Shown: piece by piece, positions 1-64,000 of the stretch | Numbering within the stretch: the stretch's first letter is position 1 | How the letters are laid out: each line of letters begins with the position of its first letter | DNA from: Candidatus Kapaibacterium sp. | GTDB taxonomy: Bacteria; Bacteroidota; Ignavibacteria; Kapaibacteriales; UBA4661 | Direction: 5' to 3' | Assembly (NCBI GenBank): GCA_025455065.1 | Contig: JALONG010000003.1 | Location: 186,001-250,000, forward strand | Length of the DNA stretch: 64,000 bases | The notes under the pieces: generated by a model | Told to the model about the DNA's origin: nothing | What the model saw: only the letters and a program-made list of their open reading frames with translations | Databases searched by the model: none | Position numbers and translations under genes: made by a program

Positions 1-1440
1 GGAGTATTGTATCGAAAAACCAAAGGGATAGGAGGTTTCGTTGCGATATTCAAATTTCACATAGAGCCAATCTAAAACGCTTTGCGGTGTGTAGGTCACC
101 AAACCGCGTCCGCCTCGATTTGCAGGACTCACGCTATTTGCAGTTGCCAAATATGTTGGTCCGAACTGTCTATCACCCGACCGAATCATCGCCGTTTCAA
201 CGACTTCACTATAATTTACTCCAACATCAACTCTGAAGATATTATCCGGCGGATTCTCCGATCCCTCAACTTCCAACCACCACGTATAGAACAGGGAAGC
301 CTGATAAACACTGCGCAAAATAGGAGTAATTGTGGGAACATCAACACCACTACTTGGATCTCTCCTTGTAACGAATTGCGGGTTTTCACTCGTGCGCGGA
401 TGATTGCCGTTTAATTGCAAACGCTCACTGCGACCAATATTGTTGGCGGGATCAAAGGTGAGTTGCGAAAATGTATTGACTTCACCAAGTTGATTGCCTT
501 CGTTAATTCTTTGAATAGGAATGTCGGCATTGATGCGTGCGCCAAAAACATTTGTTTTGTTGTCTTCACCAAGCGGCAAAGCACCTTCAAAACTAACGTT
601 AATCTTTGGGTCAGGTCCCATATTCAACCGACGACGCGCCAAAAAGTCCGTGAGTCGAGGATTAGGATTAGCAACATCGTCATTTATCCGATAAATAATA
701 CCACCACTTAATTTCAAAAGATTAGGAATCACGCGGCGGGTATTGTTGTCGTAATTATCAATAAGCGGACGCATTGCAGTAATTCTTGCTTCTCCGGCGT
801 ACCAGAAAGGATAGCCGAGAATGTCATTACCAAGCGAGTTTTGAATCCACCAGTTTGTCGAACCGACACGGAGCATTTGGTCAAAAGCAGAAAGCGAATA
901 ATACTGACGACCACCTGTCGGCATACGGAAGTTATTTTCGCCAATACCAACTTTTTTCTCAATGTCAGAAGTAACTTTACCGCCAACGTTGGAAACGGCA
1001 ACAAAGTCGTGACAATATTTTTCTTCACCTTCTGCTCCAACTGGCTCGGCGATAAGGTCTTTCACTCCGCCCAGCATCAATTCATCAATTTCTTTTTTAA
1101 CGGCAATGGCACTACCGCACTGTATACGGTAAATTTCATATTTTCCGTTTTTCTTCGGCTCTCCCCAAATGGAGATTTTTGCCAAATCCAGACCCGGTTC
1201 TTTACCGTTTGTCTTAAAAAACTGCTGAACAATTTTTTGTACCTGAGCTTCGCAGATTGTCCAACGACTAAGAAACGGCGTTGCTCGGTCGTCAATGAGT
1301 TGAAATGCTTTCGGAACACCGCCGGCAGCAGCAGAGGAATCCACAGGTTGCGGACTGGCAGGAGGAGTTTGTCCCCACAATGAGGACGCGCTCGCTACAA
1401 CAAGCACACAGGCGCTAAGAACCAGAGAATGTCGTTTCAT
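1..1440 (-). CDS. Outer-membrane-type secreted protein, 3' end outside window (partial)
   Basis: The frame reads from an ATG at 1440 through 480 codons to base 1 with no stop, so the C-terminus lies outside the window. The N-terminus is a clear signal peptide (Lys-Arg, then a hydrophobic core, ending near SSLWGQ). The middle carries the string GNDILGYPFWYAGEARITA. The downstream gene product of 1597..3345 has a matching GNDIGYPSLWSERVAINA, so the two are probably paralogues. The second half is rich in alternating polar and aromatic strands, as in outer-membrane barrels. No family is recognised. It is the last visible gene of a minus-strand series led by the GldM-like protein at 3441..5858. 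A role in envelope assembly or secretion is inferred only from this position. Confidence 0.85.
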   Translation of the reverse strand, partial: MKRHSLVLSACVLVVASASSLWGQTPPASPQPVDSSAAAGGVPKAFQLIDDRATPFLSRWTICEAQVQKIVQQFFKTNGKEPGLDLAKISIWGEPKKNGKYEIYRIQCGSAIAVKKEIDELMLGGVKDLIAEPVGAEGEEKYCHDFVAVSNVGGKVTSDIEKKVGIGENNFRMPTGGRQYYSLSAFDQMLRVGSTNWWIQNSLGNDILGYPFWYAGEARITAMRPLIDNYDNNTRRVIPNLLKLSGGIIYRINDDVANPNPRLTDFLARRRLNMGPDPKINVSFEGALPLGEDNKTNVFGARINADIPIQRINEGNQLGEVNTFSQLTFDPANNIGRSERLQLNGNHPRTSENPQFVTRRDPSSGVDVPTITPILRSVYQASLFYTWWLEVEGSENPPDNIFRVDVGVNYSEVVETAMIRSGDRQFGPTYLATANSVSPANRGGRGLVTYTPQSVLDWLYVKFEYRNETSYPFGFSIQYS

Positions 1441-1596
1441 AGTGCTAACACTAAAATCGTAAAAGTGATTGTATATTCAATATCAACGGTAATCTTACAA
1501 GGATAATTGTGAAGCAACACCAAACATCGGCAGTATTGCTCATATTACCATATACCATAACAATGTATCTTTCATATTCTATGCCATTTTCCCATT

Positions 1597-3345
1597 TTAC
1601 CAACGGAAAATAAAGCGTAAAGACGGTATCGCAACCAACGATGACTCCCACTCGTAGGGACCACGTACAATCGGAACAAATAGGCGACCATCCAGACGGA
1701 TTGCGGTCAAGAAACCTGTGTCGCTAATTGGCACTTGCAACCAAGCCATACCGGAACCAGCACCGTCAAAATATTGGATATATGCTCCGAAAGGAACGGA
1801 AAGTCCGTAGGACATATATTCAATGCGGAAGAAGGGACTGAACTTCAAGTGCGTTGTGCGGTCTGTTCCGGCGTTAAATTCCGCACCCAAACTACGCGGA
1901 ACCCACTCTTCCATTTGATAACCAGCAGCACCGATTTTGAAACGGATATTGTACCCAAGATTTTCTTTGTCAGGATCGTTGATACCAATGGAGAAGGTAT
2001 AATTCAAAAGCCCGTGCCAACGCATGAGAAAACTTTTGCGAAGACGCAATGAATCGGCAATACCTGTTTCAAATGGATCAACAAAAGGACCACGATTGTT
2101 ATAGGCAATATTCGATCCACCTGTGCCGAGCATCACCGAACCTGCAACGTTAAAGACACCACTACGCTCAATAAGTTTGAACGGGAAATCAAAGTTTGCA
2201 TTCAAACCAACGCTGTTTTGCAGTGTTGTGAAGCGGCTCTGTTGTGATAAAATCGGCAAAATTGTCGGTGCCCAAAGCGATGTTGGCAAAATCACACCCA
2301 ATTTATTTGCATCCCAAAGCGCATTAATTGCAACACGCTCACTCCACAGCGAAGGGTAACCGATGTCATCGTTACCAAAGCGCATTTCAATGCCATACTG
2401 CGGTAAGTTTGTCGGCTCGCCCTGCAATGTCGCAGGGTCTTGATAATGCCGCCAGCTAACGAGGTCGGCAGCGCCGATAACAATCTCATCACTAAATTGT
2501 TTTTCACCCTCGATTGCTTTGTGCGGTTCGCCTTCGGTAATCATCAAATATTCGTTTACTCGGTCTTCGCCAATCATTTTTGTAACGACTTCTTTGTTGA
2601 TTTTCATCGCTACACTCTGCGTCGGGCGGATGCTTGCCGTTTTTTCCGCGGGGTTTTGCTTAATAATATTTTTAAGGTAGTCATACATATTTTCCGCGCC
2701 TGTACTTTCGATAGAGCCTTTTACAGCGACCATTGCACCTGTCGAATCGTCCTTTTCAAACTCTTTTGTTTTAAATTGGCGTAAGTCCGAAGCATCTAAG
2801 ACAGAACTACTAATTGGACTATTAAGAGAGTTTTTCAAAAAGTCTGGATCTGATGCCTGCTGTTGCGTAGGTGACTGAATACCCATAACACCCAAAATAA
2901 CTGGATCATTGCCGTCAGTATAGCGCTCGCAAAGAACATATACTTTACCAATCCGCACTAATCCAGCCAAAGCGGTGTAGTATGATTTTACTGCTTCACA
3001 ATCGGTCGGACTACCACCTTCATCAATCATTGTCTGAGGAACAGGCTGTTTTTTCTGAATACGCTTTTTGATATCATCAGTATTCGTACACTCCTGTTCA
3101 GCCGTTTCCAGCGCAGGTGTACGCGCAATACCTGGGGTAATGACTTCGCTAAAGCGTTTTATGGCTGAACCATCCGCTTCGTATAGGGAGATATTGGAGT
3201 ATTTGTACCAATCCATTTTCCTCAGGAAGGATTTTGTCAATTCCTGTGCAATCAGTGATTGGCAACCCAATAATACGGTCATCATTATTGTAGTCGTTGC
3301 AATGCGAACGGTAAAATTTGAATGATAGGATGCTTGAGTACGCAT
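1597..3345 (-). CDS. Secreted outer-membrane-type protein, paralogue of the 1..1440 product
   Basis: The product has 582 residues. The ATG at 3345 is preceded by AGGA about 9 bases upstream. A long signal peptide ends near SLIAQ. The first ~290 residues are mixed and include four Cys (CTNTDD, TDC, VLC). The remainder has many amphipathic strand-like stretches ending in aromatic residues (final residues LRFIFRW), the usual ending of an outer-membrane barrel. The block WRHY-x-GNDIGYPSLWSER resembles a block in the neighbouring 1..1440 protein. The gene lies 95 bp downstream of the GldM-like gene on the same strand and 156 bp upstream of its paralogue, so co-transcription is likely. I do not recognise a named family. 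It does not look like GldN. Confidence 0.85.
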   Translation of the reverse strand: MRTQASYHSNFTVRIATTTIMMTVLLGCQSLIAQELTKSFLRKMDWYKYSNISLYEADGSAIKRFSEVITPGIARTPALETAEQECTNTDDIKKRIQKKQPVPQTMIDEGGSPTDCEAVKSYYTALAGLVRIGKVYVLCERYTDGNDPVILGVMGIQSPTQQQASDPDFLKNSLNSPISSSVLDASDLRQFKTKEFEKDDSTGAMVAVKGSIESTGAENMYDYLKNIIKQNPAEKTASIRPTQSVAMKINKEVVTKMIGEDRVNEYLMITEGEPHKAIEGEKQFSDEIVIGAADLVSWRHYQDPATLQGEPTNLPQYGIEMRFGNDDIGYPSLWSERVAINALWDANKLGVILPTSLWAPTILPILSQQSRFTTLQNSVGLNANFDFPFKLIERSGVFNVAGSVMLGTGGSNIAYNNRGPFVDPFETGIADSLRLRKSFLMRWHGLLNYTFSIGINDPDKENLGYNIRFKIGAAGYQMEEWVPRSLGAEFNAGTDRTTHLKFSPFFRIEYMSYGLSVPFGAYIQYFDGAGSGMAWLQVPISDTGFLTAIRLDGRLFVPIVRGPYEWESSLVAIPSLRFIFRW

Positions 3346-3440
3346 GAGTATTTTCCTGCCGTGAAAATTGTTCAGAAGAAAAAACGTAAAGCGAAATTAC
3401 AATGAGAGTGAATTTGTAACTCGAATCGTAAGAATCGAAT

Positions 3441-5858
3441 TTATTGATACGGAATGTTTATTGGAATGACACATGGTGGACTTGTCGAAGCAGCCGTAGC
3501 GCCAGCTTTACGGTTCATAATTTTCGCGCCGACTTTGATAGCAACTGTTCCGCGCAAAATCCGACTTTCTCCGGGTGGTTTTGCCGGAAGATCTTTGACC
3601 TGAATTGTTACGGGAAATACACCTGTTCCCGCATCAAACGAACTGGCAATAGCACCAAACGTTGTTCCATTTGCTACCCATGTTGAAGTCGGATCAGGTT
3701 CGTCTCCGTTATAGATGCGAAGTTGTGTATCAGGACTGTTAAAATCAATTTCCGCATCGCCAGTCGGCTCTACATCATTGAGCGTTGCTTTCAAACTCTT
3801 ACTTTGGGCAGCATCTTTGTTATCCGCATCAATGGGTACTTCATAATCTACGCCGATACCTTTGATGACGATTTGGAAGTTATTCGGCTGCACTGGTTTT
3901 TTACCCGAAGGCTTTTTCCCCTTGGTTTCCACAGCACCACCCGACTTTAGCTCCGCAATAGCGCTGGAGCATGAGATTTCCGGTGGTGTCTGTTCAGGTG
4001 TTGCTTCGCGGGTAAAAAGCGGAACTCGCTCACCTGTCGGGGGATAAACCCAGACAATATCAATTTTCACTTTTTTCGCAGAAGCAGGGATGTTCGGACC
4101 GGTAAATGATTCTGTATAATTGTTATCAGCATTTTTCTTTTCATTACCGAACTGATAATCAATTTTGAACTGCTGAAGGGGTAACTCAGCCTCACCCAAC
4201 AACTTACTTCGGAGAGACAAACGTTTACCGTAATACAGTTTTGTCCCGGCAAGTGTTTTCATGCTCTTTGCTTCAAGGCTGCTGGGCAAAACTTTCATAT
4301 CCGTTGAGGCAGTATCGGTTTTTCCGCCGCCCGTGTAGGATAGCTTGATGTTATACATTCCGGCAGCAATCGGCGTTTCAAAGACCATTTTATACCGACG
4401 CTTTTTGTTATTAGCTTGGGGGTCATTGGGAATGGTGCTTCCTGCTGGTTCGTCCAATTCAATTCTGTATTTGCCGGCAAGAGAGGGAGTACCTTTTATG
4501 TCAACACTAGGGTTGCCTGGTTTGAAATACGCCGCCGGTGTCAAAGCAAATGTAATTATGGTCTTTTGAAGCTTGTCAAAGGTAATGATTTTCGGGTCAA
4601 GTTCGCTGATGCTGGGTGCAGGTTGTTGTTGCTCTGGTTTGCGCACTTGAACATCAATATCCATTGTGCCGCTATTTTGGTCAAGGAATGAGGAAAATCC
4701 CGGTGTGAGAAGTTTTACAATGTAATCATACAAGGTGATTTTATTTAATACCTCATCATTGTCTTTATTGTTCTCTCGCCCCAGTTTAACAGCAGCATTA
4801 AATTCTTCTACTGCTTTTAAGCGGGCATTAAAGTCGCCCTCGCCATCATACCATTTATCACGCAATTCCACCTTGCCATCAAGTTCTTTTTGCAAATCCG
4901 TCATAACGGACCGCAACGCTTTTACTTTCAGTTTCACTACGCCAACGTTAATCTGGTCTTCGTCTTTGATGTCTTTCAAACCACCCTCAAAATCTACGCC
5001 AAGAATTTTATTAGTGCTGGAGAAAAAGCGCAATTTATACCAGCCGTCTTTACGCTCTTCACCCGGATCGAAACGAACTGTGAATGTCCGTGCAATAACT
5101 TTTCCAACATTGGCAATGTCCTTATCAGACTTCGTACTGTCATAAAAAAACACAGTATCACGTGATTGTGTTCCTCTGTCAATCGGAGCGGCATTGATTG
5201 ATAAATTATAGAGAGGTTTGCGCCAACCACCGTCAGCTTTGTTATACTCGTAGGTTGTCTGTACGTCAAGTTTCAACTGACGGTTATCTAATAGCGTCCA
5301 ATTAAAACTGCGTCCGGCTTGTTGGTCGAGATACGTTGCGACATCACCGGTTTTGAATTCCCGCAAACGCTTATTGTTATAGAGACTATCCGGCAAACGC
5401 GGTGCAGTTTCTTGAGTTTCACCTTTATTTGTCTCTGTATAGAAGAGTTGATATGTCAATTCTTGTACATTGGCAAGTTTAGTAAAGGTGTAATCTTTTG
5501 ATCCTTCTTCTCCGCCACCCTCTGCACCTTCACCTCCGGGCTTCGCTTCACTAATGTCCGTAACGCCAACTTTTACACTATACGTTTTCTGGCGTTTAAT
5601 GCGTTGGTCGGGCGGCAGAGATTCCACTGTCGCTCGGTCTTGGACAATAATGAGATCATTCGGCGCAACGTTCATATTGAAGTTACCCGAACCGCTTTGT
5701 AGTTGCGAAAGGATGTTTTGCACGATACGCATAGACTCTTTCGTCTTTTGGTGCAAATGTTCCTCCGCTTCATCACGCTCAACGATAATGATGAGAAGTT
5801 CCAAGATTACGGCTAGGTATAATACGAAATATACTTTGCCAGCACTGCCTTTCGACAT
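3441..5858 (-). CDS. Single-pass periplasmic protein, GldM-like
   Basis: The product has 805 residues and starts at an ATG (5858) with a weak AGAAG upstream. Residues ~8-27 form one transmembrane helix, followed by a charged helix (ERDEAEEHLHQKTKES) and a long periplasmic part. That part contains repeated beta-rich segments, for example near LAGKYRIELDEP and AGMYNIKLSYTGGG, which look like Ig-type folds. This layout (short cytosolic tail, one helix, stacked beta domains) is that of GldM/PorM, the periplasmic shaft of the type IX secretion and gliding motor, but the protein is longer than usual GldM (about 500 residues). The presence elsewhere in the window of a T9SS cargo and a plug homologue makes this plausible. 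GldK, GldL and GldN are not adjacent, so the call is tentative. Pro- and Lys-rich linkers (KGKKPSGKKPVQ) lie near residue 650. Confidence 0.85.
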   Translation of the reverse strand: MSKGSAGKVYFVLYLAVILELLIIIVERDEAEEHLHQKTKESMRIVQNILSQLQSGSGNFNMNVAPNDLIIVQDRATVESLPPDQRIKRQKTYSVKVGVTDISEAKPGGEGAEGGGEEGSKDYTFTKLANVQELTYQLFYTETNKGETQETAPRLPDSLYNNKRLREFKTGDVATYLDQQAGRSFNWTLLDNRQLKLDVQTTYEYNKADGGWRKPLYNLSINAAPIDRGTQSRDTVFFYDSTKSDKDIANVGKVIARTFTVRFDPGEERKDGWYKLRFFSSTNKILGVDFEGGLKDIKDEDQINVGVVKLKVKALRSVMTDLQKELDGKVELRDKWYDGEGDFNARLKAVEEFNAAVKLGRENNKDNDEVLNKITLYDYIVKLLTPGFSSFLDQNSGTMDIDVQVRKPEQQQPAPSISELDPKIITFDKLQKTIITFALTPAAYFKPGNPSVDIKGTPSLAGKYRIELDEPAGSTIPNDPQANNKKRRYKMVFETPIAAGMYNIKLSYTGGGKTDTASTDMKVLPSSLEAKSMKTLAGTKLYYGKRLSLRSKLLGEAELPLQQFKIDYQFGNEKKNADNNYTESFTGPNIPASAKKVKIDIVWVYPPTGERVPLFTREATPEQTPPEISCSSAIAELKSGGAVETKGKKPSGKKPVQPNNFQIVIKGIGVDYEVPIDADNKDAAQSKSLKATLNDVEPTGDAEIDFNSPDTQLRIYNGDEPDPTSTWVANGTTFGAIASSFDAGTGVFPVTIQVKDLPAKPPGESRILRGTVAIKVGAKIMNRKAGATAASTSPPCVIPINIPYQ

Positions 5859-6074
5859 AGACTTCTACCGATAGGGATGATTAAAACAGTTTTTTTGAAG
5901 GGAAGAGGCGAAAACCGCTTAGATGCTTGCCTCATTAGCAATATGCAAAAAACATAATACAAAACAAAAAATTTGTCATTTTTTGAAATTTCTACGGATT
6001 TTCCAATTTTTTCTCACCTTAAACGGTATCAAATCACGCTTTTTCAGAAAAAACAACCGTAAAAAATATATTCG
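5859..6074. other. AT-rich intergenic region
   Basis: This spacer lies between the terminator of the LRR gene and the start of the GldM-like gene, both on the minus strand. It is strongly AT-rich with long A and T runs and shows no credible coding frame. It presumably holds the promoter of the GldM-like gene. I see no convincing single promoter match. Confidence 0.4.
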
Positions 6075-6132
6075 TAAAAAAGCCTCACCTTTGTTTATGT
6101 ACGTCTTTGCGCACACCAAAGGTAAGGCTTTC
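6075..6132 (-). terminator. Rho-independent terminator of the LRR gene
   Basis: An inverted repeat pairs 6080-6093 with 6117-6130 (arms AAGCCTCACCTTTG and CAAAGGTAAGGCTT, one mismatch). On the minus strand it is followed by a run of T (A-run 6076-6081 on the plus strand). It lies 28 bases beyond the stop of the LRR gene. Confidence 0.75.
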
Positions 6133-6159
6133 ATACGAATTGTCAATGGCTTTTTTCAA

Positions 6160-7290
6160 TTATTTCTTGAGGTCTCGCTCAGTTATGACTTTACGCGGGA
6201 GTTTGCGCAATTTTGCACTGAAATCAAAATCATCTTTAATAGGATTATCTGTGATTTTGAGTCTTTTGAGGTTTTGCCATTTTTCAATCGTCGCAGGAAT
6301 AGTATTTAAGCGATTGCTGCTGAGATTCACTTTTTCTAATTTTGTTAGATTACCGATTTCATCGGGCAGTTCTTTCAGTAGGTTAAATCCTAAATCCAAT
6401 TCCGTTAGCGAAACGCATTGCCCAATTTCGGGCGGTATCTTCATCAAGCTATTCAATCGGCAATCCAACATTTGCAGGTGCTTGAACTTACTGATTTCCG
6501 CGGGGAGTTCTTTTAATTGGTTATTGCTTATGTCAATCTGCTCAAGGAGTGGCAGTGTCGTTAAAAACGTTGGAATTTCGCTAATTGCATTATCATTGAT
6601 ATAAAGTTGTCGCAATGTCTTAACTTTTGCGATACCCGACGGAATGACTTTTAAGCGATTACCACCCAAACCAATTGTCTCTAACTGCGTCAAACTGTCG
6701 GCAACAGCCCAGAGAGTGCGTAATTCCTCACCTGCATCATAATCCGGTGGAACTTCGCTATCTTCCATTTGATTGTAGTTATTCAAATAGAGTTTTTTCA
6801 AGTTCTTCAGATTCATCAACTCTCGCGGTAAGCGCTTTATTTTATTTTTGTCCAACACCAACACTTGCAAATTCACTAATTTCCCGATTTCCGGCGGCAA
6901 TGTTGTGAGCAGGTTTCTATCAACCGAAAGTTCCTGCAAATTCACAAGTTGCCCGATTGTCGCGGGGATAGTCGTTAAATTATTTTCATCCAAGCGCAAT
7001 TTATAGGCTTTTTCGGGGCGAAGCAGTGCCTCCGATAATGATGTAAACGTCGGCTGAATAAGCAACTGTGCAGAATCAAGAAGCGCTCCGGGTTTGAGAT
7101 CCGGTACGGGTATGGACTTTGCTTGATTTTTTTGTTGTTGCGCTCCGGCACTTTGCCCCGCAGGAGTAGTAGCTGCTTGCGCTCCCGTTGTTTTCGTGGA
7201 TTTTGGTTTGCTCTTTTTTTGAGCAAACGCTTCATTGTATTGCAAGACTGCCAGCACACAAACTATGACCACAGCAAAATAGCGACGCAT
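6160..7290 (-). CDS. Secreted leucine-rich-repeat protein
   Basis: The product has 376 residues. The ATG at 7290 is chosen because AGGAG sits 6-7 bases upstream and the protein then begins with a clean signal peptide (MRRYFAVVIV... ending NEAFAQ). In-frame starts further upstream would bury this peptide. A Lys/Thr/Ala/Gln-rich linker (~25-60) is followed by about eleven leucine-rich repeats (~95-365) of the form LxxLxLxxNxLxxLPxxIxxLxxL, with one interruption near LNNYNQMEDSE. LRRs make a curved protein-binding solenoid, and the secreted location suggests surface or periplasmic interaction. The partner is unknown. The gene is upstream of the GldM-like gene on the same strand but separated from it by a terminator. 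Confidence 0.9.
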   Translation of the reverse strand: MRRYFAVVIVCVLAVLQYNEAFAQKKSKPKSTKTTGAQAATTPAGQSAGAQQQKNQAKSIPVPDLKPGALLDSAQLLIQPTFTSLSEALLRPEKAYKLRLDENNLTTIPATIGQLVNLQELSVDRNLLTTLPPEIGKLVNLQVLVLDKNKIKRLPRELMNLKNLKKLYLNNYNQMEDSEVPPDYDAGEELRTLWAVADSLTQLETIGLGGNRLKVIPSGIAKVKTLRQLYINDNAISEIPTFLTTLPLLEQIDISNNQLKELPAEISKFKHLQMLDCRLNSLMKIPPEIGQCVSLTELDLGFNLLKELPDEIGNLTKLEKVNLSSNRLNTIPATIEKWQNLKRLKITDNPIKDDFDFSAKLRKLPRKVITERDLKK

Positions 7291-7634
7291 GAACCACTCC
7301 TCTTTTCTTAAAGGGCTAGTATGTGAGAAGAAACTTGTGAGTTGAAAACGGTTTTTCATGAAGGTGCGAAGGAATTTCACCAAAAAAATTTTAGGACAAA
7401 TAACCACGCAAGCCCTAAACTACACGTTTTTTATAGAAATACAAATCAAAATTCACCGTATCAACAAGCACCATTTTTCTTGCTTGTTTAACTGCTTACG
7501 AATCAATCACCATTGCTTAGGCGAGTTCTTCGATACGGTTTTAAGCGATTCTTTTCCTTTGACCTTGCCGTCATTACGGAAAGTTTAAGAAATACGTGCC
7601 ATAATGCAACTTTGTTATTTCATGGCTTCACTGC

Positions 7635-7665
7635 GAAAAAAAGGGAGCGAAAATTGTTCGCTCCC
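7635..7665 (-). terminator. Rho-independent terminator of the acyl-CoA dehydrogenase gene
   Basis: The stem GGGAGCGAA (7643-7651) pairs with TTCGCTCCC (7657-7665) around a 5-base loop. Read on the minus strand it is followed by seven T. It lies 31 bases past the stop of the acyl-CoA dehydrogenase gene. The rest of 7291-7634 is AT-rich with no credible gene and presumably holds the promoter of the LRR gene. Confidence 0.85.
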
Positions 7666-7696
7666 AATTTTTGCAATAACAATAAATTCACATCCA

Positions 7697-9034
7697 TCAG
7701 ACAAACGCACTGAATCCCGTGATTGCCCGACCGACAATAAGCGTGTTCATTTCGCGTGTCCCTTCGTAGGAATAAATCGCTTCTGCATCAGCAACAAAGC
7801 GCCCTACGTTGTGGTCAAGCAAAATACCGTTACCGCCAAAAAGTTCACGCGCCCAACCGACGGTCTCGCGCATACGAAGTGTGCAGAAGGCTTTTGCCAT
7901 TGATGCGTGTTCGTCTTTCATCACACCTGCATCTTGCATTTGCGAAAGGCGTGTACACAAGGTTTGGCAAGCGGTGATATTGCTATACATCTGCACAAGT
8001 AAACTTTGTACTAATTGGAAATTCCCAATAGCTTTTCCGAATTGTTTTCGGCTTTGTGAGTATTTCAAACAATTTTCGTATGCCCCCAATGCGCATCCCA
8101 CAGCCATCCATGCTACTCCGGCACGTGTCATACGAAGCACCTTTGCTGTATCGGCAAAGGTATTTGCTTCTTGAAGTCGGTTTTCTTCGCTGACTTCGAC
8201 ATTTTCCAACTTGAGAATAGCATTTTGAACGATACGCAGCGCAATCTTTCCTTCAATCTTCTTTGAGGTAAAGCCCGGTGTACCTTTTTCGACCAAAAAA
8301 CCTTTTACTTGATTTGATGCTTCATCACGCGCCCAAATCACCGCAACATCAGCAAATGTGCCGTTGCCAATCCATTTCTTTTTGCCGTTCAGTATCCATT
8401 TATCACCTTCACGGCGACAAGTCGTGTTCATGCCGCCCGCAGTACCGGAGCCAACTTCCGGCTCAGTCAAACCAAAGCAGCCGATTTTTTCCATACGCTG
8501 CATCGGCGGAAGCCATTTTTGCTTTTGTTCTTCCGAACCGCAATGGTAAATCGAACCCATCGCCAAACCACCGTGTACACCGAAAAACGTGGCAAATGAC
8601 GAATCAATTCGCGCCATTTCCATTGCGCAAATACCTTCTAAAAGTGTCGTTTCACCCAAACAGCCATAGCCCTGATACGCCAACCCAATAAGCCCTAAGT
8701 CTGCAACTTTCGGCAAAATCTGGTGGGGAAACTCGTCTTTTGCCCAATACTCGTTGGCAATGGGGTTTATTTCATCTTCCATGAATTTGCGCACCTTCAT
8801 CTGGATTGCCTGTTGCTCCGGCGTGAGAAATTCTGAGACATTGTAAAAATCTAGGTTTGGTGCGGGTAGTTCTTTTTTCTTACTACTGCCGTTTTTTCCG
8901 CCCCCGCCGCCCATTTGCGACATGAGCATTTGCATCATTTTGGGGTCCATGTTCAGCACAAAGTCCATGAGAATATTCAAATCTATTTTCTCAGCGACTT
9001 TGGCTGCTTTTGCGAGGTCAATTTTATCAAGCAT
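7697..9034 (-). CDS. Acyl-CoA dehydrogenase (glutaryl-CoA dehydrogenase-like)
   Basis: The product has 445 residues. The ATG at 9034 has AAGGAG six bases upstream. An in-frame TTG two codons earlier abuts that site and is rejected. The family oxidises an acyl-CoA to the 2,3-enoyl-CoA with FAD, passing electrons to ETF. FAD and substrate-binding blocks are visible (GCFGLTEPEVGS, WILNGKKKWIGNG, RKQFGKAIGNFQ, LFGGNGI). The probable catalytic Glu lies in YSYEGTREMN, the position used in glutaryl-CoA dehydrogenase and plant ACX4-type enzymes. An unusual 60-residue N-terminal extension with Met- and Gly-rich stretches (MDPKMMQMLMSQMGGGGG) precedes the core. Exact substrate cannot be read from the sequence. 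The gene is monocistronic, with its own terminator. Confidence 0.95.
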   Translation of the reverse strand: MLDKIDLAKAAKVAEKIDLNILMDFVLNMDPKMMQMLMSQMGGGGGKNGSSKKKELPAPNLDFYNVSEFLTPEQQAIQMKVRKFMEDEINPIANEYWAKDEFPHQILPKVADLGLIGLAYQGYGCLGETTLLEGICAMEMARIDSSFATFFGVHGGLAMGSIYHCGSEEQKQKWLPPMQRMEKIGCFGLTEPEVGSGTAGGMNTTCRREGDKWILNGKKKWIGNGTFADVAVIWARDEASNQVKGFLVEKGTPGFTSKKIEGKIALRIVQNAILKLENVEVSEENRLQEANTFADTAKVLRMTRAGVAWMAVGCALGAYENCLKYSQSRKQFGKAIGNFQLVQSLLVQMYSNITACQTLCTRLSQMQDAGVMKDEHASMAKAFCTLRMRETVGWARELFGGNGILLDHNVGRFVADAEAIYSYEGTREMNTLIVGRAITGFSAFV

Positions 9035-9509
9035 AAACAACTCCTTGAAACGAAAGGAATGATGAAGAGGAAATTAAGGGAAGTCAAGATATGATGCGCT
9101 ATTCTGAACACACAATCTTTTTGAACACACAAATTACCGCAACGAATAGCGCAGGGGCAAATATAGCAAAAAACTGATAGCTTGATACGGTTTACAACGA
9201 TTGATGAAAAATTTTTCACTTTTTTGCCGTTGCACCTACGCAGCATTATCTCCATCGCCCTGAAAGCCTGATTTTAAGAGGCTTGAATAAAAAACTTCAT
9301 TTTGTGAATATTTTTGAAAATTTCTTGTAACCATTCTTTAGCTCAATGCTTTTTACTACTAGAGCGCTTGAATTATTCAAGTCTTTATCGGTCGGATTTT
9401 CCGATAAACATCGCGCGAAACCCGTGATAATCAAGTCTCTTCGTGAAAAACTCCCACACAAACAGGAATAAGAACACGTGAATTGTTACCAAAAATTTTC
9501 GTAACTTCT
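9035..9509. promoter_or_regulatory. Divergent intergenic region with two small hairpins
   Basis: This 475-base region separates the acyl-CoA dehydrogenase gene (minus) from the sigma-factor gene (plus). On the minus strand TATATTTG (9158-9165) matches the Bacteroidota -7 element TAnnTTTG, about 125 bases before the dehydrogenase ATG. On the plus side are a palindrome CTTGAATTATTCAAG (9367-9381) and a hairpin TTATCGG/CCGATAA (9385-9407), possible operators or leader structures for the sigma gene. No gene is seen. Confidence 0.4.
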
Positions 9510-10253
9510 ATGGCTTCATCATTGTCTGCTGCGCCACTTACGCAGCCATTTCCAGCCGCTTTTGTGCTGCCGGAAAGGAGAAATCCGCCTCCTTTACCAA
9601 AACAGCAAATGCCAACGCAGCAAATGCCGACGCAGCAAAAGCGCCCACTTTCCGATAATGCCATGACACAAGCCCCGACCGCATCGTTTCAGGATTTGAG
9701 CGATGAGGATTTGTTTACGAAAATCCGCGAAGACCGCAGTGAAGCGGCGTTTAACATTCTTTACAAACGCTACGACAAACGTCTCTACGCCTATTGCCTT
9801 CGTGCAACCTCTTCGCACGATGCCGCCAAAGACGCTTTCCAAGCCGTGATGAGCGTTATCTTTGAAAAGCGCGAATCCTTCACCGGAGGCAGTTATGCGG
9901 CATGGCTTTTCACCATTGCGAGGCATCACGTGATGAAAGTCTCAAAACGGCAACAGCGCGATTTGACGCAAAACAAGCCGATTGACGATGACTTTGATGA
10001 CATTACGCCCGACACAGGCGGAGGAATAAACGAACAGCACGATTTTTTGCTCCAACAAGCACTTGACCGCGCTATTGCTCAACTGCCCGAAGATTTACGC
10101 GAGGCTTTTGAACTGAAGCAATACGACGGTTTGCACCACGAAGAAATAGCTGAAACACTCGGTATCACGGTATCTCTGGCAAAAGTGCGGGTTTTCCGCG
10201 CTAAACAACTCCTTCGACAAACACTCGCACCCTTTATCAAGGAACTGCAATGA
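9510..10253 (+). CDS. ECF-type RNA polymerase sigma factor
   Basis: Region 2 is clear: EAAFNILYKRYDKRLYAYC, then AWLFTIARHHVMKVSKRQ. Region 4 follows: LPEDLREAFELKQYDGLHHEEIAETLGIT...KVRVFRAKQLLRQTL, the -35-binding helix-turn-helix. ECF factors direct RNA polymerase to a stress or envelope regulon. The start is uncertain. I use the ATG at 9510, but the core only begins ~60 residues later, and the extension is low-complexity with a short repeat (QQMPT twice, then QQ). The ATG at 9663 is a possible alternative. No good ribosome site marks either. The stop overlaps the next start (ATGA), so the following membrane protein is translationally coupled and is probably its anti-sigma factor. Confidence 0.9.
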   Translation: MASSLSAAPLTQPFPAAFVLPERRNPPPLPKQQMPTQQMPTQQKRPLSDNAMTQAPTASFQDLSDEDLFTKIREDRSEAAFNILYKRYDKRLYAYCLRATSSHDAAKDAFQAVMSVIFEKRESFTGGSYAAWLFTIARHHVMKVSKRQQRDLTQNKPIDDDFDDITPDTGGGINEQHDFLLQQALDRAIAQLPEDLREAFELKQYDGLHHEEIAETLGITVSLAKVRVFRAKQLLRQTLAPFIKELQ

Positions 10254-11413
10254 ACTCAAACGCTGCTTTCACCATCAACAGCGAGACCGAAGAACTTCTC
10301 GTTCACTATCTCGACGGTACGCTTTCGGCAAGCGACCAAACACGCTTTGAAGCGCTTTTGCGGCAAAATCCCGCCTTTGCTGATGAAGTCCGCGCCATTT
10401 CATCCTTCGATGAAATGCTGGACGATGCACATCTGGACAAACGCTGGTTAGACCGCGCCGATGCTGCTTTCCTCAGCGAAATGCAACAACAATTCGCCCA
10501 AGTCGCCGTCTTGGGAGCAGCCACCGCCATCGCCGGAACAAGTGCCGCAGCAGCAAGTGGCGTTTCTACAACGAGTGTCGCAAGTTCAGGCATCAGTGCC
10601 GCGACTGCCGCAAAAACCGCATCAGTTCTGGGCGCAGGAAAACTTGCAACGCTGCTCACAGGTGCAGCCCTTACCAAAGTCGTTCTTGTAACGGCAGTTT
10701 GTGGCGGCATTGGCTACGGGGCTTGGAAATATGCGGCTTCCAAAGAAACTCCTCTCAGCGCTCCGCAAGCATCGGCGCAAAGACAAGGCGCGACAAGTAG
10801 TTCGGAAACCACTCCCAAAGCGGCACAACCACCAACGCCAAACGCAGAAAATGCCCTTTCCGCAGAGCGTACTCAAACCAAAGCCAACCTTGTTCAAAAG
10901 CCATCTTCCCAAACCGAAAAGTCCGCAACGCAGACGCAAACCACTCCGCAGAGCGTTTCGCAAAATGTGCAGCAAGACGCGAAACAAAGCGATGTTCTGA
11001 CTGCTCCGACGGAACAAGACAGCAAGACCAGCGCAAACATTGAAAGCAGCGCAGCACAAGAACTCCGCGCAAAAATTGAACAACTCGCCGCACAAGTACG
11101 CGCCAAAGAACAAAGCGGCGACAAAGCGGGGCTTGCTTTCGATGCAAAAAAACTCGGTATGTTGGAACGCACCGCAGGGAAATTCGGCGAAAGTTCGGAG
11201 CATTTTGATAAAGCCCTCAAAGCAGCACAATCGCTGAAATTGCGGGAATTGGAAGGCGAAATTAAAGCCGAATTTGCATTGCTGCTCCGCGAACAAGGAA
11301 ACACCGAAAAAGCTCTTCAGTCCTTGCGCGAGGCAGTAAAAATCCTCACCGATGAACATTCGCCCAAAGCTGCAAAATGGTCAAAAGAACTTGAACGTTT
11401 GGAAAAACGCTAG
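10250..11413 (+). CDS. Putative membrane anti-sigma factor with C-terminal TPR-like region
   Basis: The product has 387 residues and begins 4 bases inside the ECF sigma gene. Residues ~10-80 resemble the cytosolic sigma-binding part of anti-sigma factors (LVHYLDGTLSASDQTRFEALLRQNPAFADEVRA), without the zinc-finger HxxxCxxC motif. After an Ala/Ser/Thr-rich stretch comes one transmembrane helix (~143-163, TKVVLVTAVCGGIGYGAWKY). The periplasmic side has a Gln/Thr/Ser-rich linker (~165-260) and a helical end with two or three TPR-like hairpins (~265-385: AGKFGESSEHFDKALKAAQ, QGNTEKALQSLREAVKIL). I infer that it sequesters the sigma factor until a periplasmic signal is sensed through the TPR part. 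Function is inferred from position and layout. Confidence 0.85.
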   Translation: MNSNAAFTINSETEELLVHYLDGTLSASDQTRFEALLRQNPAFADEVRAISSFDEMLDDAHLDKRWLDRADAAFLSEMQQQFAQVAVLGAATAIAGTSAAAASGVSTTSVASSGISAATAAKTASVLGAGKLATLLTGAALTKVVLVTAVCGGIGYGAWKYAASKETPLSAPQASAQRQGATSSSETTPKAAQPPTPNAENALSAERTQTKANLVQKPSSQTEKSATQTQTTPQSVSQNVQQDAKQSDVLTAPTEQDSKTSANIESSAAQELRAKIEQLAAQVRAKEQSGDKAGLAFDAKKLGMLERTAGKFGESSEHFDKALKAAQSLKLRELEGEIKAEFALLLREQGNTEKALQSLREAVKILTDEHSPKAAKWSKELERLEKR

Positions 11414-11435
11414 TTTTTGCTTGCACTTGAATTAT

Positions 11436-11530
11436 CCACGAATTGCACGAATCCTCACGAATCAAGGCAATCATACCATATTTTGGTCTGATTATCACGC
11501 AAGATTCGTATCAAATCGTGCGATTCGTGG
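11436..11530. repeat. 95-bp fold-back repeat
   Basis: The outer arms 11436-11450 and 11516-11530 are complementary over 15 bases with one mismatch (CCACGAATTGCACGA / TCGTGCGATTCGTGG). Inside are further complementary pieces (ACGAATC/GATTCGT and ACCA/TGGT around a short loop), so nearly the whole stretch can fold into one long imperfect hairpin. It lies just after the anti-sigma gene. It could be a dispersed repeat or a structured 3' end. No T-run follows, so it is not a standard terminator. Confidence 0.6.
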
Positions 11531-11568
11531 GTAAATTTCTTTGAAACCTGACAGGAAGCGAAATTTTG

Positions 11569-11576
11569 TATATTTG
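11569..11576 (+). promoter_or_regulatory. TAnnTTTG -7 promoter element
   Basis: TATATTTG matches the Bacteroidota-type -7 consensus and lies 40 bases before the ATG of the following membrane-protein gene. TTTG at 11540-11543 is a possible upstream element, but the spacer (25) is longer than usual. Confidence 0.5.
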
Positions 11577-11616
11577 CAGTGCAAATTCTCCTCAATTTTC
11601 CCTGAAAGGTTTCACC

Positions 11617-12084
11617 ATGTACGAAATTACCCTTGTTCTGCACTCGCTTTTGCGGTGGTTGGTTTTGCTGACGGCTGCTGTGGCGCTCTATCGCGCTTTT
11701 TCCGGCTGGTTTGGCAAAAAAGCATGGTCGGATGCTGACCGCCGTTGGAATGTGATGTTTGCGCACAGCATGACGACACAATTTGTTATCGGGCTTCTCC
11801 TGTATGCCGTTCTCAGCCCTATCACGACACAGGGCGTATTTCCTGCCTTTGGCGCTGCTATGAAAGACCGTATTTTGCGCTTTTGGGGCGTAGAACACAT
11901 TTTTGCCATGACTGTCGCACTCGCTTTGGCACACATCGGCAATGCCCGCGCCCGCAAAGGTGCAAGCGACGAAGCTAAATTCAAAGCAGCTGCTATCTTT
12001 TTCACCATCGCCCTTGTCCTTGTTCTCGCCTCCATTCCTTGGTCATTCCTCAGTTACGGACGACCACTCTTCCGTTTTTCGTAA
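11617..12084 (+). CDS. Small four-helix membrane protein, cytochrome-b-like
   Basis: The product has 155 residues. The ATG at 11617 follows AAAGG with suitable spacing and a TATATTTG promoter element. Four hydrophobic helices are apparent (~4-26, ~47-66, ~92-110, ~125-147). Histidines occur in or near the helices (LHSLLRW, FAHSMTT, VEHIFAM, LAHIG), which could ligate haem. Similar short proteins in Bacteroidota are often labelled cytochrome B, without biochemical support that I know of. A terminator-like hairpin follows. A membrane redox role is plausible but unproven. Confidence 0.8.
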   Translation: MYEITLVLHSLLRWLVLLTAAVALYRAFSGWFGKKAWSDADRRWNVMFAHSMTTQFVIGLLLYAVLSPITTQGVFPAFGAAMKDRILRFWGVEHIFAMTVALALAHIGNARARKGASDEAKFKAAAIFFTIALVLVLASIPWSFLSYGRPLFRFS

Positions 12085-12158
12085 TGCACAACACAGCAAT
12101 GACTATGAATAACCGTGATTTTGTGCCGTATTCGCAAGTTTAGCAAGTTTAGTAAGCA

Positions 12159-12188
12159 GGGAATGGTGTGCGCCATTCCCTTTATTCT
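12159..12188 (+). terminator. Terminator-like hairpin after the small membrane-protein gene
   Basis: GGGAATGG (12159-12166) pairs with CCATTCCC (12173-12180) around a 6-base loop, followed by TTTATTCT. The T tract is interrupted, so strength is uncertain. It sits 75 bases past the stop codon. Confidence 0.6.
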
Positions 12189-12227
12189 CCAATGAATTTA
12201 TCGTATTCTCCTTTTTTCTCATTTCTT

Positions 12228-14309
12228 ATGATTTTCCGTACCCCCCTTAACTTATGCGGCTTTGCGATACTATTGTTTTTGTCATCCTTTCTGTATCCTG
12301 ATACAGCATCGCTTTTTGCTCAAACAAATAGTCAAGGCACACGACACAAAATGATGGAGTTTCGTTTTTTATCACAAAAACGGTACACAAATCCTCATGC
12401 AGACATCACTCTTTTTGCACAATTCCTACACGAAAATGCTGGAACGAGCAACCCTTCCAATCAAACATCTGTGCGCATTGGCGGGTATTGGCACGGCGAT
12501 ACGGTTATTGCCTCGGATACTCTTTCAATCTACAAAATTCGTTTTGCCGCGCCTCTTACGGGAAATTGGTCCTATCGAACCACCTGCACAGACAGCACAA
12601 ACACTCGTTTGCACGGTCAGGGTGGCAGCATAGAAGTTGCTCCGTACACTGGTACAAATCATCTTCTTCAGCATGGATTTATCAAGGTTGCCGAGAATAA
12701 ACGAACATTGGCATACGCTGATAACACGCCATTTTTCTATCTTGGTGATACAGCATGGGAAATCACGTGTCGTTCAACGATTGACGAGGTGCGCTCATAC
12801 ATTTCCACACGGAAATCCCAAGGCTTTAATGCTGTACAGATAGTTGCAATGTCGCATCTGGGCTTAATTGAAGATGGTGTTGTGAATCGTTATGGGCAAG
12901 GTTTTTTCCGTCGGGGAACAAATTTCAAGATAATTAACCCTCGATATTTCGATTACTTAGACTCTATCGTTACCATGCTGAATGATAGCGGCATGATTGC
13001 AGTTATCGTTCCTTCGTGGGCAAATGGCATGACGGAAGCGAATTTTCGCCCCGATTGGTTCTCGGTAATGCTGAGTAATGAAGCCGTTTTGCTCATGGGT
13101 AAATATGCTGCGGCTCGATATGCCGGAAATCATGTTATCTGGATTGTAGCAGGCGACGCAACCTACTCCACACAAGCACAGCAACAGTTTTGGGGACAGT
13201 TTGCCGAGCAGATTCACCAGATGGACGGGCGACAACACCTAACGACAGCCCACTGTCAAGGACATCGCGGAACATTTGAATTTTTTCCTAATTCAACGTC
13301 ATGGCTAGATATGCAAACGTATCAATCCAGCCATTCTGTTCCATCCACCACGCCACGTGATTTAGCAAGGCGTGGCGCAAACGGTTCGCCTCTAAAGCCC
13401 CTGCTTAATGCAGAGCCTGTGTATGAAGATATTGTAACAAGTTTTTGGTCGGATAATTCTTCGTTTGACCGACGCGCCGTTTCTGAAAATGTTCGTGATG
13501 CTGTCTATGGAAGTATTCTAACAGGCGCATTAGCAGGTGTTTCCTACGGTGCTGATGGTGTCTGGCAGTGGAATAGCCGCAATCATCCAAGCACCGCTTT
13601 ACGCCCACGTTTTCATGTTGATTCAGCGATACGTTTTCCTGCTGCCAGACAAATGGGCATTATGAAAAGCATCATGGAAAATTATCGTTGGTATGATTTT
13701 CAATCCTCGCAAAATCTTCTATGGCGTGCAGACCCCGTGAATGCTGTGGTGGATGTAGTTCGTCATTCTTCAGTCATTCTTGCATATTTTACCCCCAATA
13801 CCCTGAATGCAGCAATTGACGTAGGACCGCTTACAGGGCAACGTTTTTTTCGGTGGCATAATCCCGTAAATGGATTACATACTGCATTTCAACCTGTTGT
13901 TGTTCCCAGTAATTTTGCTCCAACATTTACCCCCCCAACGACAACTCAAGATTGGGTTTTGGCTATTACCAATGATACAACAGTGGTAACTGAGCGAGTA
14001 TTTATTAGCTCCACTCCCGGTTCTCCCATATTGCCGTTACATACCACTCTTCACGTGTATCCTCATCCTGTAGATAATAACGGTTCGTGTAGTGTCGAAT
14101 TTACGATGCTATCTCCAAGCATGATTGAATTTAGGCTTTTCACAACCAAAGGTGAGCATATTTTCACCTTACCCCCTCAGTGGTACAATACCGGAAATCA
14201 TGTCGTTACCTTGAATTTACAGGGACTTTCAACGGGTGTTTATGGGCTGCATCTTCTTGAAGCAACTTCGCGGCGCCTGGTACAGAAAAGTCTGCTTGTA
14301 AAACAATAA
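12228..14309 (+). CDS. Secreted GH140-like (DUF5060/DUF4038) protein with T9SS sorting domain
   Basis: The protein has 693 residues from the ATG at 12228, which gives a canonical signal peptide ending near SLFAQ. An in-frame ATG at 12192 would add twelve residues, and neither has a clear ribosome site. Residues ~40-140 match DUF5060 (APLTGNWSYRTTCTDS). Next comes the DUF4038 catalytic-type barrel (FYLGDTAWEITCRST, EVRSYISTRKSQGFNAVQIVAM, VIWIVAGD, LLNAEPVYED), the fold of GH140 apiosidases and relatives, so a role in plant or algal polysaccharide breakdown is possible. The last ~80 residues are a type A T9SS sorting domain (HVYPHPVDNNGSC ... STGVYGLHLLEATSRRLVQKSLLVKQ), meaning export across the outer membrane by the type IX system. 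Substrate is not known. Confidence 0.9.
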   Translation: MIFRTPLNLCGFAILLFLSSFLYPDTASLFAQTNSQGTRHKMMEFRFLSQKRYTNPHADITLFAQFLHENAGTSNPSNQTSVRIGGYWHGDTVIASDTLSIYKIRFAAPLTGNWSYRTTCTDSTNTRLHGQGGSIEVAPYTGTNHLLQHGFIKVAENKRTLAYADNTPFFYLGDTAWEITCRSTIDEVRSYISTRKSQGFNAVQIVAMSHLGLIEDGVVNRYGQGFFRRGTNFKIINPRYFDYLDSIVTMLNDSGMIAVIVPSWANGMTEANFRPDWFSVMLSNEAVLLMGKYAAARYAGNHVIWIVAGDATYSTQAQQQFWGQFAEQIHQMDGRQHLTTAHCQGHRGTFEFFPNSTSWLDMQTYQSSHSVPSTTPRDLARRGANGSPLKPLLNAEPVYEDIVTSFWSDNSSFDRRAVSENVRDAVYGSILTGALAGVSYGADGVWQWNSRNHPSTALRPRFHVDSAIRFPAARQMGIMKSIMENYRWYDFQSSQNLLWRADPVNAVVDVVRHSSVILAYFTPNTLNAAIDVGPLTGQRFFRWHNPVNGLHTAFQPVVVPSNFAPTFTPPTTTQDWVLAITNDTTVVTERVFISSTPGSPILPLHTTLHVYPHPVDNNGSCSVEFTMLSPSMIEFRLFTTKGEHIFTLPPQWYNTGNHVVTLNLQGLSTGVYGLHLLEATSRRLVQKSLLVKQ

Positions 14310-14313
14310 AAAA

Positions 14314-14345
14314 AGCCGCCCTTGTGGCGGCTCTGTCTTTTTTTG
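14314..14345 (+). terminator. Rho-independent terminator after the GH140-like gene
   Basis: GCCGCC (14315-14320) and GGCGGC (14326-14331) pair around CTTGT, followed by TCTGTC and eight T. It lies 5 bases past the stop. The A-run on the other side may let it work weakly in both directions. Confidence 0.9.
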
Positions 14346-14612
14346 GAGGAGTATGCGTATGCTCTGGTGATGTTCTTTCGTTGTGTTGGCTGCTCAAAGG
14401 TGAGATGAGGAGCATTTTTTCGGCGTGAATCGAAGCAGAAGCGGTCAAAACCCTTTTGCTGTCCATATCTTTTGCTATTTTCGTGCCAAAACTTTTATGC
14501 TATATGTATCAACAATTTACTAATGAGACCGATATTGCTTCTCGCAAATATCTCACAAAACGTGTAGAAAACACTCTCAACTGTGATAGTTCTCTCATGT
14601 TTTACAATCACA

Positions 14613-16151
14613 TCATTTCCGTGTGGTTTTCCGCAGTAGTGCTTTTTCTTCTGCCTTAAAAAAGCCCAAACCGAGAAGAAGTAGCGGGTACGCAAGTATC
14701 CATGCGCTGCGCAGAAGAAAACTGCGTCCTAAACTCATGCCGCTCGTGGTATATTCCGCTCCGACAAAAACTCCCAAACACAGCACCACTGCAAGCAGAA
14801 CACGCCCCCATTCATAGCGAATGGGGTAAATTCTTCGCGTCAGGAGGTACATCAGCCCCGCACTCAGCATATATGCGCCCAACGTCGCATACGCCGCACC
14901 CCAAATGCCAAAGCGCGGAATCAGCACCACATTCAGCACCACATTCGCCAAGGCAGCCGCACCCGTAATGCCCGGCAAATACGCAGTACGCTTGCGGATA
15001 TACACGCTTGCTGCAAAGTTTGCATACAAGCCGTTGAAATAATATGCTCCCAAGACAATCGGAATGATGGAAAGACCGGACCAATACGCAGGATTCACAA
15101 AGCGACCGCCTAAAAACGGCATTCGCACGACAAACTCCATGAGCAAACTTGCCATGAGAAAAACCAGACCACAAACCACCGTAAAATACGTCAGCACCCG
15201 CGCCAGCATTGCGTAAAGAGCGCGTCGCTCTGTGCGTGTGGCTTTGCGGGAACTTTCGCGCAAGTAAAACGGCTTCCACGCATATTCAAATACCGTCACA
15301 GCCAGCATCATCGGGATTCCCAGCCGATAATTCGCTTGGTACAGCCCCACCGATGCACTATCCACAAACATTTTCAGTATTGGGCGGTCAATAACCTGCA
15401 ACATCATTGCTGAAAATGCTGCCGGAACAGTCGGCAAGCCGAAGCGCAGCAGTTCTCGCAACAACGCAGCATCAAACACAATTTTTCCGCCGAGAACATA
15501 ACGCTTCACTTCAGGCAATAACAACAATACACTCACAAACGAGGACAGAAGCCCCGCCAAAAATATCCCGCGAATCCCCATATGAAGCCACACCACCAAC
15601 ACCAGATTTGCCACGATATTCAGCACAATAACACTAAATTTCAAGAGCGCAAAGCGCTTTGAGCGAGATTCCATGCGGAGTGCAGCAAACGGTACCACAA
15701 CCAAGGCATCAAAAAACGCAATCAGCGCCGCATAGACAATCATCGGCGCAATGCTTGTTTCTAAGCGGAGTGCAGAGGCAAGCGGCAAAGAAGCCACACA
15801 AAATATCAACGTCAAAACGGCACTCACAACAGCGATTCCCATTTGTGCGTGAGCAAAAACGCTGCGATTGTGGTCGGTAGTTGTTTCGATACGTGTTTTG
15901 GCAGACGTGGAATTGTGCGGTGTTTGGAAGTATTTGAAAAACGCGGAATCAAGCCCTACGGAATATATCACGTTCACAAACGCAATCAGGGAATAGAGAT
16001 ACGCCGTGTCGCCGAGTTCCGCTTTGGTAACGTAATTCGTGTAAAGCGGCGTAAGCAAAAATGTCAGGAATCTCCCCAAAATAGTGCTGATGCCGTACAC
16101 AACAGTATCGGAGGCAAGGGAACGAAGTTTGGCAAGCATAGATTTTTGCAT
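14613..16151 (-). CDS. Polysaccharide/oligosaccharide flippase (Wzx-like, MOP superfamily)
   Basis: The product has 512 residues. I use the ATG at 16151, which gives the usual basic N-terminus before helix 1. A further ATG four codons on is possible, and the longer upstream extension is not membrane-like. About 12-14 hydrophobic helices span the protein, with the conserved start of the Wzx family (LRSLASDTVVYGISTILGRFLTFLLTPLYTNYVTKAELGD). Such proteins flip lipid-linked sugar units across the inner membrane during surface polysaccharide assembly. No glycosyltransferase genes are adjacent, so the polymer is unknown. It is divergent from the peptidase C26 gene. Confidence 0.9.
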   Translation of the reverse strand: MQKSMLAKLRSLASDTVVYGISTILGRFLTFLLTPLYTNYVTKAELGDTAYLYSLIAFVNVIYSVGLDSAFFKYFQTPHNSTSAKTRIETTTDHNRSVFAHAQMGIAVVSAVLTLIFCVASLPLASALRLETSIAPMIVYAALIAFFDALVVVPFAALRMESRSKRFALLKFSVIVLNIVANLVLVVWLHMGIRGIFLAGLLSSFVSVLLLLPEVKRYVLGGKIVFDAALLRELLRFGLPTVPAAFSAMMLQVIDRPILKMFVDSASVGLYQANYRLGIPMMLAVTVFEYAWKPFYLRESSRKATRTERRALYAMLARVLTYFTVVCGLVFLMASLLMEFVVRMPFLGGRFVNPAYWSGLSIIPIVLGAYYFNGLYANFAASVYIRKRTAYLPGITGAAALANVVLNVVLIPRFGIWGAAYATLGAYMLSAGLMYLLTRRIYPIRYEWGRVLLAVVLCLGVFVGAEYTTSGMSLGRSFLLRSAWILAYPLLLLGLGFFKAEEKALLRKTTRK

Positions 16152-16281
16152 CGTGAAACATGAAACGTCTCTCTGAGCCGTCTTTAAGGGCAATTTTCCG
16201 CGTGAATATACATGATTTTTGCACGAAAATCCGTATAATCGTGCCAAAATCGTTTCCCAACACTTATTTTTCTCGCCCACT

Positions 16282-16992
16282 ATGACCATCGGCATTTCCA
16301 AAGCAAGCGGTTCGCCCAATTACGCTAAATACGAGGAATGGCTTCGCGCCGCAGACCCACACGTTGAATGTATTGACCTTTCATTGCTTCCTTTGCCTAA
16401 AGCACTCGAAACCCTTGCCAAATGCACAGGGCTTGTGCTGACGGGCGGTCCTGACGTACATCCGGCTCGCTACGGTAAAGAATCTGAGATTGAGCGCTGC
16501 TTCACCGATGCAGAGCGCGACGAGTTGGAATTTGCGCTGTACGCCAAAGCGAAAGACTTGAAAATGCCTGTGTTGGCAGTGTGCCGAGGTGCGCAGCTGG
16601 TGAACGTTGCCGAAGGCGGCACTCTGACGATTGATATTCCCAGCGACATCAACCCAAGCAACGAACACGCCCGCATCGAAGATACCGACGCAGAACATTT
16701 TGTCCACGTCCAGAACGGTTCTATTATCACCAAAATTTCAGGGGAGATCGAAGGCACGGTGAACAGCGCTCATCATCAAGTCGTGGAGCGCCCGGGCGAA
16801 GGCTTGCGTGTGAGCGCCATTTCCGATGACGGCATTAACGAGGCAATCGAATGGAATGATTTTGCGGGAAAGCCTTTTTTGCTGGGCGTACAGTGGCATC
16901 CTGAACGCATGAACTTTGCAAGCCCTTTTTCACTGCCGCTTGCACGGCATTTTCTTTTTGAAGCGGAATCCTACAAACTGCTTTTTCAGTAG
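16282..16992 (+). CDS. Class-I glutamine-amidotransferase-like hydrolase (peptidase C26 family)
   Basis: The protein has 236 residues from ATG 16282. The family includes gamma-glutamyl-GABA hydrolase PuuD and hydrolyses gamma-glutamyl amide bonds. Visible landmarks are the GGPDVHPARYG loop (~55-64), the nucleophile elbow AVCRGAQLVNV with Cys101, the NSAHHQ block (~161-166) and QWHPER with His206 and Glu208, completing the Cys-His-Glu triad. No synthetase domain is attached, so it is probably a stand-alone hydrolase. No polyamine-catabolism genes are nearby to confirm the PuuD role. Confidence 0.9.
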   Translation: MTIGISKASGSPNYAKYEEWLRAADPHVECIDLSLLPLPKALETLAKCTGLVLTGGPDVHPARYGKESEIERCFTDAERDELEFALYAKAKDLKMPVLAVCRGAQLVNVAEGGTLTIDIPSDINPSNEHARIEDTDAEHFVHVQNGSIITKISGEIEGTVNSAHHQVVERPGEGLRVSAISDDGINEAIEWNDFAGKPFLLGVQWHPERMNFASPFSLPLARHFLFEAESYKLLFQ

Positions 16993-17161
16993 GGCTTCCC
17001 ACCAAATACGCATCTGAACTGCTTCGGCATGACTTTCGGTCATAGAATTATCTCACTCCAATACACTACCGCCTGAGTGTCTCGTTTTGCAAATTTGTAA
17101 AATGAGACAGTGCCAAGTTCCGTTTGTGGAAAAGTGTCAGGTTCTTCGGACAGATTTTTGC

Positions 17162-17190
17162 AAAGTGTCAGGAAAACTTGACACTTTTTC
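17162..17190 (+). terminator. Hairpin with short T tail after the C26 hydrolase gene
   Basis: AAAGTGTCA (17162-17170) pairs with TGACACTTT (17179-17187) around an 8-base loop and runs into five T in total. It is AT-rich and 170 bases past the stop, so it could instead be an operator before the next gene. Related GTGTCAGG half-sites occur just upstream (near 17135). Confidence 0.4.
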
Positions 17191-17283
17191 GCTGAAAAGC
17201 CGCATCAAACCTCGAAAAAACACTTTGGCACGGGATTTGGGTAATGTAGGGTATCAGTAATGAATATCAATTGGAGTTTGGTT

Positions 17284-17829
17284 ATGAAAACAACATCGGT
17301 TACACCTTCGCACAAAAACAACAGCATTATTACTTTGCCCCGTGTTATTATCGGCATTGTAATTCTTTGCCTTGTATTTCAAATTCAAAAAAGCAAATCG
17401 GTGGAATTGCCCAAATACACTATGCCGGAATACGTGAAACAAAGCGTTCTGGAGCGTGTAAACAGCCACCGCGCATCGGTTCATGCGCAAGAATTGACAC
17501 TCAATGATTCGCTTTCCGCAGAGGCTCGCCGCTATTGCGAGATGATTGCAAAAGGCAATCTCCAAGCGAATGTTGCAAGTGTGAATTTGAACATGGCGGC
17601 AAATTCCAACGATGTCGAAGCGTGGGACAACCGTAAAGGTATTGTTCGCAACGTTGCTGTCTTTGAGTCCACGAGCGGAAGCCCCGCTTTAGATGCAATG
17701 CGCACGTGGTTAGACAAAAACGATGCAGCCAATAACCTCGAAAACTCCAACGCTGCTTTGACAGGAATTGGTGTGGTGAAGCGCGGTAACGCCTACGTTA
17801 TTTGCCAAATTTTTGCCCCGCGCAAATAG
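17284..17829 (+). CDS. Membrane-anchored CAP/SCP-like domain protein
   Basis: The product has 181 residues. ATG 17284 is preferred over the ATG eight codons upstream because GGAG lies 7 bases before it. One N-terminal transmembrane helix (~19-38) is followed by an extracytoplasmic domain. RVNSHRASVHAQELTLNDSLSAEARRYCEMIAKG and the end LTGIGVVKRGNAYVICQIF resemble the CAP (cysteine-rich secretory/allergen V5/PR-1) fold. Bacterial CAP proteins are often envelope-associated and of unknown activity. The classic His/Glu cavity residues are not obvious, so assignment is moderate. Confidence 0.8.
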   Translation: MKTTSVTPSHKNNSIITLPRVIIGIVILCLVFQIQKSKSVELPKYTMPEYVKQSVLERVNSHRASVHAQELTLNDSLSAEARRYCEMIAKGNLQANVASVNLNMAANSNDVEAWDNRKGIVRNVAVFESTSGSPALDAMRTWLDKNDAANNLENSNAALTGIGVVKRGNAYVICQIFAPRK

Positions 17830-17913
17830 GTGAAATGCCGATACAATCGCGCTTCCTTACTCGGAATACAAAATCTTCCACACAGAAAGCGCAACTGATT
17901 GACAACAAGTTCG

Positions 17914-17921
17914 TATATTTG
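17914..17921 (+). promoter_or_regulatory. TAnnTTTG -7 promoter element
   Basis: TATATTTG lies 45 bases upstream of the ATG of the small secreted protein gene and matches the Bacteroidota -7 consensus. Confidence 0.5.
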
Positions 17922-17965
17922 GAAGTGTAAATCATTTTGTTCAACCTTGTCTCAAGGAGAAATCA

Positions 17966-18148
17966 ATGAAAAACTTCCGTTCATTGCTTGCGGTTGCTGC
18001 TGTTGCAGCGTTCAGCTTCGGTACAGTCTATGCCGGCGGCGATAACTGCAAAGACAAAGATTGCTGCAAAACCAAAGCAGCAAAAACAACGACAAAAAAA
18101 GCAGATAAAACAACCGACAACAAAACTGCTGAAGCGAAAAAATCCTAA
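17966..18148 (+). CDS. Small secreted Lys/Thr/Cys-rich protein (60 residues)
   Basis: The ATG at 17966 has AAGGAG 8 bases upstream. A signal peptide (MKNFRSLLAVAAVAAFSFGTVYA) leaves a mature part of about 37 residues. It starts GGDNCKDKDCCKTK with three cysteines and continues as a Lys/Thr/Ala repeat-like tail (KTTTKKADKTTDNKTAEAKKS). The promoter element, ribosome site and strong terminator argue that it is a real single-gene unit. Function is unknown. Metal binding through the CxxxxCC cluster is a guess. Confidence 0.8.
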   Translation: MKNFRSLLAVAAVAAFSFGTVYAGGDNCKDKDCCKTKAAKTTTKKADKTTDNKTAEAKKS

Positions 18149-18173
18149 AGCAGAGGATGTTGAAAATAAACAA

Positions 18174-18212
18174 AAAACTGCATTGTTTCTGTTGAAGCAA
18201 TGCAGTTTTTTT
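18174..18212 (+). terminator. Rho-independent terminator of the small secreted protein gene
   Basis: AACTGCATTG (18176-18185) pairs perfectly with CAATGCAGTT (18198-18207) and continues into a T run. It lies 26 bases past the stop. The A-run before the stem may make it bidirectional. Confidence 0.9.
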
Positions 18213-18237
18213 GTGCTTGGTTGGCAAATAACAAATA

Positions 18238-18351
18238 TAGGACTTTCGCAAAAGTGCATTTTTTATAGCAAGGGGTCAAGACCCCTTGTTGCTAAGTCTT
18301 TATTTAACAAGGGGTCTTGACCCCTTGCCCGTCAAATTTGCGAAAGTCCTA
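18238..18351. repeat. 114-bp MITE-like inverted-repeat element
   Basis: Perfect 15-base terminal inverted repeats (TAGGACTTTCGCAAA at 18238-18252 and its complement at 18337-18351) bound the element. Counting the outer TA as a target duplication leaves GGACTTTCGCAAA as the terminus, similar in style to IS5- or IS630-type ends. Inside are two palindromes, CAAGGGGTC-AA-GACCCCTTG and CAAGGGGTC-TT-GACCCCTTG. No coding capacity. It lies between convergent genes. Confidence 0.7.
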
Positions 18352-18352
18352 G

Positions 18353-18437
18353 AATACTAATTGTCGTAAATAGTTGTGCATAAACATCTGCCTTCCGTAG
18401 CAAAGATATTCTTGCCTGTACAGTATTCATGCGGTTT
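18353..18437. repeat. Diverged copy of the 57976..58116 MITE-like element (left part)
   Basis: From AATACTAATT onward this stretch aligns with 57975-58065: a GTGCA block, a GCCTTC/GGCTTC block, then ATTCTTGcCTGT and GTATTcATGC. Roughly two thirds of positions agree by eye. The right end is not conserved, so it is a decayed partial copy. It directly abuts the 114-bp inverted-repeat element. Confidence 0.5.
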
Positions 18438-18466
18438 TCAACGATTAAGAAATCACGAATAAGCAA

Positions 18467-20632
18467 TCATTCCGCCCCGACTGCCCGCCTTGCAATAATC
18501 ATTTCCGCCACTGCCGCAAATACAGCCAACAACAAAAATAACCGCCACAATTCTGTCCCTGTACCTGCACGAAGCGTATCCATGCCGGTTTTGCGGTAAT
18601 CGCTAATAATGCGGATTTGGTCTTTTTCCGGCACAAACCCTTGCAAAGCGCTTGTAATCTCGTCGTCGTTGAATGTTGTCATTTGCGATTCGGATGATGG
18701 AGGGTTTACGGCTAATGTATGCACGATTGCTCCTTGCTTACCGTCCGCACCAGTGCTGATAGCGTACACGCCCGGTTGCTGCACACCGCCCTCAAACGAC
18801 AGCAGCGCACCCGATGGCGTTTGCGCTGCTTGCCGCACCGATACGGCGTTTGCAGGGTCGGTTATGCTCAGAGCCGAGCCTTTGGGAAGTTTGCCGGAAA
18901 GAAGAACTGTGACTGACTGCCCGACAACCGCCTCCGAAGCCGCAGAAACACTTGCCGTCAGATATGATGCCGCACGAAAAACAATCGGTACAAAAATTCC
19001 CGTAACAGGAAAATTACTCCAGCCCGTTATCGGCGGAGCAGCGCAGTACAGCGCCTTGCCGTTGCCAAGTTTACTTTCTGCCAAAAATGCCCCGTCGGGA
19101 AGTTCGATGAGTGCTTGTGCGGTCATGGTTTCGCGTTTCAAAGGCAGTGCTTTGAGAAAACGTGGGGATTCTACAAGGCGCTTAGAATCAGCGTTTCCGC
19201 CTTTGAATACGCCGCTAAAGAGTGGATGCGCTTGTTCAACTGCCGTGAACTCCGCATCACTACTGGCTAAGGAGTAATCACTTGCCGAAATTTGACCAAA
19301 TTTCAGTGCCGGAAGAAGCGTTGCATTGTAATTTTCCGCATCGGTGCGACTACCGCCAAAAATCATCACGCCGCCGCCATCCTGCACAAATGCTTGCAAT
19401 CGGCTCACATCGCTTGCCGAAAAGCGCGGAATATCTACCAGCATCACCGCATCCACTTCATTCAGTGCCATTGCCGAGAGTGCTTCGGGTGGCAAGACCG
19501 AAAGAGATGAAGCGATATTACCGGCACGCAGCGCCAACGCGAGAAATGTGGTCTCTTCGCTCGTGCCGATAACGGCAATGCGGGGCTTGGGAGGCAGCGC
19601 AAAGCCGAAATGACGGCGGTTGTCTGCTTCCAGCACATCCCCTTCCACTTCCACCGTGCAACGGACAAGCGACGACAAAGCACCGGAAGAGCTATGCCGT
19701 GCGGGTTCGGGTGCTGCCGCCGCAATAGGAACGGTGCGGGTTTCTCCGGCTGGGATATTGACCGTGCGCTGCGCAACACGCTCCCCATTCATCACAAGGC
19801 TGACAATCACATCTTTCAAGTCTTCCGTGCCGCTATTGCGCACCCTTGCTTCAACTTCAACGGGCTTGCCGCTCTCGAAAATTCGGGTCAGCACATTCAG
19901 CGAATCTACGGAAATATTATTTTCACCCGCTTTGGAATCAGCACCAATCGGCACAACAAAGAGCGCGGCGGATTTCGGGAAAATAGCCGTAGAATCACGC
20001 TGTGCGCCCGGGTCATCGGTCAAAATATTGGTTTGGTTATCCGTAATAATAAAAATTTCTTGGTTGATATTCCGCGATTTTCCTAAAACCGATGAGGCAA
20101 GGCGCAGAGCCGATTCCAGCTTGCCTGTGGTATAAGAAGCGGGCGCATTTTGCACGGCTTCACCAAGTGCGCCGAAATCCCGCGTAAACTCGGTAAAACG
20201 GCGGTCATCAAGATTCGCCATTGGAATAAACGCTGCTTCGTCGCCTTCGGAAAGCGACCGAATAACCTTTAATGCTGCTTCCTTTGCTTGTTTTAGTCGC
20301 ACACCGCGCTCGTCGGCAAGTTCCATGCTGAAAGAATTGTCCAAAATAATCACCACCGAGCTTTTCGCTTTTGTGCCTAAGCCCGGAAACGATGTCGGAA
20401 TCGTCGGGCGAGCAAAAGCAAGCACCGCACAAACCACAATCATGACGCGCAAAAGCAACAGCAGTAATTGTGTCAATTTCAAACGGCGAATCCGTGTTTT
20501 TTGCAGTTCTTTGAGGAATGCAAGCGTACTGAAATCAACGATTTGCAGTTTGCGCAAATTAAAAAAATGCAGAAGAATAGGGATTGCGGCGGCAATCAAA
20601 CCAAACAGGACGGCGGGATTGAGGAAACTCAT
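18467..20632 (-). CDS. BatA-type double-transmembrane VWA-domain protein
   Basis: The product has 721 residues. The start MSFLNPAVLFGLIAAAIPILLHFFNLRK is the conserved BatA/aerotolerance N-terminal double-helix domain (helices ~4-22 and ~57-78). A von Willebrand A domain follows (~92-230) with metal-site residues in ILDNSFSM. Then come CARDB/Ig-like strands, a glutamine-amidotransferase-like segment (VDAVMLVDIPRF, FVQDGGGVMIFGG) and a C-terminal helix (~692-712). This layout is widespread in Bacteroidota and usually next to MoxR and DUF58 genes, which are absent here. A role in envelope maintenance is assumed. The ATG at 20632 has no clear ribosome site. Confidence 0.9.
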   Translation of the reverse strand: MSFLNPAVLFGLIAAAIPILLHFFNLRKLQIVDFSTLAFLKELQKTRIRRLKLTQLLLLLLRVMIVVCAVLAFARPTIPTSFPGLGTKAKSSVVIILDNSFSMELADERGVRLKQAKEAALKVIRSLSEGDEAAFIPMANLDDRRFTEFTRDFGALGEAVQNAPASYTTGKLESALRLASSVLGKSRNINQEIFIITDNQTNILTDDPGAQRDSTAIFPKSAALFVVPIGADSKAGENNISVDSLNVLTRIFESGKPVEVEARVRNSGTEDLKDVIVSLVMNGERVAQRTVNIPAGETRTVPIAAAAPEPARHSSSGALSSLVRCTVEVEGDVLEADNRRHFGFALPPKPRIAVIGTSEETTFLALALRAGNIASSLSVLPPEALSAMALNEVDAVMLVDIPRFSASDVSRLQAFVQDGGGVMIFGGSRTDAENYNATLLPALKFGQISASDYSLASSDAEFTAVEQAHPLFSGVFKGGNADSKRLVESPRFLKALPLKRETMTAQALIELPDGAFLAESKLGNGKALYCAAPPITGWSNFPVTGIFVPIVFRAASYLTASVSAASEAVVGQSVTVLLSGKLPKGSALSITDPANAVSVRQAAQTPSGALLSFEGGVQQPGVYAISTGADGKQGAIVHTLAVNPPSSESQMTTFNDDEITSALQGFVPEKDQIRIISDYRKTGMDTLRAGTGTELWRLFLLLAVFAAVAEMIIARRAVGAE

Positions 20633-20691
20633 AAATGAAGGCTCTTGATAGCTTGGGTGAATAATACAATGGCAGGTAGAATGAGGGTTGC

Positions 20692-20737
20692 AAGGCTTTC
20701 CTATAAGGCTTTCCTATAAGGCTTTCCTATAAGGCTG
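20692..20737. repeat. 13-bp tandem repeat, about 3.5 copies
   Basis: AAGGCTTTCCTAT is repeated at 20692-20704, 20705-20717 and 20718-20730, with a partial copy after that. It lies upstream of the BatA-type gene and could vary by slippage. Confidence 0.85.
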
Positions 20738-20787
20738 CTTATACGAAAATTGATGCCGAATTTTGGAGCATCCCTGCCCTAAAAAAC

Positions 20788-20823
20788 GCAATCCGTACCA
20801 CCGCTTAAAGAGCAGTGGTACGG
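20788..20823 (-). terminator. Hairpin after the YceI gene (minus strand)
   Basis: CCGTACCAC (20793-20801) pairs perfectly with GTGGTACGG (20815-20823). On the minus strand it is followed by ATTGCG and then six T. It lies 57 bases beyond the YceI stop. The gap before the T run makes termination probable rather than certain. Confidence 0.6.
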
Positions 20824-20879
20824 AAAATAATCTCGAAAGTTCCTGAGAAATGCAGCGTTAGAGTATGAAACCGCAACGA

Positions 20880-21539
20880 TTACGAACCCGCGCCAAACAT
20901 AGAGGCTTTTACGGTAATCGTTTCGGCGACTTTACTTCCGACAATACCTTTTTTTCCGGCAATGTTGAACTCTTTCAGCGAAACCGTAAATTCTGTTTTC
21001 ACCATAGCAACATCGCCTTTTTCAACGTAGGTAATCTCAATCGGGCAGGAAAGTGTTTTGCTCACACCGTGCAATGTGAACGTGCCTTCAGCAGTGCCTT
21101 TGGCAACACCTTTGCCGCCACCGCTTGAAACAAGCTGAACGCCTGATATTTTCTTCACTTCAAACACGATGTCCTTATGGCTTTCTTCATCCAGCCAATC
21201 TTTGCCTAAAAGGTGTTTGTTACGAAGCTCGATACCGGTTTGCATCGTGTTTACGGGAACAACAATTTTGCCCGTTGTGGCTTCAATGTTCGCAGGGTCA
21301 AGCGCAAAAGTACCGCTTACGCTTGCCGTACCGCTGATTTCCTCCAAAGGCGCTTTGCTGTTGAATTGTGCTTGATTGTTACCGACTTTGTTATCCAATT
21401 TGATATTTTTCGTGCCTTTTGCTCCAAGATTAAATCCTGTTGCCCACAGTGTTGGAGCGGCAAAAACGAAGGTTAGTGCGAGCATCGAAGCAGTGATAGT
21501 CTGCAATGTTCGGCGTGAAAGTGTGATAAATACGTGCAT
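20880..21539 (-). CDS. YceI-family periplasmic protein
   Basis: The product has 219 residues. ATG 21539 has GGAG nine bases upstream and gives a good signal peptide (ending TLWATG). The mature part matches the YceI lipocalin-like fold: GTFALDPANIEATTGKIVVPVNTMQTGIELRNKHLLGKDWLDEESHKDIVFEVKKI and KGTAEGTFTLHGVSKTL. YceI proteins bind long isoprenoid or lipid ligands in the periplasm and some are alkaline- or stress-induced. The small two-helix gene 61 bases upstream on the same strand is probably co-transcribed. Confidence 0.92.
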   Translation of the reverse strand: MHVFITLSRRTLQTITASMLALTFVFAAPTLWATGFNLGAKGTKNIKLDNKVGNNQAQFNSKAPLEEISGTASVSGTFALDPANIEATTGKIVVPVNTMQTGIELRNKHLLGKDWLDEESHKDIVFEVKKISGVQLVSSGGGKGVAKGTAEGTFTLHGVSKTLSCPIEITYVEKGDVAMVKTEFTVSLKEFNIAGKKGIVGSKVAETITVKASMFGAGS

Positions 21540-21600
21540 GGAAGGATGCTCCAAAAAAATTACGTGAAACAACATTTTATACTTCATCATTCTAACTGTC

Positions 21601-21867
21601 TTACGATTGCTGTTTTGAACGAGCCACACGAAGACAAACCACGCCAACGATAGCGCAGAGAAGGGCGGCGGGCGCTCCGTATTCCAAGCCTAATCGAAAT
21701 TGCGGTTTCCATTCTACAATTTCTTCTTCGACACCGAAAGTAGGATTAATGCGCTTTGTAACAACTTGAACTTTATCTTTGGTGAGCATTTGTGAGCCGT
21801 GTGCAAACCAAACACCGATAATTCCTACGGCGAGGATGAACCAAACACCTGCTACGATTTTCCACAT
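21601..21867 (-). CDS. Small two-helix membrane protein
   Basis: The product has 88 residues, with AAGGAG ten bases before ATG 21867. Helices at ~4-22 and ~60-79 flank a hydrophilic loop (MLTKDKVQVVTKRINPTFGVEEEIVEWKPQF) that would lie on one side of the membrane. No family recognised. It precedes yceI and may form an operon with it. Confidence 0.8.
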   Translation of the reverse strand: MWKIVAGVWFILAVGIIGVWFAHGSQMLTKDKVQVVTKRINPTFGVEEEIVEWKPQFRLGLEYGAPAALLCAIVGVVCLRVARSKQQS

Positions 21868-22039
21868 TATTGTTCTCTCCTTGTGTGTGATTCAGGTGAA
21901 ACTCGTGTTTCATAGAGCCAGTGTGTCTATGATGCTTTTCCCCTGCGAAATGTTTATTACGAAAAACGAATTTGCATCTTTTTTGGACAAAGTGCAAGTA
22001 TGGATTCAGTATTGCACTGAAAATCGGTACTGACAAGGA

Positions 22040-24484
22040 TTACGACCGCAATGCCGCACCAAATCGTGTGCGCACGGTTTCCACAATCGCCGTGATTCCT
22101 GCTTCGACTTCAGCCTCTTCAAGCGTTTTTTCGGCAGAATTAAATTCCAGCGCAAAGGCAATACTTTTTTTACCTTCGCCGAGCGCTTCTTTTGCGGCTT
22201 TGCCGGAAAACACGTCGAAAATCCGCACCGTGCGGAGATAATTGCCACCATTTTTGACAATACACTCTTGGATGTGAGCCGCATCAACACTCGTTTCCAC
22301 AACAAACGCAAGGTCTCGCGCAACAGTCGGGAACGGCGAAACAGCCGCATATTTGCGCTCTTTTGTACGCGTTTGACTGAGCGCCGAAAGGTTCACTAAA
22401 CAAGCAACGACGGGCATTCCAATATCAAATATTTTGAGAGCGGCAGCAGAAATTTCCCCCGCGCAGCCGAAGGATGTTCCGCCAATCACCAATTCCACCG
22501 CATTTGCCGAAAAAAGTGGGTACGCCGCAAGATTCGTCAGGGGTTTGATTTCGGCGTTATTCAAACGGCAAACCGCCACAAGGCTCTCTAATACGCCCTT
22601 TGCGTCGTAAAAATCCGTCGGGCGCTCGGAGGCATCCCACGACTTTTGTGGCAAAATATTTCCTGTCAAAGCGGCGCAAAAATGGCGCTCTTCCAAAACG
22701 CCGCCAATGAAGGTTTCTTGCGTTTGCGGAACGGTGTGAAAAACTGCTCCCAACTCAACAAGGCGCAAATTCTTTTGTCCGTATCGGTGATTGCGCTCCA
22801 CTGTTTTGAGCATCGAAGGCAGAAGCGACGGACGCATACAGGAAAGTTCCTCACCAAGCGGGTTTGCGATGCGCACGGGGCTTTCGGTAAAAAGTGCCGC
22901 CGATTTCGGGTCAATCATATTTTGCGTTACGATGTCGGTAAAACCGTTCGCACGGAAAAATGCGCTCAATTCCTCGACAAAGGGCAGCGGCGCGTAGCGC
23001 GGAGGCGTTTGCTCGCCGCTCAAATTCACCCGTGAATGAAGCGCCGGAGCGATGTTGTCGTATCCGTGCAACCGTGCAATTTCTTCGATGCAGTCGGTTT
23101 CGGTTTCAACGTCCACGCGGTAGGTCGGAACGCGGTAAGAAGCGCTTTCATCGGTAACATTCAGCACCGTAAAACCCAGCCGCGTCAGTAATGCTCGCTG
23201 TTCCGTGCTTGGAATGTGCTTGCCGATGAGCATATCGGCACGGGCATAGCGCACCGTTACCTGCTTTTCGGGTTGTTTTGTCGGGTAAACATCTACAACA
23301 CCGCTTGCAATCTGCCCTCCTGCCACCTGCTGAATCAATTCTGCGGCGCGGTCTGCGGCAAACACGACTGTTTCCATATCCACTCCGCGCTCAAAGCGGT
23401 ATGCGGCATCGCTGGAAATACCAAGTTTTTTTGCCGTGCGGCGAATCGAAGACGGCTTGAAATATGCCGATTCGATAAGCACATTCACCGTGCCGTCGGA
23501 AATTTCACTGTACAAACCGCCCATAATACCGCCCACAGCACTGCTTTTTTCGGCATCACAGACCATGACCATCGAAGAATCCACGGTTCGTTCTTTGCCG
23601 TCCAGTGTGGTAAATTTCTCACCGTTTTGTGCTTGTTTGATGACAAGCGTTTTTCCGGCAATTTTGTCTAAATCAAACGCATGAATAGGCTTGCCGCACT
23701 CAAGCATCACATAATTGGTAACATCCACGACGTTGTTGATAGAGCGCAAACCACAAGCCGTAATGCGGTCTTTGAGCCATTTCGGGGATTCTCCGATTTT
23801 GACACCTCGCACAACCCGCCCTGCAAAGCGGTGACAGCCTTCAGTATCTTCGATTTTGACCGTAATACGGTCTTCCACCTTCAGCCCGGAATCCTCTTGT
23901 ACTCGTGCTTCGGGCTTGCGAAGCGGCGAATGGAAATACGCAGCAATTTCCCGTGCAATGCCCAAATGACTGAGGCAATCGGAGCGGTTCGGCGTAATCG
24001 AAATTTCGTAAAGAACGTCGTCCAAGCCCAAATACCCCGCAAGCGTCTCTCCAAGCGGTGCATCGGCATGAAGTTCCCAAATGCCGTCGCTTTCCTCGCT
24101 AATGCCGAGTTCAGCTTTGCTGCAAATCATTCCGTTGGATTCCACGCCGCGCAACTTGCGTTTTTCAATCGTAAAGCCGCCATTCGGCACAACAGCACCG
24201 GAAAGCGCCACAGGGACTTTCTGCCCCGCAGCCACATTCGGAGCGCCGCAGACAATTGTGTTCACCGTGCCGCCGCCCACAGCAACCGTGCAAACCGAGA
24301 GTTTATCAGCATTAGGGTGTTTTTCTTTGGTGAGGACTTCGCCCACGACAAAATTGCGGAGTTTGTCGCCTGGGCGTTCTATTTTCTCGACTTCCAAGCC
24401 GAGCATCGTCAAAATGCGCTCCAATTCTTCGGGCGTTGCGGAAAAATCAACAAGTTCTTTGAGCCAGCGTTGGGAAATAAGCAT
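22040..24484 (-). CDS. pheT: Phenylalanyl-tRNA synthetase beta subunit
   Basis: The protein has 814 residues, normal for bacterial PheT. With PheS it charges tRNA-Phe in the cytosol. Start MLISQRWLKELV is chosen because it matches the conserved PheT N-terminus. Eight extra in-frame codons upstream are non-conserved. Domains in order: tRNA-binding OB fold (~40-150, VVGEVLTKEKHPNADKLSVCTVAVGGG), B3/B4 editing region (HAFDLDKIAGKTLVIKQA), B5 domain, a catalytic-like core (NPLGEELSCMRPSLLPSMLKTVERN) and the C-terminal anticodon-binding FDX-ACB domain (SPFPTVARDLAFVV). pheS is not adjacent. A TATTTTTG element on the minus strand (24524-24531) may be its promoter. Confidence 0.97.
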   Translation of the reverse strand: MLISQRWLKELVDFSATPEELERILTMLGLEVEKIERPGDKLRNFVVGEVLTKEKHPNADKLSVCTVAVGGGTVNTIVCGAPNVAAGQKVPVALSGAVVPNGGFTIEKRKLRGVESNGMICSKAELGISEESDGIWELHADAPLGETLAGYLGLDDVLYEISITPNRSDCLSHLGIAREIAAYFHSPLRKPEARVQEDSGLKVEDRITVKIEDTEGCHRFAGRVVRGVKIGESPKWLKDRITACGLRSINNVVDVTNYVMLECGKPIHAFDLDKIAGKTLVIKQAQNGEKFTTLDGKERTVDSSMVMVCDAEKSSAVGGIMGGLYSEISDGTVNVLIESAYFKPSSIRRTAKKLGISSDAAYRFERGVDMETVVFAADRAAELIQQVAGGQIASGVVDVYPTKQPEKQVTVRYARADMLIGKHIPSTEQRALLTRLGFTVLNVTDESASYRVPTYRVDVETETDCIEEIARLHGYDNIAPALHSRVNLSGEQTPPRYAPLPFVEELSAFFRANGFTDIVTQNMIDPKSAALFTESPVRIANPLGEELSCMRPSLLPSMLKTVERNHRYGQKNLRLVELGAVFHTVPQTQETFIGGVLEERHFCAALTGNILPQKSWDASERPTDFYDAKGVLESLVAVCRLNNAEIKPLTNLAAYPLFSANAVELVIGGTSFGCAGEISAAALKIFDIGMPVVACLVNLSALSQTRTKERKYAAVSPFPTVARDLAFVVETSVDAAHIQECIVKNGGNYLRTVRIFDVFSGKAAKEALGEGKKSIAFALEFNSAEKTLEEAEVEAGITAIVETVRTRFGAALRS

Positions 24485-24715
24485 ACAAATTCGGTAAATA
24501 CAGGACAATAGTGTTTTTCAGAACAAAAATACAAAATGCCGCACGTTTCGCACAGTCGTTTTCGTGATTTATTCTTCAAAACACGATGTAATCAAGGTTT
24601 TACACAAAAAAGAGTATTTTTTCCGATGAAAATTCTTTGTAATCACCGAAACTTTTGTATTTTCCGCCTGTCATAATTCACACTATTCATTTCTTTTTAG
24701 TCGGGAGAGGTAGTT

Positions 24716-25201
24716 ATGCGTAAACTATTCGCAGTTGTTATTGTGGGAGCAATTCTTTCATTTGCTTCGGTGCAAACCACGCAAGCACAAGTTCTCAAAA
24801 AGGGTACAAGCATAGTGGATGCCGGACTTGGCTTAGGTTGGGCAATATCACCCTTTGTAGGCTATGAATACGGCTTAACCGATAAAATCGGCGTTGGGCG
24901 TTTTGGTCTTGGTGGTACGGTTTCGGCTGCTTTGTATTCGGGTGGGACATGGCTCACAATTGGTCCAGAAGTCCGCTATCACTTTGATTTTGGTACTTTT
25001 CCGCCCAAAGACTGGGATTTATTTGCTGGTCTGGGGCTTTATTATTACAACTGGCTTGGATATTCAGGAGATTATACGCCACTATACTTTGGCTACCATA
25101 TTGGTGGACGCTATTATTTCAGTGAGAAACTTGGAGCTACTGTTCTTTTAGGTGGCGGTGGAGGCTTTGGTGTAAGCATTGGTATCAGTTTCAAATTGTA
25201 A
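24716..25201 (+). CDS. Small outer-membrane beta-barrel-like protein
   Basis: The product has 161 residues. ATG 24716 follows GGGAGAGG. A signal peptide ends at TTQAQ. The mature part is Gly/Tyr/Phe-rich with alternating strands (VGYEYGLTDKIGVGRFGLGGTVSAALYSG, YHIGGRYYFSEKLGATVLLGGGGGFGVSIGISFKL) and ends like an eight-strand barrel of the OmpW/opacity type. Function is not known. A terminator follows, so it is a single-gene unit. Confidence 0.88.
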   Translation: MRKLFAVVIVGAILSFASVQTTQAQVLKKGTSIVDAGLGLGWAISPFVGYEYGLTDKIGVGRFGLGGTVSAALYSGGTWLTIGPEVRYHFDFGTFPPKDWDLFAGLGLYYYNWLGYSGDYTPLYFGYHIGGRYYFSEKLGATVLLGGGGGFGVSIGISFKL

Positions 25202-25220
25202 TTGCAATAAACGTTTTTTC

Positions 25221-25260
25221 AAAACCGCTTTTACCGCATCGTGTAAAGGCGGTTTTTTTT
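25221..25260 (+). terminator. Rho-independent terminator after the small barrel gene
   Basis: AAACCGC-TTTTAC and GTGTAAAGGCGGTTT form the stem, closed by eight T ending at 25260. It starts 20 bases past the stop. Confidence 0.9.
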
Positions 25261-25323
25261 ATTTTGTAGCTTCAAAAAGCGCTTAACCACAGCACGTTTC
25301 AGCATTTTTTTCGATGGTGTTGT

Positions 25324-26301
25324 ATGAATGACGTTGTTGCATCACAACTTGTTGCGCATCCGCGACTGAACGAACTCCGCGAGGAGCGGCGAACGCTATT
25401 GCAGCGTTTAACCGATATTGTTCGTGAGATTCATGACCTCAAAGAGCGCGTATTGCCTGCCTTGCTGACAGAATACGACAAGCATTTTCGAGAATTTGAA
25501 ATAACACTCCAAGAAAAAACGTTGCTCACCGCAGAAATGGTGCGGCGCGAAGAGCTGTTCCGTCTGAAATTAGGGCGCGGGGAAAAACTCACCGAAGAGA
25601 TGATTCGTGCCGTGAATACGGTGGTGGACAAAGAATTTGAACGGATGAAAAAACGCTTTCAAGAAGCATTTTCCATGAGCGCGGAAGAGCGCGAAAAAGC
25701 AGCCTCCGAGCGCTCTCAAAAGCATAACGACAGTGATTTCACGAAACTGTATCGTTCAATTGTCAAAAAGCTGCATCCCGACGCTATCGCAAGGGAAGAA
25801 GCGGGACAAACCGATGCGAACTCACGTGAGAGCGATGCTTCCCAAGCAGCAACAACACCCTTTGAACAATTTTGGCAATCCGCACAAGAGGCATACAACA
25901 ACCGCAATTTGCGCGAGTTACAAGCCATTTATGACCTTGTTGTTTTGGCGGAGGAACGCGAGGATTATACGACAGTTGCGTCGGCGGAAGAGCATTTGCA
26001 GCAAGAAATCATGCGGCTTCAAAGCCGTTTGCGCAATGAAGAGCGCCGTTTGCGGGAAATCGTGAATAATCCGCCCTACACTGTGCGAGAACTGATGAAA
26101 AGTCCAACGTGGCTGGAACAGGAGCGCTCCGCGTTCCGAAAGAACATTGCCGAAAAAGAGCGTGATTTCGAGCGTTCCAAGGCTTTTCTGGCATCCATCA
26201 ATGCGCTGAATTCCAACCTTGCTTCAACGCCCTCGCCCTTTGCCGAACAGGAAGCATTTGCCAATGATTTTATGACAAACACCTATTTCAACAATCGTTA
26301 G
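25324..26301 (+). CDS. Coiled-coil protein with an internal J-domain-like segment
   Basis: The product has 325 residues. Residues ~15-130 and ~215-305 are highly charged helices predicted to form coiled coils. Between them, LYRSIVKKLHPDAIAREE followed by FEQFWQSAQEAYNNRNLRELQAIYDL resembles helices II and III of a J domain with an intact His-Pro-Asp turn. A ~30-residue Ser/Ala/Thr-rich stretch replaces the usual short loop. If real it could contact a DnaK-type Hsp70. No chaperone genes are adjacent. The N-terminus has no signal peptide, so it is cytosolic. Confidence 0.82.
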   Translation: MNDVVASQLVAHPRLNELREERRTLLQRLTDIVREIHDLKERVLPALLTEYDKHFREFEITLQEKTLLTAEMVRREELFRLKLGRGEKLTEEMIRAVNTVVDKEFERMKKRFQEAFSMSAEEREKAASERSQKHNDSDFTKLYRSIVKKLHPDAIAREEAGQTDANSRESDASQAATTPFEQFWQSAQEAYNNRNLRELQAIYDLVVLAEEREDYTTVASAEEHLQQEIMRLQSRLRNEERRLREIVNNPPYTVRELMKSPTWLEQERSAFRKNIAEKERDFERSKAFLASINALNSNLASTPSPFAEQEAFANDFMTNTYFNNR

Positions 26302-26524
26302 GCAATTTTGCGCGAATGAGGTCTAGTCCGCTTGCGAAGTTGGCTACTCTTACAATTTCTCAGAATTCAACAACAAAGGAAAAAAAATTGTTTACCAAGC
26401 AATAATAACAACAATTTTCCTTTGTGAACGTTGTGAGTAAAAGAACAAAGTTGTATATTAAAAATTCAACCCCCATTTTTACGCAGTTTTCTGACCAGAC
26501 CCACTTTGAGCGAGGATTACGTCT

Positions 26525-27019
26525 ATGCAAACAGCTTTTGACAAAGGCACCGACAAACGTGAACAAGGCTCCGGCAATGAAGAAGTCTTGCAACTCGTGA
26601 GTTTCACGCTTGGCAAAGAAGAATTCGGTATTGATATTCTTCGTGTGCAGGAGATTAACCGAACTTCGTCCGTAACGCGCGTTCCGAATTCACCACACTT
26701 CATCGAAGGTGTAATCAACCTTCGGGGAAAGGTAATTCCGATTGTGGATTTACGGAAGCGCTTCGGTATGCCGCCGTCGCAACATGACAAAAATACGCGA
26801 ATTATTGTTGTGGAAATTCTCTCCAAAACTGTCGGTTTTATCGTAGATTCTGTACGCGAAGTGTTGCGTATTCCTCAAAGTGTTGTAGATCCACCACCGC
26901 CGATTGTAGCAGGAATTAGTTCGGATTATATCGAAGGTGTCGGAAAAATGGATGACCGTCTGCTTATTTTGCTGAACCTTGAAAAAGCACTATCATCTGC
27001 AGAACTACAAGCATTGTAA
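26525..27019 (+). CDS. cheW: Chemotaxis adaptor CheW
   Basis: The product has 164 residues. CheW couples receptors to the CheA kinase. The domain fills the protein: QLVSFTLGKEEFGIDILRVQEINR, VPNSPHFIEGVINLRGKVIPIVDLRKRFG (the conserved receptor- and kinase-contact segment), TVGFIVDSVREVLRI and ILLNLEKAL. It opens a plus-strand chemosensory series (HEAT, cheR, two cheY, cheZ-like, cheA, cheB) to 35567. Gaps of 80-320 bases between these genes leave room for internal promoters. Confidence 0.96.
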   Translation: MQTAFDKGTDKREQGSGNEEVLQLVSFTLGKEEFGIDILRVQEINRTSSVTRVPNSPHFIEGVINLRGKVIPIVDLRKRFGMPPSQHDKNTRIIVVEILSKTVGFIVDSVREVLRIPQSVVDPPPPIVAGISSDYIEGVGKMDDRLLILLNLEKALSSAELQAL

Positions 27020-27197
27020 GTCACGCTACCAACCTGTTTCTGTGCCTCTTTTTTGTAGGCACGGTGTTACTATTGGTTTGACCATTGCCTTTTCATCAAC
27101 GTTTCGCATTGCGTTGTTTGCTTTTTGAGAAATTGTGAACGTTTTTAGCGTGAAAGTGTTCTTGCCCCAACGCTGAACTATCAACACTACGCCGATT

Positions 27198-28505
27198 ATG
27201 AGTGTACAAGACCGTATTTCCACCATGCTCACTGCCACCGATGCTGCCGTACGCCGCCGCGCAGCAGAGGAGTTTATGGGACTGAACAGTGCTTCCGGTG
27301 AGGTAATCACTGCCTTCGCAAAGGGACTGAGTGACGAGGACAAAGGCGTACGAGATATTTGCGCGCTTGCGCTAGTGCGTTTGGGTAATGACGCGACACA
27401 CGTCAATGCACGGTCTGTCGCCCAAGCAATCGCCCCCCTTATCACGCACGAGGACATTGAAGTCCGCAATCTTGCCGGAGATGTTCTCATTAAACTTGGC
27501 TCGGATGCCGTAGATGCGCTCTACCCCTACTTACAAGACAGCAAAGCAGACAATCGTAAATTTGCGTGCGACATTGTCGGACTGAGCAATAATCCTGCCG
27601 CTATTCCTCATGTTCGCGCCATTCTAACCGATGAAGACGACAATGTGCGTTGTGCTGCTGTCGAGGCACTTGGTTTTCTGAAGGCGAGCGACCTTTTGGG
27701 TGATATTATTGCGATGTACGATGACGAAGCAGTACGACCGTATGTCGTCGCCGCTATTGGCAATATTGGCGGCAAACAAGCACAGGAGTTCTTGCTCAAC
27801 ATCATGGACGAAACCGATGAGTTCGTTCAGATTGCAGCAATAGACGCACTTGCCGTTTGTGCCGATGAAATCGGTATTGCCCACAAGCTCCTTGCACTTT
27901 TGCCGAAAGCTGGTGAAGATGTGCAGCCTGTACTGCTCCGAACAATGTACAGCATTGCTTTTCGCCTACAAGTTGCGGTGGAGTTGCCGAAAGATATGCG
28001 TCGTATTGCGCAGCAAGCACTCACCGATGATGACCCCGACACACGCATTGCTGGTCTGTTGGCGCTTGGTCAAAGCTATGAAGAAGAAGATATTCCTGCG
28101 CTGTTGCATGAAATTACGCAAAACAATCCTGAAACACAGCAGCACATTTTATCGGTAGTATTGAGTAATTCTGCTCCGGCTGTGGCGCGGGAATTTTTCG
28201 ACCGTGTGTTTGCTGCATTGTTGGATGCAAATTTACAAATATCGGAACTGCTCGGCTTTTTAACGGCGCTCGTACCGAATGTTTCAGGCGAAAACTCGGC
28301 GATTGCTCTTCAGGCTGTAACGCGGCAGTATCAAGCCGTTATCCAAGACCACCGCCGTGAAATTGTTGAATTTTTGCTTGCCGTTAGCCGCGATGAAGCA
28401 ATTCGACTACTTTCCGATGAGATTACATCGGGGCAACAGCATCGCATCGAAGACGCAACACAGTTTGCGGAATTTTATAATATTCGAGAGATTGTTTTGC
28501 CATAA
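27198..28505 (+). CDS. HEAT-repeat protein within the chemotaxis cluster
   Basis: The product has 435 residues. About ten HEAT/PBS-type helical hairpins cover most of the protein (e.g. GVRDICALALVRLGND, EVRNLAGDVLIKLGSDA, NVRCAAVEALGFLKASD, FVQIAAIDALAVCADE, DTRIAGLLALGQSYEEED). There is no signal peptide. HEAT solenoids are protein-protein scaffolds. The location between cheW and cheR suggests it organises or tunes the chemosensory array or its output. The partner is not readable from sequence. Confidence 0.88.
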   Translation: MSVQDRISTMLTATDAAVRRRAAEEFMGLNSASGEVITAFAKGLSDEDKGVRDICALALVRLGNDATHVNARSVAQAIAPLITHEDIEVRNLAGDVLIKLGSDAVDALYPYLQDSKADNRKFACDIVGLSNNPAAIPHVRAILTDEDDNVRCAAVEALGFLKASDLLGDIIAMYDDEAVRPYVVAAIGNIGGKQAQEFLLNIMDETDEFVQIAAIDALAVCADEIGIAHKLLALLPKAGEDVQPVLLRTMYSIAFRLQVAVELPKDMRRIAQQALTDDDPDTRIAGLLALGQSYEEEDIPALLHEITQNNPETQQHILSVVLSNSAPAVAREFFDRVFAALLDANLQISELLGFLTALVPNVSGENSAIALQAVTRQYQAVIQDHRREIVEFLLAVSRDEAIRLLSDEITSGQQHRIEDATQFAEFYNIREIVLP

Positions 28506-28598
28506 ACGACGTTTTTATGCTATCCTGAGCATGATGGAGTGTTGTCGAGCAACCACACGTGCTTTGCTTTCTTAATGCTTGTCCACGCATTGTACCAC

Positions 28599-29660
28599 AT
28601 GGCTTCTGATTTGTTTGATAAATTTCGCTTTGGTCAAGGTTCACAAGGAATGAATCACCGCCCAACGCCTTCGCAACCTGATTCCACAGAATCGGACAAG
28701 AGCGATGCGTCCGGCACGGTCAATAATGACAAAGCACCGTCATCCGGCAGCAGCCTGTACGATAAAAGCCAACTCGGACAAATTTTTATCCCGCCTTCGT
28801 TGCTTTCGACAGACAACGCCAACGCGCCCAAAATGGATGAAGCGACGTTCAGAAAATTCCGTGATTTTATCTACGAACAATGCGGAATTTCCTTCACGGA
28901 AAACAAAAAGTATCTTCTCGAAGGACGCATTGCAAAGCGCTTAGAAGCCCATAATTTGGCGACATTCGACGATTATTTCCGCCTCATTTCTACTTCTGCT
29001 TCCGCCCGCGAGGAGCTTCCAAGCCTCTTTGAAGTCGTAACGATTAACGAAACATATTTTTTTCGTAATCCTCCGCAATTTGAGGCGCTTGAACAGGTGA
29101 TATTACCGGAAATTCTGGCTGCTAAACAAGCACAAGGCAATAAAAAACTTCGTATTTGGAGTGCTGCATCGTCCTCCGGTGAAGAGGCATATACAATGTC
29201 TATGTTGATATTGGAGCGCATCAAACCTCAATTCCCGGGCTTTACGTTTGAAATTGTCGGTAGTGATATTAACACTGCAGTTTTGGAAAAAGCGCGTTCC
29301 GGTGTGTTCAAAGAATACTCTGTGCGCAATATGCCTGCACACTATTTGAACAAGTATTTTACCCGTGACGGCGATAAATATATTCTCACACCCGAAGTGC
29401 GCAGTCAGGTAAAATTTATGTGCGTTAACCTTTATGACACCCCGACAATGCGTACCATGACCGGTTTTGATGTGATTTTCTGCTGCAACGTGCTGATTTA
29501 TTTCGACACGATTGCAAAGCAGCAGGTGGTGGCAGATTTGTATGACGCACTGAACAAAAACGGATACTTGTTTATCGGCTATTCGGAGTCGCTGCATGGC
29601 GTTTCGAAAGCCTTCAAGTTGGTACATTTTCCCAAAACGATTGCATATAAGAAAGAATAA
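28599..29660 (+). CDS. cheR: Chemoreceptor methyltransferase CheR
   Basis: The product has 353 residues from ATG 28599. Upstream in-frame GTG and ATG codons (28539, 28575) lack ribosome sites too, so the start is uncertain. The first ~75 residues are an Asp/Ser-rich linker, then the CheR N-terminal helical domain (FRKFRDFIYEQCGISFTENKKYLLEGRIAKRL), then the SAM-binding domain (LRIWSAASSSGEEAYTMSMLI, GSDINTAVLEKARSGVFKEYSV, GFDVIFCCNVLIYFD, GYLFIGYSESL). It methylates receptor glutamates and is opposed by CheB at the end of the cluster. No receptor gene is present in the window. Confidence 0.95.
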   Translation: MASDLFDKFRFGQGSQGMNHRPTPSQPDSTESDKSDASGTVNNDKAPSSGSSLYDKSQLGQIFIPPSLLSTDNANAPKMDEATFRKFRDFIYEQCGISFTENKKYLLEGRIAKRLEAHNLATFDDYFRLISTSASAREELPSLFEVVTINETYFFRNPPQFEALEQVILPEILAAKQAQGNKKLRIWSAASSSGEEAYTMSMLILERIKPQFPGFTFEIVGSDINTAVLEKARSGVFKEYSVRNMPAHYLNKYFTRDGDKYILTPEVRSQVKFMCVNLYDTPTMRTMTGFDVIFCCNVLIYFDTIAKQQVVADLYDALNKNGYLFIGYSESLHGVSKAFKLVHFPKTIAYKKE

Positions 29661-29811
29661 GAACGCCGCGCATACCCCTTCGGTTCAAACAAGAAGTGTA
29701 CGCGCACGTTCTCTGAGTTGAATACGCATATTGGACAGGTATTATGGTTAAACGTTGTCATCAATCCACGTTTTTTTGTTACTTCCAACACAGCCTCTTG
29801 GAAGGCACACT

Positions 29812-30174
29812 ATGAAAAAAACTATTCTCACCGTAGATGACTCAATGTCGGTGCGAAAATTTATCGCGCTCTCTTTGAAATCCGGCGGCTACCGCGTCAT
29901 TTCTGCGGTGGACGGCATGGATGCGCTCGAAATTTTACCGAAAGAGAAAGTGGATTTAGTAATTACCGACCTCAATATGCCTAACGTGGACGGGTTTGAA
30001 CTTGTACGCACAATTCGTGATAATACGATGTATAAAGACTTACCAATTATTATTTTATCTTCGCTTGCCGATGCAAAGTATATTGAGCGTGGTATGAACG
30101 CCGGAGCAAACTCGTATATCGTCAAACCGTTCAACATGAAAAAGATTCAATACGAAGTATCAAAATACATTTGA
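29812..30174 (+). CDS. cheY: CheY-like response regulator (first copy)
   Basis: The product is a 120-residue stand-alone receiver. ATG 29812 has GGAAGG nine bases upstream. Phospho-acceptor Asp53 lies in LVITDLNMPNVDG, the acidic pair in TVDDS, the switch Ser in IIILSSLAD and the conserved Lys in SYIVKPF. It has no output domain, so it works by diffusing to a target. A second receiver follows 105 bases downstream, and one of the two may act as phosphate sink. Confidence 0.95.
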   Translation: MKKTILTVDDSMSVRKFIALSLKSGGYRVISAVDGMDALEILPKEKVDLVITDLNMPNVDGFELVRTIRDNTMYKDLPIIILSSLADAKYIERGMNAGANSYIVKPFNMKKIQYEVSKYI

Positions 30175-30279
30175 TAAATTCTTTTCCTGCTTTTATATTA
30201 CTTCAGTACATTTGTACGCCCCAATCTCAGCAATAAACAGGCTTTAGCTATCTATCAACTTATTTACCAAAGAGTTGCT

Positions 30280-30648
30280 ATGAAATTTCTCGTAGTTGAT
30301 GACTCGCCAACAATGCGCCGCATTGTAATCAACGCGCTTCACAGTTTCGGCTACAACGATGTCGTTGAGGCGAGCGACGGTCAAGACGCGCTTGCGATTC
30401 TCTATACCGAAAAAATTGATTTTGTGATTACTGACTGGAATATGCCTAACATGAACGGTCTGGAACTCACCAAAGCAATCCGTAACGACGCGACGTTTGG
30501 CAGTCTGCCCGTGCTTATGGTAACGACACGCGGCATTAAAGAAGACATTGTACAGGCGCTCCAAGCCAAAGTGAATAACTACATTGTAAAACCATTCACT
30601 CCGGCTGTTTTGAAAGAAAAAATTCAAGCTATTGTACCGAGCGCGTAA
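30280..30648 (+). CDS. cheY: CheY-like response regulator (second copy)
   Basis: The product is a 122-residue receiver of the classical CheY type: VVDDSPTMRRIVINAL, Asp52 in FVITDWNMPNMNGLEL, switch Thr in LMVTTRGIKEDI and Lys in NNYIVKPFTPAVLKEKI. The TDWNMP motif is closest to flagellar-type CheY. It differs clearly from the first copy, so it is not a recent duplicate. It is the likelier partner of the CheZ-like protein that follows. Confidence 0.96.
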   Translation: MKFLVVDDSPTMRRIVINALHSFGYNDVVEASDGQDALAILYTEKIDFVITDWNMPNMNGLELTKAIRNDATFGSLPVLMVTTRGIKEDIVQALQAKVNNYIVKPFTPAVLKEKIQAIVPSA

Positions 30649-30964
30649 AGAAAAAATAAGTGTGAGTACTTATCACCTTAATTCTTTACACACGTTACGA
30701 TGCCAACAAATTTTCTTTCCGTTCACAGGCGCTGCTCATCTTCTGCAATCGCCCCCTAGACTATTTATGTTTTGTGTGTTCTCTATTAACATTTCGGCAT
30801 AATAGTTGAGGGGATATTGATACAAACCGCTTTAGTAGTGGTGTGGCAATTTCGGTGTGCGTTGATTGGTGTTGTATTCCCAGTCATTATGCATCTCGCA
30901 AACCTTGTTACATCCTCCTTCTCTGTATTTTTGTCCTCGCATTTTCCACCGGAGATAATCCATT
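30649..30964. other. Intergenic region before the cheZ-like gene
   Basis: This is a 316-base spacer with no credible gene. A weak GTGAGTACTTATCAC palindrome-like stretch occurs near 30662. No clear terminator. A promoter for the cheZ-cheA-cheB half of the cluster may lie here. Confidence 0.3.
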
Positions 30965-32086
30965 ATGCGTGTAGGTGAAATCAATGAAATGCTGCATAAA
31001 ACCGAAGAGCTAAAAGCACTCTTCGTGTTCGGTCAGCGCGTTATTCCGTTTTTGGAAGAAGTGTTCCTCTTTATTCGAGAGGTTACGCCATTGCTGGAAA
31101 ACATCAATATTTCCATCGAAGAAAATCTCTCCAAAATGCCGAAAGCCGCACAACAACTATCTTCGGTAACAAAAGCAACGGAACTTGCTACAACGGAAAT
31201 TCTGGATACGTTGGACGGACTGAGCTACAAAGCTGATGTTATCAGTTCTAATTTGAAGCAACTTATCCAAATTCAGCGCCAAAATCGCTCTGAACATGAG
31301 CGCATTATCGAAGCAGTAAACGAGCTGCAAAAAAATGATGCAACACCGACGGAAGAAAAAGATTCGGTATATTCGCGTATCATTGATGTCATTCGGAAAA
31401 TAGAACAACGCGACGGCGGTCATTCATCCGCACACTACGTGGACAATATTAAATCGGCAGTCGCTGTTTTGCAAAAACCCGAAGTCTCCGAAGAACTTGT
31501 CAATAACTCGGAAAAACTCTTGGAAAGCATTCGCATGGATTCGACACAAATAATGATGTCGCTCCAAGTCCAAGACATTACCTCTCAGCAACTTGCAGCC
31601 GTAAACAGTTTATTGCAAACTGTTCAAAATAAATTGGGCGAAATCATGGTGCATTTCCGCAACACGGAAATAGGTGAACTTATCTCCACTTCCGCTCGTC
31701 GCCCGGCTCAAGAAGAAAGTCATGCCACCCAAGTTTCGTCGCTGCACCGTGCCATTGCTTACGATTCCGATGTTGGCTCCGCGCTTTCCGGCGACCCGAA
31801 TCGCCAAGGCTCGGTAGATTCTATCTTTGCTTCGTTCAACGAAGGTGGAATTGATGTGACAATGGCTAAACCTGAGGCACCAAAACAAATTATTGAGCCG
31901 TCGTCGCAGAACGATATTGATGCGATGTTCGGTGGAACAAAACCGTCTGCCCCAACCCCATCACCGACATCGTCGGGCGGCTCTGCCTCACAAGACGATA
32001 TTGATGCTCTTTTTGGCGGCGGAGGAGGGGGAAACGGCGGGAGTGATACGGCTTCTCAGGATGATATTGATGCTCTTTTTAAGTAA
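30965..32086 (+). CDS. CheZ-like CheY-P phosphatase with three C-terminal CheY-binding-type motifs
   Basis: The product has 373 residues. The helical core resembles CheZ: a helix near KMPKAAQQLSSVTKATELATTEIL and the active-site segment MMSLQVQDITSQQL. There Asp204 and Gln208 fit the Asp/Gln pair of CheZ (QDLTGQ in enterobacteria), which orients water for dephosphorylation of CheY-P. After a linker the tail carries SQNDIDAMF (314-322), SQDDIDALF (342-350) and SQDDIDALF (364-372), separated by Gly/Ser/Pro spacers. This motif is like the CheZ C-terminal CheY-binding helix and the FliM N-terminal CheY-binding peptide. Three copies are unusual. It lies between cheY and cheA. Confidence 0.88.
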   Translation: MRVGEINEMLHKTEELKALFVFGQRVIPFLEEVFLFIREVTPLLENINISIEENLSKMPKAAQQLSSVTKATELATTEILDTLDGLSYKADVISSNLKQLIQIQRQNRSEHERIIEAVNELQKNDATPTEEKDSVYSRIIDVIRKIEQRDGGHSSAHYVDNIKSAVAVLQKPEVSEELVNNSEKLLESIRMDSTQIMMSLQVQDITSQQLAAVNSLLQTVQNKLGEIMVHFRNTEIGELISTSARRPAQEESHATQVSSLHRAIAYDSDVGSALSGDPNRQGSVDSIFASFNEGGIDVTMAKPEAPKQIIEPSSQNDIDAMFGGTKPSAPTPSPTSSGGSASQDDIDALFGGGGGGNGGSDTASQDDIDALFK

Positions 32087-32166
32087 CGTTGGCACACCTC
32101 ATGTTCTAGCCTTCGTACAAGCCTTAACCAACAAAATTTCGTACTGTTTTCGTCAAAGTCCCCATT

Positions 32167-34200
32167 ATGGCAGGCGTTCTTGATAACGAAATGAAAGAAC
32201 TTCTTGACAGTTTTCTTATTGAAACGCAAGAAATTCTTGATACTCTCGACCAAGATTTGATGCAATTAGAGTCGCAAGCCGAAAACTTCGACCTGCTCAA
32301 CTCGGTCTTTCGTAGTTTCCATACCATTAAGGGAACCTCATCATTCATGGGGTTTGACCAGATTACGGAAATCACGCACCATGCGGAAGATATTTTGAAT
32401 AAACTCCGCAAATCAGAATTGAAAGTCAATTCCGAGATTGTTGATGCGCTTTTGGAAGTGTACGATTGGCTTAAAACCTTGCTCAAGAAGGCTCAAGCAG
32501 GAGATACCGAGGCGGTGGATTATTCCAAAACAATGGAAAAACTCACCAAGATCATTCATCCCGACGCTGCACCCAAAGCCGCAAGCATAGCAACACCAAC
32601 CGCAGCAGCACCAACCGTATCCGGCGGACCGTCGGTTGTTGATAGTATTTTGGGTGATAAATCCTTTGGTACAACGGGTGATTATTTCACGGATGACGAA
32701 CTTTCGATGATTGCTAAAGCGTTTGATGAAATCAACCGCACTATGCAAATAGGCACTGCCGATGCTCCAGCTGCCCCCGAAGCACAAGCACCTGCCGCTG
32801 CCGCTCGACCAATATCTCCACCGCCCCTAACACCACAACCTGTGGCGGCAAGTCCTGCTCCTCAGCGTCAGCCCGAACCCGTATCGCAACCTAAAGCGAC
32901 GGAGCCAATGGCACCCGCGAAAAAGCCTCCCACAAAAGAGGGAACAGCCTCTGCTCCCGACGATAAAAAAGCAGCTGTAGCAGCCACAGAAACAACTATT
33001 CGAGTTGATGTAAACCGTCTGGAAACGCTCATGGATTTGTCGGGCGAGTTGGTGCTTGGGCGTAACCGCTTGGCACAGGTTACACAAGAACTGATGCAGC
33101 GCTATGAGAACCACGACTTTTTACGAGAATTGCAAGAAACAAGTTCTGCGATTGATTTTATTACGACCGAGTTACAATCTGCAATTATGAAAACGCGGAT
33201 GGTGCCGATTTCCAAAATCTTCCAGAAAGCACCACGTATCGTCCGCGATTTGTCGAAAGAATTTGGCAAAGACATTGAACTTGTTTTGCGCGGTGAAGAA
33301 ACAGAACTTGACAGGGGTATTATCGAAGAGTTAAACGACCCGCTTGTACATATGATTCGCAATTCCTGCGACCACGGCATTGAGCGTCCGGGGGAACGTG
33401 AAAAAACAGGCAAAATCAGCAAAGGAACGCTGATTCTTGACGCTCAACATGAAGGCAATCACATTGTCGTCAATATTATTGATGACGGAAAAGGCATTGA
33501 CCCCGAAATGTTGAAGCGCAAAGCGCTCGAAAAAGGCTTAATTACGATGGAGCAGGTTCAAACCATGAGCGACAGAGACGCTTTCAGTCTCATTTTTATG
33601 CCTGGCTTCAGCACCGCCGAAAAAGTTACCAGCGTTTCAGGACGCGGCGTAGGCATGGACGTTGTACGGACAAATATCCAAAAACTCAAGGGCATTATTG
33701 AAGTTGATTCCAAAATCGGCTCCGGCACGACCTTTACCATTAAGTTGCCACTGACACTCGCAATTATTCAAGGCTTGCTTGTTCGCGTTCAGTCAGAAAT
33801 TTATGCTCTGCCGCTCAGTGCCGTTGTAGAGGTTGTAAACACTGACTTAAACCAGATTTACAGCGTCAATCAAAACGAAGTCATTCGCATCCGTAATCAA
33901 GTATTCCCCCTTATTCGGATGGACAAAGTTCTCAAAACACCTTCTAACGAAGACACGTTAGAAAACCGCTACGTCGTAGTCGTCGGTCTTGCTGATAAAC
34001 GCTTGGGTTTAGTAGTGGATGAACTTTTAGGTCAAAAAGAAATCGTGATTAAATCGCTGGGCGAGTATCTTGGTCATATTCGCGGTATGTCGGGCTCAAC
34101 GATTTTGGGCGATGGGCGAGTAATTATGATTTTGGATATTGAAGAACTTATACAAGCGGCGCATACGATCACCGCCTCTGTTTGGCAGCAGCAAGGATAA
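32167..34200 (+). CDS. cheA: Chemotaxis histidine kinase CheA
   Basis: The product has 677 residues. An Hpt (P1) domain at ~8-110 has the phospho-acceptor His52 in FRSFHTIKGTSSFMG. Residues ~135-275 are an Ala/Pro-rich linker containing one short helix (DDELSMIAKAFDEINRTM). No P2 CheY-docking domain is apparent. P3 dimerisation follows (VNRLETLMDLSGELVLGRNRL), then the ATPase with N box (DPLVHMIRNSCDHGIERP), G1 (DDGKGIDPEML) and G2 (SGRGVGMDVVRTNI), and a C-terminal CheW-like P5 (~545-670). It autophosphorylates and passes phosphate to the CheY proteins and CheB encoded beside it. Confidence 0.97.
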   Translation: MAGVLDNEMKELLDSFLIETQEILDTLDQDLMQLESQAENFDLLNSVFRSFHTIKGTSSFMGFDQITEITHHAEDILNKLRKSELKVNSEIVDALLEVYDWLKTLLKKAQAGDTEAVDYSKTMEKLTKIIHPDAAPKAASIATPTAAAPTVSGGPSVVDSILGDKSFGTTGDYFTDDELSMIAKAFDEINRTMQIGTADAPAAPEAQAPAAAARPISPPPLTPQPVAASPAPQRQPEPVSQPKATEPMAPAKKPPTKEGTASAPDDKKAAVAATETTIRVDVNRLETLMDLSGELVLGRNRLAQVTQELMQRYENHDFLRELQETSSAIDFITTELQSAIMKTRMVPISKIFQKAPRIVRDLSKEFGKDIELVLRGEETELDRGIIEELNDPLVHMIRNSCDHGIERPGEREKTGKISKGTLILDAQHEGNHIVVNIIDDGKGIDPEMLKRKALEKGLITMEQVQTMSDRDAFSLIFMPGFSTAEKVTSVSGRGVGMDVVRTNIQKLKGIIEVDSKIGSGTTFTIKLPLTLAIIQGLLVRVQSEIYALPLSAVVEVVNTDLNQIYSVNQNEVIRIRNQVFPLIRMDKVLKTPSNEDTLENRYVVVVGLADKRLGLVVDELLGQKEIVIKSLGEYLGHIRGMSGSTILGDGRVIMILDIEELIQAAHTITASVWQQQG

Positions 34201-34322
34201 TTCAGAAAAAATTCAGAAATCCACTGCCTTAGAAACGCCGTATTTGAGAAAAAATCAAGCATATTTGCGCAATCATTGATGGTTGCTTCACACAGAGCGA
34301 GATACTACCTTTACACAATACC

Positions 34323-35567
34323 ATGAAACCAATTCGGGTGTTAATTGTTGATGATTCGGCATTTGTTCGCAAAGCGCTTTCAACCATGCTCCAAAGCGAG
34401 CCGGATATTGAAATTGTTGGTCTTGCAAACAATGGCAAAGAAGCAGTAGAAAAAACGGCAGAACTCAAACCGGACATTATCACGCTGGACGTAGAAATGC
34501 CCATAATGAACGGCTTGGAAGCGCTTCGGATTATCATGGAGCAAAATCCTACGCCCGTTCTCATGGTCAGCAGTATCACGACCGAAGGCGCAGAAGCTAC
34601 TATTGAAGCCCTTTCGCTGGGAGCTGTGGACTTTATCTCTAAGCAATCCACACTCACCATTCAGCAAACCATGCGCGATGAACTTGTCGGCAAAGTTAAA
34701 GCCATTACACAGAGTGCCGGAGTGAAAACACGTCTTTCGCGTCCCTCGCTTTTAGGCGGTCTCGGTTTCCGTAAATCTTCCACGCCCGCAGCAAAAGCCG
34801 ATGACCCTAATGAGCGTCTGTCCTTGCAAGAACGCATCGCACGCCGTCGGCAACAATCTATGCAAGAAGGTGGCTCTCCCGCATCGGAGTCTGCTTCTGC
34901 ACCCGTAAGTTCATCAGCCTCTCCACAAAAACAACTCCACGAAGTGCGCGTAACGGGAAGAAAACGTCCTACGGCAGGACACGCAAAAATTGTCGTCTTA
35001 GGTGTTTCAACGGGCGGTCCGTTGGCATTGCATCAAGTTGTGCCGCGTCTGCCGAAAGATTTTCCGGTCGGTATGCTTATTGTTCAGCATATGCCGGCAC
35101 ACTTCACCAAATCCCTTGCAGACCGCTTAAATACTCTCTCGCACGTCACTGTCCGCGAGGCGCAGGAAGGCGATATTTTAGAGCCGGGCTTGGTACTCAT
35201 TGCTCCGGGCGGCTTCCATTTGAAAATTGCTAAAGACCAGCGTACTATCCATGTTACGCCCGAACCCTCAGAAACGCTGCATCGTCCTTCGGTTGATGTT
35301 ACGGCGGAATCCGTTGTGGAGGCGTTTGGCGGTCATGCCGTCGGCGTGATTATGACCGGAATGGGGCGCGACGGATGCGCAGGGTTAAAAAAACTCAACG
35401 CCAAAGGCGGTTACGTTATCGCTCAAGATGAGGAATCATGCGTGGTCTACGGTATGCCCAAAGCCGTCGTTGATGAAGGTATAGCCGATGAAGTGCAATC
35501 TCTCGAAAACCTTGCCGAGGCTATTGCCGCTTGCACAGGCGTTCATGCGGTAAACGCAAAAGTGTAG
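34323..35567 (+). CDS. cheB: Chemotaxis methylesterase/glutamine deamidase CheB
   Basis: The product has 414 residues. The N-terminal receiver has Asp56 in IITLDVEMPIMNG. An unusually long Ser/Ala/Gln-rich linker (~150-215) leads to the esterase domain. The catalytic triad motifs are present: Ser in VLGVSTGGPLALH, His in VQHMPAHFTKSLADRL and Asp in TGMGRDGCAGLK. CheB removes methyl groups added by CheR. It ends the chemosensory cluster and is followed by a strong terminator. Confidence 0.97.
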   Translation: MKPIRVLIVDDSAFVRKALSTMLQSEPDIEIVGLANNGKEAVEKTAELKPDIITLDVEMPIMNGLEALRIIMEQNPTPVLMVSSITTEGAEATIEALSLGAVDFISKQSTLTIQQTMRDELVGKVKAITQSAGVKTRLSRPSLLGGLGFRKSSTPAAKADDPNERLSLQERIARRRQQSMQEGGSPASESASAPVSSSASPQKQLHEVRVTGRKRPTAGHAKIVVLGVSTGGPLALHQVVPRLPKDFPVGMLIVQHMPAHFTKSLADRLNTLSHVTVREAQEGDILEPGLVLIAPGGFHLKIAKDQRTIHVTPEPSETLHRPSVDVTAESVVEAFGGHAVGVIMTGMGRDGCAGLKKLNAKGGYVIAQDEESCVVYGMPKAVVDEGIADEVQSLENLAEAIAACTGVHAVNAKV

Positions 35568-35588
35568 CGGGTTACGTCCAATAAACGT

Positions 35589-35628
35589 AAAAGCATCTTG
35601 AAATTGAGTAATTTCAGGATGCTTTTTT
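35589..35628 (+). terminator. Rho-independent terminator of the chemotaxis cluster
   Basis: A long stem, AAAAGCATC-TTGAAATT with AATTTCA-GGATGCTTTT, is closed by GAG and followed by a T run. It begins 22 bases past the cheB stop. Confidence 0.92.
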
Positions 35629-35733
35629 GTTGTTTGCGGTGCTGACAGGGATTGTGCGGGAGTTTGGGGGCGGAAGTATATCCATGCAAACGCCCTTCGT
35701 AGAAAAATTTTTTTCGTTTCTTGTGCTTTTTCA

Positions 35734-35741
35734 TATATTTG
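35734..35741 (+). promoter_or_regulatory. TAnnTTTG -7 promoter element
   Basis: TATATTTG lies about 300 bases upstream of the next gene and about 170 bases upstream of a terminator-like hairpin, so the first product could be a short leader or small RNA. Confidence 0.45.
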
Positions 35742-35909
35742 CAGCGAAATTGTCTCTTGTTCCGTGCAAGGAGTTTTCCATTATATTTTTCCTTGGCTCT
35801 TTATTTTCCTCTGACGACAACAACTCACAACTAATTTTCGCGTAATTGTACGCTTACTCTGCTCGGAAACCGCCAAATTTTTCAATAAGTAGAGTAACCG
35901 TCCAATCTG

Positions 35910-35939
35910 CGCCCTGCCTTCCTGCGGGGCGTATTTTTA
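35910..35939 (+). terminator. Terminator-like hairpin in the leader of the Pro/Cys-rich protein gene
   Basis: CGCCC-T-GC pairs with GC-G-GGGCG around a 6-base loop, followed by TATTTTTA. It lies between the upstream TATATTTG element and the start at 36033, so it could end a short RNA or attenuate the gene. Confidence 0.5.
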
Positions 35940-36032
35940 TATTGTTCTATTTATGGGCGCTTGGCGGTGCCTCGAGCAGAAACAATAGGAAAAATACGCT
36001 CTTTTTTCATCTATAAATTCTGAGGAGTTTAT

Positions 36033-36734
36033 ATGCGTGTTCGCAGTAGAAATGGTAGGTTTCTTTGGTTGGTGCAACTTGGTGTTGCATCTTTGGTGAT
36101 ATGTTCCGTGATGAGTGGTGTAGCCTTTGGGCAGCAAAAACAGCGTGGTCAGGTGCAGCAAACGACGACAAAAAAATTGGGTTCGTCGTCGGTGATGCCG
36201 ATAAAAAAAGAAGCAGAAATGAAAGTGCAGGGTATAGAACCGGTGATAATTGAAGAACGTCGTGAGGATCCTCGGCCCGTTTCACCGCCGCCGCCGCCTA
36301 TTGTAGATCCGCCTGCCCCGTGGGATACGCGTGGTGCTACTCCTAGTACTCCGCCAGGTGGGGGTACTTCTACGCCACCTCCGGAAGAATTAAAAACTTG
36401 TGTGGTATCTTGTTCTTGTACTGATATAGCTGGACCAGAAATAACGAACCAAACCGAGGGTGGATGTACAGACAAAGTATATTTTATGTATAGCGCAACA
36501 TTAACAAAGCATTTTGAGGTTAAATCGGCTGATTGCGGCACAGTAGATAAAAGCAGTGTTTGCAAAGGCAATGTTGGCTATACAGGTTATTCTGTATCGC
36601 TTTCCTCGACGAAATATTCGGGATGTGGGCAACCACCGATTACTACTCAACAATACAGTAATTCAGATGCTGGTTTACCCCCAGCAAATGTTGGTCCGGT
36701 AAGACTAGCAACCTCTTGTAATGGTGGTTATTAA
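36033..36734 (+). CDS. Secreted Pro-rich protein with Cys-rich C-terminal domain
   Basis: The product has 233 residues. ATG 36033 follows GAGGAG. A signal peptide ends at GVAFG. Residues ~65-120 are low-complexity with Pro runs (PVSPPPPPIVDPPAP, STPPPEE), a typical envelope-spanning or extended linker. The remaining ~110 residues carry eight cysteines (CVVSCSC, GGC, ADC, SVC, SGC, SC), suggesting a disulfide-linked exported domain. No family recognised. It opens a run of four exported-protein genes on the plus strand. Confidence 0.82.
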   Translation: MRVRSRNGRFLWLVQLGVASLVICSVMSGVAFGQQKQRGQVQQTTTKKLGSSSVMPIKKEAEMKVQGIEPVIIEERREDPRPVSPPPPPIVDPPAPWDTRGATPSTPPGGGTSTPPPEELKTCVVSCSCTDIAGPEITNQTEGGCTDKVYFMYSATLTKHFEVKSADCGTVDKSSVCKGNVGYTGYSVSLSSTKYSGCGQPPITTQQYSNSDAGLPPANVGPVRLATSCNGGY

Positions 36735-36781
36735 AGCCCAATTTTGAATAAACTTGACACCAATAATTTTCCACAAACTTT

Positions 36782-37657
36782 ATGAAAAAACATATTTATC
36801 ACTTCCTCTGTCTAGCTGTATTCTGTTTAGTAATACAGTCATGCACATCAGGTAGTATTGGTTCTAATTCTAATGAAATTGTTGATATTAGTACCGTTAA
36901 TGCGAAACTTATTCACAAAAGCCATGGAAGCTCTCTAACAATGACTTCTGCCATTATTCCGCCCGATCCATGGATTGCTGGTGAGAAAAGAGATCAACTG
37001 TTCCGTGAATATCAGGGCACAAATGAAGATTATATTGTTAGCCAGTTTGCCAAATCTGTTGTAAAAATGGAATCGTGGCAACAGGTTCATATAGCCGCCC
37101 AAGAGTGTATTAACAAAACATCTCAAGGGTATTATGCCTTTTATGCCCATCAACTTGTTGCTTCAACTATGCTTACAACATACTTTCTTTTGGAAAAACC
37201 AACCCCTGAGGTGCAAAAGGCTGTTGGATACTACATGGACATTTTGGCAAAGTATAATAATTTCGTTGAACCAAACGTCAAGTCCGCAATGCTTTCAATG
37301 TTAATTGGTTACTGGAGTGAAAGTAAAATCAAAGACTTTGCCCAAAAAAGTTATGCTGCAATTTCATATAATTTGGCAACTGAAAAGTTTTTACAAAATT
37401 TTTACCAGTTACGACACAATGACCTGTTGAAACAGCTACCTGACCAATATTCTGCTTTGTCTGCTAGCCAGGCTGCAACAAAAATTGAAGAGGCTTTGTT
37501 CGTCGAGTTTTTAACATTTCCAAAGCGTTCAAAACCTTTTCCGAACTGGTTAAATAATTGGGAAGAGTATAAACAAAGTACCCAAGACAAGCCCGAAAGT
37601 ATAGCTATCTTGGCGCTTTTAGCGCAAGGCAAATTTGCTACGACTTCAAAAAAATAA
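36782..37657 (+). CDS. Lipoprotein of unknown function
   Basis: The product has 291 residues. The signal peptide ends in a lipobox-like VIQSC with Cys21 as the lipid anchor. The mature protein is largely alpha-helical with repeated aromatic-rich helices (YYAFYAHQLVASTMLTTYFLLEKPTPEVQKAVGYYMDIL). No recognised domain. It starts 47 bases after the Pro/Cys-rich gene and is probably in the same transcript, ending at a strong terminator. Confidence 0.82.
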   Translation: MKKHIYHFLCLAVFCLVIQSCTSGSIGSNSNEIVDISTVNAKLIHKSHGSSLTMTSAIIPPDPWIAGEKRDQLFREYQGTNEDYIVSQFAKSVVKMESWQQVHIAAQECINKTSQGYYAFYAHQLVASTMLTTYFLLEKPTPEVQKAVGYYMDILAKYNNFVEPNVKSAMLSMLIGYWSESKIKDFAQKSYAAISYNLATEKFLQNFYQLRHNDLLKQLPDQYSALSASQAATKIEEALFVEFLTFPKRSKPFPNWLNNWEEYKQSTQDKPESIAILALLAQGKFATTSKK

Positions 37658-37663
37658 ATTACC

Positions 37664-37700
37664 GTGGCTACCGCCCCACCCCAGAGCGGTAGCCATTTTT
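37664..37700 (+). terminator. Rho-independent terminator after the lipoprotein gene
   Basis: TGGCTACCGC (37665-37674) pairs perfectly with GCGGTAGCCA (37686-37695), followed by TTTTT. It lies 8 bases past the stop. Confidence 0.92.
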
Positions 37701-37725
37701 CACACAAACCAACAAACGTCCAACA

Positions 37726-38259
37726 ATGAAACAAACACTCCTCTCTCTCGCATTATTCCTTACCGTGCAGACCTACGCCGATGCACAAGAATTAGTGATA
37801 TGGAAGGACAGCAAGACAGAAAAATACGGCTTCAGCGACCAAGAAGGAAATATCGTCATCACGCCGCGCTACGACGTTTTGAAGCCATTGCGTAATGGGA
37901 TGTGGATGTCCAAATTTGGGGGAAAGTATGGGGTTTTGAGCAAAAGCGGTAAGGAGATTATCACGTCAAAATATGATTCGGTGAAAGTCGCAACTAACGG
38001 CTTTATTGTTGTCGGTCTTGCACGAAAATTCGGCGTGGTCAATCCGCAAGGCAAAGAAATTATTGCACCAACATTTGATGCCGTCGAACTTTTGGATAAT
38101 AAGTGTGTGAAAGTGAGCAGTGGTGGGAAGTTCGGTTGCTTTGCTGAGTCCGGAAAACAGTTGCTTGCGGCGGAATACGACGACATCAAGTTTTTGGAAG
38201 GAAACCAAGTACAAACCCGCAAAGGTACAGCAGTGCGGATACAGGCACTTTCTCATTAA
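37726..38259 (+). CDS. Secreted WG-repeat protein
   Basis: The product has 177 residues. The signal peptide ends near TYADAQ. Four tandem WG/KWG-type repeats fill the mature part (KYGFSDQEGNIVITPRYD, KYGVLSKSGKEIITSKYD, KFGVVNPQGKEIIAPTFD, KFGCFAESGKQLLAAEYD), each ~33-40 residues. WG repeats are common on exported proteins of Bacteroidota and are thought to bind other proteins. Specific role unknown. Confidence 0.88.
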   Translation: MKQTLLSLALFLTVQTYADAQELVIWKDSKTEKYGFSDQEGNIVITPRYDVLKPLRNGMWMSKFGGKYGVLSKSGKEIITSKYDSVKVATNGFIVVGLARKFGVVNPQGKEIIAPTFDAVELLDNKCVKVSSGGKFGCFAESGKQLLAAEYDDIKFLEGNQVQTRKGTAVRIQALSH

Positions 38260-38304
38260 CGCTTCTTTTCGCAATTTCTCAATACTTTTATTGCTCTCAA
38301 GATT

Positions 38305-39561
38305 ATGCGCCTTCCAATGACGATGTTTTGTCTCATGCTTATCTTTTTCCTCCAGCAATATTCTGTCCTCTGCCAAACACCCAATAATTGGCGGACATTC
38401 GTAGATAAAGCTCTTGTACGGCTGATGGTGAAAGACACAAGCGGCGCAATAGAGCGCTTTCAAACGATAGTAAAAGGCTCTGGGGACAGTGCAGAAGCAT
38501 ATTTACAGCGAGGGCTGTTTTATGTTGGCATACGGTATTACGACAGTGCAATGGATGATTTTGCCACTGCAATTCAAAAAATGCCCACCAATAAAGAATC
38601 CTTTCTTGCACGAGGTTCTATTCTTTTTGAACGTAAACAATATTGGGATGCCCTGAAAGATTTGAATGAAGCAATCGTGTTAGATAATGATTTCACCGAA
38701 GCCTACTATATGCACGGACTGGCTGCCATGCGGCTTCAAGACTACAACGCTGCGGCAATGGATTTTGCTGATGTGCTGCGGTTGGATTCGCTTCATACCA
38801 ACGCACACTATCAAATCGCTGTTATCGCTATTCAACAAAAACGCACCGCCGACGCACTCAGTTCGCTCAATACAGTTCTGCGTTTACAGCCTCTGTTTGC
38901 AGAGGCATACACCATTCGGGCTGCTGCATTGATTGATTTAGGAAAAGCACAGGAAGCCTGTCCGGATTTGGTCGAGGCGGTGAAATTGGGAAATAAATCT
39001 GCGTTGGAGATTTTGCGAACTCAATGCGGTAAATACATATCTATTAAAGGTATAGACAGCTTGCAAACATTTACTATGGAAGAGGTTGCAGTTGTAGGAG
39101 TTCGAGACGAGTATGCACGCGCAGCAGCAGAAATGAAACTTATTGCGGCACGCTGCGGAGCGGTAGCCTCGGTTCTTGCAAACCGTGTATCGGGACGGTA
39201 CACATCTGCACGCGGTACTAGAATTCATGGTTTGTTCGCTAATCGCACAGATACTAAGCCTCTGATTGTTGGTACAGGTCCCTTGCCAATGGTCACAATG
39301 AATGATATTGATGTACAAGGATCAATCGGGCTTAACCTTGATGATTTTATAGCGCTTACTGCTGATCGCGTTGTGGTCAGTAAAAATTCTGCTATTCAGC
39401 AAAAGTTCAATCAAGTCATACAACGACGCAATATGCTTAGAACGTTCCTTGATGGTCAGTTGCCGACAGAAGCAAGGGGAGTAATCAGAGAAATTGCTAC
39501 TGAGATTACACAGATCGCGGAATTGTTTGCAAAAGAAGTATCAGGTACTGCAAAAAATTGA
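38305..39561 (+). CDS. Secreted TPR protein
   Basis: The product has 418 residues. A signal peptide is present (LMLIFFLQQYSVLCQ). Five or six tetratricopeptide repeats span ~30-230 (EAYLQRGLFYVGIRYYDSAMDDFATAIQKMP, EAYYMHGLAAMRLQDYNAAAMDFADVLRLD, EAYTIRAAALIDLGKAQEACPDLVEAVKLG). The C-terminal ~190 residues have no recognised domain. TPR solenoids hold protein complexes, and export suggests an envelope partner. It follows the WG gene by 45 bases and may share its transcript. Confidence 0.88.
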   Translation: MRLPMTMFCLMLIFFLQQYSVLCQTPNNWRTFVDKALVRLMVKDTSGAIERFQTIVKGSGDSAEAYLQRGLFYVGIRYYDSAMDDFATAIQKMPTNKESFLARGSILFERKQYWDALKDLNEAIVLDNDFTEAYYMHGLAAMRLQDYNAAAMDFADVLRLDSLHTNAHYQIAVIAIQQKRTADALSSLNTVLRLQPLFAEAYTIRAAALIDLGKAQEACPDLVEAVKLGNKSALEILRTQCGKYISIKGIDSLQTFTMEEVAVVGVRDEYARAAAEMKLIAARCGAVASVLANRVSGRYTSARGTRIHGLFANRTDTKPLIVGTGPLPMVTMNDIDVQGSIGLNLDDFIALTADRVVVSKNSAIQQKFNQVIQRRNMLRTFLDGQLPTEARGVIREIATEITQIAELFAKEVSGTAKN

Positions 39562-39608
39562 TGTGCTTACAACCCCAGATTCTCAATGTTCAATGAGAGT
39601 TGCCCCAT

Positions 39609-41057
39609 TTACCGCCCTCGCCGCGAAGTATTCGCCGCAGCCGCGCCAAGAAGTGCGTCGTAGCCGCCAAATTGCGGATTACGGTAGTAAAACAGCGCAT
39701 AAAATGTGTGGTTTGCCGAGAGCGAGTTTCCTTCACATTCTTCAAAATCATACGCCTCAACAGTGCCTGTTTGCTTGCTTAAAGTGCCTGAAGCGTACAA
39801 GTAATTATGCCGTCCGCGACGAATCCACTGCGCAAGCGTGTATTGGTGTAACGTGCTGTCATAGCGCATTTTCCAATCGGGCAGTGCTTGCCAATTATTA
39901 AACGAACCCATCACGAAAATTTCCCGCGACGAAGGCGCTCCTTCACTTGCTAACACAAATTCCATCAGCACATACTCATCGCGGCTTGCTTGCACACCTG
40001 CACTCGAAAATGCACCGTCATCGGCTCTCATAAACATTACGCCGTTCCGCCGCAAATCTGCCAAAGCAAAGCGCAACGGGGCTGTGGAAGCAGGGAAGCG
40101 CAAGGCATCTCGAATATCCAAAACGCGATATTCATTTTCCGCCGGAACAGCCGTTATGCGAAAGCGTTTTTGTCCGCCGGAAAAACCCAACACCGTGATT
40201 TTCGATGAGCGCCCGTACATCTGCTCCACACGGCTTTGGTCGGGCTTTTGCGTTATTACAAAAGGCTCGTTCCACCGCCACGCACGGTAAAGCGTAACGG
40301 TGTGAAAATTTTCATCAAAAAACTGCGGAGGCGCACTAATGGCTGCTTCCACAAGGTTTGCCGCAGGGCTTGTGCCACCGATTCGAGGGCTATATCCGTC
40401 GGGCAACAGCACCAGCGACGTTGCTGTTTCTTGGTCCACGACGAAAAACCGTGCTTCCCCAATAGGCGTGGCCATATCTTCGGCATCAAATATTTTCGCT
40501 TTCCAATTCCCCGAAAACCTTAGCTGCACTTCGCTGCTCGGCACGGTAAAACGGGCGCGATGCGTGAAATACCGCGAAAACGTGTTTGCTTGAAACACTT
40601 GAATTTGTGTGATGCGAAGCGACGGGTCGTTGATAACGAAATTTTTATCCTCCACCCAAAACGCATCACAATGGGTGAGCGTGGCGATAAACGCCGGCTG
40701 CACCGCACATTGCACATCCACTTCTACCGTTACGAAACTGCTTCCAATCACGCCCGAAGCGTCGTTTGCTGCCGCGTTTTGTCCATTTTGGTCTTGCGGC
40801 GTACCAAAGACGTTTTGCGGTGCGCGGGTGATTATCGGCGGCGCAGCCTCACTGTTTCCACCAAAAACCCGCACATTCAGCACCTGCGGTTTAGAACTCA
40901 CGCCACCGCCGGAACGTGCTGCAGCAATCAATGCCGCACACGAAGAATAAAGCGGTGCGCAAAGAATAATGCAAAGCAAGAAAAAACCCGCACTGCCCGA
41001 AAAACGAGCAATGGTGCGGGTTTGAAAAGGATACCATTTATCAGAAAAACTACCCAT
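39609..41057 (-). CDS. DUF5103 protein, type IX secretion system plug homologue
   Basis: The product has 482 residues. A hydrophobic N-terminus ends at PLYSSC, so it is probably a lipoprotein (non-ideal lipobox, Cys40). The N-terminal domain matches DUF5103/T9SS plug: ATLTHCDAFWVEDKN, then FSRYFTHRARFTVPSSEVQLRFSGNWKAKIFDAED and GEARFFVVD. The later part (FNNWQALPDWKMRYDSTLHQYTLAQWIRRGRHNYLYA) resembles the DUF5103 C-terminal and CBM48-like beta sandwich. In Flavobacterium the Plug protein closes the periplasmic side of the SprA translocon. It lies 28 bases downstream of proC on the same strand. Confidence 0.88.
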   Translation of the reverse strand: MGSFSDKWYPFQTRTIARFSGSAGFFLLCIILCAPLYSSCAALIAAARSGGGVSSKPQVLNVRVFGGNSEAAPPIITRAPQNVFGTPQDQNGQNAAANDASGVIGSSFVTVEVDVQCAVQPAFIATLTHCDAFWVEDKNFVINDPSLRITQIQVFQANTFSRYFTHRARFTVPSSEVQLRFSGNWKAKIFDAEDMATPIGEARFFVVDQETATSLVLLPDGYSPRIGGTSPAANLVEAAISAPPQFFDENFHTVTLYRAWRWNEPFVITQKPDQSRVEQMYGRSSKITVLGFSGGQKRFRITAVPAENEYRVLDIRDALRFPASTAPLRFALADLRRNGVMFMRADDGAFSSAGVQASRDEYVLMEFVLASEGAPSSREIFVMGSFNNWQALPDWKMRYDSTLHQYTLAQWIRRGRHNYLYASGTLSKQTGTVEAYDFEECEGNSLSANHTFYALFYYRNPQFGGYDALLGAAAANTSRRGR

Positions 41058-41085
41058 CGTTATCTACGCCTTTATTTTTGACACC

Positions 41086-41910
41086 TTAATTTTTTACAGG
41101 TTTTGCCACATAGAGGTTCATTGCTTTATCGGAAGCCGTTGTAATTCCGCGAATGAGCGCAGAACTGAAGCCTTGATGCTCCATTTCGTTCAGCCCGGCA
41201 ATCGTGCAACCGCGTGGCGTGGTTACTTTATCAATTTCGCTTTCGGGGTGTGAGCCGGAAAGCAGCAACGTAGCGGCTCCACGAGCCGTTTGTGCAGCCA
41301 TTTTGATAGCTTCGTCGGCATGAAAACCAATTTCAATGCCGCCTTGTGAAGCAGCGCGAATTGCCCGCAGGAAAAATGCAATACCGCAAGCACAAAGCGC
41401 CGTTGCCGATGTCATCTGCTCTTCATGGATAATGACCGTTGCGCCGACGGTATCGAAAATTTGCTGTGCAACACCCAGCGCCGTTTGATGTTCCGTATCC
41501 GCCGCAAGGCAAGTCATAGATTCACGTATGGCAATCGCTGTATTCGGCATTGCGCGAACAACGGGCGCATTTTTGCCTAATTGTTTGGTAATTTCTGCGA
41601 TGCTTGCACCGGAAACAACGGAAATAATGATATGTTTCTTCGGATTCACTTCTTTTTTGATTTCCGTCAGCACTTCGTTCAGTTGTTGCGGCTGCACAGC
41701 CAAAATCACGATGCTTGCTGTTTTCAGAGCATCAGCGTTGCTGGCTGTTACGGTAACATTTTGTTTTGCTAAATCTGCCAAAAGGCTCGTTCTGCGGCGC
41801 GTGATGGTAATGTTTTTTGCAGGAAGTAGCCCAGATACAATCAAGCCCTGCGCAATCGCTACGCCAAGATTTCCGCCGCCTAAAATCGCAATAGTATGGT
41901 TAAAATCCAT
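41086..41910 (-). CDS. proC: Pyrroline-5-carboxylate reductase
   Basis: The product has 274 residues from the ATG at 41910, which places the Rossmann motif AILGGGNLGVAIAQGL at the very N-terminus as usual. Longer upstream frames are non-conserved. ProC reduces delta-1-pyrroline-5-carboxylate to proline with NAD(P)H. Other landmarks are VILAVQPQQLNEVL, VVRAMPNTAIAIRESMT, the substrate-binding end MTSATALCACGIAFFLRAIRA and TTPRGCTIAGLNEME. The nearby P5C dehydrogenase gene (42902..44455) uses the same intermediate in the opposite sense. Confidence 0.96.
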   Translation of the reverse strand: MDFNHTIAILGGGNLGVAIAQGLIVSGLLPAKNITITRRRTSLLADLAKQNVTVTASNADALKTASIVILAVQPQQLNEVLTEIKKEVNPKKHIIISVVSGASIAEITKQLGKNAPVVRAMPNTAIAIRESMTCLAADTEHQTALGVAQQIFDTVGATVIIHEEQMTSATALCACGIAFFLRAIRAASQGGIEIGFHADEAIKMAAQTARGAATLLLSGSHPESEIDKVTTPRGCTIAGLNEMEHQGFSSALIRGITTASDKAMNLYVAKPVKN

Positions 41911-42004
41911 GAATACGTTGGTGAATGTGAAAGAGAAAATTTGCCATGACAAACAAGTGGATACAAGCGCTTCAAACTTATTCAAATTCTGCGACATAGC
42001 CCAC

Positions 42005-42062
42005 GAAAAAACCCGATTCCCCTCGCAACACCGCATCTGTGGCTGTGTGGAAAGGAATCGGG
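42005..42062 (-). terminator. Rho-independent terminator of the methyltransferase gene
   Basis: CCCGATTCC (42012-42020) pairs with GGAATCGGG (42054-42062) with a long loop that can itself pair. Read on the minus strand it runs into six T. It lies 26 bases past the methyltransferase stop. Confidence 0.8.
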
Positions 42063-42087
42063 TAATTTGATCGTTTTGCGAAATTTC

Positions 42088-42840
42088 TTACGACGTGCGA
42101 GAATTGCCAAAGGTTATGACAGAAATCCATGCGAACCGCTTCATTACTGGAAAATAGCGGAAGACAGCTTGGTCGAAAGATTCAAAGCCCTTCAAAATGC
42201 GGTCAAACATTGTTGAGTTCCGAAAAATAATCGTACCGATTGAAGTCAAATGAAAAAACTCAATCTCCATGTTGGTAAAATGTTTTTTCATTAGTCGAAA
42301 ATCCTCCATGACTAACGGATGCTCATCAACCGTCCTTAAACGCGGCGTAAGCGTGCGATAAAGGTTGATAACGGGATTATGCCCCAACGGTTCAAAAAAT
42401 ATTGCTTTACCACCCGGGCGAAGGACACGTGCAATTTCCGGCAGAGATTTTGACAAATCCAAATGGTGCAAAATCCCCGAACCACAGACGTAATCAAACG
42501 AAGCATCAGGAAATTCCAGACGTTCGGCATCCATTACTAAGAATGAGGTATTTTGGCTCACCCCCAAAGACGCTGCCATATCCGTCGCTTGTTCAATAGC
42601 GACATCAGAAATGTCAATACCTTTGACAGAGCAGCCCCTGGCAGCCAACCCAAATGCCTCAGAACCAGGTCCGCAGCCATATTCCAGTACGTTACTTCCC
42701 GCCGGAATATCGTTCAAATACTTACGGTAAAGTCCTTTACTGGGTTTTGTAACGGCATAGTATTTATCCGTTACATGGCGCTCTCCACTATCGAAGATAT
42801 GATTGTGAAATTCGCGTTCTCGCTCTTGTCGTGTTTCCAT
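42088..42840 (-). CDS. Class I SAM-dependent methyltransferase
   Basis: The product has 250 residues. Motif I VLEYGCGPGSEAFGLAARG, motif II-like GIDISDVAIEQATDMA, the DAERLEFPDASFDYVCGSGILHHLD segment and RVLRPGGKAIFFEPLGHNP identify a Methyltransf_11-type enzyme. The C-terminal ~80 residues may bind a lipid, quinone or sugar substrate (two aromatic-rich helices). Substrate not identifiable. Single-gene unit with its own terminator. Confidence 0.92.
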   Translation of the reverse strand: METRQEREREFHNHIFDSGERHVTDKYYAVTKPSKGLYRKYLNDIPAGSNVLEYGCGPGSEAFGLAARGCSVKGIDISDVAIEQATDMAASLGVSQNTSFLVMDAERLEFPDASFDYVCGSGILHHLDLSKSLPEIARVLRPGGKAIFFEPLGHNPVINLYRTLTPRLRTVDEHPLVMEDFRLMKKHFTNMEIEFFHLTSIGTIIFRNSTMFDRILKGFESFDQAVFRYFPVMKRFAWISVITFGNSRTS

Positions 42841-42901
42841 ACTTACAATAACAGTAAAACCTTTACTTTAAGAAAGTTGTGGGAATTTCAAACATCGCAA
42901 A

Positions 42902-44455
42902 TTACGAGACTTTTTTCGTAACCGATTTACCCTGCATGAACAGCAGCAAGTAATCGCGGCTTCCGGCTTTGGAATCTGTACCGCTCATATTAAATCCGCC
43001 AAAAGGATGCACATCCACGAGTGCGCCTGTACACTTGCGATTGAGGTACAAATTGCCGACAAAAAACTCATTCCGTGCGCGTTCCAAACGTTCCTCGCTT
43101 TTGCTGTACAGAGCGCCTGTTAAGCCAAATTTCGTGCCATTGGCAATTTCCAGCGCATGGTCGAAATTTTTTGCTTTAATCACCGCCAACACCGGACCAA
43201 AAATTTCTTCTTGCGCAATGCGGGCTGTGGGAGCAACGTCATCAAAAATCGTCGGCTCAATGTAATATCCGTTCAACTCATCAACTTTTTTCCCACCCGT
43301 CAGCAGCTTTCCTTCGCTTTTGCCAATTTCAAGATATTCCAAAATTTTCTTCTCGGATTTCAAGGAAGAAACCGGTCCGGCAATCGCATCATCTTTTGCA
43401 TCACCGATTTTGAGTGCTTTAGTGGCAGCAACGAGTTTTTCAACGAACTCTGCATGAATTTTTTCATCCACAATCACACGCGAACACGCCGAGCATTTTT
43501 GCCCCTGAAACCCAAACGCCGCAGCAACAGTGCCTTTGACGGCTGAATCAATATCGGCATCGTCGGCAACAATCGTCGCATCTTTGCCGCCCATTTCCGC
43601 AATGACGCGCTTTATCCACAGTTGCCCGGGCTGCGTTTTTGCGGCACGCTCGTTAATGCGTAGCCCAATGCCCATGGATCCGGTAAACGTCACAAAGCGG
43701 GTTTTGGGGTGGTCCACCAAAAAATCACCCACTTCGAGCGGGTCGGCAGACAAAAAGTTCAGCACACCAGCAGGCAAGCCAACTTCACGCATAATATCGG
43801 CAAAGAGCCAACCCATCATGGGCGTTTCGACAGCAGGTTTCAACACGACGGTATTTCCCGCAACAATAGGTGCGACGGCTGTTCCGGCAAGAATGGCAAA
43901 GGGAAAATTCCACGGTGTTACGACAAACCCCGCACCAAGCGGCACGTAGAAGTAGGAATTATCCTCGCCGTCAATTTTTGTGAGCGGCTGCGGCTGTGCG
44001 TAGCGAAGCGCTTCGCGTCCGTAAAATTCGAGGAAGTCAATCGCTTCGCAGGTGTCGGCATCGGCTTCGAGGTAATTTTTTCCCGCTTCGGAAATCATCC
44101 ACGCATTGATTTCCAAGCGACGTTTACGAATCACATCGGCTGCTTTGAAGAGGTATTCGGCACGCTCGGCAGGTGGTACATTTTTCCATGATTCAAATGC
44201 CTTCCAAGCAGCATTCAAAGCGGCTTCTGCGTCGCTTTGGGTGGAAAGTTGAAACGTTCCGATTGTTTCGCTGAGATTCGAGGGGTTAATCGAAGCGAGT
44301 TTTTGTGCAGTAACGACTTCTTTTCCGTCAATGATGTTCGGATATTCTTTCCCAAATTGCGCACGAACCTTGTCGAGTGCTGCTTTTTGCTGTGCTGCAA
44401 TGGCAGGGTCTTGGAAATTCAAGTATTCTTCGGGTTTGTAGGGCGGACGACTCAT
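42902..44455 (-). CDS. L-glutamate gamma-semialdehyde (P5C) dehydrogenase
   Basis: The product has 517 residues from ATG 44455, the length of RocA/PutA-type single-domain P5C dehydrogenases. It oxidises glutamate-5-semialdehyde to glutamate with NAD+ in proline degradation. Visible motifs are VVTPWNFPFAI, TFTGSMGIGLRI, the catalytic Glu in VIAEMGGKDATIV, the catalytic Cys region FGFQGQKCSACSRVIV and EEIFGPVLAVI. The frame extends 58 codons upstream without conservation. No proline dehydrogenase gene is in the window. Confidence 0.94.
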   Translation of the reverse strand: MSRPPYKPEEYLNFQDPAIAAQQKAALDKVRAQFGKEYPNIIDGKEVVTAQKLASINPSNLSETIGTFQLSTQSDAEAALNAAWKAFESWKNVPPAERAEYLFKAADVIRKRRLEINAWMISEAGKNYLEADADTCEAIDFLEFYGREALRYAQPQPLTKIDGEDNSYFYVPLGAGFVVTPWNFPFAILAGTAVAPIVAGNTVVLKPAVETPMMGWLFADIMREVGLPAGVLNFLSADPLEVGDFLVDHPKTRFVTFTGSMGIGLRINERAAKTQPGQLWIKRVIAEMGGKDATIVADDADIDSAVKGTVAAAFGFQGQKCSACSRVIVDEKIHAEFVEKLVAATKALKIGDAKDDAIAGPVSSLKSEKKILEYLEIGKSEGKLLTGGKKVDELNGYYIEPTIFDDVAPTARIAQEEIFGPVLAVIKAKNFDHALEIANGTKFGLTGALYSKSEERLERARNEFFVGNLYLNRKCTGALVDVHPFGGFNMSGTDSKAGSRDYLLLFMQGKSVTKKVS

Positions 44456-44637
44456 AAAAAAACTTGACCTGAAAATGTGAAGAAAAGGAAAAATTTGTCT
44501 GTAAATTTGTCTGCGGAATTGTACGACTGCAAACTTACCTGAATTTCGGAGAACATCCAAGATGAGTTTCGCTCTGCGCGAAAAGCGAGTATTGATGAGA
44601 TACAGAGAGCAGGGTCTATGCCACTGCACAGAAATAA

Positions 44638-44669
44638 TTTGGATGCTTCCGAAAAAAGGTGTACCTTTG
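44638..44669 (+). promoter_or_regulatory. Bacteroidota-type promoter of the split tRNA-fMet gene
   Basis: TTTG (44638-44641), a 20-base spacer and TACCTTTG (44662-44669) match the TTTG/TAnnTTTG consensus. The -7 box ends 15 bases before the tRNA 5' end. This is the best full promoter match in the window. Confidence 0.65.
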
Positions 44670-44717
44670 TAGTCTATTCAATACCGCGAGGTGGAGCAAT
44701 TGGTAGCTCGTTGGGCT

Positions 44718-45386
44718 CAAGGTAATTGGTGGGAAGTTCTTTATGGATACAAAACAAAAAGGTGATATAGCTGAACAAGCCGCAATTCTTGAAGCACTCA
44801 AGCGTGGTTGGAATGTTCTAAAACCAGTGGGAGACCGTCTTTCATACGACCTTGTGTACGAACAGTCTGGTTCTTTCATCAAAATTCAAGTCAAGTCTGC
44901 TTGGTTCGATACATCCAGAAAAAACTGGGTTATTGATACACGACGGACGAAGACGAATCGCCGTAGAATGATACGGGATTCCTATTCTCCAGATGATTTT
45001 GACTTTGCCTTGGTTTATATTGATGAACTCAATATTTTCTATATCTTTCCTGTATCTGTTTTTATCAGGTATGCTAGTGAAATTCACCTAGTTGAAACTG
45101 ATAAACGTCAGCGAAAACCACAGTCAGCACTGTATCGCAACGCATGGAACCTTCTCACAGAAAGGGCTGTACACAAAGAAATTTGTGTATGATTTTCTGT
45201 CAAACTCGGGGAAGCCGTTTGCTGGGTAATCCCGAGCCAAGTTCTTCAAAAAGACTGAAGAAAAGGTGTAGAGACTTAATGGCAGACATCTTCGGTATAG
45301 TCAATTTTTTTGACTATGCAAAGATGAAGAGAAAGTCCAGACCACAAACCGATGCAAGTCGGGCAACGAAAGTTGTAGATGGTACG
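44718..45386 (+). other. Group I self-splicing intron (669 nt) in tRNA-fMet
   Basis: The 5' exon ends in U and the intron ends in G, as group I introns require. Downstream of the intron ORF the core elements occur in order. P-like AACTCGGGGAAGCC lies near 45203-45216, Q-like AATCCCGAGCCAAG at 45228-45241, R-like GTGTAGAGACTTAA at 45266-45279 and S-like AAGAGAAAGTCC at 45327-45338. P7 can form between GACTT of R and AAGTC of S. A P8-like hairpin (ATAGTCA/TGACTAT) sits between them. A tentative guide sequence GGT (44728-44730) could pair with exon GCU, giving the U-G wobble at the splice site. The Q and R forms resemble subgroup IC3 tRNA introns. Confidence 0.88.
44743..45192 (+). CDS. Intron-encoded PD-(D/E)XK homing endonuclease (I-Ssp6803I-like)
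   Basis: The product has 149 residues and begins 25 bases inside the intron. It is of the short PD-(D/E)XK family found in tRNA group I introns (Pfam PDDEXK_5 type). KGDIAEQAAILEALKRGWNVLKP is the N-terminal helix with Glu11, YDLVYE gives Asp36 and IKIQVKSAW gives Gln49-x-Lys51 in place of the more usual Glu-x-Lys. A basic segment (RRTKTNRRRM) and the C-terminal RQRKPQSALYRNAWNLL complete the fold. Such enzymes cut the intron-less tRNA-fMet anticodon region and drive intron homing. The frame is intact with no stop or shift. Confidence 0.92.
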   Translation: MDTKQKGDIAEQAAILEALKRGWNVLKPVGDRLSYDLVYEQSGSFIKIQVKSAWFDTSRKNWVIDTRRTKTNRRRMIRDSYSPDDFDFALVYIDELNIFYIFPVSVFIRYASEIHLVETDKRQRKPQSALYRNAWNLLTERAVHKEICV

Positions 45387-45432
45387 CATAACCCAAAGGT
45401 TGTCGGTTCAAGTCCGGCCCTCGCTACAAAAC

Positions 45433-45470
45433 AAAAAGCCGCATAAAAACTGAGTTTGTGCGGCTTTTTT
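45433..45470 (+). terminator. Rho-independent terminator after tRNA-fMet
   Basis: AAAAAGCCGCA and TGCGGCTTTTTT pair around a ~16-base loop, ending in six T at 45465-45470, 7 bases past the tRNA 3' end. It may also serve the convergent alkyltransferase-like gene. Confidence 0.9.
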
Positions 45471-45478
45471 CGTTTTTT

Positions 45479-45859
45479 CTACTCCAACCCCGGCTTCCAA
45501 AGATGCTTTTCTAAATTTACTGCATCACCGATAAATTCTACTCCCTCAGCTTCTAAGAGTTCACGCATCAGTGTCGGCGTGGCAAAGTGGTGTTTGCCTG
45601 TCAGTTCACCGTTGCGGTTAATGACGCGGTGCGCGGGAACATCCGTCGCTCTGTGAGCGCTATCTACTGCGTTCATTGCCCACCCAACCATGCGCGACGA
45701 GGATTTTGAGCCGAGTGCTTCCGCGATATGTCCGTAAGTGGTTACGCGCCCGAAAGGGATTTGTCGGGCAATTTCATAGACGCGGTGAAAAAAATCCTGA
45801 TGTTTGTGAACTTTGCTTGTTACCGCGTCGAAGGGAAGTGCCGAGAGTTTTTTTGCCAT
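45479..45859 (-). CDS. Alkyltransferase-like protein (ATL, MGMT fold without the reactive Cys)
   Basis: The product has 126 residues. ATG 45859 follows GGAG. A TTG seven codons upstream is rejected. The fold matches the DNA-binding domain of O6-alkylguanine-DNA alkyltransferase: FFHRVYEIARQIPFGRVTTYGHIAEALGSKSSSRMVGWAMNA. The active-site PCHR is PAHR here (Ala76), so it cannot accept an alkyl group. ATL proteins bind alkylated bases and hand them to nucleotide excision repair. No uvr gene is adjacent. Confidence 0.92.
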   Translation of the reverse strand: MAKKLSALPFDAVTSKVHKHQDFFHRVYEIARQIPFGRVTTYGHIAEALGSKSSSRMVGWAMNAVDSAHRATDVPAHRVINRNGELTGKHHFATPTLMRELLEAEGVEFIGDAVNLEKHLWKPGLE

Positions 45860-45954
45860 TACCTGCTCCAAAAAATGCAATCAATCGGGGATTTTTGTGC
45901 AATTTGCGTATTCTTCACCGATTCACAAAATTTCTGTTTGACAACGGTCATTTC

Positions 45955-46806
45955 ATGATTACCAGATTTCATGCGCCTTTTCAGCCCTCATTGCCCAAAC
46001 GCATCGTTTGTTTAACCGAAGAAACCACCGAAACCTTGTATTTGCTTGGTGTGGATGACCTTATCGTCGGTATTTCCGGCTTTACAGTGCGCCCGAAAGA
46101 AGCACGAAAAACAAAGCCCAAAGTCAGCACGTATCTGGACGCAAACATAGACCAAATCTTGGCTTTGAAGCCCGACGTTGTCTTTGCTTGGTCGGATTTG
46201 CAGGCGGATATTTGTGCAGCACTCATGCGGGCTGGTGTGGAGGTGATTGGTTTTAATCATCGTTCAGTGGAAGGCATTTTATCTATGATTTTGCGCTTGG
46301 GAGCGCTTGTTGGCAAATCCGATGCGGCAGAAACGCTTGTCGGTAATTTACAACAACGGCTGAACAACGCTCAGGAACTTGCTTTAGCACGCTCACACAA
46401 ACCGCGCATTTACTTTGAAGAATGGTACGAACCGCTTATTTCGGGCATTTGTTGGGTGAGCGAACTCATTGAACTTTGCGGCGGCGTGGATATTTTTGCA
46501 GAAAACCGCGTTTATCCTGATGCTAAACGCCGCATCATTGCTGACCCGGCAGAGGTTATCCGCCGCAAGCCCGATATTATCATCGCTTCGTGGTGTGGAA
46601 AAATGTTTAAGCCGGAACGCCTTCGCGCAAGGGAAGGCTGGAATACCATTCCCGCAGTACAGCATAACCAACTTTTTGAAATCCCGTCGCCGATTATTCT
46701 CCAACCCGGTCCGGCTGCGCTGACCGAAGGTGTAGAGCGGCTTTGCGGCATTATTGACCAATGGGAACACGCACAAGACTTGAATGCAAGAGATTCCACA
46801 TTTTGA
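45955..46806 (+). CDS. BtuF-like periplasmic-binding-fold protein
   Basis: The product has 283 residues from ATG 45955. KRIVCLTEETTETLYLLGVDDLIVGISGFTVRP, YLDANIDQILALKPDVVFAWSDLQADICAALMRAGVEVIGF and RRKPDIIIASWCGKMFKPERLRAREGW follow the helical-backbone substrate-binding family of B12 and siderophore transporters. No signal peptide is visible and no permease or ATPase gene is adjacent, so it may be cytosolic or the transporter may lie elsewhere. Cobalamin as ligand is a family-based guess. Confidence 0.88.
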   Translation: MITRFHAPFQPSLPKRIVCLTEETTETLYLLGVDDLIVGISGFTVRPKEARKTKPKVSTYLDANIDQILALKPDVVFAWSDLQADICAALMRAGVEVIGFNHRSVEGILSMILRLGALVGKSDAAETLVGNLQQRLNNAQELALARSHKPRIYFEEWYEPLISGICWVSELIELCGGVDIFAENRVYPDAKRRIIADPAEVIRRKPDIIIASWCGKMFKPERLRAREGWNTIPAVQHNQLFEIPSPIILQPGPAALTEGVERLCGIIDQWEHAQDLNARDSTF

Positions 46807-46840
46807 TAACCACATTCATCATTCACAAAAAACACGCACT

Positions 46841-47281
46841 ATGACTATCGCACTCGGCTCAGACCATGCAGGATTTCGGTATAAATCCGCAATCGCTGAT
46901 TTTTTGCGCTCTTCGGGGCATATGGTGGAAGATTTCGGCACTCATTCGTTGGATTCGGTTGATTATCCCGATTTCGCGGCTGCGGTGGGCAGGGCAGTTG
47001 CGGAGAAGAAAGTGGAGTTTGGTGTGCTGGTCTGCGGAAGCGGCATCGGCGTTTCGATTACGGCGAATAAAGTTTCGGGTGTTCGTGCGGCGAACTGTCT
47101 CACCGTCGAAATGGCGCAATTAGCCCGTCAGCACAATAACGCGAATGTGGTAACGCTTGGTGAACGCCTCGTTTCCCTTGAAATGGCACAAGCCATCGTG
47201 GAAGCCTTTCTTTCAACGCCTTTTGAAGGTGGGCGACACGAAAAGCGTGTGGAAAAAATTCATGCTTTGACGGAGCGGTAG
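46841..47281 (+). CDS. rpiB: Ribose-5-phosphate isomerase B
   Basis: The product has 146 residues. It interconverts ribose-5-phosphate and ribulose-5-phosphate in the pentose phosphate pathway. The motifs are complete: IALGSDHAGFRYK (substrate phosphate and base), DYPDFA, catalytic Cys65 in GVLVCGSGIGVSITANK, and ARQHNNANVVTLGERL. It starts 34 bases after the BtuF-like gene. ATG 46841 is chosen from the conserved N-terminus. Confidence 0.96.
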   Translation: MTIALGSDHAGFRYKSAIADFLRSSGHMVEDFGTHSLDSVDYPDFAAAVGRAVAEKKVEFGVLVCGSGIGVSITANKVSGVRAANCLTVEMAQLARQHNNANVVTLGERLVSLEMAQAIVEAFLSTPFEGGRHEKRVEKIHALTER

Positions 47282-47315
47282 AATCGGCAGGGCAGAAAAA
47301 TCCTGCTGCTTGAAT

Positions 47316-47816
47316 CTATTTTCCTCTGTCAAAAAGTTTTTTCATCGCTTCAATTTCCGACCGCGAAACGTGTGTTGGTTTATCATTAACAGCAAGGCGT
47401 TTGTCTTGTGGTGATGATTTTCCGCCGGAGACCGAACTACGCGCCTCGCGCAAGAATGATTCGGATGATTTCACCGCGCAGCCGCTCAATTTCGCAAAAT
47501 TATGCACTTCGTTGTCGGAGGAAACAACGGTTGTCAAACGTGGTCGTTCCTCGCGCCGAACAAGGTCTTTGATGATTTCGTCGGCTTCTTGAAAGCGGCG
47601 TGTTTCGCGGATAACGACGTTGGTGAGAGGGCTTAAAACCGCAGCATTTACGCCATCGAAGACAATGGTGTACCGCACATCAGGACGCTTTTTCGCCAAG
47701 CCCTCGACCAAATACACCAGCGATTGCCGTGCTTCGGTGAGCGAAGCATCCATTTGACGCTTCATTGTTGCGTCTTTGTGCATGATGTTATGTGCATCTA
47801 AAATAATGTTTTGCAT
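47316..47816 (-). CDS. YacP-like NYN-domain protein (predicted RNase)
   Basis: The product has 166 residues. The N-terminus NIILDAHNIM carries the first acidic residue of the NYN/PIN-like fold. YTIVFDGV, FQEADEIIKDLVRRE and TTVVSSDNEVHNFAKLSG supply the other acidic positions. YacP/Rae1 homologues cut mRNA on the ribosome in Firmicutes. The C-terminal Ser/Gly-rich stretch (~125-145) is followed by a short helix. It is divergent from the pseudouridine synthase gene, with about 50 bases between starts. Confidence 0.88.
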   Translation of the reverse strand: MQNIILDAHNIMHKDATMKRQMDASLTEARQSLVYLVEGLAKKRPDVRYTIVFDGVNAAVLSPLTNVVIRETRRFQEADEIIKDLVRREERPRLTTVVSSDNEVHNFAKLSGCAVKSSESFLREARSSVSGGKSSPQDKRLAVNDKPTHVSRSEIEAMKKLFDRGK

Positions 47817-47865
47817 AGTTTTTTGGAGAAAGCAATGGTACTTTCTTCATACACGCAAAGAGCCG

Positions 47866-48438
47866 ATGATTATTGCTTTTTACAAACCCTACGGCGTGTT
47901 GTCGCAATTTACGGGCGACGGTTCGCCCAACAAAACACTTGCCGAGTTCGGTTTTCCGAAAGAAGTATATCCCGTAGGGCGCTTGGATGCTGATTCGGAA
48001 GGATTGCTCCTTTTGTCCGACGAATCTGATTCGGTAAAATTTCTCCTCGAACCGCGTTACGCACATCCGCGAGAGTATTGGGTGCAAGTGGAAGGAAATG
48101 TTGATACATCTGCTTTGCAGCGCCTTGAATCGGGTATATTGATTCGGGAGTACCGCACAAAACCCGCCAAAGCCTCGGTCTTAACTGATGATGCCGTAAA
48201 CGTGCTACCGCCCAGAGTGCCTCCAATACGTGTTCGCCAAACAATCCCCACATCATGGATTTCACTCGAACTCACCGAAGGGAAAAACCGCCAAGTGCGC
48301 CGCATGACAGCTGCTGTGGGCTTGCCGACGCTTCGTTTGGTGCGGGTACGGATTGGCAATTTTCGGCTTCCTTTTGTTGAAGCAGGGAAGTGGCGTGTTC
48401 TTTCTACGAAAGAGCGAAAACAAGTGTTGATGCGGTAA
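47866..48438 (+). CDS. Pseudouridine synthase, RsuA/RluE family
   Basis: The product has 190 residues. The start MIIAFYKPYGVLSQFT is the usual beginning of RluE-type enzymes without an S4 domain. The catalytic Asp lies in PVGRLDADSEGLLLLSD, with LEPRYAHPREYWVQVEG and LELTEGKNRQVRRMTAAVGLPTLRLVR following. Such enzymes isomerise one uridine in rRNA (23S U2457 for E. coli RluE). The target is not verified here. Confidence 0.95.
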   Translation: MIIAFYKPYGVLSQFTGDGSPNKTLAEFGFPKEVYPVGRLDADSEGLLLLSDESDSVKFLLEPRYAHPREYWVQVEGNVDTSALQRLESGILIREYRTKPAKASVLTDDAVNVLPPRVPPIRVRQTIPTSWISLELTEGKNRQVRRMTAAVGLPTLRLVRVRIGNFRLPFVEAGKWRVLSTKERKQVLMR

Positions 48439-48465
48439 ACGGCACAAATTATCGGCGCTTACCCC

Positions 48466-49515
48466 TTACCAAACATTCACTTCCGCGCTCAAAACCACGC
48501 CAAAACGCTCTTCCACATCACGCTGTATGCAGCGCGAAAGTTCGAGGATTTCCTCCCCCCGTGCTGTGCCGTGATTCACCAGCACTAGCGCCTGTTTATC
48601 ATGGACAGCCGCACCACTGCTTGGGTTCAGCCGTTTTCCTTTCCAGCCGCATTGCTCAATAAGCCACGCTGCCGGAAGTTTAACCGTGCTGTCGGAAACG
48701 GTATAGGACGGGGCTTCGGGGTATGTTTGCGTAATGGCGCGGTAAAGGGCAATCGGTACTTCGGGGTTTTTGAAAAAGCTGCCTGCATTGCCAATAAATG
48801 CCGGGTCGGGGAGTTTTGAACGGCGAATGGAACAAACCGCCTCGCGGACATGATAAATGCTGCGTTCTTGAGTAGTCAGTTCGGGAAAAAGCCGCGTTAT
48901 TTCTTGCTCCACAGCACCATATTCCGTGCGAAGGTGCTTTGATTCAGGATGTTTTCTGAGGCGCAAAATAACGGATGTGATGACAACTTGCTCTCGCAGT
49001 GCTTGTTTAAAAATGCTGTCTCGGTAGGCAAAAGCACATTCGGCGTTGCGTAAAACAAACGGTTCACCGCTGGAGCGCTTCAAACCTTTCACCGCAACGA
49101 CCGATTCGCGCAGTTCCACACCATACGCACCGATATTTTGCACCGGAGAGGCACCAACACTGCCCGGAATAAGCGAAAGATTCTCCATGCCGCCCCAGTC
49201 CTGTTCTACGGCGTACTGCACCCAATCGTCCCAGATTTCTCCGGCACTCACTTCCACTTCGATTGTTTCTTCCGCCTCACTCAACACTGTCATTCCACGT
49301 ATCCCGATGCCGATAACCAGCGCCGAAACGTCGCCCGTCAGCAAAATATTGCTCCCGCCGCCCAAAATCCGCACCTCAGCAAAACGCCGCGCTTCGGTGT
49401 GAAGAATCGTTTGCAACTCCTCGACCGTTTCTACCGTGCAGAATGCCCGTGCTGTTGCCTCAAGACCGAAAGAATTGTGCGCTTTGAGGGAATAATGTTG
49501 CTGTATTCTTGCCAT
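48466..49515 (-). CDS. murB: UDP-N-acetylenolpyruvoylglucosamine reductase
   Basis: The product has 349 residues, type I (E. coli-like) MurB. It reduces UDP-GlcNAc-enolpyruvate to UDP-MurNAc with FAD and NADPH in peptidoglycan synthesis. FAD-binding blocks VRILGGGSNILLT and IPGSVGASPVQNIGAYGVEL are clear. CAFAYRDSIFK is the substrate-binding loop, Ser246 in GNAGSFFKNP is the acid, and Glu345 in LSAEVNVW completes the site. It is not next to other mur genes. It lies downstream of the DUF3127 gene but is separated from it by a terminator. Confidence 0.96.
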   Translation of the reverse strand: MARIQQHYSLKAHNSFGLEATARAFCTVETVEELQTILHTEARRFAEVRILGGGSNILLTGDVSALVIGIGIRGMTVLSEAEETIEVEVSAGEIWDDWVQYAVEQDWGGMENLSLIPGSVGASPVQNIGAYGVELRESVVAVKGLKRSSGEPFVLRNAECAFAYRDSIFKQALREQVVITSVILRLRKHPESKHLRTEYGAVEQEITRLFPELTTQERSIYHVREAVCSIRRSKLPDPAFIGNAGSFFKNPEVPIALYRAITQTYPEAPSYTVSDSTVKLPAAWLIEQCGWKGKRLNPSSGAAVHDKQALVLVNHGTARGEEILELSRCIQRDVEERFGVVLSAEVNVW

Positions 49516-49537
49516 TTGTCGTTGTCCAAAAATTCAC

Positions 49538-49581
49538 CAAAAAAAACAGGAAACACCCTTGATTCCAAGAGGCTTCCTGTT
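49538..49581 (-). terminator. Rho-independent terminator of the DUF3127 gene
   Basis: Complementary arms near 49546-49554 and 49572-49581 (AACAGGAAAC with GCTTCCTGTT, one mismatch) are followed on the minus strand by seven or eight T. Confidence 0.78.
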
Positions 49582-49624
49582 AGGAAATGCAGTAATGACC
49601 GCGTTTGCGTACAATTCTTACGGC

Positions 49625-50005
49625 TTAGAACGGAATATCGTCATCATCCGGCGGCGGTGCATCACCCGAAGAAGATGCAGCAGCAGAGCGGCTTGGAGCG
49701 GATGATGATGACCCGGAACCACCATCAATTTTTTCCAACTTCCACGCGCCTAAATTGGTGAAATAGACCGTTGCGCCGTCGCGGGTTTTTCCTTCGCGTC
49801 CCGACAAACCAAAGACAACTTTGATTTTATCGCCTTTTTGGAAGGAATTGAGCGCCGAACATTTGTCTTGCGTTAATTGAAATTTCACAAATTGCGGATA
49901 GTTGCCATCTTCGATTTCTACGACAAATTCACGCTTGCGAAATTTTTCGGTTACTTGCTGCTCGTCAAAAATTACGTGCAATTTGCCGAATGCTTCATAC
50001 AACAT
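49625..50005 (-). CDS. DUF3127 protein with SSB-like acidic C-terminal tip
   Basis: The product has 126 residues. ATG 50005 follows GAAGGA. Residues ~1-90 form an OB-like beta domain of the DUF3127 family (EQQVTEKFRKREFVVEIEDGNYPQFVKFQLTQDKCSALNSFQKGDKIKVVFGLSGRE). A Ser/Ala-rich linker then leads to DDDDIPF at the very end. That tip is the same as the protein-docking tail of bacterial SSB, suggesting binding to repair or replication proteins. DNA binding is inferred. A TATTTTTG element (50063-50070, minus) may be the promoter. Confidence 0.9.
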   Translation of the reverse strand: MLYEAFGKLHVIFDEQQVTEKFRKREFVVEIEDGNYPQFVKFQLTQDKCSALNSFQKGDKIKVVFGLSGREGKTRDGATVYFTNLGAWKLEKIDGGSGSSSSAPSRSAAASSSGDAPPPDDDDIPF

Positions 50006-50140
50006 GGAAAATCCTTCGAGAGAGTTAAAACAAGAAAAAAGAAATAATTACCGTGCAATTCGCAAAAATACAAAAATTGTCGAAATTCGGTACACTAATT
50101 TGGTACACTTTCTTGCAAAAAGTTTTTGGGGAATCACCAA

Positions 50141-50551
50141 TCATTTACCCAAGCCCATTGCGCACAAAACGTCGTATTCTTCCTGCGTCAAAGCTACAAC
50201 CGACAGGCGCGATTGACGAACTAATCCGATATTTTGAAGCGCAGGGGTTGCTTTGATTGTTTCCAGCGAAACAGGTTGTTTGAAGGCTTTGTGTGGCTTC
50301 ACATCCACGCAAACCCACTGCTCATCATCACTTGTAGGGTCTTGGTATGCTGTGCGTGTTACGGTGGCGATGCCGACAATTTCTTTGCCGATGTTGCTGT
50401 GATAAAACAGCGCTTTATCACCCTTTTTCATCAGGCGCAAGTTGTTACGGGCTTGATAGTTGCGTACTCCGTCCCAAAATGTCGCACCGTCGCGGACAAA
50501 ATCTTCCCATGAATACACATCGGGTTCGGATTTGATGAGCCAATACTGCAT
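50141..50551 (-). CDS. EVE-domain protein (THYN1-like)
   Basis: The product has 136 residues. ATG 50551 puts the conserved start MQYWLIKSEPDVYSWEDF first. The EVE fold continues with WDGVRNYQARNNLRLMKKGDKALFYHSN and GIATVTRTAYQDPTSDD. EVE domains bind modified bases in DNA or RNA, and bacterial forms are widespread with unclear targets. Its start region slightly precedes the stop of the giant VWA/WD40 gene (50613), 61 bases away on the same strand. Confidence 0.92.
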   Translation of the reverse strand: MQYWLIKSEPDVYSWEDFVRDGATFWDGVRNYQARNNLRLMKKGDKALFYHSNIGKEIVGIATVTRTAYQDPTSDDEQWVCVDVKPHKAFKQPVSLETIKATPALQNIGLVRQSRLSVVALTQEEYDVLCAMGLGK

Positions 50552-50612
50552 GATTGCATAAAAAATGTGGTGAAAAGCGCTTACATACTTGCTCTTGGCA
50601 TAATTCCTTTGT

Positions 50613-53600
50613 TTACCGCACAGCATTTTCAATAACGATATTTACTGTCCGACAGTAAAAACGCCCTTCCGGTGTGGTGTTATCGTGCAAAAGCCCGTCG
50701 CTGCCGCGTCCATCAACCGTTGCATCAAGGCGACCAAGCATTGTTGCGGTTGCGGAGGCACGTTGCTTAGAAAGATTTTTGTTGATGGTGGAATTACCCG
50801 TGCGGTCGGTGAAACCCGTAATGCTGATGCGGGATTCAGGGCGAACCTGCTTCCGCACAATATCCAAAATCCCCGTATTTTGTTCTGTAACTTCGGCTTT
50901 GTTAAAGTCGAACAACAACAAACCAAAGGTGTTTACTTCTTTGTCGGCAAGTTTTGCAGCGCGTTTTTTTGCAATCGAAACAATTTCCAGTGGCAATGTG
51001 CCTGAAGCAGCCGTATTTGCGCCACTTTCGTCGTTCACCGTGAGTGTGTACTGCACAGGAACGGTAAGTTTGGGCGCAGTCGTGATTTCACGCTCAGTGT
51101 TCCATTCTATGCGGTCTTGAGGCTTGCCTGTGCCGCTCAAACTTTTCATCGTTTGCACTTGACGTTTCGATTTTGTGCCGATACTTTGCGAAACATTCAC
51201 ATTCCACGTTGTAAGCGGCACTTGCGAGAGGGCATTTGTCCGAAAGCGCACTACAGGCGGCACAACCGTCCGCAAGGTATCTTGCGTCGTAACAACGTTG
51301 ATAATTTCGGGCGTGGAAGGCACCAGCTCCACACGCCGATTTTCCGCAATTCCGTCGGGTGTTTGCTCATTCGAGAATTTTTCCGGCAGCGCCCTGTATT
51401 GCACCATTAAGCGGTCATCAGCAATGCCCCAAACGGTGTGTAAGTATTCCTTCACCGCGAGCGCCCGTGCTTCGGAAAGCCGCATATCGTCAGGCGCGGT
51501 GAGGCGTTGGAGAAGTGTTTGCTGTTGTGGTTGTGCTTCAATGCTTGCTTGTGTTGTAGCTGTGGCGCTTGTAGCAGTGCGGCTTTTGGGCTGTGCAGAT
51601 GTTGGTGTAGCTGCGATTGAACTTACCGCAAGTTTTTCTTTGGTTGTTTTACAACCGAGAATCGTTAGCTTTGATGCGGGATTCAGCGCCATTCTGCTTC
51701 CGATGATATTCAGCACATTGCGATAGACTTCCAATGTAGATTCTGCCGAAAGAATTTTTTCGTAGGGCTGCTTTGTTTCTTGAATACGGCGTACTTGCTC
51801 AGGCGAAAGGCGATTGTAGCGACGAGGAAGAGTAAATGAGCCGTTGTCGAAAAACACATAATTCAAAAGCGGGTGCATCGTTGTTGCAAGAAATTCTTCT
51901 ACGCGCAGTGTTTGAATCGGGTATTCGGTGCTGTCTTTTCGAGCGGGATTCGCATTGGGGCGCAGTCCGTAGGCTTGGATGTATGCGGAAATCGTCGAGC
52001 CGCCTGTGCCGTACAGTTGGATTGTTGCGGGGCTACCGAGACCTCTGTATCCTATAACTAATTGGCTTGATGTACGACCTGCACTCGTCGGCTTATACCG
52101 CAAGCGAAGCGACATCGTTCCTTGCGGATAAATAATTGTTGTCGTGTCCAATTTCAAATTGCCCAGCAAGCTAAAATCTGTCGTATTTGGTCCCTTGAAT
52201 GAAATTCCCGTGAGTATAAGCGGTTGGTAGCTAATGTTTTTCAACACTACCAGAAACGTATCGCGCTGCTGCTTAATTTTTACTTCTTCAAAATCAATGA
52301 TTTTATGCGGCAGAACCACAAGCGGCGAAGCGCCTGCTCCGGTAACATTCACAAACTGCACATCGGACTGAGACACAATACGAAGTTTCGCCGGACGGTC
52401 GCCCGTGCAGCAAGGTTTGAAGCGTACTTCAAGGTTTCGTGTGCCTTTCGGCGGAATAATGCACGGCGCACCGCCTGAAACGATACTGTAATCGGAAGCA
52501 TTATCGCCGAAAAAGGACATATCGTCAATGCGAAGCGGGGAATTATCGTTGTTGCGAATAAATGCGGTCACAATCGAATCTTTGATTTCGCCGCGCAGTT
52601 GCCGCCCCATGTCAATATCGCGCACGGTAAAGCGGGGTTGCGAAATCGAAAACGGTGCGGCGGACGTAACTTCCTGAACAGCGCTTGTGTCCGGCTCCCA
52701 CATAAGCGGACGGGATTGGAAACTGCTTCCCGCCGATACAGATGCGGTTGTGTTCATGCGCCAGAAAAAGACTTTTTTGTCCGTACCGACGGTGGCTGCA
52801 TATTGACTGTTGCGGGAAAAAGCAATATCGTAGATTTCTCCGGCATGACCGATTTGCGTGTTTTTGGTGGTGTTTTTCAAATTTTTCAGCCATTCTTCCG
52901 TGTTGTAGCCCGCTCCGCCCAGTGTTTGCACGGTTCTTCCTGTTTCAACGTCCCAAATTCTCGCCGTGTGGTCAGCGCTGACGCTGGCAAGCGCGGAGCC
53001 GTCAGGCGTAAAAGCGATTTTGCGAATGATGCCCAGATGACCGCGTAAATTCTGAATCCAACCGCCGTTGCGCCCGTTCCAAATTTTCACTGTACTGTCC
53101 GCACTGCACGTAACGATGCGGTTTCCGTCAGGGGAAAATACTCCTGCGAAGACGATATTTTTATGCCCTGAAAGCCGCTCCAATACTGTTCCTTTGCGCG
53201 TATCCCAAACGCGGGCTGTGCCGTCGGCGCTGGTGGTGAGGAGTTTCGTGCCGTCAGGGGAAAATGCAACGCTCAGAATGGCTTCTTGATGACCTTCCAA
53301 TCTGTAAAGCAAATCGCCCGTTTTTGTGTCCCATAGCATTGCCAAACTGTCCGCGCCGCCTGTGGCAATGAGCGTTCCGTCGGGGGAAAATGCCGCGTCG
53401 AATACTGCGCCGTTATGTTTGAAAGTGCGAATCGTTTCTGCACTTTCGGTGTACCAAAGTTTTGCCGTGCTGTCCCAACTTGCCGTCAGGACGCGGCTTG
53501 CGCCTGTTCGCTCCGGCGCAAATTGCAGCGCCGTTATCATGTCCGCATGGTCATAAAAGACATCCAGCAAATCGCCGGATTGCGCTTCCCAGATCCGTAC

Positions 53601-55352
53601 TGTTCCTTCATTGAAGCCTGCAATGACGAATTTTCCGTTGGGCGAAACGATAATTTTTCCGGGCAACGCTGCATTTTTGCGCTGTCCGAATTGATTGCTA
53701 AAAAAGATTTGCCCCATCGTCCCTTTTTCGACATCCCAAGCACGTGCAACACCGCCCGAACCCAGTGTTACTGCGGTTTTGTTGTCCGGCAAAAAGGCTA
53801 CGCTGCTCATATTGTCCTTGAAGTTCGATAAATTCGGCGTTTGCAGTTGGCGCAATTTCACGAGCGCTTGATTGGTCGGCGTGGAAGGCACTCGCCAATC
53901 CGTCCGCAAGCCGCTTGTCGCCGGAACAACTGTCTGCCACGTTGCACCGCGATTGCTGCTAAATTCGATACTGACGGCTTCTGAGGGCATTATGCCTTTC
54001 CAAAAAATCGTCGTATCGCTTCCCGCGACATAACTTTCGCCGCCGTTTGGCTCAATCAAGCCTAACATGGGCTGTTGCGGTTTTTTACCCGGAAAACCCG
54101 CGCTGGCATAGATTGTACGCCCTCCGCAGACGTTATCACTCACCAAAAATTTTGCAAACGCATATCCCGAATCCGTCGGCACATACTTCACGCTGAGAAC
54201 TTTGCGCTGTCCGGGCTTGAGTTGGAAATATGTCGGCGAAATGCTAAAGCGCTCATCGGAACTTTCGATATTGCTCACGGTAAAAGCGCTGTTACGGGCG
54301 CGAATGACCAATTTCAGTTCACGCGAGGAGCGAGGAACAACGCCGCCGAAGGTGATGTTTTCGTTAGAAAATTCCAGCGCTTTGACGGATTTTGCGGGAA
54401 TGTCGTAGGAGAAATTTTGCGAAAGCATCCGCGCCGGCAGGGAAAAGGTTGTATTCATGCGGCTTACGTTGCAGGATTGTTCGCTCATCCATGCAATTTC
54501 GCACGGACGGTTACCCAGTGCTAATTGCAACAACACGCGATAAATCTGCTCTGCTTGCTGTACGCTCGTAACATTTTCAAAGTATTCGCCGCCTGTTTTT
54601 CGGGCGATATTGCGGAGATTTTCGGGTGCAGGCATCCCCAACGTGATGCAGTAAATCGTTACGCCTTCACTTTTTGCGACTTCGATAATCTGCTCTTCAT
54701 TGCCGCCGCCTTGTCCGTCGGTAAGGAAAATCACAATGCGGCGGCTATTTTTGGCATTTTGCATCACAAAGAGGCTTCCGCCTTGGGGTTTGAGCAAGCC
54801 CACATCATAGTCCGTGCCGCCTTGCGGTTTAAGGTTATTGACCGCCTTCAAAAGCCGTTTGCGGTCTTGTGTAAAGTCTTGGTTGAGGTAATTGTCTTGG
54901 TCGTAGCTGGTGATAGCACATTCGACGTTTTCCTCCGGCATAGCTTGAATCCAAGCGCGGGCGGCTGTTTGTGCAAGAGTAAGGTTTGATGAGCCTCCTG
55001 TGCCTTCACTCATAGAGCCGGAAACATCTATCGTCAAAATAACCGACAGCGATTTTGCGATACTTTGCGGCGGACACGTTGCGCTTGTAACAACGCGCGG
55101 AATGCCATTTTCCCGAATGGCAAAATCTCGTGTAGAAAGGTCAGGAAGCGGCTTTCCGTCTGCATCCATCGCAAAAAATTTCGCACGAATAAGCGGAAAC
55201 GACGACGCATTCACATCGTATATGGTAAGTGATTGCGCCATGATTGTGGGCGAAGCGATGCAGAGCAGCAACATAATGCTCCAAAGGCTCATCCCAAGCC
55301 GCTTGTAGCGACTTTCACGAATAGTATTCCAAGTGCTAACGGAAGATTTCAT
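50613..55352 (-). CDS. Giant envelope protein: VWA, WD40 propeller, Hydin-like Ig domains, two OmpA-like domains
   Basis: The product has 1579 residues with a signal peptide (~20-40). A von Willebrand A domain (~100-280) has metal-site residues D109-x-S-x-S113 and FLTDGQGG. Ig-like sandwiches follow (~300-480), then a WD40 propeller (~500-890; repeats such as AFSPDGTLIATGGADSLAML and VWDTRKG, ARIWDVETG). ASPM-SPD2-Hydin-type sandwiches come next (~925-1150). A first OmpA-like domain (~1195-1375; VFFDNGSFTLP, SEARALAVKEYL, NRRVEL) is followed by a C-terminal OmpA domain (~1470-1575; FDFNKAEVTEQN, GFTDRTGN, LSKQRA). OmpA domains grip peptidoglycan. The WD40/OmpA mix recalls T9SS PorE, though PorE lacks VWA. 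Role inferred as an envelope scaffold. Confidence 0.93.
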   Translation of the reverse strand: MKSSVSTWNTIRESRYKRLGMSLWSIMLLLCIASPTIMAQSLTIYDVNASSFPLIRAKFFAMDADGKPLPDLSTRDFAIRENGIPRVVTSATCPPQSIAKSLSVILTIDVSGSMSEGTGGSSNLTLAQTAARAWIQAMPEENVECAITSYDQDNYLNQDFTQDRKRLLKAVNNLKPQGGTDYDVGLLKPQGGSLFVMQNAKNSRRIVIFLTDGQGGGNEEQIIEVAKSEGVTIYCITLGMPAPENLRNIARKTGGEYFENVTSVQQAEQIYRVLLQLALGNRPCEIAWMSEQSCNVSRMNTTFSLPARMLSQNFSYDIPAKSVKALEFSNENITFGGVVPRSSRELKLVIRARNSAFTVSNIESSDERFSISPTYFQLKPGQRKVLSVKYVPTDSGYAFAKFLVSDNVCGGRTIYASAGFPGKKPQQPMLGLIEPNGGESYVAGSDTTIFWKGIMPSEAVSIEFSSNRGATWQTVVPATSGLRTDWRVPSTPTNQALVKLRQLQTPNLSNFKDNMSSVAFLPDNKTAVTLGSGGVARAWDVEKGTMGQIFFSNQFGQRKNAALPGKIIVSPNGKFVIAGFNEGTVRIWEAQSGDLLDVFYDHADMITALQFAPERTGASRVLTASWDSTAKLWYTESAETIRTFKHNGAVFDAAFSPDGTLIATGGADSLAMLWDTKTGDLLYRLEGHQEAILSVAFSPDGTKLLTTSADGTARVWDTRKGTVLERLSGHKNIVFAGVFSPDGNRIVTCSADSTVKIWNGRNGGWIQNLRGHLGIIRKIAFTPDGSALASVSADHTARIWDVETGRTVQTLGGAGYNTEEWLKNLKNTTKNTQIGHAGEIYDIAFSRNSQYAATVGTDKKVFFWRMNTTASVSAGSSFQSRPLMWEPDTSAVQEVTSAAPFSISQPRFTVRDIDMGRQLRGEIKDSIVTAFIRNNDNSPLRIDDMSFFGDNASDYSIVSGGAPCIIPPKGTRNLEVRFKPCCTGDRPAKLRIVSQSDVQFVNVTGAGASPLVVLPHKIIDFEEVKIKQQRDTFLVVLKNISYQPLILTGISFKGPNTTDFSLLGNLKLDTTTIIYPQGTMSLRLRYKPTSAGRTSSQLVIGYRGLGSPATIQLYGTGGSTISAYIQAYGLRPNANPARKDSTEYPIQTLRVEEFLATTMHPLLNYVFFDNGSFTLPRRYNRLSPEQVRRIQETKQPYEKILSAESTLEVYRNVLNIIGSRMALNPASKLTILGCKTTKEKLAVSSIAATPTSAQPKSRTATSATATTQASIEAQPQQQTLLQRLTAPDDMRLSEARALAVKEYLHTVWGIADDRLMVQYRALPEKFSNEQTPDGIAENRRVELVPSTPEIINVVTTQDTLRTVVPPVVRFRTNALSQVPLTTWNVNVSQSIGTKSKRQVQTMKSLSGTGKPQDRIEWNTEREITTAPKLTVPVQYTLTVNDESGANTAASGTLPLEIVSIAKKRAAKLADKEVNTFGLLLFDFNKAEVTEQNTGILDIVRKQVRPESRISITGFTDRTGNSTINKNLSKQRASATATMLGRLDATVDGRGSDGLLHDNTTPEGRFYCRTVNIVIENAVR

Positions 55353-55482
55353 GCCGTATTGACGGGTTCAAAAGGGTAGTTGTGCTGTTTGCGAATTATT
55401 TATCGGCGACAGTTGGTGCGGTAATTCATAGACAGCCTGTAAAAATATCATTTTGAACGCACATCGCAAGCGTCAAACGATG

Positions 55483-55490
55483 TATATTTG
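55483..55490 (+). promoter_or_regulatory. TAnnTTTG -7 promoter element upstream of the MscS gene
   Basis: TATATTTG lies about 255 bases before the mscS-like ATG, upstream of the inverted repeat at 55544-55714. If used, the repeat would be transcribed as leader. Confidence 0.4.
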
Positions 55491-55543
55491 CAAGGAGATT
55501 TGCGACGAAAAAGAATTTCTCTTTTTTTGAGAGTATTTTTGGA

Positions 55544-55714
55544 TTGTCGAGACTGGGATTTTGGGATTATTGGGATGAACAAGATTTTGGAAATGCTGCG
55601 ATATTAGCTTATTTACAATAGCTTACAGATTACGATTGCGCCCACCCTCTAAACATTCACCCAACTCTTACAATCCCGATAATCCCAACAATCTCAAAAT
55701 CCCAGTCCCGACAG
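55544..55714. repeat. 171-bp element with 33-bp inverted arms
   Basis: The arms 55544-55576 and 55682-55714 are complementary at 29 of 33 positions. Each contains short GGGATT-type repeats. The ~105 bases between have no coding frame. The element fills most of the gap between the divergent giant VWA gene and the mscS-like gene and ends 31 bases before the latter. Confidence 0.7.
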
Positions 55715-55745
55715 TTTTCGTCATCATCACAAGCCTCACAAACCC

Positions 55746-56924
55746 ATGATTGACCATCTTTACAACACGTTGATTTTGCCATACATAACGAACCCCTATT
55801 TGCCATCAATTTTTATTGCGTTTGCGTCTCTCGTTGTTGGTATTGGTTTGCGTTGGATAACGGGGAAGTGGCTTACACGCATGGCTGCGCGAAGTGAAAA
55901 TCAATACGACGATATTTTGGTGGATGCTCTGAGGCGCAGCATTTTGTACGTGGTCTTGCTAACCGGCTTAAACATTGCGCTGCGGGAATTACCGCGTGCG
56001 AAGGTGATTATGCCGTATGCCCGACCGATTTTGACGGCGTGTTTTATTGTGCTTTTGGCGTATATTTTGACAAAAGTGCTGAAAATGCTCGTCAGAATCC
56101 GTGCGGAACACGACCAAAGCCGCATGGCTGCTGTATCGCTGACACGGCGCACGATTGAAATCGTTGTTTACACTGTGGCGTTTGTCATGGTACTGAAATC
56201 TTTCGGCGTGGATATTGCGCCGGTGATTACTGCTTTGGGTGTGGGTGGTTTAGCGGTTGCTTTGGCGCTTCAAGACACGCTTTCTAACTTGTTTGCTGGG
56301 ATTTACATTACGTTGGCACGGCAAATTTGCGTTGGAGATTATATCCGCATCAGCGACGGTTTTGAGGGCTATGTGCGGGACATTGGCTGGCGAAATACGA
56401 TTATCGAAATGCTGGAAATGAACTCTGTCCTGATTCCAAACAATAAACTTGCACAGGCGATTGTCATTAACTACAATCTTCCCAGCGAGATACAGTATTT
56501 GCTTTTGACCTTTGGCGTACATCACCAAACAGACCCACAACTTGTGGAGGATGTGCTTGTCACTATGGTTAATGAAAGCGGCTCTGCAACACGCGAGGAG
56601 GCTTTTGAGTCAGAACAGCCGCAGGGAAAAATTCGGGGATTGCTTTGTCATCCTGAACCGATTGTCCGTTTCCGTGAGTTTGGCGAATACACACTGAATT
56701 TCCGCTTTTTTGTGGCAATCAGCCACTTTGATTTGCAATTCGAGGCGCGTAGCAACGTGATGAAAAAAATCTATTACACCTTCAAACAAGCCGGAATCAC
56801 TGTTCCCATGCCGATTCGTGCGTTGCAAATCGGCTCTACACCGGATTCGAGCGGTCTTCCGAGCGTGAGCGCGGCAGAGGTGCGGGAACTTGTGAAGGAG
56901 ATGAGGCGGGGTGGGCAAAAATAA
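55746..56924 (+). CDS. Mechanosensitive ion channel (MscS family)
   Basis: The product has 392 residues. Four hydrophobic helices (~18-38, ~65-82, ~93-113, ~137-160) are followed by the pore helix and conserved start of the beta domain: ITALGVGGLAVALALQDTLSNLFAGIYITLARQICVGDYIRI. The beta domain (GYVRDIGWRNTIIEMLEMNSVLIPNNKLAQAIVINY) and the C-terminal alpha-beta cage follow. Such channels release solutes on osmotic downshock. No His-tag-like or ligand domain is added. Single gene. Confidence 0.95.
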   Translation: MIDHLYNTLILPYITNPYLPSIFIAFASLVVGIGLRWITGKWLTRMAARSENQYDDILVDALRRSILYVVLLTGLNIALRELPRAKVIMPYARPILTACFIVLLAYILTKVLKMLVRIRAEHDQSRMAAVSLTRRTIEIVVYTVAFVMVLKSFGVDIAPVITALGVGGLAVALALQDTLSNLFAGIYITLARQICVGDYIRISDGFEGYVRDIGWRNTIIEMLEMNSVLIPNNKLAQAIVINYNLPSEIQYLLLTFGVHHQTDPQLVEDVLVTMVNESGSATREEAFESEQPQGKIRGLLCHPEPIVRFREFGEYTLNFRFFVAISHFDLQFEARSNVMKKIYYTFKQAGITVPMPIRALQIGSTPDSSGLPSVSAAEVRELVKEMRRGGQK

Positions 56925-57037
56925 CCCGCTCAATCTTGGATTTAAGGTGAATCAATCAACACCATTGCCCTGAGAAACGTAGGGAAGAGCGTATAGAGGA
57001 TTTCGTGTAAATGGCCGGTTTAGTTATAAATACTTGA

Positions 57038-58402
57038 TTAGAGGCGACATCGTTCGCAAAAGATAATCATACATTGGTTGAGTATCAAGCCCCAATTGGG
57101 AACTGGCATCGTCCATTTCTTGAGCAGTGCTTGAATGCTGAAATAGACGGCTTTCATGACAGCATTATCATCGGGAAATTGATACTTGGCGTTGGAAAAC
57201 CGTCGAATGCGGGAGTTCACGCTTTCAATGGCGTTGGTGGTGTAAATAATCTTCCGAATCTCTGACGGGAAGTCAAACATGGTGCTGAGTGCCGCCCAGT
57301 TTCTGTTCCATGATTCAAAGGCGTAGGCGTAGTTGCTCCACTTTTGACTTGCTGCTTCCAGTGCCTCGCGTCCGGCTTTTTCGGTCGGTGCAGTGTAGAT
57401 GGCTTTGAGGTCGGCACAGAATTCTTTACGGTCTTTGTAGCTCACAAAAGCGCACGAATTGCGAACTTGATGCACGATGCAGAGTTGATGCCGAACATCG
57501 GTGAACGATGCTTCCAGAGCCTGTCCGTAGCCTTTGAGGTTATCGGTACAGACAATCAAAATATCCTCCACGCCACGTGCTTTGATGTCCGAAAAAACGG
57601 ATAACAAAAACGTCGCACTTTCGGAAATATCAATCCACATCCCAAGAATATCTTTGATGCCGCGATTATTTACGCCCAGCATCAGATACACGCACTTGTT
57701 CTGGACGCTGCCATTATGCTGGACTTTTAGGCGAATCGCATCCAATCCACACGACCATATAGACCGATTCTAGCGGGCGTTTCTACCATTCGCTGATGTT
57801 ATTCAAGAGTTTGTTCGTAACGCCCGAAACGGTACTGGGGCTGACCGCCACGCCATAAATGTCCTTCATCTGGCTGCTGATGCCGCTTGTTACTCATGCT
57901 TGTTGCGTACAAGCCAATAATGGACTGCTCAATGTCCGCACTCATGCGCTGATGCTTCGGAACAATCATCGGCTAATACCAATTTGAGTTGATAACTGTG
58001 CAAAAAAAAATCCGGCTTCTGTGGCACAGACATTCTTGTCTGTGCGAGTATTTATGCTATTTCCAGAGAAAAGCATTAAAAAAAAACAATGCACAATCCT
58101 CAACGTAAATTGGTATAAAAGGGTCTCTCGCGGTCACGCGGCTGCGTGAGCAAGATTTCGCCCGCGCTACTGGTGCTGACGGTTTTACTGGTATGACCAT
58201 TGCGTGAATTTTTTTCGTTACGACCACTGACACTGTGCTTTTCATAGCCCAAATGTTCAGTCATTTCTGCTTACAACATCGCCTCGACGGCTTGTTTGAA
58301 GAGGTCTTTGAACAGGTATTCAACATCCTCAAGACTCGACATTTCCTTGAGGACTTCTTTGGGAATCTGAAATCCCGGTCGCGGAGATGATCCGTTTTGC
58401 AT
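57038..58402 (-). pseudogene. IS256-family (mutator-type) transposase, degraded
   Basis: Pieces in several frames read as one IS256 transposase. From ATG 58402: LEDVEYLFKDLFKQAVEAML, then an in-frame TAA (58271-58273), then MTEHLGYEKHSVSGRNEKNSRNGH and LLTQPRDRERPF. A 141-bp insertion follows, then RMSADIEQSIIGLYATSMS, a frameshift to MKDIYGVAVSPSTVSGVTN, a TAG at 57784-57786 and another shift. The last and longest open piece (57038-57741) holds WMDAIRLKVQHNG-type sequence with GVEDILIVCTDNLKGYGQAL, IVHQVRNSCAFVSYKDRK and TNAIESVNSRIRR. At least two nonsense changes and two shifts mean it is inactive. Confidence 0.9.
57976..58116. repeat. 141-bp MITE-like element nested in the transposase pseudogene
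   Basis: Terminal inverted repeats ATACCAATTT (57976-57985) and AAATTGGTAT (58107-58116) flank non-coding DNA. An internal hairpin, GCACAGACA-TTCT-TGTCTGTGC, lies near 58024-58045. It interrupts the transposase frame between the PRDRERPF and VPKHQRMS blocks. A diverged relative lies at 18353-18437. Confidence 0.75.
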
Positions 58403-58660
58403 ATGCTACTATGATAATGATGAGACAAAGGTAGGCTAAAAACCTACTGTTTTTCTTGCTTTCATCATTTACACAAAAATTTCGGATACGCTCTTAACCC
58501 AAAGATGAGCGATTTTTTTTACTCCACGCTTGATGGTGGCACTACCAGTTTTTTTCTCGTGCAAGGAAATTCACGTATTTCCGCCGAAAAAGCGTTATAT
58601 TATTAGCATTGATTTTCCCTGTCAAAATTGCAGGCTTCCTCACCTTAATCATTTGCGCGT

Positions 58661-59581
58661 ATGAAAGTTGTACTGACCGGAGGCACAGGACTAATCGGCG
58701 ACCGAGTATCGGAGTATTTGGCGCGGCAAGAGTATGAAATTGCAGCACTGACGCGCCGTGCAGGGCAGAAAAGTCCGCACGGACTAAATTTACGCTTTGT
58801 TGAGTGGGATGCACAGAAAGCAGGCGCGTGGATGCAAGAAATTGACGGCGCGGATGCTGTTGTGCATCTTGCCGGAGAGGGAATTTTCGATGCACGCTGG
58901 ACGGATGAAATTAAACTGCGCATTTTGAAAAGTCGCGTAGAAACAACGCGGTTGCTCGTTGAAGCAATCGCAAAAGCGAAACAACCACCACCGCTTTTGG
59001 TCTCTGCATCAGCCGTTGGATATTATGGCGATAGAGCCGACGAACTTACAGACGAGACAGCAAGCGCCGGACAGGGTTTTTTGGCAGATATTTGTATTCA
59101 ATGGGAAGCAGAAGCCGCTAAAGCCCGTGAATACGGTGTTCGTGTGGCAAACCCGCGTATCGGTATAGTGCTGGACAAAAACGGTGGAGCGCTTGGACGT
59201 ATGCTGCCTGTGTTTCGGGCATTTCTCGGAATGCCGTTGGGTTCGGGAAAGCAGTGGTTTCCATGGATTCACGCCGACGATGTTGTTCACGGGTTGCTTT
59301 ATCCACTTGAAAATATTCGCTTGGAAGGCGCATATAATCTTGCTTCACCGAACCCTGTTCAAATGACGGAATTTTCTGATGCTTTGGGTAAAGCACTCAG
59401 CCGTCCCTCGTGGTCGTGGGCGAGTGTGCCGGAATTTGCCTTGCGTATTGGGCTGGGAGAAGCGGCACAGTCCCTTATTCAAGGGCAACGTATTGTTCCG
59501 AAAAAACTGACCGATGCAGGGTTTTTGTTTCGTTATCCGACCCTTGCACCTGCCTTGGCACAAATTCTGGCTTCGCCATAG
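58661..59581 (+). CDS. YfcH-like NAD(P)-dependent epimerase (TIGR01777 family)
   Basis: The product has 306 residues. The Rossmann start MKVVLTGGTGLIGDRVSEYL and the family blocks VVHLAGEGIFDARWTDEIKLRILKSRV, LVSASAVGYYGDRADE, CIQWEAEAAKAREYGVRVANPRIGIVL and GKQWFPWIHADDVV identify it. The C-terminal DUF1731-type end (GEAAQSLIQGQRIVPKKLTDAGFLFRYPTLAPAL) is present. Related proteins include the cell-division inhibitor SulA-like annotation, which is misleading. The substrate is unknown. The ATG starts at the conserved N-terminus. Confidence 0.94.
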   Translation: MKVVLTGGTGLIGDRVSEYLARQEYEIAALTRRAGQKSPHGLNLRFVEWDAQKAGAWMQEIDGADAVVHLAGEGIFDARWTDEIKLRILKSRVETTRLLVEAIAKAKQPPPLLVSASAVGYYGDRADELTDETASAGQGFLADICIQWEAEAAKAREYGVRVANPRIGIVLDKNGGALGRMLPVFRAFLGMPLGSGKQWFPWIHADDVVHGLLYPLENIRLEGAYNLASPNPVQMTEFSDALGKALSRPSWSWASVPEFALRIGLGEAAQSLIQGQRIVPKKLTDAGFLFRYPTLAPALAQILASP

Positions 59582-59648
59582 TTTGCTTGGTATTTGACCG
59601 ATATTCTCAACCACAGGTTCTTCTTTTTCGCAATTTTTCTCCAACGAT

Positions 59649-60815
59649 ATGGATTTCATCGAAAAAAAACTTCGTATCGAAAACACTGATACACTCACGC
59701 TTTTCGGCTATAACGACAGTAATTTGCGCTTGCTGGAAAATCATTTTGACGCGACAATTACCGTGCGTGGTAATGCTGTTATCGTCAAGGGTGATGCCGC
59801 CGAAGTGCGCACGATTGAGAAAGTCTTGAACGAACTTCAATTTATCATCCGCCGCACCGGCACTCTCACACCCAATGATGTGCTGACGGTGATGGATTTG
59901 GTCGGACCGAAAAACACTTTCGCCAAAGAAACCTTCAAAGAGCCGGAAGCCTCACCACAACAGCCTTCAGGGGCAACAATTTCTCCTCCGGCGCAGCCTG
60001 TTCGCAGCTCCGACGACAGTATCATCTATTTGGCACAAGGCGAAAGCATTAAAGCCCGCACACCGACGCAAAAACTTTACTTCGAGAAAGTCCGTACCAA
60101 TGATATTGTGTTCGGCATTGGTCCGGCAGGAACTGGTAAAACCTATCTTGCCGTGGCTATGGCACTGGGGATTTTGCGGAACAGGGAAGTCAGTCGCCTT
60201 ATTTTATCACGTCCTGCGGTGGATGCAGGGGAGTCATTGGGCTTTTTGCCGGGGGATTACATGGAAAAAGTTGATCCTTATTTGCGCCCGCTTACCGACG
60301 CATTGGCTGAAATGGTTACGCCGGACAAACTCAAAAGTATGATGGAAAAGCGTATTGTCGAAATCACACCGCTTGCCTATATGCGGGGTAGGACGTTCAA
60401 TAATTCGGTGATAATTCTCGACGAAGCGCAAAACGCAACCGCAACACAAATGAAAATGTTTCTAACCCGTATGGGGCGGAATTCCAAACTCATCATCACC
60501 GGCGACATCACACAAATAGACCTTCCCCGCCGCTCTGATTCAGGCTTGGTACAGATTCAGGAAGTCTTGAAAGGAATCCAAGGTATCGCTTTTGTCTATT
60601 TCGACAAAGGAGATGTTGTACGGCATCGCCTCGTTGCGGAAATTATTGATGCTTACGAGCGCTATGGACAACGGCAGGATGCGCGGTTTGAGCAAAAGTT
60701 TGAGCAAAAGTTTGAGCAAAAATCGGCGCAGAAACATACCCCATCCGATATGCAACTACCCACAGACGCGCTGCCGCTACGTGTTGGGCAACAAAATCTG
60801 AGTGTACCATCATAG
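59649..60815 (+). CDS. PhoH-like ATPase
   Basis: The product has 388 residues. An N-terminal KH-like region (~10-75) precedes a PhoH P-loop domain: Walker A GPAGTGKT (158-165), RPAVDAGESLGFLPGDYMEKVDPYLRPL, Walker B VIILDEAQN and ITGDITQIDLPR. PhoH proteins are linked to RNA metabolism and phosphate starvation. In many bacteria phoH is next to ybeY, which is not seen here. The C-terminus has a short tandem repeat FEQKFEQKFEQK encoded by three near-identical 12-base units (around 60687-60722), absent from the conserved family core. Confidence 0.95.
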   Translation: MDFIEKKLRIENTDTLTLFGYNDSNLRLLENHFDATITVRGNAVIVKGDAAEVRTIEKVLNELQFIIRRTGTLTPNDVLTVMDLVGPKNTFAKETFKEPEASPQQPSGATISPPAQPVRSSDDSIIYLAQGESIKARTPTQKLYFEKVRTNDIVFGIGPAGTGKTYLAVAMALGILRNREVSRLILSRPAVDAGESLGFLPGDYMEKVDPYLRPLTDALAEMVTPDKLKSMMEKRIVEITPLAYMRGRTFNNSVIILDEAQNATATQMKMFLTRMGRNSKLIITGDITQIDLPRRSDSGLVQIQEVLKGIQGIAFVYFDKGDVVRHRLVAEIIDAYERYGQRQDARFEQKFEQKFEQKSAQKHTPSDMQLPTDALPLRVGQQNLSVPS

Positions 60816-60851
60816 AATCATCTTTGAACAGTTTTCGGTCAACATTATTCA

Positions 60852-61844
60852 CTATTTCAGCACCTCAACAAGGCTTTGCGCCTGCACTTGAGCGTTAATC
60901 CAATTATACGTTTTTTCGATTCCGACGCGGAGCGGTTGCTCCGGTGACCAACCAATTTTTTGGCGAATAAGGTCGTTATCGGAATTGCGTCCGCGAACTC
61001 CGGTTGGTCCCGGTATGTTTTTGATAGTGATAGATTTACCGGAAAGACCAATCACCATTTCTGCAAGACCGTTAATCGAAATCATTTCCTCCGAACCAAT
61101 GTTCATCGGACCGGAAAAATCCGAGTCCATAAAGCGGCGCATTGCTTCCAAACACTCGTCAATAAACAAGAATGAGCGTGTTTGTTTTCCGTCGCCCCAA
61201 ACTTCAATCACGCCGCCGTTTTCAGCCTCTGCTACTTTTCTGCACATTGCCGCAGGCGCTTTTTCTTTGCCGCCGCGCCATGTTCCTTCGGGTCCGAAAA
61301 TGTTGTGATACCGCGCAACTTTCACATTCACGCCGTAATTACGTTGGTATGCCAAATACAAACGCTCACTGAAGAGTTTTTCCCAGCCGTATTCGCTGTC
61401 CGGTGCAGCAGGGTAGGCGGAATCTTCGGAACATTTCGGGTTGTCGGGGTCTTCTTGGTTGTATGCGGGATACATACAGGCTGAGGAGGAATAGAAAATT
61501 TTCTTTACACCGACTTTGTGCGCCAAATCCAAAACGTTCAAATTGATGGTTGCTGAATTGTGCATCACGTCGGCATCATGGTCACCGGTGAAAATATAGC
61601 CCGCTCCGCCCATGTCGGCAGCGAGTTGATAAACTTCGTCAAACGGCAAATCAACAACATTGCGGCACACGGCTTGGTCACGTAAATCGCCAATGATAAA
61701 ATCATCGGCGGCTGTTTCCGAAAATTCGGGTGATTTCAAATCAACCCCGCGTACCCAGAATCCTTCGCGCTTCAAACGGCGCACCAAATGGCTTCCGATA
61801 AAACCTCCGGCACCGCAGACAAGGGCTTTTTTCTGTGCTGACAT
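60852..61844 (-). CDS. GDP-mannose-3,5-epimerase-like NAD-dependent sugar epimerase
   Basis: The product has 330 residues from ATG 61844. The NAD-binding motif is GAGGFIGSHL. AADMGGAGYIF, SSSACMYPAYNQEDP, the YxxxK pair in SEYGWEKLFSERL, VARYHNIFGPEGTWRGGKEKAPAAMCRKV and WGDGKQTRSFLFIDECLEAM closely follow GDP-mannose-3,5-epimerases of plants and bacteria. These make GDP-L-galactose or GDP-L-gulose. In bacteria the product usually feeds surface polysaccharides. No other sugar-nucleotide gene is adjacent, so the exact sugar is inferred. Confidence 0.93.
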   Translation of the reverse strand: MSAQKKALVCGAGGFIGSHLVRRLKREGFWVRGVDLKSPEFSETAADDFIIGDLRDQAVCRNVVDLPFDEVYQLAADMGGAGYIFTGDHDADVMHNSATINLNVLDLAHKVGVKKIFYSSSACMYPAYNQEDPDNPKCSEDSAYPAAPDSEYGWEKLFSERLYLAYQRNYGVNVKVARYHNIFGPEGTWRGGKEKAPAAMCRKVAEAENGGVIEVWGDGKQTRSFLFIDECLEAMRRFMDSDFSGPMNIGSEEMISINGLAEMVIGLSGKSITIKNIPGPTGVRGRNSDNDLIRQKIGWSPEQPLRVGIEKTYNWINAQVQAQSLVEVLK

Positions 61845-62047
61845 AATGTTTTGCGTTTCTTGGTGTTGAAAATGTAAAAAGTGAAAAATAGTAAAGACTT
61901 CAAATTTACGACTTTCTTTTGATATTGCCATAGCCTCGTTTCAAAACCAATCGGGAACTTTCCCAAAAAAATTGCGTATTTTCGTACAGAATTTCTATTG
62001 CGTAAGCCTCACGCAACCTCCATCTTTTTTTCTTCGGATTCAGCGAT

Positions 62048-63568
62048 ATGACGGTCGAATTTTCATGGCGATTGCTGCTCTTTTTTGTTGTCGTCGGCGC
62101 TTTGCAGACCGCATTAGACCTCATTGTTTTGGGTTCTTGGCGGAAGTATGTGCAAAAGCGCGGGTGGCGACGTGTGTGGTATCTTGTGCCGATTACTTTG
62201 GGAATTATCATGTTTTTCGTTTTTCCCTATACCGTGTATTTGCGCCAAATTGAATGGCATCCCAGCCCCTTGAACAAGTTTTTGCATAAAACGCTTGCTG
62301 TATGGTATATACCGAAAATTCCGATTGCGGTGTTGCTTGTCGCCAATATCATGGTTAAGTGGCTGCAAACGCGCTTCAATGCTCGCGTTGTGTTGGGGTT
62401 GGAAACTGCGCTGGACAACCTTTCCGCAATATCGTTTCGTCTCATCTGGCAGGGCTTCAACCGTAGATTTCAAGCGATATTCAGCCGTTTTCTGCGCTAT
62501 ATCTCCCTTTGGAATATTCTCCTTCGGAAAACCCATACGAATAGTTCCAATGCCAGCATTGCCCCGCATATTAACGAAGAATCACAGATACAATCTGCTA
62601 AAAACCCTACTGTATCAGGCTTTCGGGGAATTTCCTTGACTTCGGAGGTTAATCTCGCCCGTCGTGCATTTTTGACCCGAACCGTGAATATGGGCGGTTA
62701 TGCTCTGGCAGCCGCACCGGTAGCGGCGTTGGGGGCTGATGCTCTTTTTACGCTCTACGATTTCGATGTGCAGCGCGTCGCAATTCCTATCAACAATCTT
62801 CCCGCGCAATTTCACGGCATGACCATTGCCCAGCTTTCCGATATTCACGCCGGTTCGTTTTTTTCCGAACAACCGATGCAGGAAGTTTGCCGCATCGTAG
62901 AGTCGCTGAAACCTGATTTGATGCTGATTACAGGTGATTGGGTGAATTGGCGTGCTGCTGAATTACCACTTGTTTTACCCCAAATCCAGCGTTTATGCGC
63001 TTTTGCGGCGCGAAATGCCCGCTTTGGTCTTTGGGGGTGTTTGGGGAATCATGACCACTACTCAAGCGGTGCTGCTCATGCAGAGATTCTCTCGACGTTG
63101 CGCGGCGTTGGAGTGAATTTGCTTGTGAACCAAAACACAACATTTTGCATAGATGGAGCCGCATTGCAGCTTGCGGCGATTGATAACGTCGGTCTAAGGC
63201 AAAATTACGGGCGACTTGACAAAGCGCTTGAAACCTTATCGCCGGAGAATCCGACGATTCTAATGGCACACGACCCGACGTTTTGGGATAAAAAAATCCA
63301 CGCCAAACCTCATGAAACCGTTGCCGGCAACCTTCTTGTGGATTTGACGCTTTCCGGTCATACGCACGGCGGTCAAATGGGAATAAACCTCTTCGGCATG
63401 GATATTACCCCAGCGGCGCTGATGTACAAACAAGTTGCGGGGTTGTACGCCGATGATTACAGCTTGGGGCAACATATTTACGTGAATCGGGGTATTGGTA
63501 CAACGGGGATTCCGATTCGTTTGGGTGTACCGCCGGAAATTACGCTGATTACCCTCGTTAAAGCCTGA
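62048..63568 (+). CDS. Membrane-bound metallophosphoesterase (YkuE-like)
   Basis: The product has 506 residues. Three N-terminal helices (~8-28, ~45-62, ~85-105) and a Tat-like or anchor segment (ARRAFLTRTVNMGGYALAAAPVAALGADALF, ~205-235) precede a calcineurin-type domain. The metal-site motifs are LSDIHAG, TGDWVN, GNHDHY, and the end LTLSGHTHGGQMG. YkuE-type enzymes hydrolyse phospholipid headgroups or nucleotides at the membrane. The second half faces either the periplasm or the cytosol depending on the count of helices. Substrate unknown. Confidence 0.92.
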   Translation: MTVEFSWRLLLFFVVVGALQTALDLIVLGSWRKYVQKRGWRRVWYLVPITLGIIMFFVFPYTVYLRQIEWHPSPLNKFLHKTLAVWYIPKIPIAVLLVANIMVKWLQTRFNARVVLGLETALDNLSAISFRLIWQGFNRRFQAIFSRFLRYISLWNILLRKTHTNSSNASIAPHINEESQIQSAKNPTVSGFRGISLTSEVNLARRAFLTRTVNMGGYALAAAPVAALGADALFTLYDFDVQRVAIPINNLPAQFHGMTIAQLSDIHAGSFFSEQPMQEVCRIVESLKPDLMLITGDWVNWRAAELPLVLPQIQRLCAFAARNARFGLWGCLGNHDHYSSGAAHAEILSTLRGVGVNLLVNQNTTFCIDGAALQLAAIDNVGLRQNYGRLDKALETLSPENPTILMAHDPTFWDKKIHAKPHETVAGNLLVDLTLSGHTHGGQMGINLFGMDITPAALMYKQVAGLYADDYSLGQHIYVNRGIGTTGIPIRLGVPPEITLITLVKA

Positions 63569-63733
63569 CAAAGGATTGCTTTGAACGGTTTTTCTGGTGC
63601 TTGTTCGTGAAAATGCGTATTTTGAGTGTATAATAGTTTTGCGAGGCAAAAACGTTGAATATACGTAGAATACTATGCCTCGAAAACTGCCCTCTTTTTT
63701 TGTATCACTTGTGGGAATATTTTTGTGGAAACC

Positions 63734-64000
63734 ATGCAGAACGACGATGCTTTCTCAAAGCAGGAACAATCACAGCAGGAACATTCCTCCTCCACCAATC
63801 AATCGTCGAACAATTCTTATCCCGATTGGTGGAACGCGATGCTCTCTCGCCGCCAAATGAACACGAATCTTGCCGCGCTTGCCGCAGCAGCAGGGGTTAC
63901 GGGCTTTTTGACTTCGTGCGATGACGATGACGTAGAATCCGAAAGCGACACCCTCGAACTTCAGCGCAAAGAAGGCTGGAACGTTGGTTCACAGGATAAA
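63734..64000 (+). CDS. Tat-type lipoprotein, 3' end outside window (partial)
   Basis: The frame from ATG 63734 runs 89 codons to the window end with no stop. After a polar Gln/Ser-rich stretch (~1-33) comes SRRQMNTNLAALAAAAGVTG-FLTSC: a twin-arginine pair, a hydrophobic core and a lipobox Cys, typical of a folded protein exported by Tat and anchored by lipid. The mature part starts DDDDVESESD, an acidic stretch often marking surface or outer-membrane lipoproteins of Bacteroidota. No enzyme domain is reached before the edge. A TATAAT-like box lies near 63630. Confidence 0.8.
   Translation, partial: MQNDDAFSKQEQSQQEHSSSTNQSSNNSYPDWWNAMLSRRQMNTNLAALAAAAGVTGFLTSCDDDDVESESDTLELQRKEGWNVGSQDK

Follow-up and report, generated by a model that had tools for sequence, protein, structure and literature searches.

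The window, that is, the whole stretch of 64,000 nucleotides that was analysed, carries a che cluster on the forward strand in which a CheZ-family gene lies between genes for a CheY and a CheA and encodes a protein with docking-type motifs repeated in its tail. The features discussed below are:

26525..27019 (+), CheW, by domain match
27198..28505 (+), HEAT-repeat protein, by domain match; beside cheR in the che cluster in many relatives too
28539..29660 (+), CheR, by domain match
29800..30174 (+), CheY1, also a single-domain receiver, whose docking face diverges (Pfam Response_reg; face residues)
30280..30648 (+), CheY2, a CheY of the E. coli/H. pylori type with a conserved docking face (NCBIfam CheY; PDB CheY matches)
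30965..32086 (+), CheZ-family gene, 373 aa (translation; Pfam CheZ, 32.0 bits, cut-off 30.7)
within 30965..32086 (+), core, a long-helix hairpin (aa 1-245), and flexible tail (aa 246-373), from an AlphaFold2 model
31574..31588 (+), putative catalytic D204-I-T-S-Q208 (DxxxQ); D143/Q147 in the alignment with E. coli CheZ
31802..31828 (+), fourth, degenerate site of docking type, RQGSVDSIF (Q281, D285); predicted helix 278-292
31904..31930 (+), docking-type copy 1, SQNDIDAMF, aa 314-322; predicted helix 316-322; pN/pS 0.18
31988..32014 (+), docking-type copy 2, SQDDIDALF, aa 342-350; predicted helix 344-351; pN/pS 0.07
32054..32080 (+), docking-type copy 3, C-terminal, SQDDIDALF, aa 364-372; predicted helix 365-372; pN/pS 0.07
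32167..34200 (+), CheA, by domain match
34323..35567 (+), CheB, by domain match

Translation of 30965-32086 on the forward strand bore out the three motifs SQNDIDAMF, SQDDIDALF and SQDDIDALF and the QDITSQ signature that a sequence-only reading of this DNA had reported. Its proposal of a CheZ-like phosphatase is upheld as well: the protein passes the Pfam CheZ cut-off (PF04344; E 1.5e-7, 32.0 bits against 30.7, a margin of 1.3 bits), 56/56 members of alignment A3 (55 of the 83 complete relatives plus the window protein) match the family at E <= 0.01 (best 1.1e-12), and the E. coli D143/Q147 pair and C-terminal motif can be aligned with it. The homologue with seven motif copies (L107) scores 24.8 bits, under the same cut-off, and the NCBIfam CheZ equivalog cut-off was missed by the window protein (14.8 of 257 bits). 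The FliMN_C (SpoA) domain was not among its Pfam matches. Phmmer against the PDB returned no match, a profile search of the PDB gave a weak match to 1kmi_Z (E 0.063), and hhalign against E. coli CheZ gave a probability of 8% with E 0.004. In the genome from which the window comes, a search with the Pfam CheZ family found zero matches at E <= 0.001.

QDITSQ occupies aa 203-208, with the codon of D204 at 31574-31576 and that of Q208 at 31586-31588. Q203, D204 and Q208 are invariant both in A3 and in alignment A1, which comprises 45 of the available sequences, L034 and L050 (opposite ends of a gene split by contig breaks) being left out. When E. coli K-12 CheZ was aligned with five family members, 13 columns were invariant in all six sequences, including Q142, D143, T145 and Q147 of E. 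coli, and hence the D143/Q147 catalytic pair common to E. coli CheZ (PDB 1kmi chain Z) and the window protein, as well as S201, Q202, D206 and L208 of the E. coli C-terminal docking segment. DxxxQ and a C-terminal CheY-binding region are given as CheZ features in the available part of one report (PMC7750401). The idea that the protein is not a CheZ at all was rejected on the Pfam match, the conserved DxxxQ and the docking residues, even though sequence searches, pairwise or against the PDB, gave nothing or weak matches; judged from sequence, the window protein belongs to the CheZ family, with D204/Q208 as its putative catalytic pair. A viral or plasmid origin of the gene was discarded as tblastn gave zero relatives in viral contigs or plasmids.

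In CheZ, the core is one half of a four-helix-bundle dimer. The AlphaFold2 monomer model of the window protein (mean pLDDT 73.9, pTM 0.45) contains long helices at 3-125 and 173-233 followed by a tail of mostly low pLDDT; the two helices form a predicted long hairpin, and E. coli CheZ 1kmi is a long helical hairpin too. Aligned with 1kmi_Z by VIA-align, the model gave Z 11.1 and rmsd 8.9 over 172 aligned residues, a score in the range that unrelated long-helix proteins also reach; among the best 50 Foldseek matches listed, 1kmi was absent and the fold matches were long-helix look-alikes that do not discriminate. The two proteins differ in size (214 aa in E. coli, 373 aa here; identity 25%), the disordered tail of the window protein being much longer, and in the number of docking motifs, with one in E. 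coli CheZ against three and a degenerate one in the window protein.

The C-terminal S-Q-x-x-[IV]-D-x-L, a predicted CheY-docking helix, is common to both: the E. coli segment ASQDQVDDLL aligns with ASQDDIDALF of the window protein. E. coli CheZ ends ASQDQVDDLLDSLGF; in the window protein, copy 3 is followed only by K373 and the stop. MAFFT pairs the E. coli motif with copy 2, although copy 3 is the nearest to it in position. The degenerate site RQGSVDSIF keeps the Q-x-x-[VI]-D spacing of the full copies; in A3 its Q281 is invariant and D285 is conserved in at least 90%, and in some relatives (L103, L106, L110, L113) the site reads KQDEIDRLF or similar. In the AlphaFold2 model, short helices coincide with all four sites while the tail around them is mostly of low confidence. 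With the core motif defined as [DENQS][IV]D-x-[LMIF][FLM], the 140-aa tail holds four occurrences, the three copies and SVDSIF; among 200,000 shuffles of the tail, 198,654 contained none, 1,341 contained one, 5 contained two and none contained three or more.

Homologues were found by tblastn in 49/149 genomes of the class, and 42 of these also carry FliM/FliN. The statement in the sequence-only reading that CheZ-type phosphatases are not typical of the FCB group is therefore wrong for this class; it is also countered by the CheABWRYZ set listed for Ca. Thermonerobacter MS-B_bin-24 in the accessible portion of PMC6338057, by which CheZ was known in the group before. Scanning of named genomes yielded 80 loci under the titles Candidatus Kapaibacterium, Ignavibacteria, Melioribacter, Kryptoniota, Rhodothermales and others; L087-L094, the eight nearest, match at 66-83%. 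CheZ proteins of Ignavibacteria, Melioribacter and Kryptoniota have the same core, a C-terminal SQxEIDKLF and, where scanned (L116-L123), the same cluster; they differ from the window protein in having a short tail with mostly one copy, and none in a few divergent paralogues. In some distant relatives (L036, L048, L051, L128, L137, L145, L165), two CheZ-like genes lie near each other, neither with a docking motif.

Motif copies were counted in 84 proteins, i.e. the window protein and the 83 complete relatives, L130 being dropped as it is cut at a contig end (two copies visible). Full motifs numbered 0 in 13 proteins, 1 in 54, 2 in 8, 3 in 8 and 7 in 1 (L107), and core motifs 0 in 9, 1 in 43, 2 in 13, 3 in 7, 4 in 9, 5 in 2 and 7 in 1; the full-motif expression overlooks PDDIDAMF (L104) and similar variants, and both expressions overlook SQDDINALF (L124). 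A quick core-region tree shows two or more core copies (two to seven) in 30/36 rows of the Kapaibacterial group against 2/48 outside it, where nearly all relatives have zero or one copy, mostly a single C-terminal one. The copy-number state changes at least 8 times on the core tree, many forks of which are weakly supported. Since some members of the Kapaibacterial group have one copy, three copies are not essential to the family. Within the clade of the window the copies are conserved, so that the outcome named as a refutation in the sequence-only reading, their absence in all close homologues, did not occur. In nine sequences of this clade, pN/pS was 0.12 for the core; among the copies, whose boundaries are off by about 1 residue, copy 1 had 0.18 and copies 2 and 3 had 0.07, and the two intervening spacers reached 0.69 and 0.56. 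Copies 2 and 3 are under purifying selection and at least as constrained as the core, while the spacers drift.

L087-L089 and L091-L094 have the complete order CheW, HEAT-repeat protein, CheR, CheY1, CheY2, CheZ, CheA, CheB; L090 starts inside the che cluster at its contig end. In the synteny scan, which covered 40 of the 80 named loci, the CheY2-CheZ-CheA order was kept in 40/40, with gaps elsewhere in the cluster in some. CheY2, which scores 148 bits for NCBIfam CheY, below the cut-off of 189, retains D12, D13, D57, T87, I95, Y106, K109, F111 and K119, among them the positions of the docking face; in CheY1, residue 87 is S and residue 119 is E. The sequence-only reading suggested that the motifs could serve both CheY proteins; because CheY2 has an E. 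coli-like switch-binding face and CheY1 differs at several positions, CheY2 is the better candidate ligand, and to judge by these residues it is likely to be both ligand and substrate of the window CheZ. In pairs from the clade, CheY2 is 98-100% identical where CheA is 74-90%; at other loci, pairs whose CheA is 76-80% identical have CheY2 at 84-96%. This identity of 98-100% indicates strong constraint on CheY2 in a clade where no switch protein was found.

Motifs of the same type occur in the switch proteins of related bacteria. FliM of flagellated kin has an N-terminal LSQxEIDxLL with small variations, and FliN of the same order an N-terminal [ST]QxxIDxL, both with the spacing of the window motifs. 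In these proteins the motif is N-terminal, in single copy and ends in LL or LI, whereas the motifs of the window CheZ end in LF. As FliM and FliN of the kin carry a motif of the same type, it appears to be a switch-type docking motif shared in the lineage. FliMN_C gave no match in the window's own genome (99.5% complete), and the lack of detectable FliM/FliN there alters the functions open to the motifs. The class sample divides into 42 genomes with CheZ as well as FliMN_C, 7 with CheZ alone, 8 with FliMN_C alone and 92 without either (Fisher p 1e-21, with no correction for kinship). The CheZ-only genomes are G000 and G148, which belong to the genus of the window, G033 and G089, whose CheZ tails are without docking motif, and G112, G129 and G144, with completeness of 93, 90 and 71%. 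In the named genomes, the FliM/FliN search covered 35 of the 80 loci; FliMN_C was present in 26/35 and absent in 8/8 of L087-L094 and also in L101. The idea that the array arose from loss of the flagellar switch was rejected, copy number not tracking FliM/FliN loss and arrays being found also where FliM/FliN are present. The array thus did not evolve as a FliM substitute; it could be usable as one at present.

The 5.6-Mb genome was searched with two DNA patterns, both of which are blind to other codon or residue choices. The stricter pattern hit 4 places, 3 in the CheZ tail and one at the C-terminus of a further ORF, presumably a rhomboid protease. The broad pattern hit 9 places, six of them outside the CheZ tail: the same presumed rhomboid C-terminus, a place inside a 447-aa ORF, ORFs of 69 and 95 aa, a 30-aa frame and an N-terminal TQGEMDVLF. 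No other convincing docking motif was found in the genome by these two patterns. The small ORF with TQGEMDVLF (about 936-1172 (+) of L169, contig C116) carries MEAMTQGEMDVLF near its start, like the N-terminal docking motif of FliN, and has zero Pfam matches; in a genome without detectable FliN, the MEAMTQGEMDVLF ORF could be a CheY partner or a chance occurrence.

In its textbook form, CheZ is a signal terminator with one CheY-docking helix. The explanation that we favour, and hold to be probable, is that the window protein is a multivalent CheY-P phosphatase whose docking arm serves a non-flagellar output in a clade without detectable FliM/FliN. D204/Q208 on the helical hairpin core would hydrolyse the aspartyl phosphate of CheY, the core acting as in E. 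coli, and the disordered Gly/Ser/Pro arm would present three full and one degenerate docking helix to the alpha4-beta5-alpha5 face of CheY2, in a docking mode modelled on the single C-terminal helix of E. coli CheZ. Several helices per chain, and double that number if the protein is dimeric, may raise the rate of capture and the effective local concentration of CheY-P, so that CheY2-P would be kept near the active site and quickly switched off. The module would then end or shape signals to an output that we infer to be non-flagellar because no FliM/FliN is detectable in the clade of the window.

The tail might instead be a CheY-P sink, scaffold or receiver, with CheY2-P binding assembling or relocating CheZ and the complex itself being the output in a flagellum-less clade. 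E. coli CheZ oligomerises in a CheY-P-dependent manner, and such a role would agree with the lack of a FliM/FliN match in the clade, with the two-pattern search of the genome, which brought up no further convincing docking motif, and with the hyper-conservation of CheY2 relative to CheA. The same arrays exist, however, in relatives with FliM/FliN and so did not arise to replace FliM, and we regard this possibility as rather doubtful. About as doubtful, or slightly more so, is a rewired CheY signalling in which the multivalent-tail CheZ, as the main receiver of CheY2-P, buffers it or assembles on it and directs a machine other than the flagellum, for example the type 9 secretion/gliding apparatus. 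That only the C-terminal copy works, the others being near-neutral expansions of a low-complexity tail, would fit the single C-terminal copy of most members outside the Kapaibacterial group, the variable copy number among relatives and the weaker constraint on copy 1; it is distinctly unlikely given that copies 2 and 3 are equally constrained while the spacers next to them drift, that the copies differ in synonymous codons and thus are not fresh duplicates, and that seven full copies are kept in L107.

The motifs could also dock a partner other than CheY2, be it the P2 domain of CheA, the HEAT-repeat protein, CheY1 or a part of the type 9 secretion system (T9SS). Conservation of the HEAT-repeat protein in the cluster, a gene for a T9SS plug-domain protein about 4 kb downstream of cheB (39609-41057 (-) of the window; the plug is the protein's first domain) and the presence in the genome of SprA, the T9SS translocon protein, speak for this. 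Nevertheless, E. coli CheZ and the FliM/FliN of kin have matching docking motifs, and there the partner is CheY; a different partner seems improbable. The co-occurrence of CheZ and FliM/FliN in the class (42/7/8/92), set beside the lack of a FliM/FliN match in the clade, could suggest a che system in decay, left over from flagellar chemotaxis. This was already disfavoured and has very little probability left, as the che cluster of the clade is intact, purifying selection is strong, CheY2 is hyper-conserved, and 49 places encoding a receptor signalling domain are found in the genome of the window, where neither FliM/FliN nor PilT was found.

The search for the PilT family, without match in this genome, was positive in 13/14 controls. 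A GldL search in 18 of the 80 named loci and in G000 and G148 was silent, and was uninformative as its controls were silent too. The presence of SprA and of the plug-domain protein in the window makes a T9SS-linked output of the che module possible. In the parts of the sources available, the CheY-like PorX is described to bind the T9SS protein PorL in Porphyromonas (PMC5005315) and, in Flavobacterium, the direction of T9SS rotation is linked to GldJ (PMC12239597). No description of a CheZ with several docking motifs was found in the open-access literature, screened mostly at the level of titles and abstracts, and the motif strings returned only an unrelated match there. Across the natural proteins, motif number runs from one to seven on comparable cores, a series for relating docking valency to signal turnover. 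Moreover, the clade of the window has a large CheA-CheY-CheZ system without detectable flagellar switch, in which what else CheY-P can control is directly testable in Bacteroidota.

The genome encodes two CheA. A second che cluster (L190:159-8801 (-), contig C57) comprises CheA, a receptor, CheR, CheB, a CheD-receiver fusion and a further receiver protein. Within the window itself, a 1579-aa protein with many WD40 repeats is encoded at 50613-55352 (-).

Follow-up and report, generated by a model that had tools for sequence, protein, structure and literature searches.

A putatively mobile group I intron encoding an I-Ssp6803I-type endonuclease interrupts the initiator tRNA gene of a Kapaibacterium relative

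The tRNA-fMet gene of Synechocystis sp. PCC 6803 contains an intron of 655 nt with a 150-aa ORF that encodes the homing endonuclease I-Ssp6803I (PMC1995217; PDB 2OST). According to a review, the PD-(D/E)XK homing enzyme is tetrameric, and homing enzymes of the PD-(D/E)XK and His-Cys box types are placed together in "protist and cyanobacterial genomes" (PMC3943268). The tRNAscan-SE 2.0 paper counts 36 genomes in which fMet or Ile2 is missing because of group I introns, and names such introns in tRNA-fMet (Gloeobacter) and tRNA-Ile2 (Burkholderia, Acidovorax) (PMC8450103). Our literature search returned no report of fMet introns in Bacteroidetes or Kapabacteria, which is weak evidence because many subscription papers lie outside its coverage. 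Here we analyze a 64-kb stretch of a Candidatus Kapaibacterium draft genome (the window), in which, with high confidence, we find the initiator tRNA gene interrupted by a mobile group I intron with an I-Ssp6803I-type endonuclease, whose splicing and DNA cleavage are predictions.

Direct reading of positions 44685-45426 reveals a tRNA-fMet gene in two halves, broken between positions 33 and 34 and separated by 669 nt, with exons that span exactly 1-33 and 34-73, as an earlier note on this DNA had described (Table 1). ARAGORN folds the joined exons into a tRNA-Met(CAT) cloverleaf, and on inspection they carry the marks of an initiator, with an unpaired C1 x U72 (the commoner form of the 1:72 mismatch being C1 x A72), A11:U24, G29-31:C39-41 and CAU, in agreement with the assignment made in that note; the initiator fold holds, and only the word "flawless" slightly overstates it, since the T stem contains one U-G pair. 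The gene falls into an annotation blind spot, as ARAGORN without introns misses it and the intron mode recovers the span 44685-45427 under the wrong name, tRNA-Leu(caa). The window T stem reads GTCGG/CCGGC vs GCAGG/CCTGT in all congeners, with a compensatory change of A51-U63 to C51-G63; co-conversion is disfavored as its origin, since the genus-typical AGGTT is retained between intron and T stem, and no donor was located. Bacteroidetes promoters follow the consensus TTTG/TAnnTTTG, and a putative match lies upstream of the split gene, where a sigma-70 scan detects no promoter. Together with the predicted terminator, this match suggests that the split tRNA-fMet is an independent transcription unit.

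Table 1 Features of the split tRNA-fMet locus, in window coordinates
Feature	Position	Strand	Basis
Putative Bacteroidetes-type promoter (TTTG 44638-44641, TAccTTTG 44662-44669)	44638..44669	+	consensus match by inspection; inference
tRNA-fMet 5' exon, positions 1-33	44685..44717	+	direct reading; joined exons in ARAGORN
Group I intron, 669 nt, after U33, terminal G	44718..45386	+	direct reading; RF00028; comparison of 35 introns
P1 extension, 5' strand GUGGGAAGUUC, pairs with 45147-45158	44729..44739	+	-15.2 kcal/mol; strand-swap permutation
Homing endonuclease ORF, 149 aa, PF11645, I-Ssp6803I-type	44743..45192	+	profile match, 2OST match, catalytic residues
P1 extension, 3' strand, within ORF	45147..45158	+	pairs with 44729-44739
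Internal guide GGGCU, within ORF	45164..45168	+	core alignment, 35 introns
P2 hairpin, GAAA loop, overlaps final ORF codons	45170..45189	+	8 pairs, compensatory change in all
P3 (45196-45202 with 45280-45286) around P4, P5, P6, P6a	45196..45286	+	core alignment and covariation
P4 (45205-45210 with 45231-45236), within P3	45205..45236	+	core alignment and covariation
P7, guanosine-binding helix (45273-45277 with 45333-45337)	45273..45337	+	5 pairs, 100% paired
P8 stem-loop	45287..45326	+	core covariation
P9 with hairpins P9a and P9b (GAAA loop)	45341..45383	+	core covariation
tRNA-fMet 3' exon, positions 34-73	45387..45426	+	direct reading; joined exons in ARAGORN
Intrinsic terminator of the tRNA gene	45433..45469	+	terminator prediction

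The Rfam group I model RF00028, proposed earlier as a check, matches 45143-45378 (model 1-253) with 59.1 bits and E 1.9e-12, above the gathering score of 50, and is the sole Rfam match in the window and the sole group I match in the host genome. Homologous endonuclease loci were drawn from 84,980 species genomes, yielding 34 further introns with both exons recognizable, and the insertion lies exactly after U33 in 35/35, the window included. With a hand-drawn group I structure laid over the 35 aligned cores, we find 95.4% core pairing and compensatory change at 37/53 pairs; the structure was drawn from the window sequence, so that the first figure leans towards the window while the compensatory changes do not. 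The core covariation score is 0.540, compared with 0.200 for shuffled controls, 0/500 of which score as high; sliding the structure along the alignment gives no more than 0.115. RNAalifold unaided recovers most core helices except P7, a pseudoknot that cannot be drawn there; the fifth P7 pair is variously U-A, G-C or A-U among the 35 introns. An archaeal-type, protein-spliced intron is disfavored by the full ribozyme core evident from RF00028 and covariation, and the window intron is predicted to splice in a guanosine-dependent manner.

The internal guide GGGCU pairs with C44718, U44717 (wobble), C44716, G44715 and G44714, and its first three G are invariant among the 35 introns. U33 thus faces a guide G in a U-G wobble at the 5' splice site and the intron closes in G, the splice boundary that had been read from the window alone. 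The P1 extension is specific to each locus, with the 20 ORF-bearing introns averaging -15.5 kcal/mol for their own strands vs -10.8 kcal/mol when strands are swapped between loci, and the 15 ORF-less introns -11.6 vs -7.1 kcal/mol; permutations as good as the own strands number 0/20,000 for both classes alike. In the window this stem closes four nucleotides short of position 44743, where the ORF starts, and the stem takes in the start codon in several loci of the Omnitrophota type (L051, L053, L056). The window ORF contains the 3' strand of the stem together with the guide and P2, and the comparison shows that the 3' end of the ORF doubles as part of the predicted ribozyme, to which it gives the guide, P2 and one P1-extension strand. 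Relative to the sister copy, dS is 0.17 in the last 20 codons vs 0.80 before, in agreement with a probable double use as RNA, 20 codons being few; the low value also means that this tail says little about selection on the protein. Since the ORF end belongs to the ribozyme, the splicing fold and enzyme translation should compete, and the overlap between P1 extension and ORF may couple translation to splicing.

The ORF matches PF11645 with E 5.4e-50 and I-Ssp6803I (PDB 2OST) with E 7.1e-59, 89/144 residues (62%) being identical, which places the enzyme in the I-Ssp6803I type named in the earlier note. The intact 149-codon PD-(D/E)XK frame recognized there holds up as well, and none of its residues Glu11, Asp36, Gln49 and Lys51 varies among 35 homologues. 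By analogy with I-Ssp6803I, the window enzyme would cleave the intronless 23-bp anticodon site, a target sequence shared by the joined exons and empty congeners. The host is a Kapaibacterium relative, which bears out the FCB-type assignment, and the nearest copy, 85% identical, lies in a genome of the same genus (G001), on a contig from a Candidatus Kapaibacterium MAG. We find the intron and endonuclease in 2/8 congeners; in the other six tRNA-fMet is uninterrupted and the endonuclease is absent. Alignment of G001 (L022) with the empty site of G003 (L007) gives flanks that are 89% identical right to the exact junction, while the window shares an aldehyde dehydrogenase neighbor, 77-89% identical, with five further empty sites at orthologous loci (L005, L006, L008, L009, L010). 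The 23-bp target is identical in 5/6 empty congeners, and those genomes thus appear open to invasion.

The strongest alternative is that the intron is splicing-competent while its endonuclease is defunct, so that the element is inherited vertically and is at present immobile. The distribution allows this, as only those two congeners have the intron and their copies are mutual nearest neighbors on the enzyme tree, where the window enzyme pairs with that of G001 (100/100), such that the intron may be ancestral and since lost elsewhere; the endonuclease ORF is also broken in the relatives L041, L047, L057 and L059. The window ORF, however, is intact with its catalytic residues retained, and comparison with the sister copy gives dN 0.099 against dS 0.68, a dN/dS of about 0.15 that places the protein under purifying selection; moreover, G003 lacks the intron despite flanks so similar to those of G001. 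We therefore regard a defunct endonuclease as unlikely.

A second alternative, in which the split gene is dead and the draft has failed to assemble an intact initiator tRNA gene encoded elsewhere, turns on the copy number of the initiator gene. We find no intact tRNA-fMet in the host genome (a draft of 131 contigs), where a search with the joined exons returns just the two halves and none of 38 tRNA matches is an initiator. Two other host CAT tRNAs (L062, L074), considered as hybrids of the two exons, were rejected, as initiator features are absent. tRNA-Ile(GAT) and tRNA-Ala(TGC), usually found in rRNA operons, are missing from the same 38 matches, so the draft may miss rRNA-operon regions and a second fMet could reside in an unassembled repeat; the earlier description of a sole initiator gene agrees with the search and carries this assembly caveat. 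Against a dead copy, the exons retain the full initiator fold, the compensatory T-stem change included, the ribozyme core is intact, the intron-free congeners have exactly one full-length fMet each (6/6), and 18/20 other intron hosts tested show no full-length fMet. Taken together, these observations make a dead copy very improbable. That the halves resemble a tRNA by chance, or result from an assembly artefact, can be dismissed almost outright, with nothing found in its favor: 35 loci from many assemblies share the identical junction and a covarying core, which excludes a chance origin of the split layout.

Turning to the family as a whole, the enzyme is present in 1/395 sampled genomes of the host phylum, and its further hosts, many of them known from MAG contigs for which binning can err, include Spirosoma, Saprospiraceae, Flavobacterium, cyanobacteria, Omnitrophota, Uhrbacteria, Pseudomonadota, Desulfococcaceae and Planctomycetota. 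A copy from Desulfococcaceae groups with one from Saprospiraceae (99/92), nested within a Bacteroidota clade of the enzyme tree. Horizontal spread, suggested in the earlier note, is well supported for the family by this cross-phylum nesting and by the patchy presence within genus and phylum; a recent donor from another phylum is not borne out for the window genome, whose nearest relative belongs to the same genus. A strict pattern for short ORF-less fMet introns returned 0/197 genomes of the class, the pattern being too strict for this to mean absence.

Phages and plasmids were considered as vehicles and rejected: the element of the window genome has no plasmid match, phage records match only at about 31%, and a scan of viral contigs with the core pattern gives 58 stretches, of which three lie in CAU-anticodon tRNAs and none is joined to a tRNA-fMet 3' exon resembling that of the window. 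The viral contigs L138, L158 and L168 have related group I introns, without this endonuclease, within CAU-anticodon tRNAs. Four other viral contigs (L097-L100, at about 2001-2500) encode free-standing endonuclease relatives (55-57%) whose stop codon overlaps an intronless CAT tRNA; that tRNA has an altered anticodon stem in L097 and L099, possibly rendering the site resistant. Among cellular genomes, the Spirosoma genomes G404 and G405 (L104, L105) have a second, intact and atypical tRNA-Met(CAT) with an altered anticodon stem besides an intron-bearing fMet elsewhere, and L197 (G187:C1:920262-920330) is a tRNA-fMet with a related orphan intron, no family endonuclease being found in G187.

The endonuclease gene occupies either of two places. 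It lies within the P1 loop in 20 loci, the window included, and 58-216 nt downstream of the tRNA, beyond the terminator, in 15 loci (L023-L025, L027, L029, L033, L036, L039, L040, L042, L043, L052, L054, L055, L059), where the ORF-less intron measures 242-340 nt. Placement switches at least six times on the enzyme tree, three of these being forced by well-supported branches. In L033, the P1 loop of the ORF-less intron (L033:2539-2660) contains a decayed endonuclease C terminus, seen as two collinear pieces in different frames, ESSKRQKLP and VWDLILHRAVPKEISG-stop, and an intact outside gene is found at L033:3001. The chain score of this remnant is 51.7 vs 23.4 +/- 3.4 in shuffles (0/300 as high), and none of the other eight ORF-less introns long enough for testing contains decayed pieces above shuffles. 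At least one intron has thus lost an inner copy while an outer gene is present. The origin of collaborative homing arrangements has been called unclear, with turnover proposed as an alternative in phages (PMC10448857), and L033 provides direct sequence evidence for that alternative. A separate arrangement is found in Neolewinella agarilytica (L198, G416:C37:178300-188700), where a tRNA 3' fragment and the endonuclease gene lie about 8.7 kb away from an intron-bearing tRNA-fMet; the intervening segment has a tyrosine-recombinase-like ORF, as if an integrative element had used the tRNA end as an attachment site.

We suggest, as a joint reading that is plausible if somewhat short of probable, that the fMet introns form a chromosomal series in which the endonuclease gene shifts in and out by turnover, the intronic copy decaying as an outside copy takes over, and in which, for intronic genes, a stem formed with the gene's 3' end, closing either immediately ahead of its own start codon or across it, makes enzyme synthesis and tRNA splicing mutually exclusive.

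For the window, a mobile, splicing intron would act as follows. The split gene would be transcribed alone, from a promoter upstream of 44685 to the terminator at 45433; the core would bind guanosine in P7 and direct a cut after U33, held by P1 on the guide, and U33 would then be joined to C34 to give tRNA-fMet. Unspliced RNA would double as mRNA for the 149-aa endonuclease, with ribozyme folding and translation competing over their common ORF end. If the enzyme behaves as I-Ssp6803I does, it would recognize the uninterrupted anticodon region TCGTTGGGCTCATAACCCAAAGG and cut intronless alleles, and repair of the cut allele would copy the intron in. An essential and apparently single-copy gene for translation start would thus rely on a mobile ribozyme, and the literature searched contains no such case for this phylum. 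The family picture is more interesting than the window element itself, and the family is a useful one, in which a single endonuclease and a single 23-bp site go with two gene placements and with hosts from many phyla.

Set against known systems, the window intron resembles the Synechocystis tRNA-fMet intron in host gene, in the size of intron and ORF, in endonuclease family and in catalytic residues, and differs from it in host phylum. Like the introns of the tRNAscan-SE 2.0 paper, it conceals an essential CAU-anticodon tRNA from annotation; the main text of that paper covers cyanobacteria and beta-proteobacteria, and some hosts found here may be among its 36. Phage collaborative homing (PMC3984707, PMC10448857), in which an ORF-less intron stands beside a free-standing endonuclease gene, is matched in layout by the 15 relatives with outside genes and not by the window element, whose ORF is intronic; the phage cases concern protein genes, whereas these relatives are chromosomal tRNA genes, and the fMet family, unlike the phage systems, has both placements within one endonuclease family. 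The window layout is thus already known from Synechocystis, and its kind extends far beyond the cyanobacteria.
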